This document shows, piece by piece, positions 1 to 64,000 of a stretch of 64,000 bases of DNA (positions are counted from its first letter, which is position 1; each line of letters begins with the position of its first letter). A program made the position numbers and the translations under genes. The notes beneath the pieces are model-generated. The model was not told the DNA's origin, searched no databases, and saw only the letters and a program-made list of their open reading frames with translations. The stretch comes from Roseinatronobacter sp. S2 (GTDB taxonomy: Bacteria; Pseudomonadota; Alphaproteobacteria; Rhodobacterales; Rhodobacteraceae), in NCBI RefSeq assembly GCF_029581395.1, contig NZ_CP121113.1, positions 2,104,001-2,168,000 on the forward strand, written 5' to 3'.

Positions 1-132
1 CAGCGCGGCAATCGACGCTTGCGCCACCAGGGTTGAAACATGGGGCGGGGTGTTTCGGTTCAGAAATACAGATTGCGGCGGGATGAGTGGTATGGTCACT
101 GCGCGATCGACCTTCAGCTTATATCTTTGCAT
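1..132 (-). CDS. N-terminal fragment of a probable Bcr/CflA-type MFS exporter (runs off the window)
   Basis: An open frame on the minus strand runs from an ATG at 132 to the window edge (44 codons) with no stop. Around codons 28-44 it reads NTPPHVSTLVAQASIAAL. A 'TPPH..TL' segment leading into a hydrophobic helix is how I remember Bcr/CflA-family drug:proton antiporters of Rhodobacteraceae beginning, so an inner-membrane MFS exporter is the best guess. No good ribosome binding site precedes the ATG, and an internal GTG at codon 12 is an alternative start. The frame diverges from pccB, and the space between them holds the PccR-like operator. Only the first helix is visible, so the family call is tentative. 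Confidence 0.45.
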   Translation of the reverse strand, partial: MQRYKLKVDRAVTIPLIPPQSVFLNRNTPPHVSTLVAQASIAAL

Positions 133-190
133 TTGAACTGTTACACATGTGAAAAGAAGGTGCAATGTGGATTGCGAGCAAGAGCCTGAC

Positions 191-230
191 TTTGCAAATT
201 AGCCCCAATACTTGCAGACCAGTTTGCAAA
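191..230 (+). promoter_or_regulatory. PccR/ScfR-type operator upstream of pccB
   Basis: TTTGCAAA occurs at 191-198 and 223-230. The second copy is preceded, after exactly 4 bases, by CTTGCAGA (211-218), giving TTTGCAAA-like half, N4, TTTGCAAA. This matches the site published for PccR, the short-chain fatty acyl-CoA responsive regulator of propionyl-CoA carboxylase in Rhodobacter sphaeroides. The element lies 93 nt upstream of the pccB start. No pccR gene is visible in the window. Confidence 0.75.
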
Positions 231-322
231 TTATCTTAATTTCGCTTTTCACGGGCTGAACGAAACATTATTGTTTGGCAAAATTGGCGGCAAACACCGT
301 GTGCCGCGCGAAGGGGGACCGC

Positions 323-1855
323 ATGAAAGATATTCTGCAACAGCTTGAAAGTAACCGTGCGCAGGCCCGGCTTGGCGGCGGACAACGCCGGATTGATGCG
401 CAGCACGCCAAGGGCAAGCTGACCGCGCGCGAACGCATCGAGTTGTTGCTGGATGAAGACAGCTTTGAAGAATTCGACATGTTCGTGGCCCATCGCTGCA
501 CTGATTTCAGTATGCAGGACGACCGGCCCGCAGGTGATGGTGTTGTCACAGGATGGGGCACAATCAACGGGCGTCAGGTCTATGTGTTCAGTCAGGATTT
601 CACCGTCTTTGGTGGCTCGCTTTCTGAAACCCACGCGCAGAAAATCTGCAAAATCATGGATATGGCCATCCAGAACGGTGCCCCCGTCATTGGCCTGAAC
701 GATTCCGGTGGCGCGCGCATTCAGGAAGGGGTCGCCAGCCTTGCCGGTTACGCCGAAGTGTTCCAGCGCAATATCATGGCGTCGGGCGTGGTGCCGCAGA
801 TCAGCGTGATCATGGGACCATGTGCGGGCGGCGCGGTCTACAGCCCCGCGATGACCGATTTCATTTTCATGGTCAAAGATACCAGCTACATGTTCGTGAC
901 GGGGCCTGATGTCGTCAAGACCGTGACAAATGAAATCGTCACCGCAGAAGAACTGGGCGGCGCCAGCACCCATACGCGCAAATCATCGGTTGCAGATGGG
1001 GCGTTTGAAAATGATGTGGAGGCCCTGATCGAAGTGCGCCGCCTTGTCGATTTCCTGCCCAAGAACAACCGCGAAAAGCCGCCTGTGCGCCCCTTCTTCG
1101 ATGACCCCGCACGGCTGGAGCACAGTCTGGACACGCTGATCCCGGACAATGCAAATACCCCCTATGACATGAAGGAACTGATCCGCAAAGTTGCGGATGA
1201 AGGGGACTTTTTTGAGATACAGGAAGATTTTGCGAAGAACATCCTGACAGGTTTCATCCGTCTGGAAGGGCGCAGTGTGGGCGTTGTCGCAAACCAGCCG
1301 ATGGTGCTGGCAGGTTGTCTGGATATTGATTCCAGCCGCAAGGCCGCGCGGTTTGTGCGGTTTTGCGATGCGTTTGAAATCCCCATCCTGACCTTCGTGG
1401 ACGTGCCCGGCTTCCTGCCCGGCACCGGGCAGGAATATAGCGGTATCATCAAGCATGGCGCGAAATTGTTGTTTGCCTATGGCGAGGCAACTGTGCCGAA
1501 AGTGACGGTGATTACCCGCAAGGCCTATGGTGGTGCGTATGATGTGATGGCGTCCAAACATCTGCGTGGTGATTTCAACTATGCGTGGCCCACAGCCGAA
1601 ATTGCTGTGATGGGGGCCAAGGGCGCGGTTGAAATCCTGTATCGGTCCGAATTGGGTGATTCAGACAAGATTGCCGAACGCACCAAGGATTATGAAACCC
1701 GCTTTGCCAATCCCTTCGTTGCCGCGGAAAAAGGGTTCATAGACGAGGTGATCATGCCGCATTCAACGCGCAAACGGGTGGCACGGGCCTTCGCATCCCT
1801 GCGCAACAAGTCCCTGCAAAACCCGTGGAAGAAGCACGACAATATTCCGTTATAA
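323..1855 (+). CDS. pccB: Propionyl-CoA carboxylase beta subunit (carboxyltransferase)
   Basis: Carboxyltransferase subunit of biotin-dependent propionyl-CoA carboxylase, which moves carboxybiotin CO2 to propionyl-CoA to give (S)-methylmalonyl-CoA in the cytoplasm. The 510-aa product has the full family length and two crotonase-like halves. Gly-rich oxyanion-hole segments are present in both: [11 protein letters not shown] and [11 protein letters not shown] in the N-half, [12 protein letters not shown] and [10 protein letters not shown] in the C-half. The ATG at 323 is chosen because AAGGGGG lies 5 nt upstream (311-317); a TTG at 275 in the same frame adds a tail with no family resemblance. 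It heads a co-directional cluster ending with pccA and is preceded by a PccR-type operator, so induction by propionyl-CoA-generating substrates is expected. Confidence 0.95.
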
Positions 1856-1861
1856 GGGGGC

Positions 1862-2308
1862 ATGGTGGACGCGCGTGGTATCATAATCTGTGCTGGGCTG
1901 ACACTTGCAGCGCCGCTTTCGGCTGCGGGGCAGGGGATGCCGGATTCTGCGCCGTTACTGATGCCGTCGGGCGAAATGGCCTATCCGCTGGATGAAATCT
2001 GGGACGAATCGCAATCGATGATCCGCCTGCGTTTTGTGGTGCCCAAACTTGCGGAACCTTCCAGCGTTTATGGCGGGGACCCGTTTCGCGTGTTCGAAGA
2101 TATGATGTGGCTGTGCAGCACCCAGATGCGTGGCCTGACGGATATAGGAGAATTTCCACAAGATCAGGGCTGGCAGGGCGCAATTATCACCATGCTGGAA
2201 CGTGATATCCCCTTTGGAACGCGGGACGCCGATGTGGTCCAGTTTTTTGAGGGATTCGTGTTTGGAATGGACGGGTGCGAGTTGGAAGATGATCTGTATC
2301 ATGACTGA
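1862..2308 (+). CDS. Secreted hypothetical protein (probably DUF6497-like) in the pcc operon
   Basis: A 148-aa protein with an N-terminal hydrophobic stretch (ICAGLTLAAPLSAAG) that looks like a signal peptide cleaved near residue 22, so it is probably periplasmic. The rest is acidic, with two cysteines (in MWLCSTQ and GMDGCELED) that could form a disulfide. It starts 6 nt after the pccB stop and must be co-transcribed with it. I associate this position and style with a Rhodobacteraceae-restricted family (DUF6497), but that name is from memory. No catalytic motif is visible; function unknown. The ATG at 1862 follows an AAGGGGG-like stretch, which supports the start. Confidence 0.7.
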   Translation: MVDARGIIICAGLTLAAPLSAAGQGMPDSAPLLMPSGEMAYPLDEIWDESQSMIRLRFVVPKLAEPSSVYGGDPFRVFEDMMWLCSTQMRGLTDIGEFPQDQGWQGAIITMLERDIPFGTRDADVVQFFEGFVFGMDGCELEDDLYHD

Positions 2309-2491
2309 TAACACCCTGAATTTCCCCGATGATGCAGAAGCGCCACATGCGCGCGGGCGTGTCGAATTTCGATGGTCAGGATTCAACAGGCGCTGTATTA
2401 TGGGCGTGCATGTGCATTTGCATGCACCCAGAGGCACCCCGGCGCGAAAAATCAAAATAACGCGCCCGTTTCACATGAGCAGGAGAAATTC

Positions 2492-2632
2492 ATGTCTAAA
2501 GTCGCACTTCTTGCCGCAGTATCGGCAGTCTTTGTGCTTGGCGCTTGCGAAAAGCACAAGCGCGCCCCCGTTCTGGAGCCGGTCGCAGCCCCCATCTATG
2601 TCGAGCCGGTTTCGAGCAAGTCGAAATATTGA
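2492..2632 (+). CDS. Tandem mini-lipoprotein, copy A
   Basis: A 46-aa lipoprotein precursor beginning MSKVALLAAVSAVFVLGAC. The lipobox is LGAC, so mature Cys19 would be diacylated and the mature chain is only about 28 residues (EKHKRAP...PIYVEPVSSKSKY). AGGAG at 2481-2485, 6 nt from the ATG, fixes the start. It is the first of two clearly paralogous genes: copy B at 2873 shares MSK, the LGAC lipobox, a K-H pair after it, a Pro/Ala-rich spacer and an ending VEPVS.K. Each copy is followed by its own GC hairpin. Probably an abundant small envelope protein; function unknown. Confidence 0.75.
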   Translation: MSKVALLAAVSAVFVLGACEKHKRAPVLEPVAAPIYVEPVSSKSKY

Positions 2633-2641
2633 TGATCGCGT

Positions 2642-2665
2642 GGGGCAGGCATCGCTGCCTGCCCC
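2642..2665 (+). terminator. Hairpin after mini-lipoprotein A
   Basis: Perfect 9-bp stem GGGGCAGGC / GCCTGCCCC with the 6-nt loop ATCGCT, starting 9 nt after the stop codon. No U-tract follows, so it may be an mRNA-stabilising or attenuating hairpin rather than a strong intrinsic terminator. Confidence 0.6.
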
Positions 2666-2872
2666 ATCCGTCCGCGCCAGGGCCAATGTGACCTGGTGCA
2701 GGTTGGACGCAGTCCATTCCTGCCTGTTGCCATTATCGCAAAACCAGTGGTCAAGTTCTTGTGCATGCGCTACGCTGGTGCGCAAGCGCAGGGGTTGTTC
2801 CTGCGTGGCCAGTATGCCTGAAGGACCAACCTTTACGCATGCTTTTGCGGAACGAGACAACAGGAGATATGT

Positions 2873-3001
2873 ATGTCCAAGTTTACCATTCTTGCAGCTT
2901 TTGGCGCAGTCCTCGCATTGGGGGCATGTGCGAAACACCAACCTGCACCCGAGCCGGCACCTGCACCAATCATGGTCGAGCCGGTTTCGACCAAAGGCTG
3001 A
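2873..3001 (+). CDS. Tandem mini-lipoprotein, copy B
   Basis: A 42-aa lipoprotein precursor (MSKFTILAAFGAVLALGAC, then AKHQPAPEPAPAPIMVEPVSTKG). The lipobox LGAC and tail VEPVSTK mirror copy A, showing tandem duplication. AGGAG at 2862-2866 lies 6 nt before the ATG, the same arrangement as in copy A. The mature product would be about 24 residues, Pro/Ala-rich and flexible after the lipidated Cys. The 240-nt spacer between the copies holds the copy A hairpin and no other convincing gene. Confidence 0.7.
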   Translation: MSKFTILAAFGAVLALGACAKHQPAPEPAPAPIMVEPVSTKG

Positions 3002-3015
3002 TCTTGCAATAGCCG

Positions 3016-3038
3016 GGCAGGCGCTGCCCGCGCCTGCC
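3016..3038 (+). terminator. Hairpin after mini-lipoprotein B
   Basis: Perfect 9-bp stem GGCAGGCGC / GCGCCTGCC with the loop TGCCC, 14 nt after the stop codon and without a U-tract. It repeats the layout seen after copy A, so the duplication unit seems to be gene plus hairpin. Confidence 0.55.
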
Positions 3039-3085
3039 TGTGCCGTGGTTTATGGCGCGGGCCTTCAACGATTTGGGGGACGTCC

Positions 3086-3466
3086 ATGTTAAAGCATCGC
3101 GGCTTTCCTGGGCGTTTGCCCAGCACTGATTTTCAATTCGTCATTCGCCGTGCAAACCCCAAAGGGGTAACACCGCTTGTTGCGCGCAAGCGCTTTGCGG
3201 ACCGGCGCACACCCGACCGCCGCGCAGATGAAGCGTTCCTTGGCGCGCTGATCGCGCATTTCGGCGAAGACCCGTTCGCGCGCGGTAATCTGGATGCTGG
3301 GCGTCTGTCATGGCTGTTCGGGCGCGAGGTCGTGCCCGCCGAGGATAATTTTGATCCCGCAAGCTATGATGCCATGTTGCGTGTGGACATGCGTGCCGCC
3401 GAAGCCAGCTTTCCGCAGCTTTTCGACGGATCATCCGAATTTGCCTTTGATACATGGGAAGAGTGA
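3086..3466 (+). CDS. Small hypothetical protein between pccB and pccA
   Basis: A 126-aa soluble protein with no signal peptide. It has a basic N-terminal third (KRFADRRTPDRRADE) and an acidic C-terminal half ending FAFDTWEE. A G-rich stretch (GGGGG, about 6 nt upstream) serves as ribosome binding site. It sits 67 nt before the pccA start in the same direction and is therefore likely part of the pcc transcript. I do not recognise the family. The arginine/acid-rich composition would suit a protein- or nucleic-acid-binding accessory role, but that is speculation. Confidence 0.6.
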   Translation: MLKHRGFPGRLPSTDFQFVIRRANPKGVTPLVARKRFADRRTPDRRADEAFLGALIAHFGEDPFARGNLDAGRLSWLFGREVVPAEDNFDPASYDAMLRVDMRAAEASFPQLFDGSSEFAFDTWEE

Positions 3467-3533
3467 TGCCGCAAGGCACCGCCTTCATTAACCTTTTCCG
3501 CGCCATGGGTGCGCTTACCTTCAAGGAGTCCGC

Positions 3534-5531
3534 ATGTTTCGCAAGATCCTGATTGCCAACCGTGGTGAAATTGCCTGCCGCGTCATCAAGACCGCCCGCA
3601 AAATGGGGATCGCGACCGTTGCAGTTTATTCCGATGCGGACCGCAACGCGCTGCATGTGCGCATGGCAGATGAAGCCATCAATATTGGCCCTGCGCCCGC
3701 AAACCAGTCCTATATTGTCATAGACAAGATACTGGATGCCGTGCGTCAGACAGGTGCGGAAGCGGTACATCCGGGCTATGGTTTTCTGTCCGAGAACATG
3801 AAATTCGCCGAAGCACTGGCGGCAGAAGGGGTTGCGTTCATCGGCCCGCCCGTGAACGCGATTGAAGCGATGGGCGACAAGATCACGTCAAAGAAGCTTG
3901 CGGCAGAAGCGGGCGTCAGCACTGTGCCTGGCTATATGGGGCTGATCTCGGACGCCGAAGATGCGGTGAAGATCAGCAACCAGGTCGGCTATCCGGTGAT
4001 GATCAAGGCCAGCGCGGGCGGCGGTGGCAAGGGCATGCGCATCGCATGGAATGATGCGGAAGCGCGCGAAGGGTTCCAGTCCTCCAAGAATGAAGCGGCG
4101 TCCAGTTTCGGCGACGACCGGATTTTCATTGAAAAATTCGTGACCCAGCCCCGCCATATCGAAATTCAGGTTCTGGCCGACAGCCATGGCAACACTGTCT
4201 ATTTGCATGAGCGTGAATGCTCTATCCAGCGCCGCAACCAGAAAGTGATTGAAGAAGCGCCATCCCCGTTTCTGGACGAATCCACCCGCCGCGCGATGGG
4301 TGAACAAGCCTGCGCCCTTGCGGCAGCGGTGGGCTATACATCGGCGGGAACGGTGGAATTTATCGTCGATGGCGAGAAGAATTTCTATTTCCTTGAAATG
4401 AACACCCGCCTTCAGGTGGAACACCCTGTCACCGAACTGATTACAGGGGTGGATCTGGTTGAACAGATGATCCGTGTGGCGGCTGGTGAAAAGCTGCCCT
4501 TCGCGCAATCCGACCTGAAGATCAACGGCTGGGCCATCGAATCGCGCCTGTATGCCGAAGACCCGTATCGCAACTTCCTGCCCTCGATCGGGCGGTTGAC
4601 GCGCTATCGCCCGCCTGCCGAAATCACCGCGCCGGACCGCACCGTGCGCAATGATACCGGCGTTTTTGAAGGCGGTGAAATCAGCATGTATTACGACCCG
4701 ATGATTGCGAAACTATGCACATGGGCACCGACGCGCGGGCAGGCGATTGACGAAATGCGCCTGGCGCTGGATGAATTCGAGTTGGAAGGGATCGGCCATA
4801 ACCTGCCCTTCCTGTCGGCCGTGATGGACCACCCGCGCTTCATTTCCGGCGAGATTACGACAGCCTTCATCGCCGAAGAATACCCCGACGGGTTCGAGGG
4901 GACGACACTGCCACGCGACCTGCTGCACCGCGTGGCCGCAAGTGCCTGCGCCATGAACCGCGTGGCCGAAATCCGGCGTGCGCGTATTTCCGGGCGCATG
5001 GACAACCATGAACGCGTTGTCGGCACCGATTGGGTGATCAATATTCAGGGCGAAAGCCTGAATGCCAGCATCGACGCCGACCGCGAAGGCGCAACTGTTT
5101 CGCTGGCAGGGCAGAGCTATCGCATCACATCCGACTGGCTGCCCGGCCAACCGCTTGCGCGGCTGAATGTCGATGGAACGCCCTTGGTGATGAAGATTGG
5201 CAAAATTCCCGGCGGGTTTCGCGCACGCCTGCGCGGGGCGGACCTGAAGATACATGTCTTCTCGCCCAGGCAGGCAAAACTGGCCGAGCTGATGCCGGAA
5301 AAACTGCCGCCCGACACATCGAAACTGCTGCTGTGCCCCATGCCCGGCATGGTGGTGTCCATTTCCGTCGAAGAAGGCGAGGAAGTCTATGAAGGCCAGA
5401 CACTTGCAACTGTGGAAGCCATGAAAATGGAAAACATCCTGCGGGCCGAACGCAAGGGAATTGTGTCGCGCATTAGCGTTCAGGCAGGCGCCTCTCTGGC
5501 TGTGGATGATGTGATCATGGAGTTTGAATGA
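3534..5531 (+). CDS. pccA: Propionyl/acetyl-CoA carboxylase alpha subunit (biotin carboxylase + BCCP)
   Basis: Biotin-carboxylating subunit that pairs with PccB. Order over 665 aa: biotin carboxylase N-domain from residue 1 (FRKILIANRGEIACRVI), ATP-grasp domain with the glycine-rich loop KASAGGGGKGMRI near residue 160 and the catalytic region EMNTRLQVEHPVTE near 290, a middle BT domain, and a C-terminal biotinyl domain with AMKM at 629-632 (biotinylated Lys631). Length is normal for PccA. AAGGAG lies just before the ATG. Its stop overlaps the start of the next gene (ATGA at 5528), so the membrane protein that follows is translationally coupled. An assignment to 3-methylcrotonyl-CoA carboxylase is less likely given pccB and the mutase nearby. 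Confidence 0.93.
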   Translation: MFRKILIANRGEIACRVIKTARKMGIATVAVYSDADRNALHVRMADEAINIGPAPANQSYIVIDKILDAVRQTGAEAVHPGYGFLSENMKFAEALAAEGVAFIGPPVNAIEAMGDKITSKKLAAEAGVSTVPGYMGLISDAEDAVKISNQVGYPVMIKASAGGGGKGMRIAWNDAEAREGFQSSKNEAASSFGDDRIFIEKFVTQPRHIEIQVLADSHGNTVYLHERECSIQRRNQKVIEEAPSPFLDESTRRAMGEQACALAAAVGYTSAGTVEFIVDGEKNFYFLEMNTRLQVEHPVTELITGVDLVEQMIRVAAGEKLPFAQSDLKINGWAIESRLYAEDPYRNFLPSIGRLTRYRPPAEITAPDRTVRNDTGVFEGGEISMYYDPMIAKLCTWAPTRGQAIDEMRLALDEFELEGIGHNLPFLSAVMDHPRFISGEITTAFIAEEYPDGFEGTTLPRDLLHRVAASACAMNRVAEIRRARISGRMDNHERVVGTDWVINIQGESLNASIDADREGATVSLAGQSYRITSDWLPGQPLARLNVDGTPLVMKIGKIPGGFRARLRGADLKIHVFSPRQAKLAELMPEKLPPDTSKLLLCPMPGMVVSISVEEGEEVYEGQTLATVEAMKMENILRAERKGIVSRISVQAGASLAVDDVIMEFE

Positions 5532-5911
5532 TGCAAAAGCGCACCCCTCTTCGCTTGTTTCTGGTCTATTTCGCCAGCTTCATAGCGGCGATGGTGCTGG
5601 CCTGGCTGATTTTGACCCGCGTGGCCGAAGGGGTGCGCGACGGCTATGCCGTGCTGCTTCTTTTGCCCCCCCTGGGGGGGATGGCGGTGTTTCACGGGCT
5701 TTTCCCGCTGCTTAGCCGCATACGCCTTGGGCTGGAATTCATCGCAGTCGGCGGGGCGCTTGTGTATGGGACAGGTGCTGTGATGGGCGCACTGGTCTGG
5801 CTTGGCTTTCTGGACCCCGGCAGCGCGCTGGTGCTGTGGCTGGTTGGCGTCTTTGGGCCGGGTTGGTGGCTTATGTCACAACGCGCTGAAAAGATTGGCT
5901 ATTTCGAATGA
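5528..5911 (+). CDS. Small integral membrane protein coupled to pccA
   Basis: A 127-aa protein with about four hydrophobic helices (residues ~9-30, 38-62, 67-90 and 95-115) and a short charged C-tail (SQRAEKIGYFE). It begins with tandem ATGs inside the pccA stop (ATGA), so it is almost certainly co-translated with the carboxylase alpha subunit. No transporter family signature is visible. The genetic coupling hints at a link with short-chain acyl-CoA or carboxylate metabolism, but no function can be read from the sequence. Confidence 0.75.
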   Translation: MMQKRTPLRLFLVYFASFIAAMVLAWLILTRVAEGVRDGYAVLLLLPPLGGMAVFHGLFPLLSRIRLGLEFIAVGGALVYGTGAVMGALVWLGFLDPGSALVLWLVGVFGPGWWLMSQRAEKIGYFE

Positions 5912-5918
5912 TCACGTC

Positions 5919-5988
5919 TTCATCTTGCCAAAAATACTCGTGGAGGAAGGTGGCGGGGAATGTGGCGCAGCCACATGGGGACGCCACC
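5919..5988 (-). repeat. Structured intergenic element, copy 1 (GAGTATTTTTGGCAAGATGAA family)
   Basis: Read on the minus strand, a nested hairpin (outer GGTGGCG/CGCCACC at 5949-5955 and 5982-5988; inner ATGTGGC/GCCACAT at 5960-5966 and 5970-5976, loop of 3) precedes the conserved tail CGAGTATTTTTGGCAAGATG (5940 down to 5921), which continues AA. It lies downstream of the minus-strand DUF4174 gene and the plus-strand pcc membrane protein. Further copies are at 23560, 29156 and 41031. Confidence 0.65.
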
Positions 5989-6035
5989 CCCACGACGCAT
6001 AGGCATGGCGCCAGAAACCACAAGGCCGCACCCGC

Positions 6036-6545
6036 TCAGCGCCCCGATGGCAGGCGTTCCAGCATCTCCTGTCTGCGTGACGGGAAGCGGTCAATGACGG
6101 CCATCATCTCGCGGCCCGTGCGTACTGCGGGACGCCGCGCTTTGACTTCGCCATCCTTGTCGATGATAGCAGTCATAAAACCGCGCGGCCGCAGCACTTG
6201 TCGCAACGGGCTGCGATCTTCCGGATGGGCGTCGAAAATGACCACAGCGTCGCGGGCAAAAAATTCGTCGGCGCGTTCGCGCAGCGCATCCAGCTGGCGT
6301 TCGAATTGCGGGTCATTCGGTGTATCTGCCATGACAACGATTATGCGGCTGACCCAGATGAAATCGCGCGCATCGATTTCGCGGGCGTCAAGGAACATCA
6401 GCGTTTCCTGTTCATCCTCGCCATTTACCACCTCCGAGGTCACGCCAGACATGTCAGGCGTTGTATCGGTATTTTCGGGACCGTTTGTTGCAAGCGCCGC
6501 AAACGGGAAATGTAACGCAAAAACAAGCGTGAAGATCGGTTTCAT
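6036..6545 (-). CDS. Secreted DUF4174 family protein
   Basis: A 169-aa protein with an N-terminal signal peptide (KPIFTLVFALHFPFAALA), presumably periplasmic. The body matches what I know of DUF4174: a thioredoxin-fold-like domain lacking redox cysteines, with the segments WVSRIIVVMADTPND, VVIFDAHPEDRSPLRQ and TAIIDKDGEVKAR near residues 70-145. AGGAGG about 6 nt upstream supports the ATG at 6545 over the ATG six codons further up. It is transcribed divergently from the methylmalonyl-CoA mutase gene, so the 96-nt gap must hold both promoters. Function unknown. Confidence 0.75.
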   Translation of the reverse strand: MKPIFTLVFALHFPFAALATNGPENTDTTPDMSGVTSEVVNGEDEQETLMFLDAREIDARDFIWVSRIIVVMADTPNDPQFERQLDALRERADEFFARDAVVIFDAHPEDRSPLRQVLRPRGFMTAIIDKDGEVKARRPAVRTGREMMAVIDRFPSRRQEMLERLPSGR

Positions 6546-6641
6546 AATGCCTCCTGCATGCATTGCATATAGTCGTAATTGTCAGGAAAACACCATAGCC
6601 CATGCGTTTTTCCATGCGCGTGACGTCAGAAAGGAGCAGCC

Positions 6642-8777
6642 ATGAGCACGCCAAAGAGCCGTTGGGCCGAAATCGCCGCCAAGGAATTGAAGCACCGCCC
6701 CATTGAAAGCCTGACCTGGAACACATTGGAAGGTATCCCCGTTCAGCCGCTATATACGGCCGAAGACGTCGACGGGCTTGACCATCTGGGCACCATTCCG
6801 GGAGAAGCGCCTTATACCCGTGGGGTGCGCGCCACGATGTATACGGGCCGCGCATGGACCATACGGCAATATGCCGGGTTTTCCACCGCAGAGGATTCGA
6901 ACGCATTTTACCGCAAGGCCCTGGCGGCGGGCCAGCAAGGTGTGTCTGTCGCGTTTGATCTGGCAACCCATCGCGGCTATGACAGCGACCATCCGCGTGT
7001 GACGGGCGATGTGGGCAAGGCCGGTGTGGCGATTGATTCGGTCGAGGATATGAAAATCCTGTTTGACGGAATCCCGCTGGAAAAAGTCAGCGTTTCGATG
7101 ACAATGAACGGCGCGGTCATTCCCATTCTGGCCAGTTTCATTGTGACAGGTGAAGAACAGGGCGTGGACCGCAAACTGCTGTCGGGCACCATTCAGAATG
7201 ATATTCTGAAGGAATTCATGGTGCGCAACACCTATGTCTATCCGCCCGAACCCAGCATGCGCATCATTGCCGATATTATTGAATATACCACTGCCGAAAT
7301 GCCCAAATTCAACAGCATTTCGATTTCCGGCTATCATATGCAGGAAGCGGGCGCCAATCTGGTGCAGGAATTGGGCTTTACGCTGGCTGATGGCCGCGAA
7401 TATGTGCGCGCGGCCATTCATCGTGGCATGGATGTTGACCAGTTTGCGGGGCGCTTGTCGTTCTTTTTTGCCATAGGCACGAATTTCTTTATGGAAATCG
7501 CAAAATTGCGCGCAGCACGGCTGCTATGGTCGCGCGTGATGGCAGAGTTTAACCCCAAAGACCCGAAATCCAGCATGTTGCGCACGCATTGCCAGACATC
7601 TGGGGTCAGTTTGCAGGAACAAGACCCTTACAACAACGTCATCCGCACCGCCTATGAAGCGATGAGTGCGGTTCTTGGCGGCACGCAATCCTTGCACACA
7701 AACGCGCTGGACGAAGCGATTGCGCTGCCGACCGAATTCAGCGCCCGCATTGCGCGCAACACACAGCTTGTGCTGCAAGAAGAAACCGGCGTGACCAAGG
7801 TGGTCGATCCGCTGGCGGGCAGTTACTATATTGAAAAACTGACCCATGATCTGGCCGAGGCTGCCTGGACCTTGATGCAGGAAGTCGAGGAAATGGGCGG
7901 CATGACCAAAGCGGTTGCATCCGGTATGCCAAAACTGCGGATCGAGGAGACGGCAGCGAAGCGGCAGGCGATGATCGACCGCGGCGAGGAAGTGATCGTG
8001 GGCGTGAACAAATACCGCAAGGATTTTGAGGACCCGATTGATATTCTGGACATTGACAATGTGAAGGTGCGCGACAGTCAGATTGTGCGCCTGGAAAAGA
8101 TGCGGGCCACACGCGATCAGGCGGTTTGTGATGCTGCATTGAACGAATTGACCCGCCGCGCGCGCGAGGGGGGGAATCTTCTGGAAGCTGCCGTGGACGC
8201 CGCGCGCGCCCGCGCCTCTGTCGGGGAAATCAGCATGGCAATGGAAAAGATATTTGGCCGCCATCGTGCCGAGGTCAAAACACTGGCAGGTGTTTACGGT
8301 GCCGCCTATGAGGGGGATCAGGGCTTCGCGGCCATTCAGGCCGATGTCGAAGCCTTCGCCGAGCTTGAGGGGCGCCGCCCGCGTATGCTGGTCGTCAAGA
8401 TGGGGCAGGACGGCCATGATCGCGGCGCGAAGGTGATTGCCACTGCCTTCGCCGATATCGGGTTTGATGTCGATGTGGGACCGCTGTTTCAAACCCCCGC
8501 TGAAGCCGCACAGGACGCCATTGACAATGACGTGCATATCATTGGCATTTCCAGTCAGGCAGCGGGGCATAAGACCCTTGCACCACAACTGGTTCAGGCA
8601 CTGAATGACGCGGGCGCGGATGATATTCTTGTCATCTGTGGCGGCGTGATCCCGCAGCAGGATTACGAATTTCTGTATAATGCGGGGGTAAAGGCCATCT
8701 TTGGTCCCGGAACCAATATTCCGGACGCGGCGAAGAAAATTCTTGATCTGGTGCGCAAGGCGCGCGGGTTGTCGTAA
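6642..8777 (+). CDS. mcm: Methylmalonyl-CoA mutase, full-length single-chain
   Basis: Adenosylcobalamin-dependent isomerisation of (R)-methylmalonyl-CoA to succinyl-CoA. At 711 aa it has the catalytic (large-subunit type) TIM-barrel N-domain ([20 protein letters not shown] near residue 60; [17 protein letters not shown] near 105) and a C-terminal B12-binding domain with the D-x-H-x-x-G motif in [13 protein letters not shown] near residue 588, whose His displaces dimethylbenzimidazole. Single-chain length fits alphaproteobacterial enzymes. AAAGGAG lies 7 nt before the ATG. It continues the propionyl-CoA route begun by pccAB 1.1 kb upstream; the epimerase is not in the window. The alternatives ethylmalonyl-CoA mutase (meaA) and isobutyryl-CoA mutase differ in the barrel; I judge mcm more likely from context and length. 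Confidence 0.92.
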
Positions 8778-8800
8778 CGCAGCAATACCTGAATGAAATT

Positions 8801-8833
8801 GCAGGGCAGGGGGCCTGACCCACCATGCCCTGC
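8801..8833. terminator. Hairpin between convergent mcm and doxX-like genes
   Basis: The 8-bp arms GCAGGGCA (8801-8808) and TGCCCTGC (8826-8833) enclose a G-rich 17-nt loop between two convergent genes. It may serve both directions; there is no strong U-tract. Confidence 0.5.
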
Positions 8834-8846
8834 ATGTCTTGTCCGG

Positions 8847-9248
8847 TCAGCTTGTGACTGCACCGCCCCGATCCTCAAGGCGCGCATCCACGGACAGGCG
8901 GCCTGCACCAGTGACAGAGAGCGCCAGATAACCCCCGGCAAGCGCCAGATTTTTCAGCAATTGTGTCATTTGCATCTGGTCTGCGGGGTCAAAATGATAC
9001 AGCAGCCCCGATACCACACAAAACGCCGCCAGCGCATAGGCTGCAAGCCGTGTCATCACGCCCACGATCAGCGCCGCACCGGCAATGATTTCGAACAGGA
9101 CCGCCGGCCATGCAAGCGCTGCCGGAATGCCTCCCGATGCCATATATTGACCAAAACCTGCAACATCGCCCAGTTTGCCAAGGCCGGAAACCAGAAATAG
9201 CGCGCCCAACAAAATGCGCGCAACAAGTAGAACTGTGGAGTGTGTCAT
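8847..9248 (-). CDS. DoxX family membrane protein
   Basis: A 133-aa inner-membrane protein with four hydrophobic helices and the DoxX-type N-terminus (VARILLGALFLVSGLGKLGD) followed by GFGQYMASGGIP. Family members are small membrane proteins linked to redox or thiol homeostasis in some bacteria, though the biochemical role is usually unknown. It is convergent with mcm and divergent from the AckA-PduL gene. No operon partner; the start at 9248 is the natural family start. Confidence 0.85.
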   Translation of the reverse strand: MTHSTVLLVARILLGALFLVSGLGKLGDVAGFGQYMASGGIPAALAWPAVLFEIIAGAALIVGVMTRLAAYALAAFCVVSGLLYHFDPADQMQMTQLLKNLALAGGYLALSVTGAGRLSVDARLEDRGGAVTS

Positions 9249-9373
9249 GTGAACCTCTGACGTGAATAAGTTATGAAGCGCAGATATAGCGGTTTATGCG
9301 ATGTGCAGAATTCACTGATACCCCACATGCCATGTGCGAAATTACACAGGCACGTCCGCCAATCGGGCAAAGA

Positions 9374-9392
9374 TTGCGATTGATCAATGCAA
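9374..9392. promoter_or_regulatory. Palindromic operator candidate upstream of ackA-pduL
   Basis: TTGC, one base, the perfect palindrome ATTGATCAAT, then GCAA: a near-symmetric 19-nt element 57 nt before the start codon. Its size and symmetry suit a dimeric regulator (for example an FNR/CRP-like or LysR/GntR protein). The core resembles the FNR consensus half TTGAT-N4-ATCAA only loosely, because the halves abut. Confidence 0.4.
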
Positions 9393-9449
9393 CATTACCG
9401 GGACAGGTTTAGGGTGCAGGCCATAACTTGAACGATAGGACCAATACCC

Positions 9450-11264
9450 ATGCGTATCATTGTCTTCAATGCAGGCAGTTCATCCCTGAAATTCGGGGTT
9501 TTCGATCTGAATGCGGGCGACACATTGGACAAGGCGCAGCATGTGTTCAAAGGCAGTTTTGACAGGTTTGGCCCCGATGGCTGCGATTATCAGCATGGCA
9601 CGCAGCAGCCAGTGGTCGAACGCGCGCCTTATACCAGCCTTGCTGCCGCCACGCGCGCGGTCCCCGACCTGCTGTCCGCTGCGGGCGTGGGCGCAATAGA
9701 CGCCGTCGGCCACCGGATCGCGCATGGCGGGGCGTGTTTTGATGGGGCGACCGTGCTGAATGACACAACGCTTGCCCGGATTGACGCGCTGACCCCGCTT
9801 GCCCCCTTGCACAACCCCGCCAATCTGGAAGCTGTGCAAGTGGCGCGGCAGGTCTGGCCCGATCTGGCGCAATGGGCGGTTTTCGACACGGCCTTCCACC
9901 TGTCCAACCCGGCCCGCGCCAGCACCTATGCCGTGCCGAAGGATTGGCGCGACCGCGGGCTGCGCCGTTACGGGTTCCACGGCACATCGCATAAATATGT
10001 GGCCCATCGCGCGGCTGAAGAACTTGGGCAGCGCTTGCGCGACCTGCGCCTGATAAGCCTGCATCTGGGCAATGGGGCGAGCGCCTGCGCGATTGCGGGC
10101 GGGGTCAGCATCGACAGTTCCATGGGGATGACACCCATGGAAGGGCTGGTCATGGGCACGCGTTCGGGCGATGTGGATCCCGGCCTGTTCGGGTATGTGC
10201 ACCGCGAACTGGGGCTTGATATTGCGCAGATCGAAGATACGCTGAACCGCCATAGCGGCTTGCTTGGGCTGACCGGATCATCGGATATGCGCGATGTCGA
10301 GGCGCGCGCCGCACAGGGCGACGCGGATGCGCAGCTTGCGATTCATATCTATGCATACCGCGCGCGCAAGTACATCGGGGCCTATGCGGCGGCCATGGGC
10401 GGGCTGGATGCGTTGGTGTTTACCGGCGGCATTGGCGAAAACTCCCCCTCGATGCGCAGGCGTATCTGTGACGGGTTGGGGTTCATGGGCATCTTGCTGG
10501 ACCATGACCGGAACATGCAGGTCGATCTGGGCGCACGCGCGGCACCGCAAATTCAGGCCTATGGCGCACGGGTCAATGTGCTGGTCACCGAAACGGCCGA
10601 GCAGTTGATGATAGCCCGTGAAGTTGTTGTGGCCGCCAACCGGTCCAGGGGGCAGGGCGCGCGCATTCCGGTTGCGGTATCGGCGCGACATGTGCATTTG
10701 TGCCGCAAGGCTGTGGATGCGCTGTTCGGGCCGGGGTATGAGCTGACGCCCGACAAGCCCTTGCGCCAGCAAGGCCATTGGGCAGCAGCGGAACGCGTTG
10801 CACTGCACGGCCCGAAAGGCACAATTCGCAATGTGGCCATCCTTGGTCCGCTGCGCGACCGCACCCAGATCGAAGTGTCGCGCACTGACAGTTTTGCGCT
10901 GGGTCTGGACGCGCCGGTTCGCCAAAGCGGCAAACTTGACGGCACACCCCAGATCCGGCTCTCCGGCCCTATGGGCGAGATGGACAGCGACGGGCTTATC
11001 ATTGCATCGCGTCATATCCATATGGCGCCTGAAGATGCGGCCGGCATGGGGTTGGCCGATGGCGATATGGTTGATGTCAAGCTGGACGCGACAGGGCGTG
11101 ATCTGACATTTACCCGCGTGCTTGTGCGTGTATCCGACAATGCCTTCACGGAAATGCATATCGACACGGACGAGGCCAATGCCGCCGGAATTTCGGGCGA
11201 AGGCGACGGTCAAATTTCAGCCGCCGCCACATTGGAACCCGCGTTGAGTAACCCCCAAGCCTGA
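9450..11264 (+). CDS. Acetate/propionate kinase fused to PduL-type phosphotransacylase
   Basis: A 604-aa two-domain enzyme. Residues ~1-395 are a complete acetate kinase (NAGSSSLKF at the N-terminus, FDTAFH near 145, RRYGFHGTSHKYV near 172, HLGNGAS near 204, TGGIGENS near 325). Residues ~400-600 are a PduL-like phosphate acyltransferase with both zinc-binding His pairs, ARHVHL near 413 and SRHIHM near 521, plus GPGYELTPDKPL and LGPLRDRTQIEVSR. Together they would catalyse acyl-phosphate formation from acid plus ATP and its conversion to acyl-CoA, channelled within one chain. The kinase and PduL are normally separate genes. Proximity to mcm and pcc suggests acetate or propionate activation or overflow. 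One uninterrupted frame with no internal start needed. Confidence 0.92.
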   Translation: MRIIVFNAGSSSLKFGVFDLNAGDTLDKAQHVFKGSFDRFGPDGCDYQHGTQQPVVERAPYTSLAAATRAVPDLLSAAGVGAIDAVGHRIAHGGACFDGATVLNDTTLARIDALTPLAPLHNPANLEAVQVARQVWPDLAQWAVFDTAFHLSNPARASTYAVPKDWRDRGLRRYGFHGTSHKYVAHRAAEELGQRLRDLRLISLHLGNGASACAIAGGVSIDSSMGMTPMEGLVMGTRSGDVDPGLFGYVHRELGLDIAQIEDTLNRHSGLLGLTGSSDMRDVEARAAQGDADAQLAIHIYAYRARKYIGAYAAAMGGLDALVFTGGIGENSPSMRRRICDGLGFMGILLDHDRNMQVDLGARAAPQIQAYGARVNVLVTETAEQLMIAREVVVAANRSRGQGARIPVAVSARHVHLCRKAVDALFGPGYELTPDKPLRQQGHWAAAERVALHGPKGTIRNVAILGPLRDRTQIEVSRTDSFALGLDAPVRQSGKLDGTPQIRLSGPMGEMDSDGLIIASRHIHMAPEDAAGMGLADGDMVDVKLDATGRDLTFTRVLVRVSDNAFTEMHIDTDEANAAGISGEGDGQISAAATLEPALSNPQA

Positions 11265-11328
11265 AGCAACTTCCGAAAACGTTGATCGGTTTTTCCGGTT
11301 CGAGATTGCACAAAACCCCTTACTCTAC

Positions 11329-11364
11329 AGCGTTTCCAACGGTTCAGCGGAAAGCCGAAACGCT
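11329..11364 (+). terminator. Inverted repeat downstream of ackA-pduL
   Basis: The 8-bp arms AGCGTTTC (11329-11336) and GAAACGCT (11357-11364), with TTCC/GGAA inside, lie 64 nt after the stop codon and are followed by TTAGGGGG. A plausible weak terminator. The remaining ~160 nt up to the fliG stop hold nothing I can name. Confidence 0.45.
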
Positions 11365-11525
11365 TTAGGGGGCCATCCGTTCCGGCATCATCTGCACTGG
11401 CGCGGGTTATGTTGCGCTGTATCCGCGCCCGGACACCCGTTCGGAATGCTTTTCCTTTGGGTGTGTTCTGACGAACGAATGCCTGGCCGACATGTCACAT
11501 CCGGTCAGGTTGGGGTGGGATTAAA

Positions 11526-12659
11526 CTAAACGTCCTCCTCCTCAAGGGATTGAAGCGTGATGGTGCCTGCGTCAATCATGCCGCGAACTGACCCCATCAC
11601 CCGTGCCATGATTTCATCTTTTTGTTTGGCCGTCGGAACGGGTAGGGCGGTTGCATCCTCGCGCATGGTATCGGCAACGCGTTTGGACATATTGGACAGC
11701 AGAAATTCCAGTGTTGGCTGGTCTTCCGGCGTGTTTGCCGCAATGATGAACATCATGTCATCAGATGGCACTTCACGCATCAGCACCGGCACATCGCGCG
11801 GTGTGATCCGCGCCGGAATATCCTGAAACGTGAAGATGGACTTGCGCACCCCGGTTGCGAACCCCTGATCCAGATTGTCCAACCCTGCAAGAAGCCTGTC
11901 GCGCAACGCGGTCGGGGAGGAATTGAGTATTTCACCAACGCGCTTGGTCGATGGTTTGGAAAATGCGCGCAAGGGCTTGTCGGTGACCTGCTGTGCCAGT
12001 GCGATGCCAATGCGCGCCACCGTATCGGGGGCAATATCTTCGGTCTTTGCGACAGATATGGCCAAGGCTTGTGCCAGATCAGGGGCCATCTGGGACAACA
12101 ATCCCGCTGCCTTGTCGATGCTGAGTTTCGAGAGCACGACCGCGCCCACGACGGTGCTTTCAGCCTCCAGCAAGGGCAAAAGGTCGGTGTCGGGCGCCGC
12201 TTCAAGATCAGCCCATGGATCACGCCCGTTCGCGCCGCGCGCCAGCATCCTTAACTGCTGGGTGGCCATCGCATCCAGCCGCCCGTCCAGCAGCGACAGC
12301 GCGCCATCCAGCCCGTCCGGAAAGGAAAGCCCGACCTGTTCCAGCATTTCCACATACTCGGACACAACGGCATTCATTGTGGTGCGGTCAATCAGCCGCA
12401 TTTCCCCCATTGTGCGGGTCAGGTTTTCCTGCATGCGCGCGGACAGGGCGGAAAGCTGCAAATCCACCCCTTCGGCAACCAAGACCCGCACGATGATTGC
12501 GGCCTTTTGTATGCCGCTAAGATGGTCGGTTCCGGTGGGGGCCGCGCGATGCACCTCATCCACGTCCGGACCCGGAAAATTCATACTGTCTGCCATTGCA
12601 TTGAAAGGCATCATCGCGGCATCGGTCATTTCGCCAAACCGTTTGCAGACAGGGTCCAT
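11526..12659 (-). CDS. fliG: FliG-like flagellar motor switch protein, solitary
   Basis: A 377-aa protein resembling FliG, the rotor protein that couples MotA/MotB torque to the C-ring and switches direction. Visible are the N-terminal KAAIIVRVL segment with repeated MA-x-QLRML-type helices (middle domain) and a C-terminal armadillo region with TFQDIPARITPRDVPVLMREV and a run of acidic/basic residues near 300. The N-terminal ~30 residues are a non-conserved acidic lead; ATG at 12629 is an alternative start. Unusually, no other flagellar gene is adjacent, so this is either a displaced gene or a second FliG paralogue. Conservation looks looser than in core FliG. Confidence 0.72.
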   Translation of the reverse strand: MDPVCKRFGEMTDAAMMPFNAMADSMNFPGPDVDEVHRAAPTGTDHLSGIQKAAIIVRVLVAEGVDLQLSALSARMQENLTRTMGEMRLIDRTTMNAVVSEYVEMLEQVGLSFPDGLDGALSLLDGRLDAMATQQLRMLARGANGRDPWADLEAAPDTDLLPLLEAESTVVGAVVLSKLSIDKAAGLLSQMAPDLAQALAISVAKTEDIAPDTVARIGIALAQQVTDKPLRAFSKPSTKRVGEILNSSPTALRDRLLAGLDNLDQGFATGVRKSIFTFQDIPARITPRDVPVLMREVPSDDMMFIIAANTPEDQPTLEFLLSNMSKRVADTMREDATALPVPTAKQKDEIMARVMGSVRGMIDAGTITLQSLEEEDV

Positions 12660-12765
12660 TCCGGCAACATGCGATCTCCAGTCATTGCATTACATGAATT
12701 CTGACCCTCGCAGACAATCGTCAATAAATTATTGATACCAAATTGATTTACGGAATATTTTTCAT

Positions 12766-12796
12766 AAAAAAGCCCCCGCCAATAAGGGCAGGGGCT
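12766..12796 (-). terminator. Intrinsic terminator of purB and its small partner
   Basis: On the minus strand AGCCCCTGCC pairs with GGCGGGGGCT (one G-U) around a short loop and is followed directly by T6. A textbook Rho-independent terminator 20 nt after the small secreted-protein gene. Confidence 0.85.
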
Positions 12797-12816
12797 AATG
12801 AGGGCGGCGCGATGCC

Positions 12817-12981
12817 TTAACTGGTGGCAGGTTCAATGCAGGTTGCTGTATCAGCGTCCCAAACCTGCCCAGCCATACAGCTGGACGCGGTCGTTTCAGG
12901 CTTCATACCCGAACACATTGCCGACGCCAAAGCGGGCGTCAATGAAAGTGCGATCGCGGCCAATGCAAGTTTAAGTTTCAT
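12817..12981 (-). CDS. Small secreted cysteine-containing protein downstream of purB
   Basis: A 54-aa precursor with a clear signal peptide (MKLKLALAAIALSLTPALASA). It leaves a mature peptide of about 33 residues with three cysteines (MCSG, SSCMAG, ATCIEP), probably periplasmic with a disulfide. GGAGG 8 nt upstream fixes the ATG at 12981. The mature part resembles a single small chitin-binding-like or EGF-like knot (C...C...W..DTATC), but the length is too short to be sure. It lies 68 nt after purB and shares its terminator, so it is co-transcribed. Function unknown. Confidence 0.7.
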   Translation of the reverse strand: MKLKLALAAIALSLTPALASAMCSGMKPETTASSCMAGQVWDADTATCIEPATS

Positions 12982-13049
12982 TTCATTGCCTCCATCTTGG
13001 GAACCCTGAGTGTAGCACGATTCTCGCCAGATCAAGGCCAGTCCTGAAA

Positions 13050-14354
13050 TTAAATGTCAAAAACCCGCGAAAAAATCGTGTCTACATGCTTGGTGTGGTA
13101 TTCAAGATCAAATTTTGCGCGGATTTCATCCTCGGACAGCGCCGCGCGCACATCCTTGTCGCCAAGCAGTTCTTCCTGAAAATCGCAGCCTTTTTCCCAG
13201 ACTTTCATCGCGTTGCGTTGCACCAGCGTATAGGCATTCTCGCGGCTGACACCGGCCTGCGTCAGGGCCAGAAGAACACGTTGAGAGTGGATCAAGCCAC
13301 GGAATTTGTTCATGTTTGTAATCATATTATCGGGATAGACAACGAGCTTGTCGATCACACCAGTCAGACGGGCAAGGGCGAAATCCAGTGTCACTGTCGC
13401 ATCCGGCCCGATCATGCGTTCCACGGACGAATGCGAAATGTCGCGTTCATGCCAAAGTGCCACATTTTCCATCGCAGGAATGACCGCCATACGCACCAGC
13501 CGCGCAAGGCCGGTCAGGTTTTCTGTCAGCACCGGGTTGCGCTTATGCGGCATCGCGCTGGACCCTTTCTGGCCCTTGCTGAAAAACTCCTCTGCTTCCA
13601 ACACCTCGGTGCGTTGCATATGGCGTATTTCAATCGCGATATTTTCGATGCTGCTGGCGATCACGCCCAGTGTGGCAAAGAACATGGCGTGGCGGTCGCG
13701 TGGAATAACCTGTGTGCTGATGGGTTCAGGCGTAAGGCCCAGTTGTGCGCAGACATGTTCTTCGACACTTGGGTCGATATTGGCGAATGTGCCGACTGCG
13801 CCCGAAATGGCACCCGTGGCCACTTCGGCGCGCGCAGCCGCCAGCCGGTCGCGATTGCGCTTCATTTCCGCATAAAACCGCGCAAGGGTCAGGCCCATTG
13901 TGGTGGGTTCCGCGTGAATGCCGTGGCTGCGGCCCATGCGGATGGTGAACTTATGCTCCATGGCGCGGCGTTTCAGCGCGTCCAGAAGGGCGTCCATATC
14001 TGCCAGCAACAGATCACTTGCGCGCACAAGCTGCACATTGAATGTGGTATCCAGCACGTCAGAACTGGTCATGCCCTGATGCACGAAGCGCGCTTCGTCA
14101 TTGCCGATTATTTCGGCCAGATGTGTCAGAAAGGCAATGACGTCATGTTTTGTAACGGCCTCGATCTCGTCAATGCGGGCAACATCGAATTCGACATCTT
14201 TCGCTTTCCACACGGCGGCTGCACTGGCTGCCGGAATAACGCCCAGATTTGCCTGTGCATCGCAGGCATGTGCCTCGATCTCATACCAGATGCGGAATTT
14301 CGTTTCCGGCGACCAGATGGCAACCATTTCAGGGCGGGAATAACGCGGGATCAT
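13050..14354 (-). CDS. purB: Adenylosuccinate lyase
   Basis: Catalyses two fumarate eliminations, SAICAR to AICAR and adenylosuccinate to AMP, in purine synthesis. The 434-aa product has the lyase superfamily signature [10 protein letters not shown] near residue 270 (signature loop with catalytic Ser), [13 protein letters not shown] near 140, and MTSSDVLDT near 90. The start [10 protein letters not shown] at 14354 is the conserved family N-terminus; the upstream in-frame extension is not protein-like. It is followed by a small secreted protein and an intrinsic terminator. purM and purN lie 46 kb away in the same window, so the pathway is not clustered. Confidence 0.96.
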
Positions 14355-14545
14355 TGGCGGGCCTCTTGCGGTTAGGTTTGGATGCGTCATAGCGACTGGG
14401 GCAACAGGCTGCAAGTTCACCTTATCGCACCCATTATTAACATAATACTGATTATGAGTAATTATTGTATAAGCTGCGGTATACAAAAATTTAGGGCTTT
14501 GCCTGTATGCAGTCCCAAGATGTGTCACCTTTCAAAGGAATTCAA

Positions 14546-15987
14546 ATGCGTTTCTGGCGTTCTTCCACGTTCAAGCCTTCAACGGATTTCAGTTTTCTGG
14601 TCTGAAGGACATTTCAGGGATCAAGGTCGCGGAAAGGCGCCTGCGGGAAACCCTTGAACAGGCGCTTGACGCTGTGGTCGAAATCGATGCACAAAACAAC
14701 ATTGTGTTTTTCAACGCGGCGGCCGAGCGACTTTGGGGCTATAGCCGCGACGAAGTTATGGGCAAGAATGTTGATATGCTTGTGCCGACAACCCACCGTG
14801 CGCAACATGATGGTCTGGTCAACCACAACCGCAGAACAGGCATAAACCGCATTGTCGGCACATCCCGCGAAGTGCGCCTTGTTCGCAAGGATGGCGAAAA
14901 AAGATGGGTAAATCTTTCCCTGTCGAAAGTCCCCCGAGAAGATGGCACAATCACCTACACAGCATTCCTGCGCGATGTCACCGAAGAGGTGGGCCGCCGT
15001 GAACATATCCGCCTGCTGTCGCTGGTTGCCGATGAAACTGACAACGCCGTGCTGATCACTGGCGCGGATCGCAAACTCATCTATGTGAATTCGGGGTTCA
15101 CACGTCTAACCGGCTATAAACCGGAAGAAGTTGTGGGGCGCAGGCCGGGTAGTTTCCTTCAGGGGCCGGAAACCGACCCTGAAACGGTGAAACGCATCTC
15201 CAAGGCGCTTTCATGTGGAAACCCGTTCTATGAGGAGATTTTGAACTATGACCGGTCCGGCAAGCCCTACTGGATTTCACTGGCGATCAATCCTGTGTTT
15301 GACAAAACCGGAAAAGTTGAGAAATTCATATCGATCCAGGCAAATATTTCATCGATCAAGCTGACATCGCTGGAATATACCCGCCAGCTGGAAGCGATTT
15401 CCAAAACTGCCGCCATGGCAGAATGGAATGCTGATGGCCGAAGCATCAAGGCGAACGCCTATCTTACAACGCATCTTGATGGCCAGCCCCTGCCCGACCT
15501 GCTTGAGTTGCTTGAAGCTGCAAAATTGGACAGGCTGAAAGAAATTGGTGAATGTCGGCAGGATATTGTCTTTGCGCGCGCGGACGGCACGCAATCCATT
15601 TTCGACGCCTATTTTCTGACCTTGACCGATATTTCAGGCGATGTGCAGAAATACCTTATGTATGGGCCGGACATCACCTCTCGCGCGCAGGCCGTCAAGG
15701 ACACGAATGACGCTGTGCGCGATGTCACGGCCTCCAGTCAGGAAATTTCACAGGTGGTCGAAACGATTGACAGCATTGCGATGCAAACCAATCTTCTGGC
15801 GCTGAACGCGTCGGTAGAAGCGGCGCGCGCCGGTGATGCCGGACGCGGATTTGCGGTCGTCGCAGGCGAGGTTCGTGCGCTTGCGGTGCGCGCACGCGAA
15901 GCGGCGGAACTGGTGAATGCCAAAATCGCGGGGACACGCGATCGCGTGGGACGACTTGCAGAAACCATCAACCGTTTGAAGGAGTGA
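14546..15987 (+). CDS. Soluble PAS-PAS methyl-accepting chemotaxis protein with a 5' frameshift
   Basis: A cytoplasmic chemoreceptor. The long frame (from about 14602 to 15987) has a first PAS domain ([20 protein letters not shown]...LWGYSRDEV), a second PAS ([20 protein letters not shown]...[10 protein letters not shown]), a degenerate third segment, and a short MCP signalling tip ([25 protein letters not shown]) ending soon after. That frame has no ATG/GTG/TTG before 14674, which would cut into the first PAS. A well-placed start, ATG 14546 with AAAGGA 6 nt upstream, opens [17 protein letters not shown] but hits a stop at 14603. One extra T in the T4 run at 14593-14596 would join the two. 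No TM segment; probably senses redox or ligands internally. Confidence 0.8.
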
Positions 15988-16150
15988 GTCTATCTTTAAA
16001 CCCGCCACATAGCAGCAGGATGCTCGGAACAGTTTTCGGGCGGAACTTCAATATTCAAATCTTGCAATATGTTTGTTCTGTAAGTATATGGGGGGTCCGT
16101 TGTCCTGGCCAGCATGCCAGGCCACCCCCCCGACTGACAGGCCGTGCACT

Positions 16151-17908
16151 ATGCAATCCCGATTTCTGCCTTTCCTGACCTGGGCCAGACACTATTCCCG
16201 CGCGGATCTTACAAATGATCTGATCGCGGCGGCCGTTGTGACGATCATGTTGATCCCGCAAGGTATGGCATATGCGATGCTGGCAGGTCTGCCACCGCAA
16301 GCGGGACTATATGGTGCAATGTTGCCGCTGGTGCTGTATGCGGCGTTCGGGACATCGCGCGCGCTGGCCGTGGGTCCGGTTGCCGTGGTTGCGCTGATGA
16401 CAGCGGCCGCTGCGGGCGCGGTCGCCCAATCAGGCACGGAACACTACCACCTTGCCGCGTTGTGGCTGGCGCTTCTGTCTGGTGGCATGATGCTGGTTCT
16501 GGGGCTGTTCAGGCTGGGATTCATTGCCAGTTTTCTAAGCCATCCTGTCATCTCCGGTTTCATTACTGCCGCAGGAATATTGATTGCTGCCAGCCAGTTA
16601 CGCCACCTTCTCGGGGCCGACATTACTGGCAAAACGCTGCCACAGGTCGTGCCGTCGGTATTTTCCAACAGCGCCGATATCTCTGTACTGACGGTTGTTT
16701 TCGCGGCGGTGATCCTTGGCTTTCTGATCTGGTCCCGAACGGGGTTGGCATCACTGTTGCAGCGCATCGGCATAGCGCCACCTTTGGCGAAACTGCTTGG
16801 CAAGACAGCGCTGCTGATCGCGGTTGTCACATCAACAGGGATTGTCTGGGCATTGGGGCTGGATGAACGCGGCATTGCAATCCTTGGGGATGTGCCGCGC
16901 GGTTTGCCAGAGCTTGGCCTGCCCGCGTTTGATTTCGGTTTGCTACAACTGCTGATCGCGCCGGCTGCGATGATCGCCATTGTCGGCTATGTTGAAAGCA
17001 TTTCCATCGCCCAGACCCTTGCCGCCAAGAAACGGCAATCCGTAGACCCCGACCGCGAGTTGGTGGCGCTTGGTCTGGCCAATCTGGGGGCTGGCGTCAG
17101 CAACGCCATGCCGGTCACTGGCGGGTTGTCGCGATCCATCGTGAACTATGAAGCGGGCGCGGCCACACCTGCCGCTGGTGCCATCACGGCGGTTTTGATT
17201 GCCATGGCGCTGATGGTTCTGACCCCGCTTATGTATTTCCTGCCGCGTGTGACCCTGGCCGCCATCATTGTGGTTGCAGTCTTGTCGCTGCTGGATTTTC
17301 GCGCCCTGCCGCGCACATGGGCCTATTCGCGTGCGGATGGGGCTGCAATGGCCGCGACAATGATCTTCACCTTGTTTGTGGGCGTTGAACAAGGGTTGAT
17401 GGCGGGTGTCGGGCTGTCGCTGGTGCTGTTTCTATACCGGACATCACGCCCGCATATGGCGGTTGTGGGGCAAGTGCCGGGGACCGAGTATTTCCGCAAT
17501 ATCGAACGGCACAATGTTGTCACGGATAATCAGGTGTTTTCGATCCGCGTGGATGAATCGCTGTATTTCCCCAATGCCCGCGCGTTGGAAGACCGCGTGA
17601 CCCAAGCCCTGTCCGACCGCCCTGCCCTGCGCCATGTGGTGCTGCAATGCGCAGCGGTGAATTACATTGACGCGTCCGCGCTGGAAAGTCTGGAGGCGAT
17701 CAACGAACGCTTGCAGACCGCAGACGTTCAGTTTCACCTGTCAGAGGTCAAAGGCCCCGTCATGGACCAACTGACGCGCAGCCACTTCCTTGATGCGCTG
17801 ACGGGTCAGGTTTTCCTGACACAGTTCGACGCTATGGTCGCACTGTCGCCCGAACTGACGCGCGCGTGTCAATTGCAGGACCGCTGCGAAACGCTGCGCA
17901 ACCATTAG
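16151..17908 (+). CDS. SulP family anion transporter with STAS domain
   Basis: A 585-aa inner-membrane carrier of the SulP/SLC26 family. It has a SulP N-terminus (LTNDLIAAAVVTIMLIPQGMAYA with AGLPPQAGLYGA), about 11-14 hydrophobic helices up to residue ~430, and a cytoplasmic STAS domain (~450-560) with VVLQCAAVNYIDASALESLE. Substrate could be sulfate, bicarbonate or dicarboxylate and cannot be read from the sequence. The ATG at 16151 is taken because the preceding in-frame region (from 16073) overlaps a CCTGGC/GCCAGG hairpin and is not conserved-looking. Monocistronic by appearance. Confidence 0.88.
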   Translation: MQSRFLPFLTWARHYSRADLTNDLIAAAVVTIMLIPQGMAYAMLAGLPPQAGLYGAMLPLVLYAAFGTSRALAVGPVAVVALMTAAAAGAVAQSGTEHYHLAALWLALLSGGMMLVLGLFRLGFIASFLSHPVISGFITAAGILIAASQLRHLLGADITGKTLPQVVPSVFSNSADISVLTVVFAAVILGFLIWSRTGLASLLQRIGIAPPLAKLLGKTALLIAVVTSTGIVWALGLDERGIAILGDVPRGLPELGLPAFDFGLLQLLIAPAAMIAIVGYVESISIAQTLAAKKRQSVDPDRELVALGLANLGAGVSNAMPVTGGLSRSIVNYEAGAATPAAGAITAVLIAMALMVLTPLMYFLPRVTLAAIIVVAVLSLLDFRALPRTWAYSRADGAAMAATMIFTLFVGVEQGLMAGVGLSLVLFLYRTSRPHMAVVGQVPGTEYFRNIERHNVVTDNQVFSIRVDESLYFPNARALEDRVTQALSDRPALRHVVLQCAAVNYIDASALESLEAINERLQTADVQFHLSEVKGPVMDQLTRSHFLDALTGQVFLTQFDAMVALSPELTRACQLQDRCETLRNH

Positions 17909-18208
17909 CTGTGTGCTGACGCGACTGAGTCGCGCGCCCTTCACATCGCGTCGAACAAGATGCCCCCGCCGTGAGATCGCGTGATCGCGGGTGAACAGAA
18001 ATCAGCGGTTTCCCGCACGGTTCCATCGCTGCCATGTGATGACGTGCCCGCGGGGCAATAACTTGCCGTTAAATTTAAAGGTTTTGGCAAAGTGACGCCG
18101 ACCTGTTGGCGTGAACCTGTCGGGCTGCTTGTATCAATGGGCCGGTTGCGCGCATCTTCACCCCAGATGCGGGACACCCTGCATCTGTCCCAAAATAGGA
18201 GAGTGAAG
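17909..18208 (+). other. Intergenic region between sulP and the EF-hand gene
   Basis: 300 nt with no convincing gene. It begins with a tight CGCGACT-G-AGTCGCG palindrome just after the sulP stop (possible terminator). An AT-rich patch around 18065-18090 is a plausible promoter for the EF-hand gene. Copy 1 of a 13-bp direct repeat (AAAGTGACGCCGA, 18089-18101) recurs at 18567-18579 beyond that gene. Confidence 0.4.
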
Positions 18209-18484
18209 ATGTTCAAGAAAACCATGACCTCGATTGCTGCACTTGCATTCATGACCGGCATCGCCACTGCACAGATGGGCACGACCGACATCGCATGGAC
18301 ACTGGAAGACTTCTTGATGACCTTCCCGGAAGCAACGCCGGAACTGTTCGATGAAGTCGATACCAATGATGACGGCGTAATTGACAGCTTTGAATATGAC
18401 GCGGCTGTTGAAGCCGGGCTGATTGATCCTGTCGAAGGCGGCGAAACCGCACCGCTTGAGGAAGAACTCGCACCGCTTGACTGA
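18209..18484 (+). CDS. Small secreted single EF-hand protein
   Basis: A 91-aa precursor with a signal peptide (MFKKTMTSIAALAFMTGIATA) and a mature acidic chain of about 70 residues. It contains one canonical calcium-binding EF-hand loop, DTNDDGVIDSFE (D at 1, N at 3, D at 5, G at 6, I at 8, E at 12), then an acidic tail. AGGAG 7 nt upstream supports the ATG at 18209. Probably a periplasmic calcium-binding protein; a single EF-hand may pair as a dimer. Standalone gene flanked by hairpins and by a 13-bp direct repeat. Confidence 0.8.
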   Translation: MFKKTMTSIAALAFMTGIATAQMGTTDIAWTLEDFLMTFPEATPELFDEVDTNDDGVIDSFEYDAAVEAGLIDPVEGGETAPLEEELAPLD

Positions 18485-18571
18485 TCGGCGCGCCACTTAA
18501 GTGCGCGGGCGGCAATCATATGCTGCAACATATGACTGCCAGATTGCCCGCATGCAACGCGAACCAAAAGT

Positions 18572-18593
18572 GACGCCGATATAAATCGGCGTC
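18572..18593 (+). terminator. Hairpin after the EF-hand gene
   Basis: Perfect 9-bp stem GACGCCGAT / ATCGGCGTC with an ATAA tetraloop, followed by GCTTCAGTATTTC. Upstream of it (18510-18560) lies another weaker nested inverted repeat with two CATATG copies. Confidence 0.55.
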
Positions 18594-18640
18594 GCTTCAG
18601 TATTTCAAACAAATGTCATTTTGTCGAGGATAGTGTCACG

Positions 18641-18672
18641 AAAAAAGTGGCGCCCCGAAAGGGCGCCACTTT
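18641..18672 (-). terminator. Intrinsic terminator of rpsB-tsf
   Basis: A 12-bp stem AAAGTGGCGCCC / GGGCGCCACTTT with a 5-nt loop lies directly after tsf on the minus strand. The stem ends in an uninterrupted T-tract (A6 on the plus strand at 18641-18646). Confidence 0.92.
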
Positions 18673-18694
18673 ACAATCAAGCTGGCAGTCGCAA

Positions 18695-19567
18695 TTAACC
18701 CTGAAGTTTTGCAACTTCGGCAGCGAAATCTTCTTCTTTTTTCTCAATGCCTTCGCCAACTTCCATGCGGATGAAGGCAAGCACTTCGACGCCTGCATCG
18801 CTGGCAACTTCGGCAACGGTCTTGTCGGGGTCCATGACGAATTTCTGTCCAAGAAGTGTGACTTCTTCAAAGAATTTCTTCATGCGGCCTTCAATCATCT
18901 TTTCGATGACGGCCTCTGGCTTGCCGGATTCGCGCGCCTGTTCGGTCAGAACGGATTTTTCACGCTCGATCAGTGCAGGGTCCAGGTCGGCTTGGGACAG
19001 CGACGCAGGGTTGGTGGCGGCAATGTGCATTGCGATTTGCTTGCCGATACCGCTGTCCGTGCCTTTCAGCGCGACCAGAACACCGATCTTGCCCATGCCA
19101 TCGGTGGCGGCGTTGTGGACATAGGCCGCAACCGCATCCCCTTCGACCAGCGCCATGCGGCGCAGTGTCATATTCTCGCCGATTTTTGCGATGGCGTCGG
19201 TCAGCACGGTCGAAACCGGTTTGCCGTCCAGTTGGGCCGCATTCAGCGCGTCCACATCGGACACGGTCAGCGCGACATTGGTAATGCCAGAAACCATGCC
19301 CTGAAATTCGGCATTCTTGGCAACAAAATCGGTTTCGGAATTGATCTCGACCGCAACACCCTTGGCGCCGTCAACGGCCACGCCAACCAGCCCTTCGGCC
19401 GCAACACGTCCGGATTTTTTCGCGGCCTTGGCCAACCCTTTGGTGCGCAGCCAGTCCTGGGCCGCTTCCATGTCGCCGTTATTTTCAGTCAGCGCTTTTT
19501 TCGCGTCCATCATGCCTGCGCCTGTGGTTTCGCGCAGTTCTTTCACCATTGCAGCGGTGATGGTCAT
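18695..19567 (-). CDS. tsf: Translation elongation factor Ts
   Basis: Guanine nucleotide exchange factor for EF-Tu, cytoplasmic. The 290-aa product starts with the family N-terminus ([26 protein letters not shown]), containing the [12 protein letters not shown] signature, followed by the core segment [15 protein letters not shown] near residue 75 that contacts EF-Tu. Length is typical for alphaproteobacteria. It lies 78 nt downstream of rpsB on the same strand, the classical rpsB-tsf order, and is followed by a strong terminator. Confidence 0.97.
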
Positions 19568-19645
19568 TGTTCTTACTCCTGCAAAAGAAGGAAACAGAGG
19601 CGTTGAACCACGCCCCTGTCACAATTTCATGTCAAAAACTGGCGC

Positions 19646-20425
19646 TTATGCGTCCGAAGGTTCAGCAACCGGTTCGGCCAGTGCTTCCTCTGTCGGGGTT
19701 TCTTCCAGCGCGCCGACATCGATACCAGCAGCGCCCATCTGCGCGCTCATCCCGTCAAGGGCGGCACGGGCAACCAGATCGCAATACAGCGAAATCGCGC
19801 GCGATGCGTCGTCATTGCCGGGGATGATGTAATCAACACCATCGGGCGAGCAGTTGGTGTCAACCACGGCCACAACCGGAATGCCCAGCTTGCGCGCTTC
19901 TGCGATGGCCAGATCTTCCTTGTTGACGTCGATGACGAACAGCAGGTTAGGGAGCCCGCCCATATCGCGGATACCGCCAAGGCTGGCTTGCAGTTTCGTT
20001 TGCTCGCGTTCCATGCCAAGACGCTCTTTCTTGGTCAGGCCTTCGGCACCGCCATCAAGCTGCTCGTCAATGGATTTCAGCCGCGAAATCGACTGCGACA
20101 CGGTTTTCCAGTTGGTCAGCGTGCCACCCAGCCAGCGGTGGTTCATGAAATACTGGGCTGAACGCTCGGCCGCATCTGCAATCGGGGCCTGTGCCTGACG
20201 TTTGGTGCCGACAAATAGCACACGCCCGCCTTTTGCAACGGTTTCGCGCACAACATTCAGTGCCGCGTCCAGCATGGGGACGGTTTGCGTCAGGTCCATG
20301 ATGTGGATGCCGTTGCGTTCGCCATAGATATATGGCCCCATACGCGGGTTCCAGCGCTGTGTCTGGTGGCCGAAGTGAACGCCAGCTTCCAAAAGCTGAC
20401 GCAGTGTGAATTCAGGAAGCGCCAT
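19646..20425 (-). CDS. rpsB: 30S ribosomal protein S2
   Basis: Primary component of the small ribosomal subunit. The start [20 protein letters not shown] at 20425 is the universal S2 beginning, with AAAGGAAAA upstream. Signature segments include [32 protein letters not shown] and [35 protein letters not shown]. The 259-aa length is normal, with an acidic C-terminal extension ([19 protein letters not shown]). It is the first gene of the rpsB-tsf operon and has a structured leader. Confidence 0.97.
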
Positions 20426-20452
20426 ATCGTTTTCCTTTCCGGTTTGCGCCTG

Positions 20453-20526
20453 GGTAGGGGATTTGAAGGCCATTGCCTCAACCGGTGGACCGCGGGGGAT
20501 GTCTGTCCCTTGGCCCTGCCCCTACC
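20453..20526 (-). promoter_or_regulatory. Structured rpsB leader (possible S2 autoregulatory r-leader)
   Basis: The perfect 8-bp arms GGTAGGGG (20453-20460) and CCCCTACC (20519-20526) enclose about 58 nt with further GGCC and CCGC/GCGG complementarity. The closing stem ends 27 nt before the rpsB start, so the folded leader would sit just ahead of the ribosome binding site. S2 is known to repress its own operon in bacteria; that this fold is the target is inference. Confidence 0.45.
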
Positions 20527-20625
20527 TGTGAAGTGGTGCCCCATTAGCCGCAGATAGAACCCGATGCAATAGGCAATGTGCAGCGTCTGCTTCGCAAACT
20601 GTCATTGCGCGCCCATGCTGGCGGT

Positions 20626-21453
20626 TCAAGCCAACGCCGACCGCGCATCCTGCAAAAGCTGTTGCCGCCCGATGGCACTATAGAACCGCGCCACCAAATC
20701 AGCATATGGTCCGTCCAGAAGTTCATCGCGCAGCACGCTTCGTGCCGGAGCATCCACCTGTTGCCACCGCGCCTCCAGCGTGTCGGGCGACAGGCTGTAA
20801 CCGGCCTTGTCTGAAAAGAACGTGTTACCGCCGCCGCCAAATCGCGACAAGCCGGTCTGCAACTGCGTTGGTTGCAAGTCCAGCGCCGCCGCAATGTCAT
20901 CGCGCGCAGCCATGCCCCCGATAAAACCGTTATAATGGACCCGATGCACCCGCCAATGTGCTGCATGCCGCGACAGCTGGTCGGTTTCAGCCAGAAATTC
21001 CCGCGCCAGACTTGCCCATGACCGTAAATGATGCGCCCGCCTGCGGGCCTTGCGGTTCTCATCTTCCGCAACCCAGCCAGCCCGGTCAAGAACCTGAAGC
21101 AAGCTGGCAAAGGCATTCAGCGGATCGCGCAGGAACAGGATGATATCGACTCTCGCATCCGGGGGCAGGCAACGTGAAACCTGTGACCAGTTCAGAACCT
21201 GATCCAGCGTGCGGTCCTCGACGCTGAAAGCCAGCAGCGGGGTGTCAACATGATCACCTTCAGGGCTGGCAGCAGCGTCCCTGCCGTCCTGGCGCAAAGC
21301 GCGCGCTGCGGCAAAATGCGCCCGCGTCACATTCACATTGTTGTAATAGGTCCAGGGCTGTTTCGCCCCCGCCAGAACCCATTCCAGAAAGGCGTGATGC
21401 CCGCTGCGCCGTGTGGCAATGCATAACAGTCGGCGTTTATTGGTCTGGGTCAT
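20626..21453 (-). CDS. Sulfotransferase-like protein
   Basis: A 275-aa cytoplasmic protein. A P-loop-like start (LLCIATRRSGHHAFLEWVL) resembles the PAPS 5'-phosphosulfate loop of sulfotransferases (x-x-R-S-G-[ST/H]), and the 3'-phosphate-binding-like segment RVDIILFLRDPLNAFASLLQ near residue 100 matches the 'RDP...S' motif. It could transfer sulfate from PAPS to a glycan, lipid or small molecule; the acceptor is unknown. It lies between deoD and rpsB on the minus strand, only 28 nt after deoD, so it may share its transcript. The family call rests on these two motifs only. Confidence 0.65.
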   Translation of the reverse strand: MTQTNKRRLLCIATRRSGHHAFLEWVLAGAKQPWTYYNNVNVTRAHFAAARALRQDGRDAAASPEGDHVDTPLLAFSVEDRTLDQVLNWSQVSRCLPPDARVDIILFLRDPLNAFASLLQVLDRAGWVAEDENRKARRRAHHLRSWASLAREFLAETDQLSRHAAHWRVHRVHYNGFIGGMAARDDIAAALDLQPTQLQTGLSRFGGGGNTFFSDKAGYSLSPDTLEARWQQVDAPARSVLRDELLDGPYADLVARFYSAIGRQQLLQDARSALA

Positions 21454-21481
21454 GATATTCTCTTGTTGGTCATCAGCATGG

Positions 21482-22210
21482 TCATTTCACATCAGATGCA
21501 GCTTCTGGAGCAAAGGTCGCGCGCAACGCAATTTCAAACATTTGCGAAAAACTTTGTTCGCGCGCCCGGGTATCAAGCGCTTGTTTCTTCAGCAAATGGT
21601 CCGATACCGTCATCACTGCCAGCGCGCGCGCGCCGAAACGGGCTGCAACAGCATATAACTCCGCCGCTTCCATCTCGACCGCAAGAACGCCGTGGCGGGT
21701 CATGATCGCGTTCAGGTCGGGGCGTTCGTCATAAAACGTGTCGGAGCTGTAGACATTGCCCACATGAACCGGCTGCCCTAGGTCGCAAGCCGCATCATGG
21801 GCCGCGCGCAACAGGCCGAAATCTGCACAAGGTGCGAACTGCACGTCGCTGAACAGCGGTTTTGACGGGGTGGATATGGTCGTGCAGGTCTGGGCCAGCA
21901 CGATGTCGCGCAAATTCACATGGTCTTGCATCGCGCCGGTGGACCCCACACGAATAAGCGTGCGCGCCCCGTAATCGCGGATCAGTTCATGCGCATAGAT
22001 CGACATCGACGCCATGCCCATGCCGGAGGCATGAATGCTGACACGGTGACCGCGCCATGTGCCGGTATAACCCAGCATGCCGCGCACCTGATTGACACAT
22101 TCAGCGTCGCTCAGAAACCGTTCCGCCGCCCATTTTGCGCGCATCGGATCGCCCGGCATCAGAACTGTTTCGGCAATTTCCCCCGGCTTCGCACCGATAT
22201 GAAGTGTCAT
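21482..22210 (-). CDS. deoD: Purine nucleoside phosphorylase, DeoD type
   Basis: Phosphorolysis of purine (deoxy)nucleosides to free base and (deoxy)ribose-1-phosphate. The 242-aa product has the DeoD N-terminus ([30 protein letters not shown]), [29 protein letters not shown] near residue 85 and the purine/ribose contact region [16 protein letters not shown] near 175. Length is normal for the trimeric-type hexamer. It is divergent from hisB. Salvage partner of the de novo purine genes in the window. Confidence 0.95.
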
Positions 22211-22315
22211 CTGCGCCCCTTTTCATATGTTGCGCCCAGATTGCCCCCTTCCCCCGACCCGCGCAAGCGCCTATACCACGCACGCACGCCCAGATAGAAG
22301 AATGAAGGATTGCCC

Positions 22316-22903
22316 ATGCGCGAGGCTTTGATCACCCGCAAAACCGCCGAGACCGAAATTTCGGCCAGCGTCAATCTGGACGGAAGCGGCGCTTATGACA
22401 TTCAGACCGGCGTGGGGTTCTTCGATCACATGCTGGACCAGCTTGCGCGCCATTCGCTGATCGACATCACGCTGAAGGCTGCGGGCGATCTGCATGTTGA
22501 TGATCATCACACCGTCGAGGATTGCGGCATAGCGCTGGGTCAGGCGATTGCGCAGGCATTGGGCGACAAGCGCGGCATCCGGCGCTATGGCGAATGTCAC
22601 CTGCCTATGGATGATGCGCAGGTCCGCTGCGCGCTGGACCTGTCGGCGCGGCCCTATCTGGTGTGGAACGTAGATTTTCCCAGCGAGAAGATAGGCACAT
22701 TCGACACCGAACTGGTGCGCGAGTTCTTTCAGGCGCTGGCCACGCATGGCGGGATCACGCTGCATATCGACCAGATCCACGGCATCAACAGCCACCATAT
22801 TTCCGAGGCGGCCTTCAAGGCGGTTGCGCGCGCGCTGCGCATGGCTGTGGAAACAGACCCGCGTAAAGGCGATGCGATCCCGTCCACCAAGGGGGCATTG
22901 TAG
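22316..22903 (+). CDS. hisB: Imidazoleglycerol-phosphate dehydratase
   Basis: Dehydrates imidazole glycerol phosphate to imidazole acetol phosphate (histidine synthesis). The 195-aa monofunctional enzyme carries the metal-binding His clusters: [13 protein letters not shown] near residue 36, [16 protein letters not shown] near 63, and the C-terminal [12 protein letters not shown] near 160. AAGGA 6 nt before the ATG at 22316 favours it over the TTG two codons earlier. It lies 6 nt before hisH. The usual hisA and hisF do not follow. Confidence 0.96.
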
Positions 22904-22909
22904 GCGCAT

Positions 22910-23548
22910 ATGCTGACAGTTCTGGTTGATTACGAAAGCGGCAATCTGCATTCCGCCGAAAAAGCGTTTCAGCGCATGTCGGCCGAGACAGGCGCGGGTG
23001 ATGTGCTGGTCAGTGCGCGCGCCGAAGATGTGGCGCGCGCAACCCGCATCGTGCTGCCCGGCGATGGCGCCTATCCCGCCTGTCGTCGCGCGCTGGGTGC
23101 GGTGGACGGGCTGACCGATGCGCTGGAAGAAGCCGTGCTGAAGCGCGCGGTGCCGTTCATGGGTATTTGCGTGGGCATGCAGATGCTGGCAAGTATGGGG
23201 CGCGAATATGAAGATGTGGCCGGTCTGGACTGGATCGGTGGCGAAGTCGTGCGCATTGCCCCCGATAACCCCGCGCTGAAAGTGCCGCATATGGGCTGGA
23301 ATGATCTGGTGATCGACCGCGCTCATCCGGTGCTTGAAGGCGTCAGCAGCGGGGATCACGCCTATTTCGTGCACAGCTATCAGTTTCGCGTGGCTGACCC
23401 CGCGCATCTGCTGGCACATGTCGATTATGACGGGCCGGTGACCGCGATTGTGGCGCGCGACAATATTGTCGGCACGCAGTTTCACCCTGAAAAATCGCAG
23501 GCCACCGGCCTGCGGATGATTTCTAATTTCTTGCGCTGGACACCATAA
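22910..23548 (+). CDS. hisH: Imidazole glycerol phosphate synthase, glutaminase subunit
   Basis: Glutamine amidotransferase (class I) that feeds ammonia to HisF. The 212-aa protein has the catalytic Cys in FMGICVGMQMLA near residue 85 and the His-Glu pair in GTQFHPEKSQ near 193, plus LPGDGAYPACRR. It overlaps or abuts hisB (6-nt gap) and forms a short hisB-hisH operon. Its partner hisF, normally two genes downstream in this family, is missing here; a structured repeat element and rluB follow instead. Confidence 0.96.
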   Translation: MLTVLVDYESGNLHSAEKAFQRMSAETGAGDVLVSARAEDVARATRIVLPGDGAYPACRRALGAVDGLTDALEEAVLKRAVPFMGICVGMQMLASMGREYEDVAGLDWIGGEVVRIAPDNPALKVPHMGWNDLVIDRAHPVLEGVSSGDHAYFVHSYQFRVADPAHLLAHVDYDGPVTAIVARDNIVGTQFHPEKSQATGLRMISNFLRWTP

Positions 23549-23559
23549 GGGGCTGTGCG

Positions 23560-23624
23560 GGGGGCGCTGCCCCCTCTTGGGCCTTTGGCCCAATTCACCC
23601 CCGGAGTATTTTTGGCAAGATGAA
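23560..23624 (+). repeat. Structured intergenic element, copy 2
   Basis: Plus-strand order: hairpin GGGGGC/GCCCCC (23560-23574), hairpin TTGGGCC-TTT-GGCCCAA (23577-23593), spacer TTCACCCC, then GGAGTATTTTTGGCAAGATG (23603-23622) continuing AA. The arrangement is the same as copy 4 (reverse strand at 41031), including the spacer, with changed but still paired stem bases. Confidence 0.7.
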
Positions 23625-23640
23625 ACCCATGGAGGGGCAG

Positions 23641-24660
23641 ATGTCCGAGGACGGATCACGCATTGCCAAGGTTCTGGCCCGCGCAGGTGTCGCATCGCGC
23701 CGCGAGGCCGAGGTGATGATCACCGCAGGCCGCGTTGCGGTGAATGGCAAACGCATTGACAGCCCCGCGTTGAATGTCACCACGCGCGACCGCATCAGCG
23801 TTGATGGCAAGCCGCTTGCCGCGGCGGAACCTGCGCGCCTGTGGATGTATCACAAGCCGCTGGGACTGGTGACGACCACGCGGGATGAACAGGGCCGCCA
23901 GACCGTGTTTGACGCCCTGCCCGACGATATGCCCCGCGTCATGTCAATCGGGCGGCTGGACCTGAATTCTGAGGGGTTGTTGCTGCTGACCAATGACGGG
24001 GATCTGAAACGCCGTCTGGAACTGCCCAGCACAGGCTGGCTGCGCAAATACCGCGTGCGCGTGAATGGCACCCCGACCGACGACATGCTGGCCCCCTTGC
24101 GCGACGGTGTGAAAATAGAAGGCGAGCGGTTCCAGCCCATGATCGTCAACATTGACCGCCAGCAAGGTGCCAATGCGTGGCTGACCATCGGCATTCGCGA
24201 AGGCAAGAACCGCGAAATCCGCCGGGCCATGGATCATGTCGGGCTAAGCGTGAACCGCCTGATCCGTGTCAGCTATGGCCCGTTTCAACTGGGGCAACTG
24301 GCCAAAGGTGCTGTGGCTGAAGTGAAATCGCGTGTCTTGCGCGAACAGCTTGGTGAAGCGACCCCGCAGGAAGATGTGGTCGTCAAGGGCAAGAAGCCAA
24401 GGCCCGCAGGATTGAAACCCACAGGGCAGAAACCATCGGGACCAAAGCCGTTAGCTCAAAAGCCACAGGGCAAGCGGACCCCGAACCCCGACAGCAAAGC
24501 GCCAGGTACAGGGCCGCGCACAGGGCCAAACAAAGGACCAAATGCGGGGCCACGCCCCCAGCGCGCCAACAGCGCGCCCCGCACCGCAACCGCCCGCGGC
24601 GCGGGTCCGGCCAAGGGTATGGCCGGGAAAGCCGCCCGCCCCCCGAAATCAAAGCGTTAG
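23641..24660 (+). CDS. rluB: RluB/RsuA-family pseudouridine synthase with a long Pro/Lys/Gly tail
   Basis: Isomerises a specific uridine of rRNA (23S U2605 if a true RluB). It has an N-terminal S4 RNA-binding domain (IAKVLARAGVASRREAEVMI), then the synthase core with catalytic Asp in SIGRLDLNSEGLLLLTNDG near residue 105, KYRVRVNG, and the RsuA-type GKNREIRRAMDHVGLSVNRLIRVSYGPF stretch near 190. From about residue 245 the protein is a 95-residue low-complexity tail rich in K-P, Q-K-P and G-P repeats, probably disordered and RNA-binding. GGAGGGG directly before the ATG at 23641 selects it over the ATGs at 23620 (inside the repeat element) and 23632. Confidence 0.9.
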   Translation: MSEDGSRIAKVLARAGVASRREAEVMITAGRVAVNGKRIDSPALNVTTRDRISVDGKPLAAAEPARLWMYHKPLGLVTTTRDEQGRQTVFDALPDDMPRVMSIGRLDLNSEGLLLLTNDGDLKRRLELPSTGWLRKYRVRVNGTPTDDMLAPLRDGVKIEGERFQPMIVNIDRQQGANAWLTIGIREGKNREIRRAMDHVGLSVNRLIRVSYGPFQLGQLAKGAVAEVKSRVLREQLGEATPQEDVVVKGKKPRPAGLKPTGQKPSGPKPLAQKPQGKRTPNPDSKAPGTGPRTGPNKGPNAGPRPQRANSAPRTATARGAGPAKGMAGKAARPPKSKR

Positions 24661-24774
24661 GCCGCAAAAGTCAGAGATTTCGCTTATCTGCGGCGCGGCT
24701 GGTAATCCATCCTTTCAATCTGGTTCATCAGCTTTTATATTTTAGTCTTGTTCGGCCTATATATCGGGGATCAG

Positions 24775-24852
24775 ATGACTACGGGATTGCAAAAGACATC
24801 CTATGCGCTTCTTCTGGCCTTGATCGTGTATGTAGCCATTGTAGGGGGCTAG
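24775..24852 (+). CDS. 25-residue single-TM peptide at the head of the telA operon
   Basis: A short frame encoding MTTGLQKTSYALLLALIVYV plus AIVGG: one hydrophobic helix flanked by a short polar N-terminus. GGGGA lies 4 nt before the ATG, and the stop is 3 nt before the start of the XpaC-like gene, so it looks like a translated first cistron. It is too short to assign; a membrane micropeptide or a leader controlling the operon are both possible. Confidence 0.5.
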   Translation: MTTGLQKTSYALLLALIVYVAIVGG

Positions 24853-24855
24853 AAA

Positions 24856-25719
24856 ATGACCCAGCGTTTTGGTGGACGTTTCAGCCCCAATGCTGACCAA
24901 CGCCCCCTTGCATCTGCGCCAGTCCGCCCCCATCCGGTGGGCGCGCGGGTCAATCTGCTTTTTGTCGTCCCGTTCGCCTTTGCCATCCGTGCGTTTTTCA
25001 ATGATCCGGTCGGGCTTGCGCTGAACCTTGGCGCGTTCGCGGTGCTGATGCTGGCGGCATGGCTGACCCGCGAAGGGGTTCTTGCGCAGGCTGCCTATGA
25101 GGCGCGCAAGATCGCACGCAGGCCCGCCATTCCGCGCAAAATATTTGCATCTGTCCTGACGGGCGGCGGGCTGGCATTGGCAGGGTTGTCTGGCGGCATG
25201 GGCGCTGCACTTATATTCGGCATATTGGGCGCAGTTCTGCATTTCGGTGCTTTCGGGCCGGACCCGTTGAGCGATAAGGGCATGGAAGGTGTAGACACGT
25301 TCCAGACCGACCGCGTCACACGCGCAGTTGAGGAGGCAGAGACCCACCTGTCGGCCATGCAAGACGCAATCAAGCGCAGCGGGGACCGCGCGTTGGCCGG
25401 TCGGGTCGAAAGTTTTGGCGCGACACTCCGGCAATTATTCCGTGCGGTCGAGCACGACCCCAGACGGCTGAGTGCGGCGCGGCGATATCTTGGAATTTAC
25501 CTGATTGGCGCGCGGGATGCGACGGTCAAGTTCGCCGATCTTTATGCGCGGAACCGCGACCAGCAAGCGCGCGTTGAATATCTGGCACTTCTGGACGATC
25601 TTGAAAACCGCTTCGCGCTGCGACGCGAAGCCTTGCTGGAAGATGACCGCACCGATCTGGAGATCGAGATAGAAGTCTTGCGCGAACGGCTGGAGCGTGA
25701 AGGTCTGCGCGCAGAGTGA
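24856..25719 (+). CDS. XpaC-like (5-bromo-4-chloroindolyl phosphate hydrolysis family) membrane protein
   Basis: A 287-aa protein with a positively charged N-terminus, two hydrophobic regions (residues ~32-75 and ~98-135) and a long helical, charged C-terminal part ending in an acidic/basic coiled coil (DLEIEIEVLRERLEREGL). This architecture and its position directly upstream of telA match the XpaC family, which is typically paired with TelA in membrane or toxic-anion stress clusters. No hydrolase motif is visible; the family name is historical. Start ATG 24856 lies 3 nt after the upstream peptide's stop. Confidence 0.75.
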   Translation: MTQRFGGRFSPNADQRPLASAPVRPHPVGARVNLLFVVPFAFAIRAFFNDPVGLALNLGAFAVLMLAAWLTREGVLAQAAYEARKIARRPAIPRKIFASVLTGGGLALAGLSGGMGAALIFGILGAVLHFGAFGPDPLSDKGMEGVDTFQTDRVTRAVEEAETHLSAMQDAIKRSGDRALAGRVESFGATLRQLFRAVEHDPRRLSAARRYLGIYLIGARDATVKFADLYARNRDQQARVEYLALLDDLENRFALRREALLEDDRTDLEIEIEVLRERLEREGLRAE

Positions 25720-25768
25720 AGTATGATTTATTTTTGTTCGGTTTATGAAGTATGAGAGGAACACTGCA

Positions 25769-26962
25769 ATGTCAGACGCCATCCGCCAAGAGGCCGCGAG
25801 CCTTACCAAAGAGATAGACGCTGTGGTGGCGATGCCTCTGGCAGACCCTGCAACAGATATGCCCACCCTTGAAAGCGCGCCCGCAACGGATGCAGACGCC
25901 ATCAAGGCGCGCATGGGTGAGATCGACATGGGGTCGAGCAGCACCATCATTGGCTTCGGGTCGCGCGCGCAGATGGATCTGCAACAGATATCGCAGGCGA
26001 TGCTGGCGGATGTGAAGAACAAGGATCTGGGACCGGCAGGCGATGGATTGCGCGAAATGGTGTCCACATTGCGCGGGTTTTCGGTCAGCGAACTGGACAC
26101 CCGCCGCAAGCGCAGCTGGTGGGAACGCCTGACCGGTGCTGCGGCGCCGATGGTGAAATTTCAGGAACGCTACAACACCGTTCAATCCCAGATCGACCGG
26201 ATTACGGGAAGCTTGCTGAACCACGAAACCGCGCTGCTGAAAGACATCAAGGCGCTGGACAAGCTGTATGAAAAGACGCTGGAATTCTATCATGAACTGG
26301 CGATCTATATTGCTGCGGGCGAAGCCAAGCTGAAGGACCTTGACGCAACGGACATTCCTGCAAAGGAAGCCGAAGTTGCTGCCGCTGATGAAAGCGACAA
26401 GGTGCTGAAAGCGCAGGAATTGCGCGACATTCGTGCCGCACGCGATGATCTGGAACGCCGTGTGCATGACCTGAAGCTGACACGTCAGGTGACGATGCAG
26501 TCGCTGCCCTCCATCCGGCTGGTGCAGGAAAACGACAAAAGCCTTGTCACCAAAATCAATTCCACATTGGTCAACACTGTGCCACTTTGGGAAACGCAAC
26601 TGGCGCAGGCGCTGACAATCCAACGCTCGCGCGAAGCGGCACAGGCGGTGCGTGCCGCCAATGACCTGACCAATGAATTGCTGACCTCGAACGCCGAGAA
26701 CCTGCGCGATGCCAACCGCGAAGTGCGCGAGGAAATCGAGCGCGGCGTGTTTGATATTGAAGCGGTCAGACAGGCGAATGAAACGCTTATCGCGACTATC
26801 GAGGACAGTTTGCAGATTGCCGATGACGGGCGCACAAAGCGTGCCGCGGCAGAGGAAGAACTGACCCGCATGGAAGCTGATCTGCGCAAATCCCTGTCAT
26901 CTGCGCGGTCATCTGCACGCGATGGTGACACTGCGGCGGATACCGGTTCGCAAAAGGCATGA
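25769..26962 (+). CDS. telA: TelA family toxic anion resistance protein
   Basis: A 397-aa cytoplasmic, almost all-helical protein of the TelA/KlaA family (tellurite and other toxic anion or antibiotic stress). Typical segments are GFGSRAQMDLQQISQAML near residue 65, RRKRSWWERLTGA, FQERYNTVQSQIDRI near 135, LLKDIKALDKLYEKTLEFYHELAIYIAAGE, and QTLTIQRSREAAQAV-like QALTIQRS near 285. AGAGGA precedes the ATG at 25769. It lies between the XpaC-like gene and a lipoprotein in a six-gene string. The biochemical activity of the family is unknown; a role in envelope integrity is inferred from context. Confidence 0.88.
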   Translation: MSDAIRQEAASLTKEIDAVVAMPLADPATDMPTLESAPATDADAIKARMGEIDMGSSSTIIGFGSRAQMDLQQISQAMLADVKNKDLGPAGDGLREMVSTLRGFSVSELDTRRKRSWWERLTGAAAPMVKFQERYNTVQSQIDRITGSLLNHETALLKDIKALDKLYEKTLEFYHELAIYIAAGEAKLKDLDATDIPAKEAEVAAADESDKVLKAQELRDIRAARDDLERRVHDLKLTRQVTMQSLPSIRLVQENDKSLVTKINSTLVNTVPLWETQLAQALTIQRSREAAQAVRAANDLTNELLTSNAENLRDANREVREEIERGVFDIEAVRQANETLIATIEDSLQIADDGRTKRAAAEEELTRMEADLRKSLSSARSSARDGDTAADTGSQKA

Positions 26963-26984
26963 TCTGATGGTTTGGGGGCGTGAC

Positions 26985-27977
26985 ATGAAAGCGACGCGTG
27001 GCCGTGGTATTGCACCGCATGGCCATCTGCCTGCATTTGCGCTGTTGCTCGCGCTGGGGGCTTGCACGCCATTTACGGGCACGCAATCCCCGCCCGGCAC
27101 GGTCGCGGAACCCGCCCCCCCCCAACCCGTGCCTGACGCCGAAGCGCCCGCAACCGAAATCGAAACCCCTACGCCGCTGTCCTCGGCGATTGCTGCGCAT
27201 TTCAAGCGCGTGGAGAACCAGCGTCTGGCCGACGGGCTGTTGCGCACCGACCCCCGCCCCGCCGATGTGCCATTTGCCGCACGCGACCTGGAGGATGTTT
27301 TTGTGCGGGTGGCCCTGCATGATGAATACACCTTCGTCGGAAACCGCCTTGTCGAACAGAAAACCCCTGCCCCGTTGCGACGCTGGCGCGGCCCGGTTCG
27401 GATGCGGTTGCAGTTTGGCGATTCTGTCCCTGAAGCGATGCAACGCGCCGACACGCGGCTTGTGAACCAGTTTGCCACGCGTCTTGGTGCACTGACCGGC
27501 CACCCTGTCAGCGTCACGCAAGGGTCTGCAAATTTCCATGTTCTTGTTCTGGATGAAGCCGAGCGCCGTGACATTGGTCCAAAGTTGCGCCGGTTGATCC
27601 CCGGAATTGACCAGACCACGCAAGATGTGGTCACGAATTTGCCGCGCAGCGTATCTTGTCTGGTGCTGGCGTTTTCGCGCAGCGGGACAGATATTTATAC
27701 GGATGCAGTTGCCGTTATTCGTGCGGAATTGCCCGATCTGTCGCGCATGGCCTGCTATCATGAAGAACTGGCGCAAGGCATGGGCCTGCCCAATGACAGC
27801 CCCCGTGCGCGCCCGTCGCTGTTCAATGATGCGGCGGAGTTTGCGGTATTGACGGCAATGGACGAGTATTTGCTGCGTATGCTGTATGACCCGCGCCTGC
27901 ACCCCGGCATGCGCGAACCCGAAGCCCGCCCCATAATCCGCCGCATCGCATCGGAAGTGATGGGCGGCGAAAGCTAG
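26985..27977 (+). CDS. DUF2927 family lipoprotein
   Basis: A 330-aa lipoprotein precursor with the lipobox LALGAC near residue 26, a Pro/Ala-rich linker (residues ~32-60), then a globular domain I recognise as DUF2927. It includes KRVENQRLADGLLR, RWRGPVRMRLQFGDSV and the conserved C-terminal part SCYHEELAQGMGLPNDSP-like (CYHEELAQGMGLPND). ATG 26985 follows GGGGG; ATG 26967 is an alternative. The 'HEELAQGMGL' helix resembles a metallopeptidase HExxxxxG zinc helix, but I cannot confirm catalysis. It lies 22 nt after telA, and its envelope location supports a membrane-stress operon. Confidence 0.8.
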   Translation: MKATRGRGIAPHGHLPAFALLLALGACTPFTGTQSPPGTVAEPAPPQPVPDAEAPATEIETPTPLSSAIAAHFKRVENQRLADGLLRTDPRPADVPFAARDLEDVFVRVALHDEYTFVGNRLVEQKTPAPLRRWRGPVRMRLQFGDSVPEAMQRADTRLVNQFATRLGALTGHPVSVTQGSANFHVLVLDEAERRDIGPKLRRLIPGIDQTTQDVVTNLPRSVSCLVLAFSRSGTDIYTDAVAVIRAELPDLSRMACYHEELAQGMGLPNDSPRARPSLFNDAAEFAVLTAMDEYLLRMLYDPRLHPGMREPEARPIIRRIASEVMGGES

Positions 27978-28021
27978 ACAGATCTGTCCCCAAATCCACA
28001 TCTAAACCCAGAGGTTCCGTC

Positions 28022-29149
28022 ATGGTGTTCAGTTTCCTTAAAGGTCAGTTTATCGACGTTATCGAATGGACCGACGACACCCGAAATACGATGGTCTACC
28101 GCTTTGAGCGCTATGGCAATTCCATCATGTATGGGGCCAAGCTGACCGTGCGCGAGGGGCAGCTGGCGGTATTTGTGCATGAAGGCCAGCTTGCCGATGT
28201 GTTTGATCCCGGCATGTATCAGCTGGAAACCAACAACATGCCGCTGATGACAGCGTTGCAGCATTGGGACCACGGATTCAATTCGCCCTTCAAATCGGAA
28301 ATATATTTCATCAATACCCGCCGGTTTGCCGGCCTGAAATGGGGCACCCAGAACCCCATCATGCTGCGTGACCCGGAATTCGGGCCATTGCGGCTGCGCG
28401 CGTTCGGGTCCTATGCCATTCGCGTGGCCGACCCTGTTGCCTTCATGCGTGAAATTGTGGGCACTGATGGCGATTTCACGCAGGAAAAGATCGCGGGCCA
28501 GATCCGCAATATCGTGGTGCAAAAGGTCAGCCGCGTTCTGGCAGCAAGCGGCATTCCCGCGCTGGACATGGCCGCGAATACCAAGGATTTGTCGGATATG
28601 GTGGGCAAGGCCATTGCCCCCACACTGGCTGAATACGGGCTGGAAATGCCCGAATTGTATATCGAGAATATCTCACTCCCGCCCGAGGTCGAGAAGGTGC
28701 TGGACCAGCGCACCAGCATGGGCATTGTGGGCGATCTGAACAAATTTACACAGTTTTCCGCAGCTCAGGCCATGCAGAACGCCGCCGAAGGTGGCGAAGG
28801 CGGCATGGGCGCGGGGCTTGGTGCAGGCATGGGGATGGGTATGGGCATGGGTATGGCCCAGTCCATGGGGCAGGCCATGTCCGGCCAGCCTGCTGCCGCC
28901 CCTTCCGGTGCGCCGTCTGCGGCAACCCCGCCCCCGCCACCACCCCCCGCATCAGAGCCGATGTGGCATATTGCCGAAAACGGGCAGACCCGTGGTCCTT
29001 TTACCCAGTCGCAACTGGCAGGGCAGATCACACGCGACACATTGGTCTGGACCGAAGGGCAATCGGGCTGGCAGAAAGCAGGCGATATTCCCGCTTTGGC
29101 GCAGCTATTTGCATCCATGCCCCCGCCACCCCCGCCGCCTGTTGGCTGA
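28022..29149 (+). CDS. SPFH/Band-7 protein (YdjI-like) with C-terminal GYF_2 domain
   Basis: A 375-aa protein. Residues ~1-240 are a YdjI-like SPFH domain ('virion core protein' type: DVIEWTDDTRNTMVYRFERYGNSIMYGAKLTVREGQLAVF...FDPGMYQLETNN...LGEYGLEMPELYIENISLPPE-like). A Met/Gly repeat linker (GMGMGMGMGMAQ) and a poly-proline run follow, then a GYF_2 domain at ~305-360 (MWHIAENGQTRGPFTQSQLAGQ...VWTEGQSGWQKAGDIP). SPFH proteins scaffold membrane microdomains; GYF_2 domains bind proline-rich peptides, so it may bind its own poly-proline segments. 44 nt after the lipoprotein gene. An associated zinc-ribbon gene follows, as in Bacillus ydjG/ydjI. Confidence 0.85.
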   Translation: MVFSFLKGQFIDVIEWTDDTRNTMVYRFERYGNSIMYGAKLTVREGQLAVFVHEGQLADVFDPGMYQLETNNMPLMTALQHWDHGFNSPFKSEIYFINTRRFAGLKWGTQNPIMLRDPEFGPLRLRAFGSYAIRVADPVAFMREIVGTDGDFTQEKIAGQIRNIVVQKVSRVLAASGIPALDMAANTKDLSDMVGKAIAPTLAEYGLEMPELYIENISLPPEVEKVLDQRTSMGIVGDLNKFTQFSAAQAMQNAAEGGEGGMGAGLGAGMGMGMGMGMAQSMGQAMSGQPAAAPSGAPSAATPPPPPPPASEPMWHIAENGQTRGPFTQSQLAGQITRDTLVWTEGQSGWQKAGDIPALAQLFASMPPPPPPPVG

Positions 29150-29155
29150 TACATG

Positions 29156-29209
29156 CAGGCACAGCGCCCCTGCGCGCCTGTGTTTTTGAGTATTTTTTGC
29201 AAGATGAAG
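29156..29209 (+). repeat. Structured intergenic element, copy 3, inside the telA operon
   Basis: Hairpin CAGGC...GCCTG (29156-29180, with GCG/CGC inside) is followed by TGTTTTTGAGTATTTTTTGC then AAGATGAAG. The conserved tail differs from copy 2 by one base (TTTTTT instead of TTTTTGG spacing). It lies in the 103-nt gap between the SPFH and zinc-ribbon genes, the widest gap of the operon. Confidence 0.6.
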
Positions 29210-29252
29210 GTGCAGGGGTGCAGTGCCCCGAACCGCACGGCCGGAACATTTC

Positions 29253-30344
29253 ATGCCAAGCACACAGACCGAACACCGTTTTCCATGCGCGCAATGCGGG
29301 GCGTCGCTGCGTTTTTTGCCGGGCCAGTCGCGGCTGAGTTGCGCGTATTGCGGCCATGAACAGGAAATCCCGCAGATTGACGATGAAACCCGCGTAACCG
29401 CGCTGCAATCGCTGGATTACCATGAAGCGGTCGCACAGACCCTGCCCGCATCGGATCTGGAAGAAACGCGCGTTGTTCATTGTGACACTTGCGGGGCAGA
29501 TGTTCAGTTTGAAGAAAATGTGCATTCGGCGGAATGCCCGTTTTGTGCCAGTCCCATCGTCACGGATACGGGCACGAACCGGCATATCAAGCCGCATGCG
29601 ATCCTACCCTTCAAGCTGTCGGAATCCGATGCACAGGCCAAGATGAAGGCATGGTTGCAAGGGTTATGGTTTGCCCCGTCTGCGCTGGCAAAATATGCGC
29701 GCAGCACGGGCCGCCTGAACGGGCTGTATGTGCCCTACTGGGCTTTTGATGTGGCGACCCGCAGCCAGTATACCGGACAACGCGGGACATATTACTATGT
29801 CACTGTCAGGGGGGCGAATGGCAAAACCCGACGCGAACGGCGCACGCGCTGGCGTGCGGCCTCGGGGCGGGTGTCGCGGCAGTTTCTTGATCTGCTGGTC
29901 ATGGCGTCCAACTCGCTGCCGCGCGCGAATATTCGCAGGCTGGAGCCGTGGACCATGGCTGATCTGCAACTTTATAGCGCCGATTATCTGTCGGGCTTTC
30001 GTGCAGAAGCCTATAGTGTGGAACTGCCCGACGGGTTCGAGATTGCCAAGGAACGCATGGCCGAGCAGATTCACGCCGATATCTGCCGCGATATCGGCGG
30101 GGATGAACAGCGGGTATCATCTGTTTCGACGGACTATGATGATGAACGTTTCAAGCATCTGTTATTGCCGATCTGGATGGCGGCCTATCGCTACCGCGAC
30201 AAAAGCTACCGCTTTATCGTGAATGGCCAGACCGGGCGCGTTCAGGGCGAGCGGCCATGGTCATGGCCAAAGATTGCAGGCGCGGTGCTGGCGGGGCTGG
30301 TGCTTCTGGCGCTTGCGTTTTACATCGCTGAAATGGGCGGATAG
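29253..30344 (+). CDS. Double zinc-ribbon protein with C-terminal membrane anchor (YdjG-like)
   Basis: A 363-aa protein opening with two zinc-ribbon modules: CAQC...CAYC (Cys12, 15, 30, 33) and CDTC...CPFC (about residues 75-95), the style called TFIIB-type zinc ribbon. A conserved middle domain follows (KMKAWLQGLWFAPSALAK...LNGLYVPYWAFDV; YTGQRGTYYYVTV), and then a single TM helix at the very C-terminus (AGAVLAGLVLLALAFYIAEM), so most of the protein faces the cytoplasm. Genes of this type pair with YdjI-like SPFH proteins, as here. ATG 29253 is chosen for the MPSTQTEHRFPC start; a GTG at 29223 is possible. Confidence 0.82.
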   Translation: MPSTQTEHRFPCAQCGASLRFLPGQSRLSCAYCGHEQEIPQIDDETRVTALQSLDYHEAVAQTLPASDLEETRVVHCDTCGADVQFEENVHSAECPFCASPIVTDTGTNRHIKPHAILPFKLSESDAQAKMKAWLQGLWFAPSALAKYARSTGRLNGLYVPYWAFDVATRSQYTGQRGTYYYVTVRGANGKTRRERRTRWRAASGRVSRQFLDLLVMASNSLPRANIRRLEPWTMADLQLYSADYLSGFRAEAYSVELPDGFEIAKERMAEQIHADICRDIGGDEQRVSSVSTDYDDERFKHLLLPIWMAAYRYRDKSYRFIVNGQTGRVQGERPWSWPKIAGAVLAGLVLLALAFYIAEMGG

Positions 30345-30353
30345 GGGAAGATC

Positions 30354-31271
30354 ATGATCTTGTGTTGTGGCGAAGCGCTGATCGACATGTTGCCGCGTGA
30401 AACATCCGCGCAAGAGGCCGCGTTTGCCCCTTATGCGGGCGGCGCTGTCTTTAACACGGCGGTCGCGCTGGGGCGTCTTGGGGCACAGTCGGGCTTCTTT
30501 TGTCCGCTGTCTGATGACCTGTTCGGCGCGCAATTGCGCGCGGGGCTGGATGCGTCCGGTGTGGATCACAGCCTGTCACCTGCGGTTGACCGGCCCTGCA
30601 CACTGGCTTTTGTCACATTGCGGGACGGTCAGGCGCGCTATGCGTTTTATGACCGCGGCACGGCGCTGCGCGACATGGACATGGCCGAATTGCCCACCCT
30701 GCCTGACACGGTGGAGGCGTTGTTTTTCGGCGGCATATCGCTTGCGGGTGATCCGTGCGGCGCGGGCTATGAAGCGCTTTGCGCGCGGGCGGGCGGGCGT
30801 GTTGTCATGCTGGACCCCAATATCCGCCCCGATTTCATTCGCGATGAAGCCGCCTATCGGGCGCGGCTGGATGCCATGATTGCGCAGGCAGATATTATCA
30901 AACTGTCAGATGAGGATCTGCACTGGCTGATGGGGGACGGAACGATTGAACCGCTGGCGCATGATCTGCGCGGGCGCGGGCCAAAGATCGTGATCATCAC
31001 CGAAGGGGCCAAGGGCGCGCGGGCCTTCTGGGCTGGCGGGGTTGCACAGGTTCATTCTCGCCCTGTTGCCGTGGTCGACACTGTTGGTGCGGGGGATACG
31101 TTCAATGCAGGGGTGCTGGCCAGCCTTGCGCAGGCAGGTGTGTTGAGCAAGGCTGGCATTGCCGCGATTGATGCCGCGACCCTGACCGCCGCGCTGGAGA
31201 TGGGGGCGAAAGCGGCGGCGGTGACCGTGTCGCGCGCCGGTGCAAACCCGCCATGGGCGCATGAAATCTGA
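30354..31271 (+). CDS. PfkB family carbohydrate kinase, probably fructokinase
   Basis: A 305-aa ribokinase-fold sugar kinase. PfkB signature 1 is seen in [19 protein letters not shown] near residue 25; signature 2, [12 protein letters not shown] near 240, carries the catalytic Asp and anion hole. The N-terminus ([14 protein letters not shown]) is typical of fructokinases in this order. It starts 10 nt after the zinc-ribbon gene and its stop overlaps the dtd start by one base, so it is transcribed in the same string. Substrate is inferred; 2-keto-3-deoxygluconate or tagatose-6-P are alternatives. Confidence 0.85.
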
Positions 31272-31714
31272 TGCGCGCACTTGTCCAGCGGGTTGCTCAG
31301 GCGCGGGTAGATGTGGCGGGTCAGACCATTGGCCAATGCGGTCCCGGCCTGCTGATCCTGATATGTGCGATGCAGGGTGACACTGACGCGCAGGCCGATG
31401 CGCTGGCCGCGAAAATACACAAGCTGCGCATATTCTGCGACGATGCGGGCAAGATGAACCTTGCGCTGAAAGATACCGGTGGCGAGGCGCTGGTGGTCAG
31501 CCAGTTCACGCTGTCCGCAGATACACGCAGCGGCAACCGGCCGGGGTTTTCATCTGCCGCCCCGCCAGATGAAGGCGCGCGCCTGTATCTGCATTTCGCC
31601 GATGCGCTGCGCGGTCTGGGCGTGCCCGTTGAAACCGGCGAATTCGGCGCATCCATGGCGGTGCATCTGGTCAATGACGGCCCTGTGACCATCTGGCTGG
31701 ACACTGCTGCGTGA
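31271..31714 (+). CDS. dtd: D-aminoacyl-tRNA deacylase
   Basis: Hydrolyses D-aminoacyl-tRNAs, protecting translation from D-amino acids. The 147-aa protein has both family motifs: [17 protein letters not shown] (SQxTLxA) near residue 76 and [11 protein letters not shown] (NxGPxT) at the C-terminus. It begins [17 protein letters not shown] as usual. The start codon shares its A with the stop of the upstream kinase (TGATG). Confidence 0.95.
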
Positions 31715-31721
31715 CTGGCCC

Positions 31722-32417
31722 TTAGGCAATGATATCCGGCAAATGCCCGATATCGGGCAGCACGATATCTGCGAACGGGGCCAGATCATCCTTGCTGGCC
31801 ATGCCTGTCAGAACACCGATTGTGCGCATGCCCGCCGCCTGCCCCGCGACCAGATCATGGGTGCTGTCGCCCACCATCACCACTGCCTGTGGCGCGACGC
31901 CTGCCAGTTGCGCATAAGCCAGCAGCATGGCGGGGTCCGGTTTGGGTGTGAAGCCGCTGTCATAGCCCAGAATATGGCTGAACAGATGCAAAATGCCCGC
32001 CCGCGTCAGATGTGCGCGGGCGGGCATTTCACCGTCATTTGTTGCGACCCCCATCAAGACCCCCCGTTTTTGGAATCCCGACAGTAGCGGAACCAAGGGC
32101 ACGGGCGGAACCATGGGCGCGTCGGCCGATGTTTCGGCCAGATATGTGACAAGCGCCTTGTGCGACATCTGCGGCAGATGCACGCCCAGCAATTCCGCCG
32201 CATCGTCGATTGTGCCGGCGATCACGGGCGATGTCGGCGCAAACCGGCGCGCGCCCATGTCGAACTGTATCGTGGTGGCCATGGCGCTGGCATGCGCGGT
32301 GTTGCCCTTGGACAGATCATCCAGAATCCGGCACACCCAGCCCGCCCAGCTTGCGCTGAAGTCAAACAAGGTGCCGTCCTTGTCGAACAAAATGGCCGAA
32401 ACGCCGGTAAGTTTCAT
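31722..32417 (-). CDS. HAD-superfamily phosphatase, Gph-like
   Basis: A 231-aa haloacid-dehalogenase-type hydrolase. Motif I is FDKDGTLFDF (nucleophile Asp) near residue 12, motif II is GVATND near 125, and motif IV is VMVGDSTHDLVAG near 185. The layout with a helical cap between I and II fits phosphoglycolate phosphatase (Gph) relatives. It is convergent with dtd, only 7 nt apart. The true substrate is uncertain. Confidence 0.85.
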   Translation of the reverse strand: MKLTGVSAILFDKDGTLFDFSASWAGWVCRILDDLSKGNTAHASAMATTIQFDMGARRFAPTSPVIAGTIDDAAELLGVHLPQMSHKALVTYLAETSADAPMVPPVPLVPLLSGFQKRGVLMGVATNDGEMPARAHLTRAGILHLFSHILGYDSGFTPKPDPAMLLAYAQLAGVAPQAVVMVGDSTHDLVAGQAAGMRTIGVLTGMASKDDLAPFADIVLPDIGHLPDIIA

Positions 32418-32498
32418 ATCCGTCCCATACTGTTAGCAATGCGCATGCAGCGCGGTATCACAGGCGTATGTGACAACACCATGACAGCTTTGTTTGCA

Positions 32499-33539
32499 TC
32501 AAAACGGCAAGGGTATTGCCCTGTGCACCTTGTCTATGGCGGCGCGCACTTGCGGGTCCAGTGTCACATCAACACCGTTTAACAGATGCTCCAGCTGGGC
32601 TGTATTGCGGGCGCCCACAATCGGGATGCACTGGAATGGCCGCGTGCGCGTCCATTGATAAGCCATATGCACCGGGTCCAGCCCCGTTTCATTGGCAATG
32701 GCCAGATAGCCTGACACAGCTTCAAACACGCGCGGTGTGATACGCCCGCCCAGTTCGGGAGAGCGCGCGCGACGCGTGTTTTCAGGGGTGACGTTGCCTG
32801 CATATTTGCCCGTCAGCAGCCCTGCCCCCAACGCGGAATAGGCCAGAAGCGGGATGTCTTCGTTGACGGACAGTTCTGCCAGATCAAGATCGAACATCCG
32901 GCACAGCATCGAATATTCATTCTGAATGCTCGCCACGCGCGGCAGGCCCGCTTCTTCGGCCAGACGCACCCAAGTCGCAGTGCCCCATGCGGTTTCGTTC
33001 GACAGCGCGAAATGCCTGATCTTGCCTTCATCAATCAAAGTCTGCGCCATTTGCAGCACTTCGGTCATATGAGCAACTGTCTCAACTCGGTTCTGGTGCG
33101 ACGGGTCAAACCCCCAGCCTTTGCGAAAGTGGTAGGACCCGCGATTGGGCCAGTGCAACTGGAAGATATCGATGCAATCACTTTGCATCCGCTTCAGCGA
33201 TGCCTCGACCACGGTACGCAGGCGTGCGCCGCTGATCGCGGCCCCGTCCTGCACGGCGGCCGACCCTGCGCCGGTGATTTTCGTCGCCAGAATCGCATCA
33301 GCGGGTTTGCGGCTGGCCAGCCAGCGCCCGACGATTTCTTCGGTCAGGCCCGCAGTTTCGAATGCCACCGGATTGACCGGATACATTTCCGCCGCATCCA
33401 GAAAATTGATTCCGCGTTCCCATGCCAGATCAAGCTGGCGGTGGGCGTCGGCCTCGTCGGTTTCATTTCCGAATGTCATGGTTCCCAGACAATAGACCGA
33501 GACATTCATACCTGTGCGGCCAAGCTGTTCTTTTTGCAT
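32499..33539 (-). CDS. Aldo/keto reductase, Tas-like
   Basis: A 346-aa NADPH-dependent TIM-barrel oxidoreductase. The catalytic tetrad is visible: Asp/Tyr in FLDAAEMYPVNP near residue 50, Lys in ILATKITG near 85 and His in IFQLHWPNRG near 127. The insertion pattern matches E. coli Tas. The tandem ATG at 33539-33542 follows AGGA; MQKEQLGRTGMNVS is the natural start. Standalone; an 81-nt gap separates it from the HAD gene. Confidence 0.9.
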   Translation of the reverse strand: MQKEQLGRTGMNVSVYCLGTMTFGNETDEADAHRQLDLAWERGINFLDAAEMYPVNPVAFETAGLTEEIVGRWLASRKPADAILATKITGAGSAAVQDGAAISGARLRTVVEASLKRMQSDCIDIFQLHWPNRGSYHFRKGWGFDPSHQNRVETVAHMTEVLQMAQTLIDEGKIRHFALSNETAWGTATWVRLAEEAGLPRVASIQNEYSMLCRMFDLDLAELSVNEDIPLLAYSALGAGLLTGKYAGNVTPENTRRARSPELGGRITPRVFEAVSGYLAIANETGLDPVHMAYQWTRTRPFQCIPIVGARNTAQLEHLLNGVDVTLDPQVRAAIDKVHRAIPLPF

Positions 33540-33664
33540 CATTCCTGCCTTGCTGTTCGTTTCGGGCGGAACATAAACCATATTTTACGGATTGGCAGGT
33601 GCAGAATTCACCAAAACTCGCAAGATGTTGCTGCGCGGCGGCAGATCACCGCGCAGCGCTTCAT

Positions 33665-33937
33665 TTATCCGCAATAGATGCGTGTAATGACCTGATCTTC
33701 ATCATGCTCGACATTCAGGCGATCAGGCCGGTGGTCCATGGTGACAGCCATGCCCGGTGCGATCACACGGGTGGCGCCCGCATCGGGGTGTCCCTGAAAC
33801 TGCGCCAGCGGCTGGCCGGTCAGCGATTGCAGATCTTCAGCGCCACAGCTTGTATACATATCAGGCGCGGGATCGGGCGTTTCGCTTTGGCACGCAGCCA
33901 GCAGGGCAAGTCCAAGGATCGGGGCAACAAGACGCAT
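33665..33937 (-). CDS. Peptidase inhibitor I78 family lipoprotein
   Basis: A 90-aa precursor with the lipobox LLAAC near residue 16, so periplasmic or membrane-anchored. The mature part has the I78/potato-inhibitor-like pattern: CGAEDLQSLTGQP, then TRVIAPGMAVTMDHRPDRLNVEHDEDQVITRIYCG, where the 'PDRLNV..D....I..I.CG' tail is diagnostic. Inhibitors of this family block subtilisin- or elastase-like serine proteases. The two cysteines could form a disulfide. It is divergent from rimO. Confidence 0.88.
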   Translation of the reverse strand: MRLVAPILGLALLAACQSETPDPAPDMYTSCGAEDLQSLTGQPLAQFQGHPDAGATRVIAPGMAVTMDHRPDRLNVEHDEDQVITRIYCG

Positions 33938-34100
33938 ATTCGGGCCTTTCTGATTGGGTTTTCTTGCGGCAATTTATGGCAACTTTCGCGGACATGCACC
34001 CCATCCCCCCGACAGTCGGTAGAATCCTGCCGACAGGATGCCCCTTTGGTGATGTGATAAGGGCTTTCCGCATGGCACTGCACAGGCTATATGCCGCGCC

Positions 34101-35495
34101 ATGAGTGATCGCACACAGATAAACCCGCCCGACCTGCGCCCCGACCTTGCACCGCAAGCGCGGATTGGCCAGCATGCGCCCGCACGCGCAGGGCAGCCAA
34201 CCATCGGCATGGTCAGCCTTGGCTGTCCAAAAGCGCTGGTGGACAGTGAACGCATTCTGACGCGGCTGCGCGCCGAAGGCTATGCCATCAGCCCCGATTA
34301 TGCCGGTGCGGATGCCGTGGTTGTCAACACATGCGGTTTTCTGGATTCGGCGCGCGCCGAAAGCCTTGATGCCATCGGCGAGGCCTTGTCGGAAAACGGC
34401 CGCGTCATCGTCACCGGCTGTCTGGGCGCGGAGCCTGAATTCATAACCGGCACCCACCCGCGCGTTATGGCCGTGACCGGCCCGCACCAGTATGAACAGG
34501 TGCTGGACGCGGTGCACCGCGCCGTGCCGCCATCGCCGGACCCGTTTATCGATCTGCTGCCGGCATCGGGTGTCAGCCTGACACCGCGCCATTACAGCTA
34601 TCTGAAGATATCCGAGGGGTGCAATCACAAGTGCAAATTCTGCATCATCCCCGATATGCGCGGCCGCCTTGTCAGCCGCCCCGCCCATGCCATTCTGCGA
34701 GAGGCTGAGAAGCTGGTCACCGCAGGCGTGCGCGAATTGCTGGTCATTTCGCAAGATACTTCTGCCTATGGCGTGGATGTCAAACATGCCACCGATCGCG
34801 GCCACCGCGCCCATATCACCGATCTTGCGCGCGATCTGGGGTCACTGGGCGCTTGGGTGCGGCTGCATTACGTCTATCCCTACCCGCATGTGCGCGAAAT
34901 TATCCCGCTGATGGCGGACGGGCTGGTGCTGCCTTACTTGGATATTCCGTTCCAGCATGCACACCCTGACACGTTGAAACGCATGGCGCGCCCTGCGCAT
35001 GCCGAACGCACGCTGGACCGTATTGCAGAATGGCGCGGGATCTGTCCTGATATTACGCTGCGATCTACGTTCATCGTGGGCTACCCCGGCGAGACAGAGG
35101 AAGAATTCCAGACCCTGCTGGACTGGCTGGATGAGGCGCAACTGGACCGTGTCGGCTGTTTTCAATACGAAAACGTCAAAGGGGCGCGGTCCAATGACCT
35201 GCCCGACCATGTCCCCGCCGAAGTGAAGGCAGAACGCTGGGATCGTTTCATGGAAAAAGCGCAGGCCATTTCCGCAGCCAAACTGGCGGCCAAAGTGGGC
35301 CAGCGCATGGATGTCATTGTCGACGACATAGACACTGACGGTATCGCCACCTGCCGCACCAAGGCCGACGCCCCCGAAATTGATGGCAACCTGTTCATTG
35401 ACGAGCGGACTGACGCGCTGTCGGTCGGCGATATTGTGACTGTTCAGGTGGACGAAGCCAGTGAATATGACCTGTGGGGGCAGATCACTGCTTAA
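34101..35495 (+). CDS. rimO: Ribosomal protein S12 methylthiotransferase
   Basis: Radical SAM enzyme that methylthiolates Asp88 (E. coli numbering) of ribosomal protein S12. It has an N-terminal UPF0004 domain ([19 protein letters not shown], with Cys at the second cluster, and [17 protein letters not shown]), a radical SAM core with [11 protein letters not shown] (CxxxCxxC) near residue 174, and a C-terminal TRAM domain (~400-460). The 464-aa length is normal, with a 30-aa non-conserved Pro-rich lead. Nearby ndk is separately ribosome-bound. Confidence 0.96.
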
Positions 35496-35585
35496 GTCTT
35501 TTCCTTGTCATTCGGGCATGCTATGCCCCGCCGGGACTGGACGGCGACGCCGTCTGCCGCTTGATTTCTGAATTGGAGACTACTC

Positions 35586-36008
35586 ATGGCCCTGGAACGC
35601 ACGTTTTCCATCATCAAACCCGATGCAACGACCCGCAACCTGACCGGCAAGATCAATGCCAAGTTCGAAGAAGCCGGTCTGCGCATCGTTGCGCAAAAGC
35701 GCATTCATATGACCAAGGCGCAGGCTGGCAAATTCTATGAGGTTCATGCCGAACGCCCCTTCTATGACGAATTGTGCGAATTCATGGCATCTGCCCCTGT
35801 TGTTGTTCAGGTTCTGGAAGGCGAAGGCGCCATTGCCAAGAACCGCGAAGTGATGGGCGCAACCAACCCCGCCGATGCAGCACCCGGCACCATCCGCGCA
35901 GAATTTGCGCAATCGGTTGGTGAAAACTCGGTCCATGGATCGGATGCACCGGAAACCGCCGCGGTTGAGATCGCGTATTTCTTTTCCGGTCTGGAACTGG
36001 TCGGCTGA
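35586..36008 (+). CDS. ndk: Nucleoside diphosphate kinase
   Basis: Transfers the gamma-phosphate between nucleotides through a phosphohistidine. The 140-aa protein carries the active-site [12 protein letters not shown] (His near residue 117), the N-terminal [18 protein letters not shown] and the nucleotide-binding [18 protein letters not shown]. Length is standard. GGAGA precedes the ATG, and an intrinsic terminator follows 38 nt after the stop. Confidence 0.98.
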
Positions 36009-36046
36009 TCGTCCGGCCGTTATTCGGACAGATTGTCACATGGCGT

Positions 36047-36073
36047 GGCCCCGGACCGTTTCCGGGGCCTTTT
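36047..36073 (+). terminator. Intrinsic terminator of ndk
   Basis: Perfect 9-bp stem GGCCCCGGA / TCCGGGGCC with the loop CCGTT and T4 directly after. Confidence 0.9.
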
Positions 36074-36123
36074 GCTATGTGATCAGCATTTACCACACGC
36101 GGCTTTCCTGACAGATTATCTTC

Positions 36124-37563
36124 ATGTTCCAAACGGTTGAAATTCCTTTCTGGTTGCTGATTCTTGTTCTTGCCTTCGCCGCGGTCACTTTCGCGTCGCA
36201 TTTCCTGTTTCCGTCCGTGCGCTGGTTTTTCCGCAGGCGCATGGAACGGGCGGTGGCCAGGCTTAACACCCGCCTTGCCCGCCCGATTGAACCGTTTCGC
36301 ATTATGCGCAGGCAAGATCAGGTCACCCGTCTGATTTATGACCCCAAGGTGATGGAAGCGGTGCGCGATTACGCCCGCCAGATCGGCGTGCCCCCCAATG
36401 TGGCCTTTGAACGGGCCAGATCCTATGCGCGCGAAATTGTGCCCGGGTTTTCCACCGCGACATATTTCGGGTTCGCCATCAAGCTGGCCCAACGCCTGTC
36501 GCAGGGGCTATATGATGTCCGCCTTGGCGGGGGCGAGGCGAAAGCCCTTGAAAAGATCGACAGTTCCGCCTCGGTTGTGTTCGTCATGAACCACCGCTCC
36601 AACATGGACTATGTGTTGATCACATGGCTGGCCTCCAGCCATTCCGCGCTAAGCTATGCCGTGGGCGAATGGGCGCGTGTGTGGCCACTAAAGGCGCTGA
36701 TCCGCGCGATGGGGGCGTATTTCATTCGCAGGCGGTATTCCAACAGCTTGTATCGCGCGATTCTGGCGCGCTATGTCCAGATGTCGATCCAGCAAGGCAC
36801 CACACAGGCCATTTTCCCCGAAGGCGGGCTAAGTCTGAATGGCAGTGTCGGAAAGGCCCAGAAAGGGCTGCTGCATTACATTGTGCGCGGGTTCAATGTG
36901 CATGATTCGGCGGATGTTGTGTTTGTGCCGGTTGCCCTGAACTATGACCGTGTGCTTGAAGACCGCGTGCTGATTACTGCCGGTATGCATGGCATTCGCC
37001 GCTTTCCGGTGCGCGCAAAGGTGGTGTTGGGGTTCATCCTGCGTGTTTTGTGGCAAAAAGCGCGCGGGCGGTTTTCGCCCTTCGGGTATGCGGCGGTTTG
37101 CTATGGTGAACCACTGTCGCTGCGGGATTTTCTGACGCAATCACCGGCCCCCAGCACCAGAACCCTGTCCGAAGCCCTGATGTTGCGCATCCGCGCGGCG
37201 GTGCCGGTGCTGCCCGTGCCGCTGGTCGCGGCGGCGCTGGTGCAAAGCGATCTGTCTTGCAGCAAGGACACCCTTACGCAGGCGAGCCAGTCCATTCTTG
37301 ACATGTTGTCCGACAAAAACGCCTGGATACACCTGCCAGATGGGCAGCTGGAGCAGGCCATAGAAACAGGATTGTCGGTGCTAAAGCGGCGCGGCGTCAT
37401 CACGCAGGAAGGGGATAAGGTGTCCTTGACCCCGTCGCAATCCGATGTGCTAAGCTTTTATGCCGCGTCTGTATTGCAACGGCTGGATGCGCCGACAGGA
37501 ATTGCGCCTTCGGCCAGCCTGCGCCTTGATCTGCCTCCAAGACCGAAGAGGGTAAAGTCATAA
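36124..37563 (+). CDS. 1-acyl-sn-glycerol-3-phosphate acyltransferase-like membrane enzyme
   Basis: A 479-aa PlsB/PlsC-fold acyltransferase with an N-terminal TM helix (PFWLLILVLAFAAVTFASHFL). The catalytic NHRSNMDYVL (HX4D) is near residue 160 and the FPEGGLS motif near 240. At this length it lies between PlsC (about 250 aa) and PlsB (about 800 aa), resembling the glycerol-3-phosphate acyltransferase-like proteins next to ccr in Rhodobacter-type genomes. Likely acts in phospholipid synthesis at the inner membrane. A long C-terminal helical region (~350-479) has no motif I recognise. Confidence 0.82.
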   Translation: MFQTVEIPFWLLILVLAFAAVTFASHFLFPSVRWFFRRRMERAVARLNTRLARPIEPFRIMRRQDQVTRLIYDPKVMEAVRDYARQIGVPPNVAFERARSYAREIVPGFSTATYFGFAIKLAQRLSQGLYDVRLGGGEAKALEKIDSSASVVFVMNHRSNMDYVLITWLASSHSALSYAVGEWARVWPLKALIRAMGAYFIRRRYSNSLYRAILARYVQMSIQQGTTQAIFPEGGLSLNGSVGKAQKGLLHYIVRGFNVHDSADVVFVPVALNYDRVLEDRVLITAGMHGIRRFPVRAKVVLGFILRVLWQKARGRFSPFGYAAVCYGEPLSLRDFLTQSPAPSTRTLSEALMLRIRAAVPVLPVPLVAAALVQSDLSCSKDTLTQASQSILDMLSDKNAWIHLPDGQLEQAIETGLSVLKRRGVITQEGDKVSLTPSQSDVLSFYAASVLQRLDAPTGIAPSASLRLDLPPRPKRVKS

Positions 37564-37596
37564 AATTACAAAATCTGCTAAAATAGGGTTGCATTG

Positions 37597-37625
37597 TTGC
37601 GCATGCGATTCTATGCATGCTGCAA
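37597..37625. promoter_or_regulatory. Imperfect inverted repeat upstream of ccr
   Basis: TTGCGCATGC (37597-37606) and GCATGCTGCAA (37615-37625) are complementary apart from one inserted base. They lie 70 nt before the ccr start. The TGCATGC core also occurs next to the mcm promoter (6555). Operator role is inferred. Confidence 0.35.
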
Positions 37626-37694
37626 GTGCCGCATGAATTGCTGCGGCGCGGCACATTCAGCGGTTGCCCGCGATACACTAACTTGGAGGCACAC

Positions 37695-38987
37695 ATGGCT
37701 CTGGACCAGACTATCGGAATCGCGCCTTACGACGCACCGGAAAAAGACCTGTATGAAATCGGGGAAATGCCCCCTTTGGGATATGTCCCCAAACAGATGT
37801 ATGCTTGGGCCATCCGTCGCGAACGCCACGGCGAACCCGAAACTGCGATGCAGATCGAAGTCGTCGATATTCCCGCCCTCGACAGTCACGAAGTGCTGGT
37901 TCTGGTCATGGCGGCGGGTGTCAATTACAACGGCATCTGGGCCGGACTGGGCCAGCCTATTTCACCGTTTGACGTGCATAAAGCACCGTTTCACATTGCC
38001 GGATCGGACGCATCCGGCATCGTCTGGGCTGTGGGGTCCGCAGTCAAGCGCTGGAAGGTCGGCGATGAGGTGGTGATTCACTGCAATCAGGATGATGGTG
38101 ATGACGAGCATTGCAATGGCGGCGATCCCATGTTCAGCCCCAGCCAGCGCATCTGGGGGTATGAAACACCTGACGGGTCTTTTGCACAATTCACCAATGT
38201 TCAGGCCCAGCAGCTTATGCCCCGCCCCAAGCACCTGACATGGGAAGAATCTGCCTGCTACACGCTGACACTGGCCACCGCTTACCGCATGTTGTTCGGC
38301 CATGAACCGCATGATCTTAAACCCGGCCAGAACGTGCTGGTCTGGGGTGCATCGGGGGGCCTTGGGTCTTATGCGATCCAGTTGGCCAACACCGCCGGTG
38401 CGAATGCCATCGGTGTCATCTCGGACGAAAGCAAACGCCAGTTTGTGCTGGATCAGGGCGCAAAGGGCGTCATCAACCGCAAGGATTTCAACTGCTGGGG
38501 GCAATTGCCCACCGTCAACACGCCTGAATATAACGACTGGCTGAAAGAAGCGCGCAAATTCGGCAAGGCCATCTGGGACATTACCGGCAAGGGCGTGAAT
38601 GTCGACATGGTGTTTGAACACCCGGGCGAGGCGACATTTCCAGTGTCCACGCTTGTGGTCAAAAAGGGCGGCATGGTTGTTATCTGCGCGGGCACCAGCG
38701 GGTTTAACTGCACGTTTGATGTGCGCTATATGTGGATGCACCAAAAGCGCCTTCAGGGGTCACATTTCGCCCATCTGAAACAAGCATCCGCTGCCAACCA
38801 GCTGATGATCGAACGCCGCCTTGATCCGTGCATGTCCGAAGTGTTCCCTTGGGCCGAAATCCCGCAGGCGCATACGAAAATGTATCGCAACCAACACAAG
38901 CCCGGCAATATGGCGGTTCTGGTTCAGGCGCCGCGCACCGGCCTGCGCACATTCGAGGACGCATTGGCTGCTGGCCCCAAGACCTGA
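37695..38987 (+). CDS. ccr: Crotonyl-CoA carboxylase/reductase
   Basis: NADPH-dependent reductive carboxylation of crotonyl-CoA to (2S)-ethylmalonyl-CoA, the key step of the ethylmalonyl-CoA pathway for acetate and C1 growth. The 430-aa medium-chain dehydrogenase-fold protein matches the Rhodobacter sphaeroides enzyme almost word for word (YEIGEMPPLGYVPKQMYAWA; IHCNQDDGDDEHCNGGDPMF; WGASGGLGSYAIQ Rossmann loop near 220; VDMVFEHPGEATFP). GGAGG at 37685-37689, 5 nt before ATG 37695, sets the start. The next genes are not meaA or mcl. A strong terminator ends the unit. Confidence 0.97.
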   Translation: MALDQTIGIAPYDAPEKDLYEIGEMPPLGYVPKQMYAWAIRRERHGEPETAMQIEVVDIPALDSHEVLVLVMAAGVNYNGIWAGLGQPISPFDVHKAPFHIAGSDASGIVWAVGSAVKRWKVGDEVVIHCNQDDGDDEHCNGGDPMFSPSQRIWGYETPDGSFAQFTNVQAQQLMPRPKHLTWEESACYTLTLATAYRMLFGHEPHDLKPGQNVLVWGASGGLGSYAIQLANTAGANAIGVISDESKRQFVLDQGAKGVINRKDFNCWGQLPTVNTPEYNDWLKEARKFGKAIWDITGKGVNVDMVFEHPGEATFPVSTLVVKKGGMVVICAGTSGFNCTFDVRYMWMHQKRLQGSHFAHLKQASAANQLMIERRLDPCMSEVFPWAEIPQAHTKMYRNQHKPGNMAVLVQAPRTGLRTFEDALAAGPKT

Positions 38988-39015
38988 CATCCCGTCGGAC
39001 ACGGCATCTACAGAT

Positions 39016-39043
39016 CGCTGCCCCGTTTCGGGGCAGCGTTTTT
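39016..39043 (+). terminator. Intrinsic terminator of ccr
   Basis: Perfect 10-bp stem CGCTGCCCCG / CGGGGCAGCG with the loop TTT and T5, 28 nt after the stop codon. Confidence 0.95.
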
Positions 39044-39139
39044 CTATGGTGTCCGTCAACGCTTTCGTAAGCCCCCGTCCCCTATCCTTGGTGCTCAATC
39101 GGTTCGGGCGTGACCCTGCCGCAAAACGGAGGGTTCAGG

Positions 39140-39307
39140 ATGCGCCATGACTGGCTGGTCGCACAGTTGGATGCCATGAAACGCTATGCATTGCAAAACC
39201 ACCTGTCGGAACTGGCCGACGCCTTGCAGACTGCGAAGCTGGTAGCTTTGGTCGAAATCGCATCGATCGAAGGAAAGCGCCCCATACCACCACAACACGA
39301 CACCTGA
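39140..39307 (+). CDS. Small conserved-looking hypothetical protein
   Basis: A 55-aa protein (starts MRHDWLVAQLDAMKRYALQN) with a strong GGAGGG ribosome binding site at 39128-39133, 6 nt before the ATG. It is predicted helical throughout, ending in KRPIPPQHDT; no signal peptide or motif. It could be a small regulator or part of a toxin/antitoxin-like pair, but no partner is adjacent. The ribosome binding site and the amphipathic helix pattern argue that it is real. Confidence 0.6.
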   Translation: MRHDWLVAQLDAMKRYALQNHLSELADALQTAKLVALVEIASIEGKRPIPPQHDT

Positions 39308-39410
39308 CCCGCATGCGGATATGTGCTGTCACCACAGGCCCGACACTTTTTTGACCAATCCTTCTGAAAACGGTTCCCATTTCCGGCGGGGCATGCTGTA
39401 GACAGGCATC

Positions 39411-40934
39411 ATGTCCATCCCTGCCCTGCAATTCTCCGATGATCAGGCCGAAGCCTGGGATCAGATCGCCTCAACGCTCCAGAAAGCGGGCGTCGATCTG
39501 ACCGAAGGCATATGCCTGCCTGCCCCCGATGCCGACAATACTGTTCTTGCCATCACCGGCAAGGCAGGGTCGGGCAAGACCATGCTGCTGGCTGGTCTGA
39601 CCAAGGCGCTGACGGATGCAGGCGTCGAAATCGTCTCGGGCGATTATGAAAGCCGCAGACGGGCCGAGCGGCGCAGTCTGGCTGTGCTCGCCCCCACAAA
39701 CAAGGCGGCATCAGTGCTGCGCGCGCGCGGCGTGCCCGCCACCACAATTCACCGCATTCTTTATACGCCGGTCTATGACCCTGAGTATGAGAAAATCGCC
39801 GAGTGGCTGGCGGGCAACCTGCCGCGCCCCGATGTCGAAGGGCTGACCGACACCGCGCTGGACCGCGCGCAGGCGTTCTATGAACAGGTCAAATCCATCC
39901 CCGGCGCATTGGCGGCGGCGGGCTTGCGCGGGTCGGATTTCATAACCGGGTGGAAACGGCGCAATGATCCGCTGGATATAGGCTTCGTCGATGAAAGCTC
40001 GATGCTGGATGCGCGCCAGCTTGATGACCTTAAGGAATTGTTTTCCACCCTGATTCTGTTTGGCGATCCCGCGCAGCTGGCCCCTGTCGGGCAATCGGGG
40101 GAAATGGTGTTTGACCGGCTGCCCGCGCCTGCGAAACTGCATCTGTCGCGCATTCACCGGCAGGCACAGGACAACCCCATTCTGGACCTTGCGCATGCGC
40201 TGGCCGACCCCGATCTGGGGTTCGAGGCGTTTGAACGCCGGGTCGAGGCGGCGGCGGCACAAGACAGCCGCGTGCATCTTGCCGAACGCGTGGACAGTGA
40301 TCTGATGGCGCGCTCGCCCGTGCTGGTCTGGCGCAACGCAACCCGACTGCGCCTGATCAACGCCTTCCGCCGCGTCCATGATGCCCCCGACACCGAATTG
40401 CGCCCGGGCGAGCCGTTGATGTGTGACGGGCTGGAACTGCCGCTGAAACACCGCAAGAAACGCATTGATCTGGAAGCGCGCGGCCTGATCAAGGGCGCGC
40501 AGGTCGTCTATCTTGGACCGGGGCGCAAACCCGGCTTCTCAAGGCTGCATATTTTCGGCGCGGAAGAACCGCAAATATCTGTGGCCTCGATTATCAAGAT
40601 CGAAACCGATATCGACGAAGAACCCTTCATTCCCTTTGCCGCAACAATGGGCGCGGCTTTCGTGCATGGCGCGGCGGTCACCATCCACAAGGCGCAAGGG
40701 TCACAATGGCCGGAAGTGCAGGTCTTCGCGCCCGATCTTTTTGCCGCAGCGCGCGCCGGTCGGGTGGAAGCGGGCATACCGCTTTGGAAACGTCTGGCCT
40801 ATGTGGCCATCACCCGCGCCGAACACCGGCTGCACTGGGTTATTCGCAACCGCCTGGCGCGGCCGCAAGCTCCCTTATCCACGGATGATCTGGCCAGTCC
40901 CGCAGCGCCGCTGGCCCTTGCCGCCGAAACCTGA
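39411..40934 (+). CDS. ATP-dependent DNA helicase, RecD2/Dda-like superfamily 1B
   Basis: A 507-aa AAA/UvrD-like helicase. Walker A is AITGKAGSGKTMLLAGL near residue 48; Walker B with a helicase II motif is IGFVDESSMLDA near 195; then LFGDPAQLAPVGQSG (motif III) near 220, a C-terminal VTIHKAQGSQWP (motif V-like) near 425 and AYVAITRAEHRL (motif VI) near 465. This order is that of small RecD2/Pif1-like 5'-3' helicases without RecBC-type partners. The role is probably in DNA repair or replication restart. The element copy 4 follows. Confidence 0.87.
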   Translation: MSIPALQFSDDQAEAWDQIASTLQKAGVDLTEGICLPAPDADNTVLAITGKAGSGKTMLLAGLTKALTDAGVEIVSGDYESRRRAERRSLAVLAPTNKAASVLRARGVPATTIHRILYTPVYDPEYEKIAEWLAGNLPRPDVEGLTDTALDRAQAFYEQVKSIPGALAAAGLRGSDFITGWKRRNDPLDIGFVDESSMLDARQLDDLKELFSTLILFGDPAQLAPVGQSGEMVFDRLPAPAKLHLSRIHRQAQDNPILDLAHALADPDLGFEAFERRVEAAAAQDSRVHLAERVDSDLMARSPVLVWRNATRLRLINAFRRVHDAPDTELRPGEPLMCDGLELPLKHRKKRIDLEARGLIKGAQVVYLGPGRKPGFSRLHIFGAEEPQISVASIIKIETDIDEEPFIPFAATMGAAFVHGAAVTIHKAQGSQWPEVQVFAPDLFAAARAGRVEAGIPLWKRLAYVAITRAEHRLHWVIRNRLARPQAPLSTDDLASPAAPLALAAET

Positions 40935-41030
40935 ACCTTTGAAACGCACCCAACCGCCCCTGAACCACACGCCAACACCTGGTGTCGGGGTGCCAGTTTT
41001 CTGCGCCATGCTTTGAAAATCCACTTTCAA

Positions 41031-41097
41031 CTTCATCTTGCGACAAATACTCTGGGGTGAATTGGGCGCACTCGCGCCCAAGAGGGGCAACGCCCCT
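41031..41097 (-). repeat. Structured intergenic element, copy 4
   Basis: On the minus strand: hairpin AGGGGC-GTT-GCCCCT (41097-41083), hairpin TTGGGCGC-GAGT-GCGCCCAA (41081-41062), spacer TTCACCCC, then AGAGTATTTGTCGCAAGATG continuing AAG (to 41031). The arrangement and spacer are identical to copy 2, while stem 2 differs by paired changes (GCC/GGC against GCGC/GCGC). Confidence 0.7.
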
Positions 41098-41133
41098 GCC
41101 CGCCGACCCTGCCCTTGTCCGGAAGGAATGCCT

Positions 41134-41370
41134 ATGCGCTGTGTCTTTGTCCAGTTTCGTTGCCAGCCCGGCAAAACCTATGACGTTGCCGATGCAATTT
41201 ATGACCGCGAAATTGTGTCCGAGCTGTATTCCACATCCGGCGAATATGACCTGATCGCCAAAATCTATATCCCTGAAAATGAAGATGTGGGCCATTTCCT
41301 GAATGAACGCCTGTTCGACATTGCGGGCATCAACCGCACAATGACAACCATGACATTCAAGGCATTCTGA
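41134..41370 (+). CDS. Stand-alone Lrp/AsnC ligand-binding (RAM) domain protein
   Basis: A 78-aa protein equal to the regulator-of-amino-acid-metabolism domain of Lrp/AsnC regulators without the helix-turn-helix (starts MRCVFVQFRCQPGKTYDVAD, with the SELYSTSGEYDLIAKIYIP strand pattern and INRTMTTMTFKAF end). AAGGA, 7 nt upstream, selects ATG 41134. Such single-domain proteins oligomerise and bind amino acids and may modulate full-length Lrp proteins. No operon partner in the same direction. Confidence 0.85.
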   Translation: MRCVFVQFRCQPGKTYDVADAIYDREIVSELYSTSGEYDLIAKIYIPENEDVGHFLNERLFDIAGINRTMTTMTFKAF

Positions 41371-41391
41371 CGCGGGCCAAAGAAGCGTTCC

Positions 41392-42153
41392 TCAGCTTCG
41401 CACGAAGCGGAACAGCGCGGACGCCCCCCAGCCAAAGAAAACAGCCAGCGCCAGCGCCATCAGGCCGTAAAGCGCGGGACGGTCATAGGCCATGTTATAC
41501 AACCAGCGTTCAAGCACCGCCTTCTGAACGTCGATGAATGTTTCCGTCTCGTGCAGGACATCGCCATCGCGCAGCAGGAATATTCGCGCGGTATAGGTGC
41601 CCTCGACGATGTTCTTGGGCAATGTGACACGGGTGTTGAACAATGTGTCACGCTGCAGGGCAACCGTGCTGTCGAGTTCCTGATAAAGCTGCTCGCCCTG
41701 CCTTATGCGAATAAGCGCCTCGGTGAAGGCGGCTGCGTCGCGCGGGTCCGGTCCGCGCGCTTCAAAAATTGCCAGCCGTGTTGAAATGCGGTGGGTCAGG
41801 TCCGCCTCTGCCGACAGGATATCGCTCAGCGGCGCGGTGCCCGCAACCGCATAGAAACTGGGGGCCGCGCGCACTTCCTGACTTTCGGTATTCACCCATA
41901 TACCCAAACGTCTGGCCTTGCGCCAGATCACCGCAGGCATGGGCGGCCCCTCGATCGCGACAATGATATCCAGATCACTATCATCGGGCAGCGGGGCTTC
42001 GCGCCGCACGGCCCCGAAAATCAGAATTTCTGACCCTTCATAATTCACGGTCAGCGACACGCGGTTCTGACTAAGCCCGACGATCACTTCCTCTGCGCGT
42101 GCGGGCAGAAGCGACAGCATGCCCAGCAGTATGAACAGCACGACGCCCCGCAT
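41392..42153 (-). CDS. TIGR02186-type exported membrane protein
   Basis: A 253-aa protein with a signal peptide (MRGVVLFILLGMLSLLPARA), a periplasmic body starting EEVIVGLSQNRVSLTVNYEGSE (beta-rich) and a C-terminal TM helix (LYGLMALALAVFFGWGASALF). This matches the family I know as TIGR02186, found beside TauE/SafE permeases in this order. Its start codon overlaps the TauE/SafE stop (TGATG), so the two are translationally coupled. Probably a partner of the transporter; function not established. Confidence 0.8.
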   Translation of the reverse strand: MRGVVLFILLGMLSLLPARAEEVIVGLSQNRVSLTVNYEGSEILIFGAVRREAPLPDDSDLDIIVAIEGPPMPAVIWRKARRLGIWVNTESQEVRAAPSFYAVAGTAPLSDILSAEADLTHRISTRLAIFEARGPDPRDAAAFTEALIRIRQGEQLYQELDSTVALQRDTLFNTRVTLPKNIVEGTYTARIFLLRDGDVLHETETFIDVQKAVLERWLYNMAYDRPALYGLMALALAVFFGWGASALFRFVRS

Positions 42154-43073
42154 CAGAACCGCCCCGGAATGCTGATCGAATACACCTCGGACGGGGTCAG
42201 CAACAAATCCAGCGCGATCTTGCCACAGACCGCCAGCACCAGCAGCGCCAGCAATATCCGCAACTGTTCGGCCTTCATCCGCAAGCCTATGCGCGTGCCG
42301 ATCTGCGCGCCGATCACGCCGCCCAGAATCAAAAAGATCGCCAGCATCACGTCGACCGAATAATTGGTCAGCGCATGCATCATGGTGGTGAAGGCCGCAA
42401 CAAAAGTCACCTGAAACAAGGACGTGCCAATCACCACCTTGGTGGGCATACCCAGCAAATAGATCATCGCAGGCACCAGAACGAACCCGCCGCCAACCCC
42501 CATGATCGCAGCCAGTATGCCCACCCCCACGCCGACCAGCAAAGGTGGAACCACCGATATATATAGCCCCGAGGCGCGGAATTTCATTTTCCATGGCAGG
42601 TTATGCACCCAGTTATGGGTATGCAGCTTCCGGCGCGGCGCATGCGGGTTTTTGGACCGTCGCAAGGCCCGCAAGCTTTCTTGCAGCATCAATGCGCCGA
42701 TGATGCCCAGAAAAATCACATAGGACAGCTGCACAATCAGATCGAGTTGCCCCAGCCGTTGCATCAGGTTGAAAAACCATATCCCGATGATGGACCCGAC
42801 CAGCCCGCCAATCAGCAAAACCGTGCCCATCCGCAAATCGACCGTCTTGCGTTTCAGGTGGGCCAACACACCGGAAATAGACGAGGCAACGACCTGATTA
42901 ACCCCCGTCGCAACCGCCACGGCAGGCGGCACACCAATAAAGAACAACAGCGGTGTAATCAGGAAACCGCCGCCCACACCGAACATGCCCGACAAAACGC
43001 CGACCCCCCCGCCAACCCCCAACAAGGTGAAGGCGTTTACCGATGTTTCGGCGATGGGCAGATAGATCTGCAT
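42153..43073 (-). CDS. TauE/SafE family sulfite/sulfonate exporter
   Basis: A 306-aa inner-membrane permease of the TSUP family with about eight helices in two repeats. The diagnostic glycine-rich loops are GVLSGMFGVGGGFLITPLLFF near residue 25 and GILAAIMGVGGGFVLVPAMIYLLG near 180. Family members export sulfite, sulfoacetate or related organosulfonates. Paired with the TIGR02186 protein downstream. Substrate cannot be told from the sequence. Confidence 0.9.
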   Translation of the reverse strand: MQIYLPIAETSVNAFTLLGVGGGVGVLSGMFGVGGGFLITPLLFFIGVPPAVAVATGVNQVVASSISGVLAHLKRKTVDLRMGTVLLIGGLVGSIIGIWFFNLMQRLGQLDLIVQLSYVIFLGIIGALMLQESLRALRRSKNPHAPRRKLHTHNWVHNLPWKMKFRASGLYISVVPPLLVGVGVGILAAIMGVGGGFVLVPAMIYLLGMPTKVVIGTSLFQVTFVAAFTTMMHALTNYSVDVMLAIFLILGGVIGAQIGTRIGLRMKAEQLRILLALLVLAVCGKIALDLLLTPSEVYSISIPGRF

Positions 43074-43249
43074 CGTTTCCCTGATCCTGAAAAGGGGCAG
43101 AAAATTCGCGCTTCCCTGCCTTCTGCCTCCACCATGACAATCACGACGTTACAGGGCAAGGGGGCCTGCCGCGATTTGATGCAATCAGGTAAATTCCCGC
43201 CCTGCCTGCAACTTTCGCGCCACATTCCGAATTTTGATCGCGGGATTGT

Positions 43250-43696
43250 TTACGCAGACGGCACGTCAAGGCGCAGAACAAGTGCGTCGACGGGGGCGGC
43301 ACAATCATTTGGGCGGTAATAGCCCTTGCGCAAACCAACCTGCACGAACCCGGCCTGTTCATACATGGCGCGCGCCGCCATATTTGTCCGCGCCACTTCC
43401 AGAAAGCACGATTTCGCCCGCCCCCGAAGCCGGTGCACCCCCGCATCCAAAACGGCGCGCCCAATGCCCTTGCGCAGCATATGCGGCGCAACCGCCAGCG
43501 TCAGCAGTTCTGCTTCATCCGCGATATGCCGGAACAGCGCGAAACCGGCAAGCTGCCCGTCCGGCGCATAATTCCATTCCCAAATGCAGGCCGGATCATC
43601 CTGAAAACCCAGAAAATCCTGTGCCGACCATGGTGCAGGCAAGGTGAATGCCTGCGTGTGCAGGGCCGCCAACGCAGATGCGTCCGGCGCATTCAT
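43250..43696 (-). CDS. rimI: GNAT acetyltransferase, RimI-like
   Basis: A 148-aa N-acetyltransferase with the acetyl-CoA loop APHMLRKGIGRAVLD near residue 78 (Q/RxxGxG/A), LEVARTNMAARAMYEQAGFVQVG and a C-terminal strand. Similar to RimI (N-terminal acetylation of S18). Its start overlaps tsaB by 4 nt, the classic tsaB-rimI arrangement. ATG at 43696. Confidence 0.88.
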   Translation of the reverse strand: MNAPDASALAALHTQAFTLPAPWSAQDFLGFQDDPACIWEWNYAPDGQLAGFALFRHIADEAELLTLAVAPHMLRKGIGRAVLDAGVHRLRGRAKSCFLEVARTNMAARAMYEQAGFVQVGLRKGYYRPNDCAAPVDALVLRLDVPSA

Positions 43697-44340
43697 GGCA
43701 GAATGGCAACTGGTGGCTGCGACGATGGCGCGGCATCTGCCGGTCTGATATACAGCGGCGCAGGGCGCGGGTTGGACTGGCCCAGCCGGTGCAAAGCTGC
43801 CCGCGCAATGGCATGCGCCAGCCCGAAGCGGGGCGCTATGAGTTGCGCACCCGTCAGATCCGCCAGCGCTTGCGCCGCGCTGCCGGTCACGGCTGCACCG
43901 TTGATCAGCGCAGGTGCGTTGGCCAGCGCCAGCATTTGCGCCGTGTCGGGGTCGGGCGCGAAGTTTTGCATATACACCTCGTCGCGCCGCGCATCCTCGA
44001 CCACGCAAAGCGGGCGGGGCAGACCTTCGGCACGGGCATCAAAAACCGACACCCCGATGGCCGGCACATTCAGGCCCAGCGACAGGCCGCGTGCGGCAGA
44101 AACCGCAATGCGAATGCCGGTAAAATTCCCCGGCCCCACACCAACCGCCAGGGCGTCCAGATCATGCCAGCCCTTGCCGCCCATGGACAAGACCTGCTCC
44201 AGCAAGGGCAGCAGGCGTTCTGCCTGCCCGCGGGCCATGTCTTCGTGCAACTCTGCCAGCAGGGTGTCGCCCTGCACCAAAGCGGCCGCGCAATGCGCGG
44301 CCGATGTGTCGAAGCCAAGGATGACGGCGTCAGACCGCAA
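43693..44340 (-). CDS. tsaB: tRNA threonylcarbamoyladenosine biosynthesis protein TsaB
   Basis: Scaffold subunit that pairs with TsaD and TsaE to make t6A37 in ANN-decoding tRNAs. The 215-aa protein has an ASKHA fold with ILGFDTSAAHCAAAL at the N-terminus and VGVGPGNFTGIRIAVSAARGL near residue 70. It overlaps nfuA by 11 nt and rimI by 4 nt, forming a tight nfuA-tsaB-rimI operon on the minus strand. Confidence 0.93.
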   Translation of the reverse strand: MRSDAVILGFDTSAAHCAAALVQGDTLLAELHEDMARGQAERLLPLLEQVLSMGGKGWHDLDALAVGVGPGNFTGIRIAVSAARGLSLGLNVPAIGVSVFDARAEGLPRPLCVVEDARRDEVYMQNFAPDPDTAQMLALANAPALINGAAVTGSAAQALADLTGAQLIAPRFGLAHAIARAALHRLGQSNPRPAPLYIRPADAAPSSQPPVAILP

Positions 44341-44887
44341 CAGGGCGCACCTCTGTCACTTCGGGGATGTAATGGCGCAGCAGGTTCTCGATGCCCATTT
44401 TCAACGTCAATGTCGATGACGGGCAACCCGCACATGCGCCCTTCATATGCAGATAGACGATGCCGCGTTCAAACCCGTGAAACGTAATATCGCCCCCGTC
44501 CTGCGCAACTGCGGGGCGCACACGCGTGTCCAGCAGTTCCTTGATCTGGTTCACAATATCGGAATCCGGCCCGTCATGCGCCACATGGCCGGTGCCCGCG
44601 TCCCCATCCATCACCGCCGCGCCGGACTGGAAATGCTCCATGATCGCGCCCAGAATTTCGGGCTTGATATGCTGCCAGTCGACATCATCGGCCTTGGTGA
44701 CGGTCACAAAATCCGATCCCAGAAACACACCCGTAACGCCACTGACGCCGAACAGGCGGCTGGCAAGCGGGGACGTGCCTGCCGTCTCTGCACTTGGAAA
44801 ATCAGCTGTGCCCATGCCCAGCACATCCTGACCGGGCAAAAACTTCAGCGTGGCCGGGTTCGGGGTGGATTCCGTCTGGATAAACAT
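44330..44887 (-). CDS. nfuA: Fe-S carrier NfuA/NifU-like protein
   Basis: Scaffold or carrier of [4Fe-4S] clusters. The 185-aa protein has an N-terminal Nfu_N domain (MFIQTESTPNPATLKFLPG) and a C-terminal NifU-like domain with the ligating CxxC in MKGACAGCPSSTLTLKMGIE near residue 150. Length is standard for the alphaproteobacterial and mitochondrial NFU1-like type. First gene of the operon with tsaB and rimI. Confidence 0.95.
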   Translation of the reverse strand: MFIQTESTPNPATLKFLPGQDVLGMGTADFPSAETAGTSPLASRLFGVSGVTGVFLGSDFVTVTKADDVDWQHIKPEILGAIMEHFQSGAAVMDGDAGTGHVAHDGPDSDIVNQIKELLDTRVRPAVAQDGGDITFHGFERGIVYLHMKGACAGCPSSTLTLKMGIENLLRHYIPEVTEVRPVAV

Positions 44888-44984
44888 TGCGCATTACTCC
44901 TGTGTCTACTGGGGATATGCGCCCTGCCCTATGCTGTGTCAAGGCGCGCTTGACACGGGCGCAGTGGCGGGACAGTTTCGGTTT

Positions 44985-46040
44985 ATGTTCTTCACCTCTG
45001 ACAACACCTCTGGCGTGCCAGCGCAAGTTCTGGACGGGCTGGCCCGTGCCAATGATGATTTTGCCGCAGGCTATGGCAATGACGCGGCCAGTCTGGCGCT
45101 GCGCGACCGCATTCGCAATGTGTTCGACGCCCCCGATGCGCAGGTCTTTCTGGTCGCCACCGGGTCTGCGGCAAATGCGCTGGCCATTGCCAGCCATTGC
45201 CCCCCTTGGGGCGCGGTATTTTGCCACGAATTGGCACATATCAACGTGGATGAATGCGGCGCGCCCGAATTTTTCACGAATGGTGCCAAACTGGTGCCGC
45301 TACAGGGCGCGCAGGCCAGAATAACGCCGCAAACGCTGGATCACGCGGTGATACGCGCAGGCAAGGGCGGCGTGCATCAGGTGCAGCCCGCAATGCTAAG
45401 CCTGACAAACCTGACGGAATGTGGCACCCGCTACAGCGCGACCGAATTAAGCGCGGTTTGTGCGCAGGCGCGCGCCCATCAGTTGCCGGTGCATCTGGAC
45501 GGGGCGCGGTTCACCAATGCGCTGGTCACTGAGGGGTGCAGCCCCGCCGAATACAGCTGGCAGGCAGGTGTTGATGTGCTGTCGCTGGGTGGCACGAAAA
45601 ACGGGTTGATGGGGGTCGAGGCGGTTGTGATGTTCAACCCCGCGCAGGCATGGGAATTCCAGCTGCGGCGCAAACGCGGCGGGCATCTTTTGTCCAAGAA
45701 CCGCTATCTTGCAGCGCAGATGATGGCATGGCTGCAAGATGATCTGTGGCTGGACCTTGCAGCGCATGCCAACACGATGGCGGCACGGCTGGAAAACGGG
45801 CTGCGCACACACCCCGATGCGCGGGTCCTGTTTGAACGGGGCGGTAACATGCTGTTCGTGGAATTGCCACGCGCGGTTCATGCAAGGCTGCAAGCCGCTG
45901 GTGCGCAATATTTTCTTTGGCCGGATCATGCGACACTTGACGGCCCGCCGGACGAACCCGTTGCGGCAAGGCTGGTTTCATCATGGTCCACATCTGAAGA
46001 CCATGTTGATGCGTTCCTGAAGGCGCTATCAGATATTTAA
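44985..46040 (+). CDS. ltaE: Low-specificity L-threonine aldolase / beta-eliminating lyase
   Basis: PLP-dependent cleavage of threonine or allo-threonine to glycine and acetaldehyde. The 351-aa fold-type I enzyme has the PLP lysine in LSLGGTKNGLMGVEAVV near residue 205, HLDGARFTNAL (Asp and Arg binding PLP) near 170 and TGSAANALAI near 62. ATG 44985 begins MFFTSDNTSGVP, the family start. It is transcribed away from nfuA and converges with glcB. Confidence 0.9.
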   Translation: MFFTSDNTSGVPAQVLDGLARANDDFAAGYGNDAASLALRDRIRNVFDAPDAQVFLVATGSAANALAIASHCPPWGAVFCHELAHINVDECGAPEFFTNGAKLVPLQGAQARITPQTLDHAVIRAGKGGVHQVQPAMLSLTNLTECGTRYSATELSAVCAQARAHQLPVHLDGARFTNALVTEGCSPAEYSWQAGVDVLSLGGTKNGLMGVEAVVMFNPAQAWEFQLRRKRGGHLLSKNRYLAAQMMAWLQDDLWLDLAAHANTMAARLENGLRTHPDARVLFERGGNMLFVELPRAVHARLQAAGAQYFLWPDHATLDGPPDEPVAARLVSSWSTSEDHVDAFLKALSDI

Positions 46041-46130
46041 TAATTAAAGCAATCACTTACGGTGATGTGCTAATGTTATTCCTTAGCATTCCAGTGCAAC
46101 GCATTATTTTAATTCAATAACACAACATCA

Positions 46131-46165
46131 CGGGCCGCAACGCCACAACCGCTGGCTGCGGCCCG
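46131..46165. terminator. Hairpin between convergent ltaE and glcB
   Basis: 9-bp arms CGGGCCGCA (46131-46139) and TGCGGCCCG (46157-46165) in the convergent gap, 10 nt after the glcB stop. The remainder of the gap (46041-46130) is AT-rich with no gene. Confidence 0.6.
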
Positions 46166-46175
46166 AAAACATCAG

Positions 46176-48326
46176 TCAGCCTTGTGATGCCTTCAGTTGC
46201 AGCCTGCGTGCATGCAGCACAGGTTCGGTATAGCCCGAAGGTTGCGCGCGACCGTCAAACACCAGATCACACGCGGCCTGAAACGCTATTCCATCAAAAC
46301 CAGGCGCCATTGGCGTATATGCGGCGTCATCTGCATTCTGGCGGTCGACCACTTCGGCCATACGCTTCATCGCATCCATCACGTCCGTATCTGACACCAC
46401 ACCATGATGCAGCCAGTTGGCCACATGCTGGCTGGAAATACGGCAGGTGGCGCGATCTTCCATCAGGCCCACATCGTTGATGTCGGGCACTTTCGAACAC
46501 CCCACCCCCTGATCGATCCAGCGCACGACATATCCCAGAATGCCCTGTGCGTTGTTTTCAACCTCTCGGATGATCTGCTCGCGCGTCCATTTGCGGAAAC
46601 TGGCCAGCGGAATGTCCAAAAGCGCCTCGACATGGGCGCGGCGGCCGCCTTTGGCCAGTTTTTCCTGAACCGCGCGCACATTGACCTGATGATAATGCAG
46701 CGCATGCAAGGTCGCGGCGGTGGGCGATGGCACCCATGCCGTGTTCGCGCCCGATTTCGGGTGCTCAAGCTTGGCTTCCAGCATACCTGCCATCTGGTCG
46801 GGCATGGCCCACATACCCTTGCCGATCTGCGCACGCCCCATCAGCCCGCATTCAAGGCCGATATCAACGTTGCGATCCTCATAGGCCTTGATCCAGCCTT
46901 TGCGCTTGATGAAATCCTTGCGCGAAAACGGACCCGCTTCCATGCTGGTGTGAATTTCGTCGCCTGTGCGGTCCAGAAAACCAGTGTTGATAAAGGCAAT
47001 GCGGTTGCGCGCGGCGTGAATGCATTGCTGCAAATTGACAGACGTGCGGCGCTCTTCATCCATCACGCCCATCTTGATGGTGTTGGGCGCAAGGCCCAGC
47101 ACGGTTTCAACCCGCGAAAAAATCTCATCGGCGAAGGCCACTTCTTCGGGGCCGTGCATTTTGGGTTTTACGATATAGACAGACCCTGTGGCCGAATTGC
47201 GCGGTCCATCCGTCTTGCGCAGGTCATGCAGGGCGCATAGCGTGGTGATCATGGCATCGATCAGCCCCTCGAACACTTCCTCGCCGTTCTTGTCCAAAAT
47301 GGCGGGGTTGGTCATCAGGTGGCCTACATTGCGCACCCACAGGACTGCGCGCCCTTTCAACACTTTGGCGCTGCCATCGGGGGCCGTAATGTCCAGATCA
47401 GGGTTCAGGCGGCGGGTCATCGTGCGCCCGCCTTTTTGCAGATCGGCACTTAGATCACCCTTCATCAGGCCCAGCCAGTTGCCGTAAGCCTGCACCTTGT
47501 CGGCGGCATCGACACAGGCCACGGAATCTTCGCAATCCATGATCGCGGACAGTGCGGATTCTACGCGAATATCGGCCAGACACGCCTGATCGCGCCCGCC
47601 AATCGGGTGCGCGCGATTGAACACCAGTTCCACATGCAGCCCGTTATTGACCAGATACACCGCATCAGGCGCGCGCGGATCACCAAGATAGCCTGCAAAT
47701 TTTTCCGGCGCTTCCAGCGGTTTACCATCGACCAGCAGCGCGCCGTTTTTGACATGATACAGCCGCGCATCGGCATGGCTGTGCCCCGCCAGTGGAAAGG
47801 CCGCATCCAGAAATACCCGCGCGCGCGCAATCACCCGCGCGCCATGTCCCTGCTCATACCCGCCGGCGGGGGGCGGTGTTCCCATCGCATCCGTGCCATA
47901 AAGCGCATCATACAGGCTGCCCCAGCGCGCATTGGCGGCATTCAGCGCATAGCGCGCATTGGTCACGGGGACCACAAGCTGTGCGCCCGCGATGGTGGCG
48001 ATTTCAGGGTCGACATTTTCTGTGGCAATCTGGAACGGTGCCACTTCCGGCAGCAAATAGCCGATCTGTTCCAGAAACGCCTTGTAGGATGCAAGATCAT
48101 GGGGCTGGTTGCGGTGCTGCACATGCCAGTCATCAATCTGGGTTTGCAAGCTTGCGCGCGTGTCCAGCAAGGCGCGGTTGCGCGGCGTCAGATCATGAAC
48201 AAGGTCAGAAAACCCCTGCCAGAAGTCATCAGCGGAAATACCGGTTTCCGGCAGTGCCTGCTGTTCAAGAAATGCAGCAAGCTGTGCATCAACCTGCAAA
48301 CCATGTCGCGCAACGCCTTGTGTCAT
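46176..48326 (-). CDS. glcB: Malate synthase G
   Basis: Condenses glyoxylate with acetyl-CoA to malate. The 716-aa single-chain isoform G carries characteristic segments [53 protein letters not shown] and [15 protein letters not shown]. The start [16 protein letters not shown] at 48326 is the family start, preferred over an extension to 48383. With ccr in the window, this lets glyoxylate from either the ethylmalonyl-CoA or glycolate routes be used; no isocitrate lyase gene is nearby. The 271-nt region upstream (48327-48597) holds only promoter-like sequence. Confidence 0.95.
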
Positions 48327-48597
48327 ATGCTTTGGTGTCCCTTGCTTTTGTCCATGCCACCGCAGCCGGTGACATCCGGTCATTCCCAGTGTGTTTGGCT
48401 AACCTTAATCGCTGGAAAATGCCAGACAAGGCCAAATTCTTCTTTATTCATTCAGGTTTATGAACAGGTTCTGATTGCTTTTCTTGATAAAACCGCCCGC
48501 CTGCCCCCTGCACATGCGTCCCGCGCTGCGTACCGCAACTGGTGAATATCTATAATGACAGCTTGAAGGTCAGTGCCATCTGCGGCACAACATCCCC

Positions 48598-48801
48598 ATG
48601 TTGCTTATTCTTGCGCTGCTTGTGGCTTTTGCCGTGATACTGCTTTTGCGGCCGTGGGAAACCCGCGGCTGCCGGTGGCGCAGGGATGCTCGGAAACTGG
48701 CCGATGGGCGGGTTATGTTCACTTGCGCGGCATGTGGTGCGCAGACCGCCCTGCCAAAGGGACGCGAACCCAAGGAATGTCTGGCAGGAGAACAGCCATG
48801 A
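48598..48801 (+). CDS. Small membrane-anchored zinc-ribbon-like protein
   Basis: A 67-aa protein with an N-terminal TM helix (MLLILALLVAFAVILLLRPW) and a short cytoplasmic tail holding CAAC near residue 43 and later a single Cys (KECLAG), plus an earlier Cys (GCRWRRD). The pattern C...C-x-x-C...C could bind zinc. Its stop codon overlaps the start of the DUF1989 gene (ATGA at 48798), so translation is coupled. No recognised family. Confidence 0.7.
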   Translation: MLLILALLVAFAVILLLRPWETRGCRWRRDARKLADGRVMFTCAACGAQTALPKGREPKECLAGEQP

Positions 48802-49643
48802 AAGCCCCCAAAGATGCCGATGCCCGCCGCGCTGTTGCGCCGGTGGTCTGCTACCCGAATGATACACTTTACAAGCCGCCGCTGGACACCTACCGCGCCG
48901 CGCGGGCCAAAGCTACGGAAACCAGCCGCGTGACAATTCCCCCGCGCGAGGCGCGCTGTTTCTACGTCACAGCGGGCAGTTTCTTTCGCATTTCCTGCCC
49001 CGAAGGCGCGCAGGTGGGGGATCTGAACCTGTTTGAAGCCCGCAATCTTGATGAGCATTTCTATTCCGGCAAGACCCGCGCCTTGCATGGCAGCCATATC
49101 AATGTCGGCGACAGGCTGTGGTCCTGCCTGCCCTATCTGCGCCCAATGGCGACCGTGCTGACCGACACGCTGGACTGGTATGGCGTTGATGACCATGGCG
49201 GGCGGGTGCATGACGTAATCGGCACGCGCTGCGACCCCTATACGCACCACTTGCTGACAGGGCAGGATTATCATCACACCTGCCATTCCAACCTGACGCG
49301 CGCATTGGCTACCCATCTGGACAAACCCCTGTCAGAGGCGGAGTTGCTGGTGCATGATGTGCTGAATGTCTTTATGTGCACAGGCTTCACACAAGATACC
49401 GGCCAGTATTTCATGAAGGCCAGCCCCGCGCGCAAGGGCGACTATATCGAGTTCTTTGCGGAAATCGACCTGCTTTGTGCGCTTTCTGCCTGTCCCGGCG
49501 GGGATTGCGGCACGCAACACAGTTCCGACAGCCCGCAATGCCACCCGCTGGACGTGACAGTATACGCCCCGCCCGCCGGTGCGCTGGACGGATGGTACAG
49601 CCCGTCGCATAACCGATACTCTCGCAGGCACAGCCACGACTGA
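48798..49643 (+). CDS. DUF1989 / urea carboxylase-associated family protein
   Basis: A 281-aa protein of the family found beside urea carboxylase or aminomethyltransferase-like genes: [35 protein letters not shown] near residue 50, [25 protein letters not shown], and the Cys-rich [14 protein letters not shown] loop near 235, which could bind metal. GGAGA precedes ATG 48798. No urea amidolyase genes are adjacent here; its partner is the small membrane protein upstream. Function unknown. Confidence 0.82.
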
Positions 49644-49708
49644 AATACTATGGGCTGCGCGCGCGCGGCATATTGACCAGCGTGCGTTTCCCCTACATAT
49701 CGTCACCT

Positions 49709-51508
49709 ATGACAGAGCTTTCGCACATCCGCAATTTCTCCATCGTGGCGCATATCGACCACGGTAAATCCACGCTTGCTGACCGGTTGATCCAGTCCAC
49801 CGGCACAGTATCCGACCGCGACATGAAAGAGCAGTTGCTCGACGCGATGGATATTGAACGCGAACGCGGGATAACCATCAAGGCCAACACTGTGCGCATT
49901 GATTATGTGGCACAGGACGGGCAGGCCTATGTGCTTAACCTGATCGACACACCCGGCCATGTCGATTTCGCCTATGAGGTCAGCCGGTCCATGCGCGCGG
50001 TCGAAGGCTCGCTTCTGGTGGTGGACGCATCCCAAGGGGTCGAGGCGCAGACATTGGCCAATGTCTACACAGCCCTTGATGCCGGTCATGAGATTGTGCC
50101 GGTTCTGAACAAGATCGACCTGCCCGCCGCCGAACCCGAACAGGTCAAGGCCCAGATCGAGGATGTGATCGGACTGGACGCTTCTGACGCGGTGCTGATT
50201 TCCGCCAAATCCGGCCTTGGCATTCCCGATGTGCTGGAAGCGATCGTCAAGCGCCTGCCTGCCCCCAAGGGCGAACGCAACGCGCCCCTGAAGGCGATGC
50301 TGGTGGACAGCTGGTATGATGCCTATCTGGGGGTTGTCGTGCTGTTCCGGGTCATGGACGGGGTTATCCGCAAGGGTGACAACATCAAGATGATGCAGAC
50401 AGGCGCGAAATACGGCATCGACAAACTGGCCGTCCTCAAACCCGCCATGGTCGATGTGCCTGAACTTGGTCCCGGTGACATTGGCGTGTTCACAGCCAGC
50501 ATCAAACAGGTGCGCGACACCAAAGTGGGCGACACCATCACCCATGAAAAGAAGGGCTGTGAAACACCCCTGCCGGGGTTCAAACCGTCGGTTCCGGTGG
50601 TGTTTTGCGGGTTGTTCCCTGTTGATTCCGCCGAATTCGACGATCTGCGCAACGCGGTCGAAAAGCTGGCGCTGAATGATGCGTCCTTCAGCTATGAAAT
50701 GGAAAGTTCGGCCGCGCTGGGATTCGGGTTCCGCTGCGGGTTTCTGGGGCTGCTGCATCTGGAGGTTATCCGCGACCGGCTGGAGCGTGAATATGACATC
50801 GACCTGATCACCACGGCCCCGTCGGTGGTGTATCATGTGCATATGCGCGACGGGTCGGTGACGGAATTGCACAACCCCGCCGACATGCCCGATCTGACCC
50901 ATGTGGACCATATCGAAGAGCCGCGCATCAAGGCCACGGTGCTGGTGCCCGATGACTACCTGGGCGATGTGCTGAAACTGTGTCAGGACCGTCGCGGCAT
51001 CCAGCAGGAGCTGACCTATGCAGGCAGCCGCGCGATGGTGGTCTATGACCTGCCCCTGAACGAGGTGGTGTTTGATTTCTATGACCGCCTGAAATCCATC
51101 TCCAAGGGCTATGCGTCATTCGACTATGAAATCACCGGCTACCGGCAGGACAATCTTGTCAAGATGCAGGTGCTGGTCAATGATGAACCTGTAGACGCCC
51201 TGTCGATGATGGTGCACCGCGACCGCGCCGAAATGCGGGGCCGCGCCATGTGCGAGAAACTGAAAGAACTGATCCCCCGCCACATGTTCAAAATCCCCAT
51301 TCAGGCGGCCATCGGCGGCAAGGTGATCGCGCGCGAAACACTGGCGGCTTTGCGCAAGGATGTGACGGCGAAATGCTATGGCGGCGACGTGACGCGCAAG
51401 AAAAAGCTGCTGGAAAAGCAGAAAGCCGGTAAGAAGAAAATGCGCCAGTTCGGGAAGGTGGAGATTCCGCAGCAGGCGTTTATTTCGGCGCTGAAGATGG
51501 ATGGGTGA
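49709..51508 (+). CDS. lepA: Elongation factor 4 (back-translocating GTPase)
   Basis: Ribosome-associated GTPase. The 599-aa protein has G1 AHIDHGKST near residue 12, G3 [10 protein letters not shown] near 79 and G4 VLNKIDLP near 132, EF-G-like domains II, III and V, and the LepA-specific C-terminus ([19 protein letters not shown]). The start MTELSHIRN at 49709 is the conserved one. Its TGA is followed after two bases by the ATG of an AT-rich foreign ORF, an abrupt compositional boundary. Confidence 0.97.
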
Positions 51509-51510
51509 GG

Positions 51511-52970
51511 ATGTTACTTTCAGAATGCTATTTTGGTGATGTTGAAGCGATTGACGAGGGAAATAACTTTCCTGATTATTTTCACTCGACATTTATTCTT
51601 CCAAGTTCATTTTCTGTTAACGCTTTAAACAACAAACGAAAGTATATAATTGTAGGTAGAAAAGGGTCAGGAAAAACAGCAGTCCAATTTTACCTTTCAG
51701 ATAAACTAAAAGAGAGAGGATATTTGTGTCGATTCTTCTCGTTTCATAGTGATATTAAACCGAACGATTTTAATAGTGCTGGAAAAACCCAAAAAATAGA
51801 CATCCTAGGAATAGGAAATCCTAAGAATATTTTCTTAAATTATGATTTTCGTGAAATTTGGACAAGAACATTTTTGGTAAAAATCGCTGAAGAACTAAAA
51901 ACAAATTCACTTTCGTCACCATTTACGGATTTTGTTTTGGGTAAAAGGAATAAATTATCTTCAATATTTGAAGGTATATTAAAATCTGCTTCCGTTGAGG
52001 TGTCTTTAGATTTTTTGGGTTTGCCTGCGACGGTTGGATTTGATTTTTCAGGTTACCAAAATGGTGAAGTACCGCTTAGTGAGTTTATAAATGCTGCTTT
52101 GGAGCTTCTTAAAAAGTATCATGACACGCATCTTCTTTATTTGTTTGTTGATGAATTGGTTTTGTCAAGATTAGATGCGGCTGATGACGAAGTAAGGGTT
52201 CGCGCAGCGATGGTCCGAGATATTCTTCGATGCGCCAGAGAGCTCAATAATTTTTTTGTGAAATGGAAGATTGATTTTAATATAATCTGCGCTCTGCGAC
52301 CTGAGATTCGAAATCTGTTAAACGATATGGATTCAGAGATTGGAAAGCTTGTTGACGGAAAAAGTGTTGACCTTGAGTGGGACATAAATGATGGAGAAGA
52401 GACCCTACTATACAGAGTTTTGTCCAAAAAGTAATTCACTCAAATCAGCCAGAAGTAATGAATTTTTCTGAATTTTGTGACAATTCTATAAGATTTGGAA
52501 ATAAAAAAGTTTCTATTGAAAATTTCTTGAAAATAAATACTTGGGGACGACCTAGAGATGTTGTTCAGCTGCTAAACTCAATCGCCGATAAGAATCCAAA
52601 CTCAACACGCATTGGGCAAGATGAAATTAAGAATGCACTAAACGAGTACTCACGGCGTGCTATAAATGAAATAAAAGATGAGATAAGTGTTCGACATGGA
52701 AAAGAGATAGCTCTCACTTTACGTCAAAGTGTACATAAACGACATTACAGTACCTTCGATGAATTTGACTCGAAGGTTCTAGCAAGATTTAGATTTAGTA
52801 ACCAAACTACACTTAGAGATGATTTATTTCACTTTGGCGTAATTGGAAACTTTGATGACTCCTTTAGCAGTAGGCGCTACTATTGGTTCCACAGAGGGGA
52901 GGAGTTTCTCAAGACAGAGCTGGGAATATGTATTCACCCAGGTCTTTGGAATTATTTCAATATCCGATGA
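51511..52970 (+). pseudogene. P-loop ATPase (Sll1717-like), AT-rich, split by one frameshift
   Basis: Two adjacent frames read as one protein: 51511-52434 (N-part, starts MLLSECYFGDVEAIDEGNNF) and 52458-52970 (C-part, MNFSEFCDNS...). The N-part has Walker A IIVGRKGSGKTAV near residue 45 and a Walker B-like LLYLFVDELVLSRLD near 212. Adding one A to the A5 run at 52426-52430 joins ...RVLSKK with VIHSNQPEVMNFSEF in frame. The layout and 'YFGDVEA' start fit the Sll1717-type P-loop ATPases often seen in accessory islands and suspected of defence roles. Codons are strongly AT-biased, unlike all neighbours, so recent transfer is likely. Either frameshifted or an assembly error. Confidence 0.7.
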
Positions 52971-53284
52971 TATTATTGGCTTTTACTTTCCAAGTATACA
53001 ACAGGTATGGTAAATATATTTGAAGTTAGATAGGCCGGAATTAATCGAAGATTATACAATTCATTTTTGTACTTTTAATCTTATTAGGATTATAACTCAT
53101 TGATATCTGCTTAACTTAGAGGTGGTGCTTTGGCTCATCACATCCTGTATGTGTTGCATGCAGTCAGTCGGTTATCCAATCGACATGCCAAGACCGCCAT
53201 CTTCTCCCAATCCACCCAAATCTCTTGCCAAAATCCGCCACTTTCCCCTTGCGGCCCCTCCCCCACATCATTAAACGGGTCGAC
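52971..53284 (+). other. AT-rich tail of the island up to tRNA-Ser
   Basis: 314 nt without a credible gene. The first ~130 nt remain AT-rich like the ATPase gene. The composition returns to the genomic average near 53115, about 170 nt before tRNA-Ser. No integrase fragment or direct repeat of the tRNA 3' end was seen. Confidence 0.5.
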
Positions 53285-53374
53285 GGAGACGTGGCCGAGT
53301 GGTCGAAGGCGCTCCCCTGCTAAGGGAGTAGGCCCGGAAGGGTCTCGTGGGTTCGAATCCCATCGTCTCCGCCA
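53285..53374 (+). tRNA. tRNA-Ser (GCT)
   Basis: Class II tRNA of 90 nt including the encoded CCA. The 7-bp acceptor GGAGACG pairs with CGTCTCC, the anticodon stem-loop is CTCCC-CTGCTAA-GGGAG (anticodon GCT), a long variable arm follows, and the T-loop is TTCGAAT. Reads AGC/AGT codons. Confidence 0.97.
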
Positions 53375-53420
53375 CCCGCCTTTGATTTCATTTATAGAAT
53401 TGCCTTAACCGCGCCGCGCC

Positions 53421-54323
53421 TTATCGAAAGGCGACAACGGCGATCACGGACAGGGAAATCAGCGCGATGCCCAGGCCTTCGCGCGCGGTTATACGCTCTC
53501 CGAAAAACAGCACGGCTGCGAACAGCGAAAAGATCACCTCCACCTGCCCCACTGCGAAAACCAATGCGGCGTTTTCCAGCGTAAACGCCGTGAACCAGCA
53601 CAAGCTGCCCGCCATTCCCGTCAAGCCCATCCAGACCGCAGTGCGCCGGGCCGCGATCACCTGCCCAAGCTGCCCGGGTTCGCGCCACATCAGCCACAGC
53701 GACAGGCCGGCCGCTTGCAGCAGGGTGACCACACACAGCGCAAGCGCCGCGCGCAGCAGCGGATCGTCGCTGGCGATTTCAAGTGTTGCCCCACGGTAGC
53801 CAACGGCCGAGATGGCAAAGAATGCGCCCGATGCCAGCCCCAGCACGGTCGCGCGGCTGCCAAGCCGCCGCCACCAGCGCCCTTGCAGGCCGGGTGTGTC
53901 CGACAGCAGCAACACCCCCACAAGCCCCAGCACGATAGCCCCCACCGCAGGCAGCGATATCCGGTCCCCCAGAATGACCAGCCCCACAACCGCCGTCTGG
54001 ATGACCTCGGTTTTCTTGAAGGTTATTCCAACTGCGAAGTTACGCTCGGCAAACAGCGCCACAACGCACCATGTCGCCAGAATCTGGGCAAGCCCGCCGA
54101 TACCGGCATAGACCCAGAACAGCGGCATATAATCCGGCACCCCCGCCCCCCTGATGCCCAGATAGCCAAGCGCAAGCACCATGATAAAGGGCGCAGAATA
54201 GAAAAACCGCGCCAGCGTTGCCCCGCCCGCGCTAAGCGCGCCCATACTCAGGTGCTTTTGCAGCATGAATCGCAAGGTCTGAAACGCAGCCGCCGCGATT
54301 GAAAGGGTGATCCACAATTCCAT
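53421..54323 (-). CDS. EamA/DMT family transporter
   Basis: A 300-aa inner-membrane drug/metabolite transporter with ten hydrophobic helices in two EamA halves. The first half starts ELWITLSIAAAAFQTLRF; the second ends with the typical FFGERITAREGLGIALISLSV helix. Likely exports a small metabolite or amino acid. It is followed upstream by decayed ORFs. Nothing in the sequence indicates substrate. Confidence 0.88.
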   Translation of the reverse strand: MELWITLSIAAAAFQTLRFMLQKHLSMGALSAGGATLARFFYSAPFIMVLALGYLGIRGAGVPDYMPLFWVYAGIGGLAQILATWCVVALFAERNFAVGITFKKTEVIQTAVVGLVILGDRISLPAVGAIVLGLVGVLLLSDTPGLQGRWWRRLGSRATVLGLASGAFFAISAVGYRGATLEIASDDPLLRAALALCVVTLLQAAGLSLWLMWREPGQLGQVIAARRTAVWMGLTGMAGSLCWFTAFTLENAALVFAVGQVEVIFSLFAAVLFFGERITAREGLGIALISLSVIAVVAFR

Positions 54324-54329
54324 GCAGGT

Positions 54330-54569
54330 TTATTCCAGCTTATATGCGCGCTTATCCAGCAGCGGCGCGCCCGCGCCATAGGTGACCCGCATGGCCCGCA
54401 TCGAATTGGGACGGTTGAGTTGCGCGACGTCAGACGTGCCGGGGGCGCGGGTTTGCTGCCGGTCCATTCCGTGACATGCGGTGCAATTCTCTGTGAACAG
54501 GGCTGCGCCATTGCCCCCCAAAACCAGCGCGTTCAGCGAAACAAGGCGTTGCATGGATTGTTGTGTCAT
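54330..54569 (-). pseudogene. Fragment of a c-type cytochrome
   Basis: A 79-aa frame with a haem-binding CxxCH motif in TENCTACHGMDRQQT near residue 30, preceded by GNGAALF, as in class I cytochromes c. It lacks a signal peptide and the methionine-ligand half, so it is a fragment. It sits 7 nt upstream of the EamA gene on the same strand. Probably a relic of a larger gene rather than a working protein. Confidence 0.45.
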
Positions 54570-54609
54570 ATGCGCGGGGCCTTGAATGACGTGATCTGCA
54601 TTACCAGCC

Positions 54610-55266
54610 CTATAGTGCGCGGCGGCGATGGAGGAAAGCGCCTATCGCCCTTGTTACAGCCCCAGATGAACGCGCGGTGCGATCAGCGCCGTCGGAGAGA
54701 ATGCAGACGGGGTCTTCGTTTTCCTCTTGAAAGATTGCCACAGCTTGCGGGGTGCATTGCGGGCGCACCCGTGCGCCGTTGACCCAACAGCGTCTGCACA
54801 TCCAGCCCGCGCAAATCACAGCCCGCGCGGGTGGTATTTTCGCATTGGCGCGACGGTGCAGTGTCGCAATGGGCAATATAGCCTGCCGGATTGCCACGCA
54901 CCCCGCCCCAATTTAGTGCTGCCCAGCCGCCATAGGAAGACATCCTGTCAGCGTCGGTCATGCCGCCAAACGCGATGCCAGAATCGACAGCCCGGAAAAA
55001 CCGAAATCACGGACATAACCGCCGGTAATATCTTCAGTGTTCCATGTGTCTGCTTCATCACACGTCACATCAAAGGGGTCCACCACCGCTTTGCTTGTGT
55101 CAGCTATCAAAAAAGCCTCGCTATGGCCCAAATAAGCACTGCAAATTCGATTATCGCTGGAGGAACTATCCACCAAATTACATGCATTTATCCCACTCCT
55201 TCGCACATACACACTTACGCAAAACGTAGTAGGAAACTGACAAGAATCAAAGCTTGATTTTGCCAT
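54610..55266 (-). pseudogene. Disrupted cysteine-containing ORF of unknown family
   Basis: Three overlapping minus-strand frames read naturally as one product if two single-base indels are repaired: one extra T in the T5 run at 54996-55000 joins GGYVRDFGF to FRAVDSGIAFGGMTDADRM, and removing one G near 54783 joins GLDVQTLL to VNGARVRPQCTPQAVAIFQ. Several cysteines (VTCDEAD, IAHCDTAP, RQCENT, PVCILSD) suggest a secreted disulfide protein. No family recognised. Two breaks in 250 nt favour true decay. Confidence 0.35.
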
Positions 55267-55375
55267 TTATTGAAATTTTTTTGTTTAAAAACAAATACTA
55301 GGCAGGTTATCTGAAGACCCCTCACTTGTTATTATTGAGTCTTTGGAATCTTGCTTTCTGGATGTATTATTATTC

Positions 55376-55432
55376 ATAATTAAGGACATATCGGATAATT
55401 AAGGACATATGGGATAATTAAGGACATATGGG
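55376..55432 (+). repeat. Three tandem copies of a 19-bp RBS-like unit
   Basis: Unit ATAATTAAGGACATATGGG at 55376-55394 (C at position 17), 55395-55413 and 55414-55432, contiguous and perfect apart from that base. Each unit contains AAGGA plus ATG 4 nt later. The same core (AATAATTGAGGACATTTT) stands just before the intact AraC gene at 58820, so the repeat grew from the regulator's own start region. Confidence 0.85.
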
Positions 55433-55437
55433 ATGGT

Positions 55438-55866
55438 GTGGTCCAATTTCCGCAAAGCTCCGCAGACCGCACCGGGCCGGAGCACGCCCTGACCTGCATG
55501 CTGGCGCGGCGCGTCAAGAACCTGCCGCACGAGAACCTGTTGGTTGTGCGTTTTTCGCACCCCGCACCCGCAGATTTGGCGCGGCACGGGCTTCAGCAAC
55601 AACCGACCGCCGAAGGCACACGGCGTTCTTGCGCGTCAAAACCGGCTTACCCAAGGTGTGGTTGCGCCCGTCCCGTGCAGCCCATCGGCCAATACAGGAA
55701 AGTGCGCGTTGCCCCGCCGGGTGGAACTACAGAAATCGCAAAACGGCGTAGTTCAGGCTGGTCTGGATATGGCGACCAACATCAGAACCAACCCCTGCGC
55801 CCCAAACGGAACATGGCGACCCTGACGGCCGCCATGTTCTTTACTCAATTTTCACTCATACTCTGA
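55438..55866 (+). pseudogene. Internally deleted relic of an AraC-family regulator
   Basis: The first ~190 nt align with the AraC gene at 58844: 55441-55480 with 59254-59293, 55484-55592 with 59349-59461 (ALTCMLARRV.NLPHEN..., RFSH.APADLA), and 55590-55625 with 59728-59766 (LQ.Q.TAEGT). Deletions of about 55 and 265 nt separate the blocks. The frame stays open for 142 codons but encodes neither the HTH nor the full sensing domain. The last ~230 nt have no match in the window. A duplicated, decayed copy. Confidence 0.75.
55809..55839. terminator. Hairpin between AraC relic and autotransporter
   Basis: 10-bp arms GAACATGGCG / CGCCATGTTC with an 11-nt loop, 50 nt beyond the autotransporter stop on its strand. 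Plausible terminator, no long T-tract. Confidence 0.5.
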
Positions 55867-55889
55867 AACAGGCGGCCTGACGGTTACTG

Positions 55890-58619
55890 TCAGAACGCCA
55901 TCTTGAAACCGATGCTTCCCCCGATGCTGGAGGTCTTGTCGGCAAAGGCACCGTGGATTGACATGTCAAGGCTGGAACGCCCGGACAATGCGCTGGATAC
56001 GCCTGCGGAAATTGTCCCAATCGTGGCCGTCGATGTGCCGTCGACCGTGATGCCGAAGGCGGTCACTTCGCGCTTGGCTTGCATCCAGTTGACGCCCGCC
56101 CTGATGAAGCCGCGGTTGACCTCATCAAGCTGATGCCAGTAGGCGACGCTTACGCCTGCGGTTGTCAACTGGCTTTTCGTGTCATCCACCTCGATGCCGA
56201 CACTATCGGTAAATGATCCGCCATTCACCACGCCATGGGACAGGCCGACACGAAAATCGATGCTACCCGCAGCGCTGACAGGCGTAACATAGCCGATTGC
56301 TCCAAGGCCCGCATAACCGACCGACTTCTGGATCGCTGTAGAGCCGAAGATACCGTTCGACAGGTCTGATTTAGCCCAGCTTACTGCAACAACCCCGCTG
56401 GCATAGAACCCTGTAGGCGCAGCATAGCGCAGGTAGGCGCCTGCGGTCACGTTAGTGCTTTTGGATGCGCCGCTGCCCCAGGACAGATTGGCCCTGCCAA
56501 GACCGGCAAAAACCCCGCCAACCAGCTGACCACAGCTTAATCCGGTTAATTCGCCAAGGTCACGTTCGAACCCGAAGGTTATACCAGATGTATCGCCCTT
56601 GAAGCCGTTGCCCGAAGTGGTTGTGCCTCCTGCATGGACCCATACGTTGGATGCTTGGTCATTTTGACAGGCTTGGTCATTCACACCCCCGCCGCGTGCC
56701 GTGAATGCAGCCTTTTCCGTAATTTCACCCGCAGTCCCACCGCCAGAGCCACCCAGGCTGCCAAGGCCCGCAAAGGCTGCGCCTGCGCTGGCGATATTGA
56801 TTGCTGTGGCTGCGGGGTCGGCCATATCCGCGCCACCATATGCACCCAGCGTTGCAGATGTGAAGTTCGGCGCCCACTGGTAGTAAAGCCCGCCATTGCC
56901 GTCATCTACCAGATAGAAGGCAGAAGCGGCGGCTTGGCGGGGTGCCGCGAAATTGTAGAAGCCCGAAGACACGATCCTGTCGCCTGGATCGGGCGCATCT
57001 ATATTGACGCCGGTATAGACCAATGCAACCGACCCGACCAACCCTGACGGACCGCCGTTGATATGGTTCACGGCAACCTGCGTACCCGTGTCAGGGGTCG
57101 CTGTGCCGAAGACATGGATCGTATCCGCAGTGCCCAGCCCGTCATCCGAATTATCATGCCCGATCCCGGCATTGTTGCTTGCTTGCGCGTCAAAGTCGAA
57201 GGAAAGCAAAGCGCCTGCTTCGGTGCTGAAGTTCAGAACCCGCAGCGTATTCGTCGCCGCTGTGCCGAAGGTCATGTCAATATGCCCACCGTCGGTGGTC
57301 ACGAAGTTATCCAGCCCAAGAAAAGTCGTCACCCCGTCGCGGATAAAGATGGTGCCCGCATTGTTGACTGTATCCGTGCCACGGAACGGGTTGTCGCCGG
57401 TAGCGGCATACCATTCGCCGCCTGCAAGGTTGTTGAACGTGAAAGAGCCGCCAGAATTGGAATGCAACCCGCCTGCAACAATGCCTTCATTGTTCACAAT
57501 GGTCGATCCGGTCCAACCCCAGAAGGCAGCGCCGCTGGCGCTGGTCGGGCTAAGGTCATCCACGCTGTTGCGGATCAGACCGGCATTGTTCACGACTGCT
57601 GCCGCTTCGCCCGTACCCGATCCGGTCACAAGTCCGAAAAGCCGGCCTTGGACCGTCCCCGCCGAACCGATGTCGATCATGGTATCGCCTGTCCCGGTGG
57701 ACAGCGAGTCGATACCAGTGGTGAATGTGGCATCGACTGTTGCGGTATCTACTGTAATTACAGTGTCACCGTCAGTCGCGCGGGTATAGATTCCGAAATC
57801 GTCCCCCGTCACGTCGTCGGAGATATTGATGGTCATTGTTCCGTCGCCAAAGACATAGGCTTCGATCCCGTCATCGCCGCCGGTAATCGCGCCATTGTCG
57901 GTAATCAGCACGTTGCCACCGGCGAATCCGCCGCTTACAAAAATTCCGTCAAGAGTGCTGTCGCTGTCGCCGATCTGTCCGATGCCCTGAATGATAATAT
58001 CCGCGCCATAGCTGTTGTCGACAAAGATCGAGGTCGTGCCGCCGATGATCGCTTCAAAATCGCGGATTTGCAGCGTACCGGCTGCATTGGGCCAACCAAG
58101 GATCGAGACGCCGCGTACGGCACCTTCAACCGTGCCCGTCGACTGACCGTCGAGCAAAAGATCCGCAAGCGGGTGCCAAACTTCGACACCGTTCGAAAGT
58201 GTCGAAGTCAGCGAGCCGGATGAGGTTACCGTGATGTTGCCCTGCCCGGGAGTGATCGAGTTGCTGTCCAGAAATATCGCTTGGCTTGTGGCAGTGATGT
58301 CTTGCGTGGCCGTAACAGTAATATCTTGGGTCGAGTAAGCATAAACTCCGGTGCCCACGACTGGCGCGCCCGCTGCGCCAACGGGTGCGGTGTCGACATT
58401 GATGTCCACTTCCAAAAACCCGCCAGGAACCGAAATCCGGCCATCTGGCAGAACACAGGCAGGGCAATCCACCCCGTCAATCGCTGCGTCATTGGCAAAA
58501 GCCGCCACACCGACCGAGCCTGCGCCAATCCCGAGAAAAACCGAAGACAAGAGCGCGCCTCTATGCGACCGCATATGGGTCACCTGTCCCGGCAAGGCCA
58601 TTTTTTTTACAAACACCAT
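55890..58619 (-). CDS. Large autotransporter (type V secreted) protein
   Basis: A 909-aa outer-membrane autotransporter. Long signal peptide (about residues 16-42, ending VAAFANDAA), then a beta-helix-type passenger (~45-640) with repeated N/D/G-rich strands such as TVTSSGSLTSTLSNGVEV, TINISDDVTGDDFG and VVNNAGLIRN, and a C-terminal beta-barrel (~660-909) ending in the aromatic GFKMAF. No protease or adhesin motif was recognised in the passenger; a CPAC motif occurs near residue 52. AGGA lies 10 nt before the ATG. It is divergent from an AraC regulator, which probably controls it. Confidence 0.85.
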   Translation of the reverse strand: MVFVKKMALPGQVTHMRSHRGALLSSVFLGIGAGSVGVAAFANDAAIDGVDCPACVLPDGRISVPGGFLEVDINVDTAPVGAAGAPVVGTGVYAYSTQDITVTATQDITATSQAIFLDSNSITPGQGNITVTSSGSLTSTLSNGVEVWHPLADLLLDGQSTGTVEGAVRGVSILGWPNAAGTLQIRDFEAIIGGTTSIFVDNSYGADIIIQGIGQIGDSDSTLDGIFVSGGFAGGNVLITDNGAITGGDDGIEAYVFGDGTMTINISDDVTGDDFGIYTRATDGDTVITVDTATVDATFTTGIDSLSTGTGDTMIDIGSAGTVQGRLFGLVTGSGTGEAAAVVNNAGLIRNSVDDLSPTSASGAAFWGWTGSTIVNNEGIVAGGLHSNSGGSFTFNNLAGGEWYAATGDNPFRGTDTVNNAGTIFIRDGVTTFLGLDNFVTTDGGHIDMTFGTAATNTLRVLNFSTEAGALLSFDFDAQASNNAGIGHDNSDDGLGTADTIHVFGTATPDTGTQVAVNHINGGPSGLVGSVALVYTGVNIDAPDPGDRIVSSGFYNFAAPRQAAASAFYLVDDGNGGLYYQWAPNFTSATLGAYGGADMADPAATAINIASAGAAFAGLGSLGGSGGGTAGEITEKAAFTARGGGVNDQACQNDQASNVWVHAGGTTTSGNGFKGDTSGITFGFERDLGELTGLSCGQLVGGVFAGLGRANLSWGSGASKSTNVTAGAYLRYAAPTGFYASGVVAVSWAKSDLSNGIFGSTAIQKSVGYAGLGAIGYVTPVSAAGSIDFRVGLSHGVVNGGSFTDSVGIEVDDTKSQLTTAGVSVAYWHQLDEVNRGFIRAGVNWMQAKREVTAFGITVDGTSTATIGTISAGVSSALSGRSSLDMSIHGAFADKTSSIGGSIGFKMAF

Positions 58620-58843
58620 TTTTTAGGAGTCCTCTACTGCTTTATCTGGCCGTGAACCGGCAAAAAATGTTTAATGGAAAATTAACAAGATATAAAGCCC
58701 CGAGACATCAGATGTTGCAAAATTATCGTTTATATTCAATGATCTATAAGAATTACCAATGGACCTCCCCGCTGTTGATTTCAGGACCATTTGCCCTTGT
58801 GTTTTGAGATGTATTTTTTTAATAATTGAGGACATTTTCAGAA
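58620..58843. promoter_or_regulatory. Divergent control region, autotransporter / AraC
   Basis: 224 AT-rich nt between the two divergent genes. It contains a GAGGACAT-type start region for the AraC gene identical in core to the 55376 repeats. No clear operator palindrome could be picked out by eye. Confidence 0.5.
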
Positions 58844-59959
58844 ATGCAATTTCAAACATTTATCGATTTTAGTGCGAGTAACCTAACGGTGACAGGTGTT
58901 CCAAACTCCGTGCCCCCTTTCAACGAAGCGTATATCAGGTCGCATTCGATGATTGGATTTGTTGATCTTGTCAGGGGGCTGGGCCAAGACCCGTTGAACC
59001 TGATTGAAGAAGCCGGATTGCCGGTCGCATCACTGACAGATCAGGACCTGCTTATCCCTTACCGCCGTCACGCGCTGTTGCTGGAAATCGCCGCGCGCAG
59101 GCTGGAGCGTCCCGCGTTCGCGCTGGAATGGGCGTGCGCGGTCGCTCCACATTTCCACAACCTTGGGCCGCTTACACTGCTTGAGTATTTCACCTCGACC
59201 TTCCGGGAATGGATTGATCTTGGCATAAGATCGATTTCCTTCCATACCAACGGGTTCAATTTCCGTAAAATCCCGCAGACCGCGCGGGGCCAGACGACGT
59301 ATCGGTATGCGTCCGACAGCTTCGTGCTGTCGTCGCGCCAGCAGACCGAGCATATCTTTGCGCTTACCTGCATGCTGGCGCGGCGCGTCACGAACCTGCC
59401 GCACGAGAACCCGTTGCTGGTGCGTTTTTCGCACTCCGCACCCGCGGATTTGGCGCCGCACCGGAAAATCTTCCGGTGCGAAATCGAATTTGATGCCAGT
59501 GTTGATGAGTTCGTTTTCTCAGACGCCCTTCTGGACGCCGGAACCAATGGAAATTTCAGCCTTTTGCAGCCACTGGTCAAACGGTTCGTGCGCTACAGAA
59601 TTGATCATTCGCCACTATATGACCAATCCGCCCGAATGACGGTTGCCCTGACAATCCCCAGTGTTGTCGGCACAGGCAACTGTAGCATCGAATTCATCGC
59701 CGACGCTTTGGGACTCACTGTTAAACAGCTTCAGCGGCAACTGACCGCCGAAGGCACAAATTTCAGCGAAGTGCTGGACGAAGTGCGCCGAAATATGGCC
59801 ATGCGACTGCTTACAGAATCCCATGCCCCGATCGAGCGCATCGGCGGGCTTCTCGACTACTCATCGACACCTGCTTTTTCACTTGCTTTCAAGCGTTGGG
59901 CCGGTGTCTCGCCATTACAGTATCGCAAGAAGGCGCTGACTGCCCTGCCAACGCGGTAA
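58844..59959 (+). CDS. AraC-family transcriptional regulator
   Basis: A 371-aa regulator with an N-terminal AraC_binding-like domain of the OruR/ArgR type (MIGFVDLVRGLGQDPLNLIEEAGLP at residues ~28-55; 'ALEWACAVAPHFHNLGPLTLLEYF') and a C-terminal double HTH: SIEFIADALGLTVKQLQRQLTAEGTNF near residue 285 and the second helix pair AFSLAFKRWAGVSPLQYRKK near 345. Probably activates the divergent autotransporter gene. ATG 58844 is preferred; a TTG at 58826 with no good RBS would extend it by six residues. A deleted second copy lies at 55438 on the far side of the autotransporter. Confidence 0.88.
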   Translation: MQFQTFIDFSASNLTVTGVPNSVPPFNEAYIRSHSMIGFVDLVRGLGQDPLNLIEEAGLPVASLTDQDLLIPYRRHALLLEIAARRLERPAFALEWACAVAPHFHNLGPLTLLEYFTSTFREWIDLGIRSISFHTNGFNFRKIPQTARGQTTYRYASDSFVLSSRQQTEHIFALTCMLARRVTNLPHENPLLVRFSHSAPADLAPHRKIFRCEIEFDASVDEFVFSDALLDAGTNGNFSLLQPLVKRFVRYRIDHSPLYDQSARMTVALTIPSVVGTGNCSIEFIADALGLTVKQLQRQLTAEGTNFSEVLDEVRRNMAMRLLTESHAPIERIGGLLDYSSTPAFSLAFKRWAGVSPLQYRKKALTALPTR

Positions 59960-60096
59960 AGACGGCCCTAATGTTAGCCGGGGGGATTCACAGGAAAATT
60001 GCCGCAAATTCCGTGCACGGGCCATTGGGAACCAACCCTGACCAAAAGGGAATTATTGAAAATTAATTATATTATTTCATACATTTACGGCGAGAG

Positions 60097-60173
60097 TGGT
60101 AGGCCCGGAGGGACTCGAACCCCCAACCAAAGCGTTATGAGCGCTCTGCTCTAACCAATTGAGCTACAGGCCC
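60097..60173 (-). tRNA. tRNA with CAT anticodon (elongator Met or Ile2)
   Basis: 77 nt with encoded CCA. Acceptor GGGCCTG pairs with CGGGCCT using G-U at positions 1-72 and 6-67; the anticodon loop is CTCATAA; the T-loop is TTCGAGT. The AACGCTTTGG arrangement after the anticodon loop is more like tRNA-Ile2 (lysidine-modified CAU) than elongator tRNA-Met, but sequence alone does not settle it. Confidence 0.9.
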
Positions 60174-60302
60174 GCCTGAACGTGTTGCTACGATCAATGG
60201 CTGCGCTGGTCAAGCACCCTATTGCATCCGGGATCGGTTGCCCTGATGCGCACAATCGGGTATCGCGCGCACAAAGATGTTCTGCTGCAAAGGGCTGCAA
60301 TC

Positions 60303-61349
60303 ATGTCAGAGGGAAAGAACGGGCTAAGCTATGCCCAGGCCGGTGTCGATATTGACGCGGGCAACGCATTGGTCGAGGCCATCAAGCCCGCAGCCAAGGC
60401 GACCGCGCGCGCAGGCGTCATGTCCGGCCTTGGCGGGTTCGGGGCGCTGTTCGACCTGAAAGCGGCAGGGTATAGCGACCCTGTGCTTGTGGCGGCAACC
60501 GACGGGGTGGGCACCAAGCTGCGCATCGCCATTGATACCGGCCATCTGGACACAATCGGGATCGATCTGGTGGCCATGTGCGTCAATGATCTGGTGTGTC
60601 AGGGGGCTGAACCCTTGTTCTTTCTGGATTATTTCGCCACCGGCAAGCTGGATGTGGCCGATGCAACGCGCATCATCACCGGCATTGCGGCGGGCTGTCA
60701 GAAATCGGGCTGCGCGTTAATCGGGGGCGAGACCGCCGAGATGCCGGGCATGTATGACGCCAAGGATTTCGATCTGGCCGGTTTTGCAGTGGGTGCCATG
60801 GAACGCGGCGGCGCATTGCCCGCAGGCGTTGACGCGGGCGATGTGTTGTTGGGGCTGGCATCCGACGGGGTGCATTCCAATGGCTACAGCCTTGTGCGCA
60901 AGGTGGTGGATCATGCCGGTCTGAACTGGGACAGCGCCGCGCCCTTTGGCGCAGGCACGCTGGGGGCGGAATTGCTGGCGCCCACGCGGCTCTATGTCAA
61001 ACCCGCGCTTGCCGCGATCCGCGCAGGCGGGGTGCATGCGCTGGCCCATATCACCGGCGGCGGGCTGACCGAAAACCTGCCGCGCGTGCTGCCCGACAGC
61101 ATGGGTGCGGATATCGATCTGGGCAGTTGGACATTGCCGCCAGTGTTCGCATGGCTGGCGGCAGCGGGCGGGATTACGCAGGATGAAATGCTGAAAACCT
61201 TTAATGCGGGTATCGGCATGGTGCTTGTTGTCGCCGCCGACCGTGCCGATGCGCTGACAGACGCGCTGACCCAGTCGGGCGAGAACGTGGCGCGTATCGG
61301 CACTGTCACCGACGGGGCCGGCATACGCTACAGCGGACAGCTTGCATGA
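60303..61349 (+). CDS. purM: Phosphoribosylformylglycinamidine cyclo-ligase
   Basis: ATP-dependent ring closure of FGAM to AIR in purine synthesis. The 348-aa protein has the AIRS signatures: [20 protein letters not shown] at the N-terminus, [17 protein letters not shown] near residue 68, [23 protein letters not shown] near 98 and [12 protein letters not shown] near 140. ATG 60303 (AAAGGG upstream) is the family start; the longer frame from 60222 is not. Overlaps purN by 4 nt. Confidence 0.97.
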
Positions 61350-61939
61350 TCCTGCGCGTTGCGATCCTGATTTCAGGATCGGGGTCCAACATGGTGGCAC
61401 TGGCGCAGTCCATGCGCGGCGACCACCCTGCCCGCCCCTGTCTGGTGCTGTCCAATGACCCTGCCGCAAGCGGGCTGGACAAGGCGCGCGACATGGGCAT
61501 TGCAACGGCTGCGGTGGATCATCGCCCTTACGGCCTCGAACGCGCCGCGTTCGAGGCCGCGCTGCTGCGCCCCCTGCTGGATGCGCAGCCGGACCTGATT
61601 GCGCTGGCGGGGTTCATGCGCGTGCTGACGCCTGAATTCGTCGCGCAGTTTGAAGGGCGCATGCTGAACATCCACCCGTCACTTTTGCCGAAATACAAGG
61701 GCCTGAACACCCATGCCCGCGCGATTGAAGCAGGCGACACGGTGGCAGGCTGCACCGTGCATGAAGTGACAGCCGCACTGGATGACGGGCCAATTCTGGG
61801 GCAGGCGCATGTGCCTGTGCACCCCGATGACACGGCACAAACACTGGCCGCACGGGTGCTGCCGATGGAGCACCGCCTGTATCCTGCGGTTTTGCGGCGT
61901 GTGGCCATGGGCGATAGAAGCCTGCTTACGATTTCCTGA
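61346..61939 (+). CDS. purN: Phosphoribosylglycinamide formyltransferase
   Basis: Transfers formyl from 10-formyl-THF to GAR. The 197-aa enzyme has [10 protein letters not shown] at the N-terminus, the formyl-THF loop [13 protein letters not shown] and [15 protein letters not shown] near residue 108 with the catalytic Asn/His, and [17 protein letters not shown] near 135 with the catalytic Asp. Its ATG overlaps the purM stop (ATGA), giving a purMN operon. Confidence 0.97.
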
Positions 61940-62261
61940 CGCGCGTTGCACGAGGCGGGCGGCATGACGGGATCAAGTTGTGGCGGGTGTCTTCTTGGCC
62001 TTTTGCGGTCATTCGCGCTTGGACAAAGCCCGCGCCATCGGTGGGCCGGGGTCTGCCGATCCGGCGTTGGTGAAGTTCACTTTATGCAAGCTGCATACTC
62101 CTGTGCTCAAAGGCTTGGCGTGTTGCTGGCCAAATCGGCAGGCCGCGGGACGGCCCACCGATGGCGCGGCGGGCTTAAGCCCATGTTCCGCGCCTTGGGG
62201 CATTCCCAAGGTCTGCAAAGGCCATATTCGAACAGCACAAGGACAGCGCCGTCTGGCACCA
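61940..62261. other. Intergenic region between purN and the DUF2799 gene
   Basis: 322 nt. Both strands have open stretches (for example plus 61980-62414, minus 62009-62335), but neither has a ribosome binding site nor recognisable protein style. The C-terminal minus reading SLHKVNFTNAGSADPGPPMA looks like a short peptide I half-remember from other Rhodobacteraceae, so a conserved non-coding or relic element is possible. Confidence 0.35.
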
Positions 62262-62843
62262 TCACCCGCCAGCACGCGCGCGAAATTCCGCCACTTCGCG
62301 TTCCAGCCGCCGCAGCGCTGCGCGCTCCAACCCAAGTTCCAACCGCAGATGCAGGATTTCGGACTGGTTGTTGCGCAATTCTGCGCGCTGTCCAGTGTCC
62401 TCGCCAGCCGCTAACCCTGCAAGAACCGCACTGTTTCTATCCTGCAAGCTGCTGATTTCATTCAATACGTTTTGCACCCGCGCGCGTTGCGCATGTTCGC
62501 GCAGCCCCAGCGCGTGCCCTTCATCAAACCCCGCGGCCAGTTCTGCGGGGCACAGGTTGCGGTTTATGCGCCCGCGCTGGCCTTGTTCCAACCCTGACAG
62601 GGGCGTGCAAAAACGCGGCAACCCCTGATCATATCCATGCTGCCATTCTGTGCGGTCCGGTGTCACATCCACTTTTGCACATTGGCGCTGGTGGCGTTCA
62701 AACTGCATGTCGGGCCGTTCCCCTGCCGCCCCGTCGCGCAAGCCAATAGCGTGCCAGTCCCCTTGCAGGCATTCCTCGCGGCTGATTGACGCGCAGGAGG
62801 CGAGAACCACCATTGCCGCAACTGTCAGGACCCGCGCTTTCAT
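62262..62843 (-). CDS. DUF2799 family lipoprotein
   Basis: A 193-aa lipoprotein precursor with the lipobox LASC near residue 16. The mature part fits DUF2799: CLQGDWHAIGLRDGAAGERPDMQFERHQRQC, then WQHGYDQGLPRFCTPLSGLEQGQRG (Y-x-x-G-x-x-x-x-C), with four cysteines likely in disulfides. The C-terminus is a long charged coiled coil (RAELRNNQSEILHLRLELGL). It overlaps the upstream methyltransferase gene by 4 nt on the minus strand. Confidence 0.88.
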   Translation of the reverse strand: MKARVLTVAAMVVLASCASISREECLQGDWHAIGLRDGAAGERPDMQFERHQRQCAKVDVTPDRTEWQHGYDQGLPRFCTPLSGLEQGQRGRINRNLCPAELAAGFDEGHALGLREHAQRARVQNVLNEISSLQDRNSAVLAGLAAGEDTGQRAELRNNQSEILHLRLELGLERAALRRLEREVAEFRARAGG

Positions 62844-63634
62844 GGTTCAGCGTCCGGCTGTGCCAGATGCGCGGCATACAGCCCGACAGCCGCCGCATTC
62901 GACACATTCAACGACCCGAAATCTGCCGATGCAGGAATGCGCGCAATGTAATCGCAGGTGTCGCGGGTCTTGTCGCGCAGCCCCGGCCCCTCTGCCCCCA
63001 GAACCAGCCCGATGGGGCCGCGTGGCACCGCCGCCAATGTCTGGCCAAGGGTCAGCGGCCCGTCCCCGTCCAGCCCGATCATGACATAGCCCATATCCTT
63101 CAGGCTTTCCATTTCCTCTGCCAGATTGCGCACGCGCAGATATGGCTGGCGTTCCAGCGCGCCGCTGGCAGTTTTCGCCAAAGCGCCGGTTTCGGGTGCC
63201 GCATGGCGTTGGGTCGCAATGACCGCGCGCGCGCCGAACACTTCTGCCGAACGCAGGATCGCGCCCACATTATGCGGGTCGCTGACACGGTCCAGAACCA
63301 CCACCAGACCGGCCCCGTCGACAGGGGCGCAGCGCGCAGCCGTATTCCCCCAATCCAGCGGGCGCACTTCCAGTGCGGCGCCTTGGTGCACGGAATCAGC
63401 CGCAATCGGGGCCGCAAACTTGCGCGCATCCGAGGTTTCAGGCGTCATGCCACTGGCGGCAATCGCATCTTCCAGCTTTTGCGCGGCATTCAATGTCACG
63501 ACCAGCCGCAGCTTTTCGCGCATGGGGTTCATCAATGCATCACGCACCGCATGCAGGCCGAACAACCACAGCGATTCGTGTTTCGCCGCGCGCCGCGCCT
63601 TTTCCTTGTCGATGACCCAATCTGGCTTTTTCAT
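62840..63634 (-). CDS. rlmB: TrmH/SpoU family rRNA 2'-O-methyltransferase (RlmB-like)
   Basis: SAM-dependent 2'-O-methylation of rRNA, 23S G2251 if RlmB. The 264-aa protein has an N-terminal substrate-binding domain (LWLFGLHAVRDALMNP) and a SpoU knot domain with motif 1 VGAILRSAEVFGARAV, motif 2 GLVLGAEGPGL and motif 3 FGSLNVSNAAAVGLYA. ATG 63634 starts MKKPDWVIDKEKARR. It lies just upstream, on the opposite strand, of tRNA-Tyr. Confidence 0.92.
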   Translation of the reverse strand: MKKPDWVIDKEKARRAAKHESLWLFGLHAVRDALMNPMREKLRLVVTLNAAQKLEDAIAASGMTPETSDARKFAAPIAADSVHQGAALEVRPLDWGNTAARCAPVDGAGLVVVLDRVSDPHNVGAILRSAEVFGARAVIATQRHAAPETGALAKTASGALERQPYLRVRNLAEEMESLKDMGYVMIGLDGDGPLTLGQTLAAVPRGPIGLVLGAEGPGLRDKTRDTCDYIARIPASADFGSLNVSNAAAVGLYAAHLAQPDAEP

Positions 63635-63812
63635 GCCGCGCTCCTCAATCTGCCGCATCCGGCACCGGTTTTCAGCCTGACCATGCGCACCCCGTTGCGC
63701 GGGATCAACCCCCAAAGCACACCCCGAAGGATGGGCGCAAAATAATCTACCTTATAGCATAGTTTCGACCCTTGACGCTGGTTCGGGGCTTCGGTATCGA
63801 AGCGTCACATTA

Positions 63813-63896
63813 GGGCGACGAGCTGCAAGGTGCGGCAGCGGACTGTAACTCCGCCGGGGAGACCCACGCCTGGTTCGATTCCAGGGTCGCCCACCA
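63813..63896 (+). tRNA. tRNA-Tyr (GTA)
   Basis: 84 nt with encoded CCA. Acceptor GGGCGAC / GTCGCCC, D-stem GCTGC / GCGGC, anticodon stem GCGGA / TCCGC with loop CTGTAAC (anticodon GTA), a long class-II variable arm, and T-arm CCTGG-TTCGATT-CCAGG. Position 8 is G where T is nearly universal. Confidence 0.9.
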
Positions 63897-64000
63897 TTCC
63901 CCCAAAATTTCAGCAACACCAGTCCCGCAAGGGACGCCAGAATTTGGCGTGACGGCACATGGCGGGCGGTCATTTCCTGCCTTTGCTGCATGCCTGCACC

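Follow-up and report, generated by a model that had tools for sequence, protein, structure and literature searches.

An acetate kinase-PduL phosphotransacylase fusion in Roseinatronobacter sp. S2: a further example of a little-studied kind, predicted to do the job of Pta plus AckA

A single gene of Roseinatronobacter sp. S2 joins an acetate/propionate kinase to a PduL phosphotransacylase. It lies at positions 9450 to 11264 on the forward strand of the window (the whole 64,000-nucleotide stretch of DNA that was analyzed; G000:C1:2104001-2168000) and encodes 604 amino acids from an ATG start, as assigned from the open reading frame list and from Pfam and NCBIfam matches. Judged by its sequence and that of its relatives, the fusion is real, intact, and recurrent. 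We consider it probable, though well short of certain, that the protein is a bifunctional, reversible enzyme doing the job of Pta plus AckA, acting on acetate mainly and on propionate as well, and running mostly from acyl-CoA to acid and ATP at low oxygen. In this scheme, the C-terminal di-zinc PduL domain would interconvert acyl-CoA plus Pi and acyl-phosphate plus CoA, while the N-terminal acetokinase domain would interconvert acyl-phosphate plus ADP and acid plus ATP. The fusion, the only candidate found in the genome for either step, would replace the usual pair of Pta and AckA, and it could run in reverse at high acid concentration. The earlier note had described the two enzymes as normally separate genes and suggested that a fusion would channel the acyl phosphate. 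Fusions of PduL to Ack were in fact already reported in 2016 by Erbilgin et al. (PMC4784909), and the available portion of that paper also proposes that the fusion aids channeling and that PduL replaces Pta. With relatives in five phyla and a published precedent, the window provides a further example of a kind of fusion that has been known since 2016 but is little studied.

The open reading frame passes through both domains with no internal stops. The acetokinase domain (PF00871) occupies residues 3 to 390 (positions 9456 to 10619, forward strand) with 414.7 bits and an E value of 4e-124 (cutoff of 22), and the PduL/PTAC domain (PF06130) occupies residues 407 to 581 (positions 10668 to 11192, forward strand) with 231.8 bits and an E value of 5.7e-69 (cutoff of 25). 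The gap between the Pfam matches, residues 391 to 406 (positions 10620 to 10667, forward strand), is a short linker. NCBIfam models gave the same assignments, with 399.6 bits for TIGR00016, ackA (cutoff of 293.4), and 236.4 bits for NF011652, phosphate propanoyltransferase (cutoff of 209). The curated acetokinase cutoffs (PF00871 and TIGR00016) are passed over the whole domain; on the PduL side, both cutoffs (PF06130 and NF011652) are passed and six zinc ligands are present. The two domains belong to one uninterrupted polypeptide, as the earlier note had read from the frame, and the stop codon that it had named as a reason to discard the fusion does not occur between them. The same architecture is found in a 97% identical copy (L009) and in most of the other 79 loci kept from our search; thus, the fusion is not an accidental join in a single assembly. 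Among the 22 distinct PDB sequences that matched the protein, 21 were acetate, propionate, or butyrate kinases and one was a PduL (5cuo/5cup), and no solved chain spanned both halves. A triple fusion was also considered for six relatives whose reading frames extend far upstream; these extensions matched no Pfam family, and the one weak, below-cutoff match in the scan was located inside a PduL half.

A full-protein search of the species-genome collection yielded at least 575 confirmed candidates, from which the best 80 were kept. In 77 of these best 80, the query was covered from residue 1 to 3 through residue 575 or beyond. The best-matching segment of L076 starts at query residue 71, L035 and L050 end at contig ends, and L072 (from Micavibrio) is broken in its PduL half according to the open reading frame list. 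Of the 81 loci (the window and the 80 kept loci), 61 could be measured by motif pattern, and in 60 of these the last kinase motif is separated from the first PduL motif by 20 to 25 residues; the outlier, L052, probably reflects a missed motif. Both Pfam families were matched by every aligned fusion scanned (33/33). For alignments and trees, 81 fusion rows were used, consisting of 78 of the 81 loci plus L109, L114, and L115; the two contig-end loci and the frame-broken L072 were omitted, and three near-duplicate pairs (window/L009, L043/L115, and L062/L079) were retained. Stand-alone proteins for comparison comprised 11 PduL and 33 AckA rows, with the 24 AckA rows from the window's own family being the best scoring given as loci from the 167 genomes with a match.

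Fusion relatives occur in Pseudomonadota (including Alpha- and Gammaproteobacteria and Burkholderiaceae), Bacteroidota, Myxococcota, Acidobacteriota, and Bdellovibrionota. Within the genome draws, which overlap, the fusion is sparse. In the window's own family, 7 of 248 genomes have PduL of any kind (fused in 6 of the 7). The corresponding counts are 3 of 385 for the class (one below the cutoff) and 7 of 398 for the phylum, where three are stand-alone proteins of a single family, f199. In the class to which a Lewinella genome belongs, PduL was found in 4 of 198 genomes; two were distant stand-alone proteins, and G1073 holds a 600-aa open frame. AckA of any kind was present in 167 of the 248 own-family genomes. 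One Myxococcales metagenome-assembled contig (JAEUJZ010000127.1) carries two closely related fusion copies, L062 and L079. On Sinorhizobium meliloti RU11/001 plasmid pSmeRU11d (L122, 8001-9798), the fusion is annotated as two consecutive coding sequences among transposase genes and is apparently broken within the PduL half. In two named plasmid records with a single coding sequence (Paracoccus and Polaromonas), the protein is annotated merely as "acetate/propionate family kinase." Under such a name the phosphotransacylase can be overlooked, and the step may be wrongly judged absent.

The histories of the two halves were compared using quick trees with small, partly score-chosen stand-alone sampling and SH-aLRT as the only support measure. 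The PduL-half tree (81 fusions and 11 stand-alone proteins) requires two label changes, and the fusions hold together except for a nested PduL-only protein, L008, from the same-family genome G030; this protein is probably a later split of a fused gene. The kinase tree (81 fusions and 33 stand-alone proteins) requires four label changes. Two stand-alone kinases fall inside its fusion clade, one from G199 (L129; L172 4905-6101, 398 aa, with no PduL part) and one from an Acidovorax plasmid (L160). The nested AckA-only protein of G199, like L008, probably represents a loss or split of the fused gene, and the presence of these single-domain members inside fusion clades indicates that the fused state is not indispensable. 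Fusion L109 pairs with a stand-alone kinase on long branches, a placement that leaves room for a second, independent fusion event. Among the own-family stand-alone kinases sampled, 23 of 24 fall in a separate, supported clade of the kinase tree. The window fusion is therefore not the family's usual AckA with an added domain, and arrival from outside the family appears the more likely origin.

The residues needed for both reactions are well conserved. In the solved PduL, Zn1 is bound by His48, His50, and Glu109 and Zn2 by His157, His159, and His204, with Arg103 and Ser127 positioning phosphate (PMC4784909). Alignment to that structure places the zinc ligands of the window protein at H414, H416, E475, H522, H524, and H570, where E475 and H570 are the counterparts of Glu109 and His204, and the phosphate contacts at R469 and S493 (Arg103 and Ser127). 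Both zinc-binding HxH pairs noted from the sequence (H414/H416 and H522/H524) are thus in place. The earlier view that the two enzymes catalyze consecutive reactions is also supported. Based on residue roles drawn from the accessible parts of PMC4784909 (PduL) and PMC3475010 (AckA), positions N7, K14, R89, H121, D146, H177, N208, R238, and E384 of the kinase half and S45, H48, H50, Q74, L99, R103, Q107, E109, S127, H157, H159, R194, H204, and N211 of the PduL half (solved-PduL numbering) are identical in all 81 fusions. R281 of the kinase half is conserved in 80 of 81, and the CoA-contacting K70 of PduL in 52 of 81, the window included. PduL position Gln/Glu77 is His in the window and Gln in only 38 of the 81 fusions. 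We take window residues N7, R89, H177, R238, and E384 to be the equivalents of catalytic Asn7, Arg91, His180, Arg241, and Glu384 of Methanosarcina thermophila AckA. From the domains and these invariant residues, both halves would be active. The presence of AckA-only and PduL-only members within the fusion clades could instead suggest that one half is noncatalytic and serves as a sensor or regulator, like the PTA domain of malic enzyme MaeB (said to be nonfunctional), but the invariance of the PduL metal ligands, phosphate contacts, and listed AckA positions across the fusions makes this improbable.

The remainder of the genome offers little competition for either step. Searches of G000 (the window genome) found no AckA or PduL other than the fusion. 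No stand-alone Pta was found there: the two PTA_PTB matches both carry malic-enzyme domains, and a stand-alone Pta as a second route was accordingly rejected. Searches for PTA_PTB, XFP (phosphoketolase), and microcompartment (BMC) shell genes covered 54 genomes (those of 47 of the 80 loci plus seven others), of which 53 carry the fusion, the L072 copy being broken, and one (G030) carries the stand-alone PduL. PTA_PTB matches were obtained in 45 of the 54 genomes; they were classified for G000 only, and the shorter matches elsewhere may include true Pta. The fusion therefore need not replace Pta everywhere.

The same searches bear on two other roles. The earlier note had described PduL as best known from microcompartments, and the PduL domain is indeed homologous to BMC-associated PduL, as would be expected of a cargo enzyme in the classical PduL role. 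As a rule, that association does not carry over to the fusion. Shell genes were found in 1 of the 54 genomes and gave no match in G000, while the control genomes of Escherichia coli and Synechococcus did match; furthermore, the N terminus of PduL is occupied by the kinase, and the residues ahead of the PduL domain, where an encapsulation peptide would sit, are the short linker. At this search sensitivity a microcompartment role is refuted for G000, and the chance that the fusion is cargo is close to nil. A second possibility is that XFP supplies acetyl-phosphate, which the fusion would split between acetyl-CoA and acetate plus ATP. In 6 of 81 loci, a gene of the XFP cluster is located no more than 5 kb from the fusion (L046 was scanned, and the genome of L063 gave a weak XFP_N match only), and XFP_N was matched in 12 of 54 genomes, full length in 8. 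For the rhizobial, Pseudohongiella, and related loci with XFP, such a phosphoketolase-coupled role is likely. No XFP match was obtained, however, in G000 or in six further genomes of the same family that were searched individually, which excludes a phosphoketolase-fed role in G000 at the sensitivity of the search and leaves this explanation very improbable for the window fusion. No paper describing a low-oxygen cluster of phosphoketolase, acetate kinase, and polyhydroxybutyrate (PHB) genes was found in the open-access literature.

The neighborhood and acid pocket of the window protein raise the question of propionate. Upstream on the forward strand, at 6642 to 8777, is the gene for methylmalonyl-CoA mutase (mcm; open reading frame list, Pfam, and NCBIfam), at the 0.7-kb distance given in the earlier note, and further upstream are the open reading frames at 3534-5531 and 275-1855, which we presume from their sequences to be pccA and pccB, respectively. 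A DoxX-like protein is encoded on the reverse strand between mcm and the fusion (8847 to 9248), and a FliG-like protein is the convergent downstream neighbor on the reverse strand (11526 to 12659), both assigned from the open reading frame list and family scans. Because the opposite-strand DoxX-like gene intervenes, a single operon of mcm and the fusion is unlikely. Across the 81 loci, mcm adjoins the fusion in only two, the window and L009 (97% identical), a count in which short contigs would hide mcm at some loci. Other neighbors recur more often: a FliG-like cluster (scanned in the window) and a purB-like gene (a name that we assume from its sequence) each occur in 10 of 81 loci, downstream as in the window, and a phosphoglucomutase cluster (scanned in L018) lies upstream in 8 of 81; these arrangements are seen in related Rhodobacteraceae loci.

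An alanine in the kinase pocket also bears on substrate. In Salmonella AckA, the extra methyl group of modeled propionate touches Val93 (PMC3475010). At the corresponding position, the window protein, TdcD of E. coli and Salmonella, and 7fj7 ("probable propionate kinase") have Ala, and the AckA proteins of E. coli and Thermotoga maritima have Val. Among the 81 fusions, this position is Ala in 36 (the window included), Val in 44, and Thr in 1, and it is Val in 31 of 33 stand-alone kinases. Alanine at this position is a propionate marker. All of the 36 Ala fusions with a stated origin come from Pseudomonadota, and the pocket residue (Ala, Val, or Thr) changes at least 10 times on the kinase tree. 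The window protein has this alanine but scores below the equivalog cutoff of the TdcD-type model (334.6 bits for NF009045 against 580). Judging by one position and four reference proteins, propionate may be a better substrate for the window enzyme than for a typical AckA, and in our scheme acetate would be the main substrate with propionate also accepted.

The earlier note went further and proposed propionate entry into the propionyl-CoA route. The pocket, which resembles that of two propionate kinases, agrees with this proposal; the rarity of mcm as a neighbor and the presence of other ligases do not. In the corresponding explanation, the fusion would activate propionate (or acetate) from acid, ATP, and CoA to acyl-CoA and feed the neighboring pcc/mcm route. 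It draws on the upstream mcm and presumed pccA and pccB and on the TdcD-like alanine, shared by 36 of 81 fusions, but it must contend with the divergent gene between the fusion and mcm, with the two-locus count for mcm, with the lability of the pocket residue and the small number of reference proteins, and with a genome that already encodes a canonical acetyl-CoA synthetase (Acs; 1021.8 bits, cutoff of 724.95) and a 639-aa PrpE-like ligase whose best NCBIfam match is propionate-CoA ligase (739.5 bits, below the cutoff of 955). We judge propionate activation unlikely. The searches for Acs and the PrpE-like ligase covered 14 genomes. The PrpE-like ligase gene adjoins that of a malic enzyme with a PTA_PTB tail (G000:C1:1551751-1553619 and 1553821-1556100), and in the other fusion genomes G179, G222, G248, G249, G251, G255, and G264, a PTA_PTB match and a PrpE-like match share a contig and are separated by no more than about 3 kb.

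The preferred direction, from acyl-CoA to acid and ATP, is suggested by a candidate FNR-like box upstream of the fusion. The box (TTGCG-ATTG-ATCAA) lies at positions 9374 to 9387 on the forward strand, 76 bases before the start codon, and deviates at 2 of 10 defined positions from TTGAT-N4-ATCAA. When this 14-base motif was sought with at most two mismatches between -130 and -30, it was present in 8 of 16 close loci; seven of the eight boxes fall between -66 and -76, with the window at -76 and L011, L012, L014, L015, L016, and L017 at -66 to -71. Box-like sites occur in Pararhodobacter sp. CCB-MM2 and Rhodobacter sp. NTK016B, and none within two mismatches was seen in two cultured fusion carriers, Roseibaca ekhonensis CECT 7235 and Gemmobacter megaterium DSM 26375. 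By comparison, of 127 regions upstream of other genes predicted in these loci, 4 contained the motif, and simple shuffles of the 16 upstream regions averaged 0.47 of 16. When all loci were counted, the box occurred in 14 of 79 upstream regions versus 34 of 603 in the same zone (Fisher P = 0.0005, ignoring kinship), and the contrast was smaller over the whole 200 bases (17 of 80 versus 63 of 600). The motif was first noticed by eye, the motif and zone were picked after the sequences had been viewed, and the loci are related; the box is thus a lead toward low-oxygen control rather than proof. Because of this box in half of the close loci, we favor the low-oxygen, acid-forming direction, in which the fusion would act mainly under limited respiration. 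A scan for palindromes of 16 to 30 bases upstream of the fusion returned none.

Gene neighborhoods in the relatives add a possible link to ATP-driven transport. In 13 of 81 loci, the fusion has a cation P-type ATPase gene no more than 5 kb away (its family was scanned in L072 only). In L029, L037, L043, L047, L048, and L072, the ATPase gene is directly upstream and codirectional, and its stop overlaps the start of the fusion by 4 bases; in L045, the gap is 0. This arrangement suggests that an ATP-driven pump is translationally coupled with an ATP-making enzyme in six loci. Several plasmids show related contexts: the fusion follows fabI directly on a named Polaromonas plasmid, has a phasin gene nearby on a named Paracoccus plasmid, and adjoins a divergent P-type ATPase gene on a Sinorhizobium meliloti plasmid, where the copy is annotated as two coding sequences. 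A Sphingomonas plasmid carries a gene for an enoyl-CoA hydratase/phosphate acetyltransferase followed by one for a stand-alone acetate/propionate kinase. In such bacteria, low-oxygen clusters typically include genes for FabI, P-type ATPases, universal stress proteins, PHB metabolism, and Pta-AckA. The Polaromonas fabI and Sphingomonas contexts are consistent with a fusion in the Pta-plus-AckA job.

A bolder explanation would treat the acetokinase-PduL protein as a self-contained, ATP-conserving module that channels acyl-phosphate and has spread between phyla as a unit, acquiring FNR-type control and a propionate-widened pocket in Rhodobacteraceae and coupling to a P-type ATPase in several relatives. 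We regard this as speculative and doubtful in its entirety; were it true, an ATP-making enzyme would be coproduced with an ATP-driven pump. Acyl-phosphate also acetylates proteins and feeds response regulators. The fusion offers a natural test bed for asking whether acyl-phosphate is channeled once AckA and a transacylase are joined. The open-access literature, a scope that excludes most subscription journals, yielded no biochemical characterization of the fused protein, and the fusion is not mentioned in the available part of PMC10823632.

Compared with known systems, the window protein stands closest to the PduL-Ack proteins of Erbilgin et al., which, according to the available portion of that paper (PMC4784909), share its two-part PF06130 signature and multidomain form, are mostly annotated as acetate kinases, and are without an encapsulation peptide. 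It differs from them in its close named relatives in Rhodobacteraceae (Paracoccaceae), its FNR-like box, and its acid-pocket alanine. BMC-associated PduL and EutD (PF06130; PDB 5cuo) share its family and all of its zinc ligands, but they are stand-alone proteins with an encapsulation peptide and shell genes (PMC4784909). TdcD and PduW propionate kinases belong to the same acetokinase family, and TdcD shares the alanine at the Val93 position; TdcD is, however, unfused, and the window protein falls well below the cutoff of the TdcD-type model. The Sphingomonas enoyl-CoA hydratase/phosphate acetyltransferase resembles the window protein in being a fused transacetylase that partners an acetate/propionate kinase, but its fusion partner is different, its kinase is separate, and its transacetylase is, judging by its name, of the Pta type. 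In systems with separate AckA and Pta, the Pta (PF01515) shares no sequence relationship with PduL. The ackA-pta genes of E. coli cover the same two reactions from adjacent genes, yielding two polypeptides where the fusion has one.
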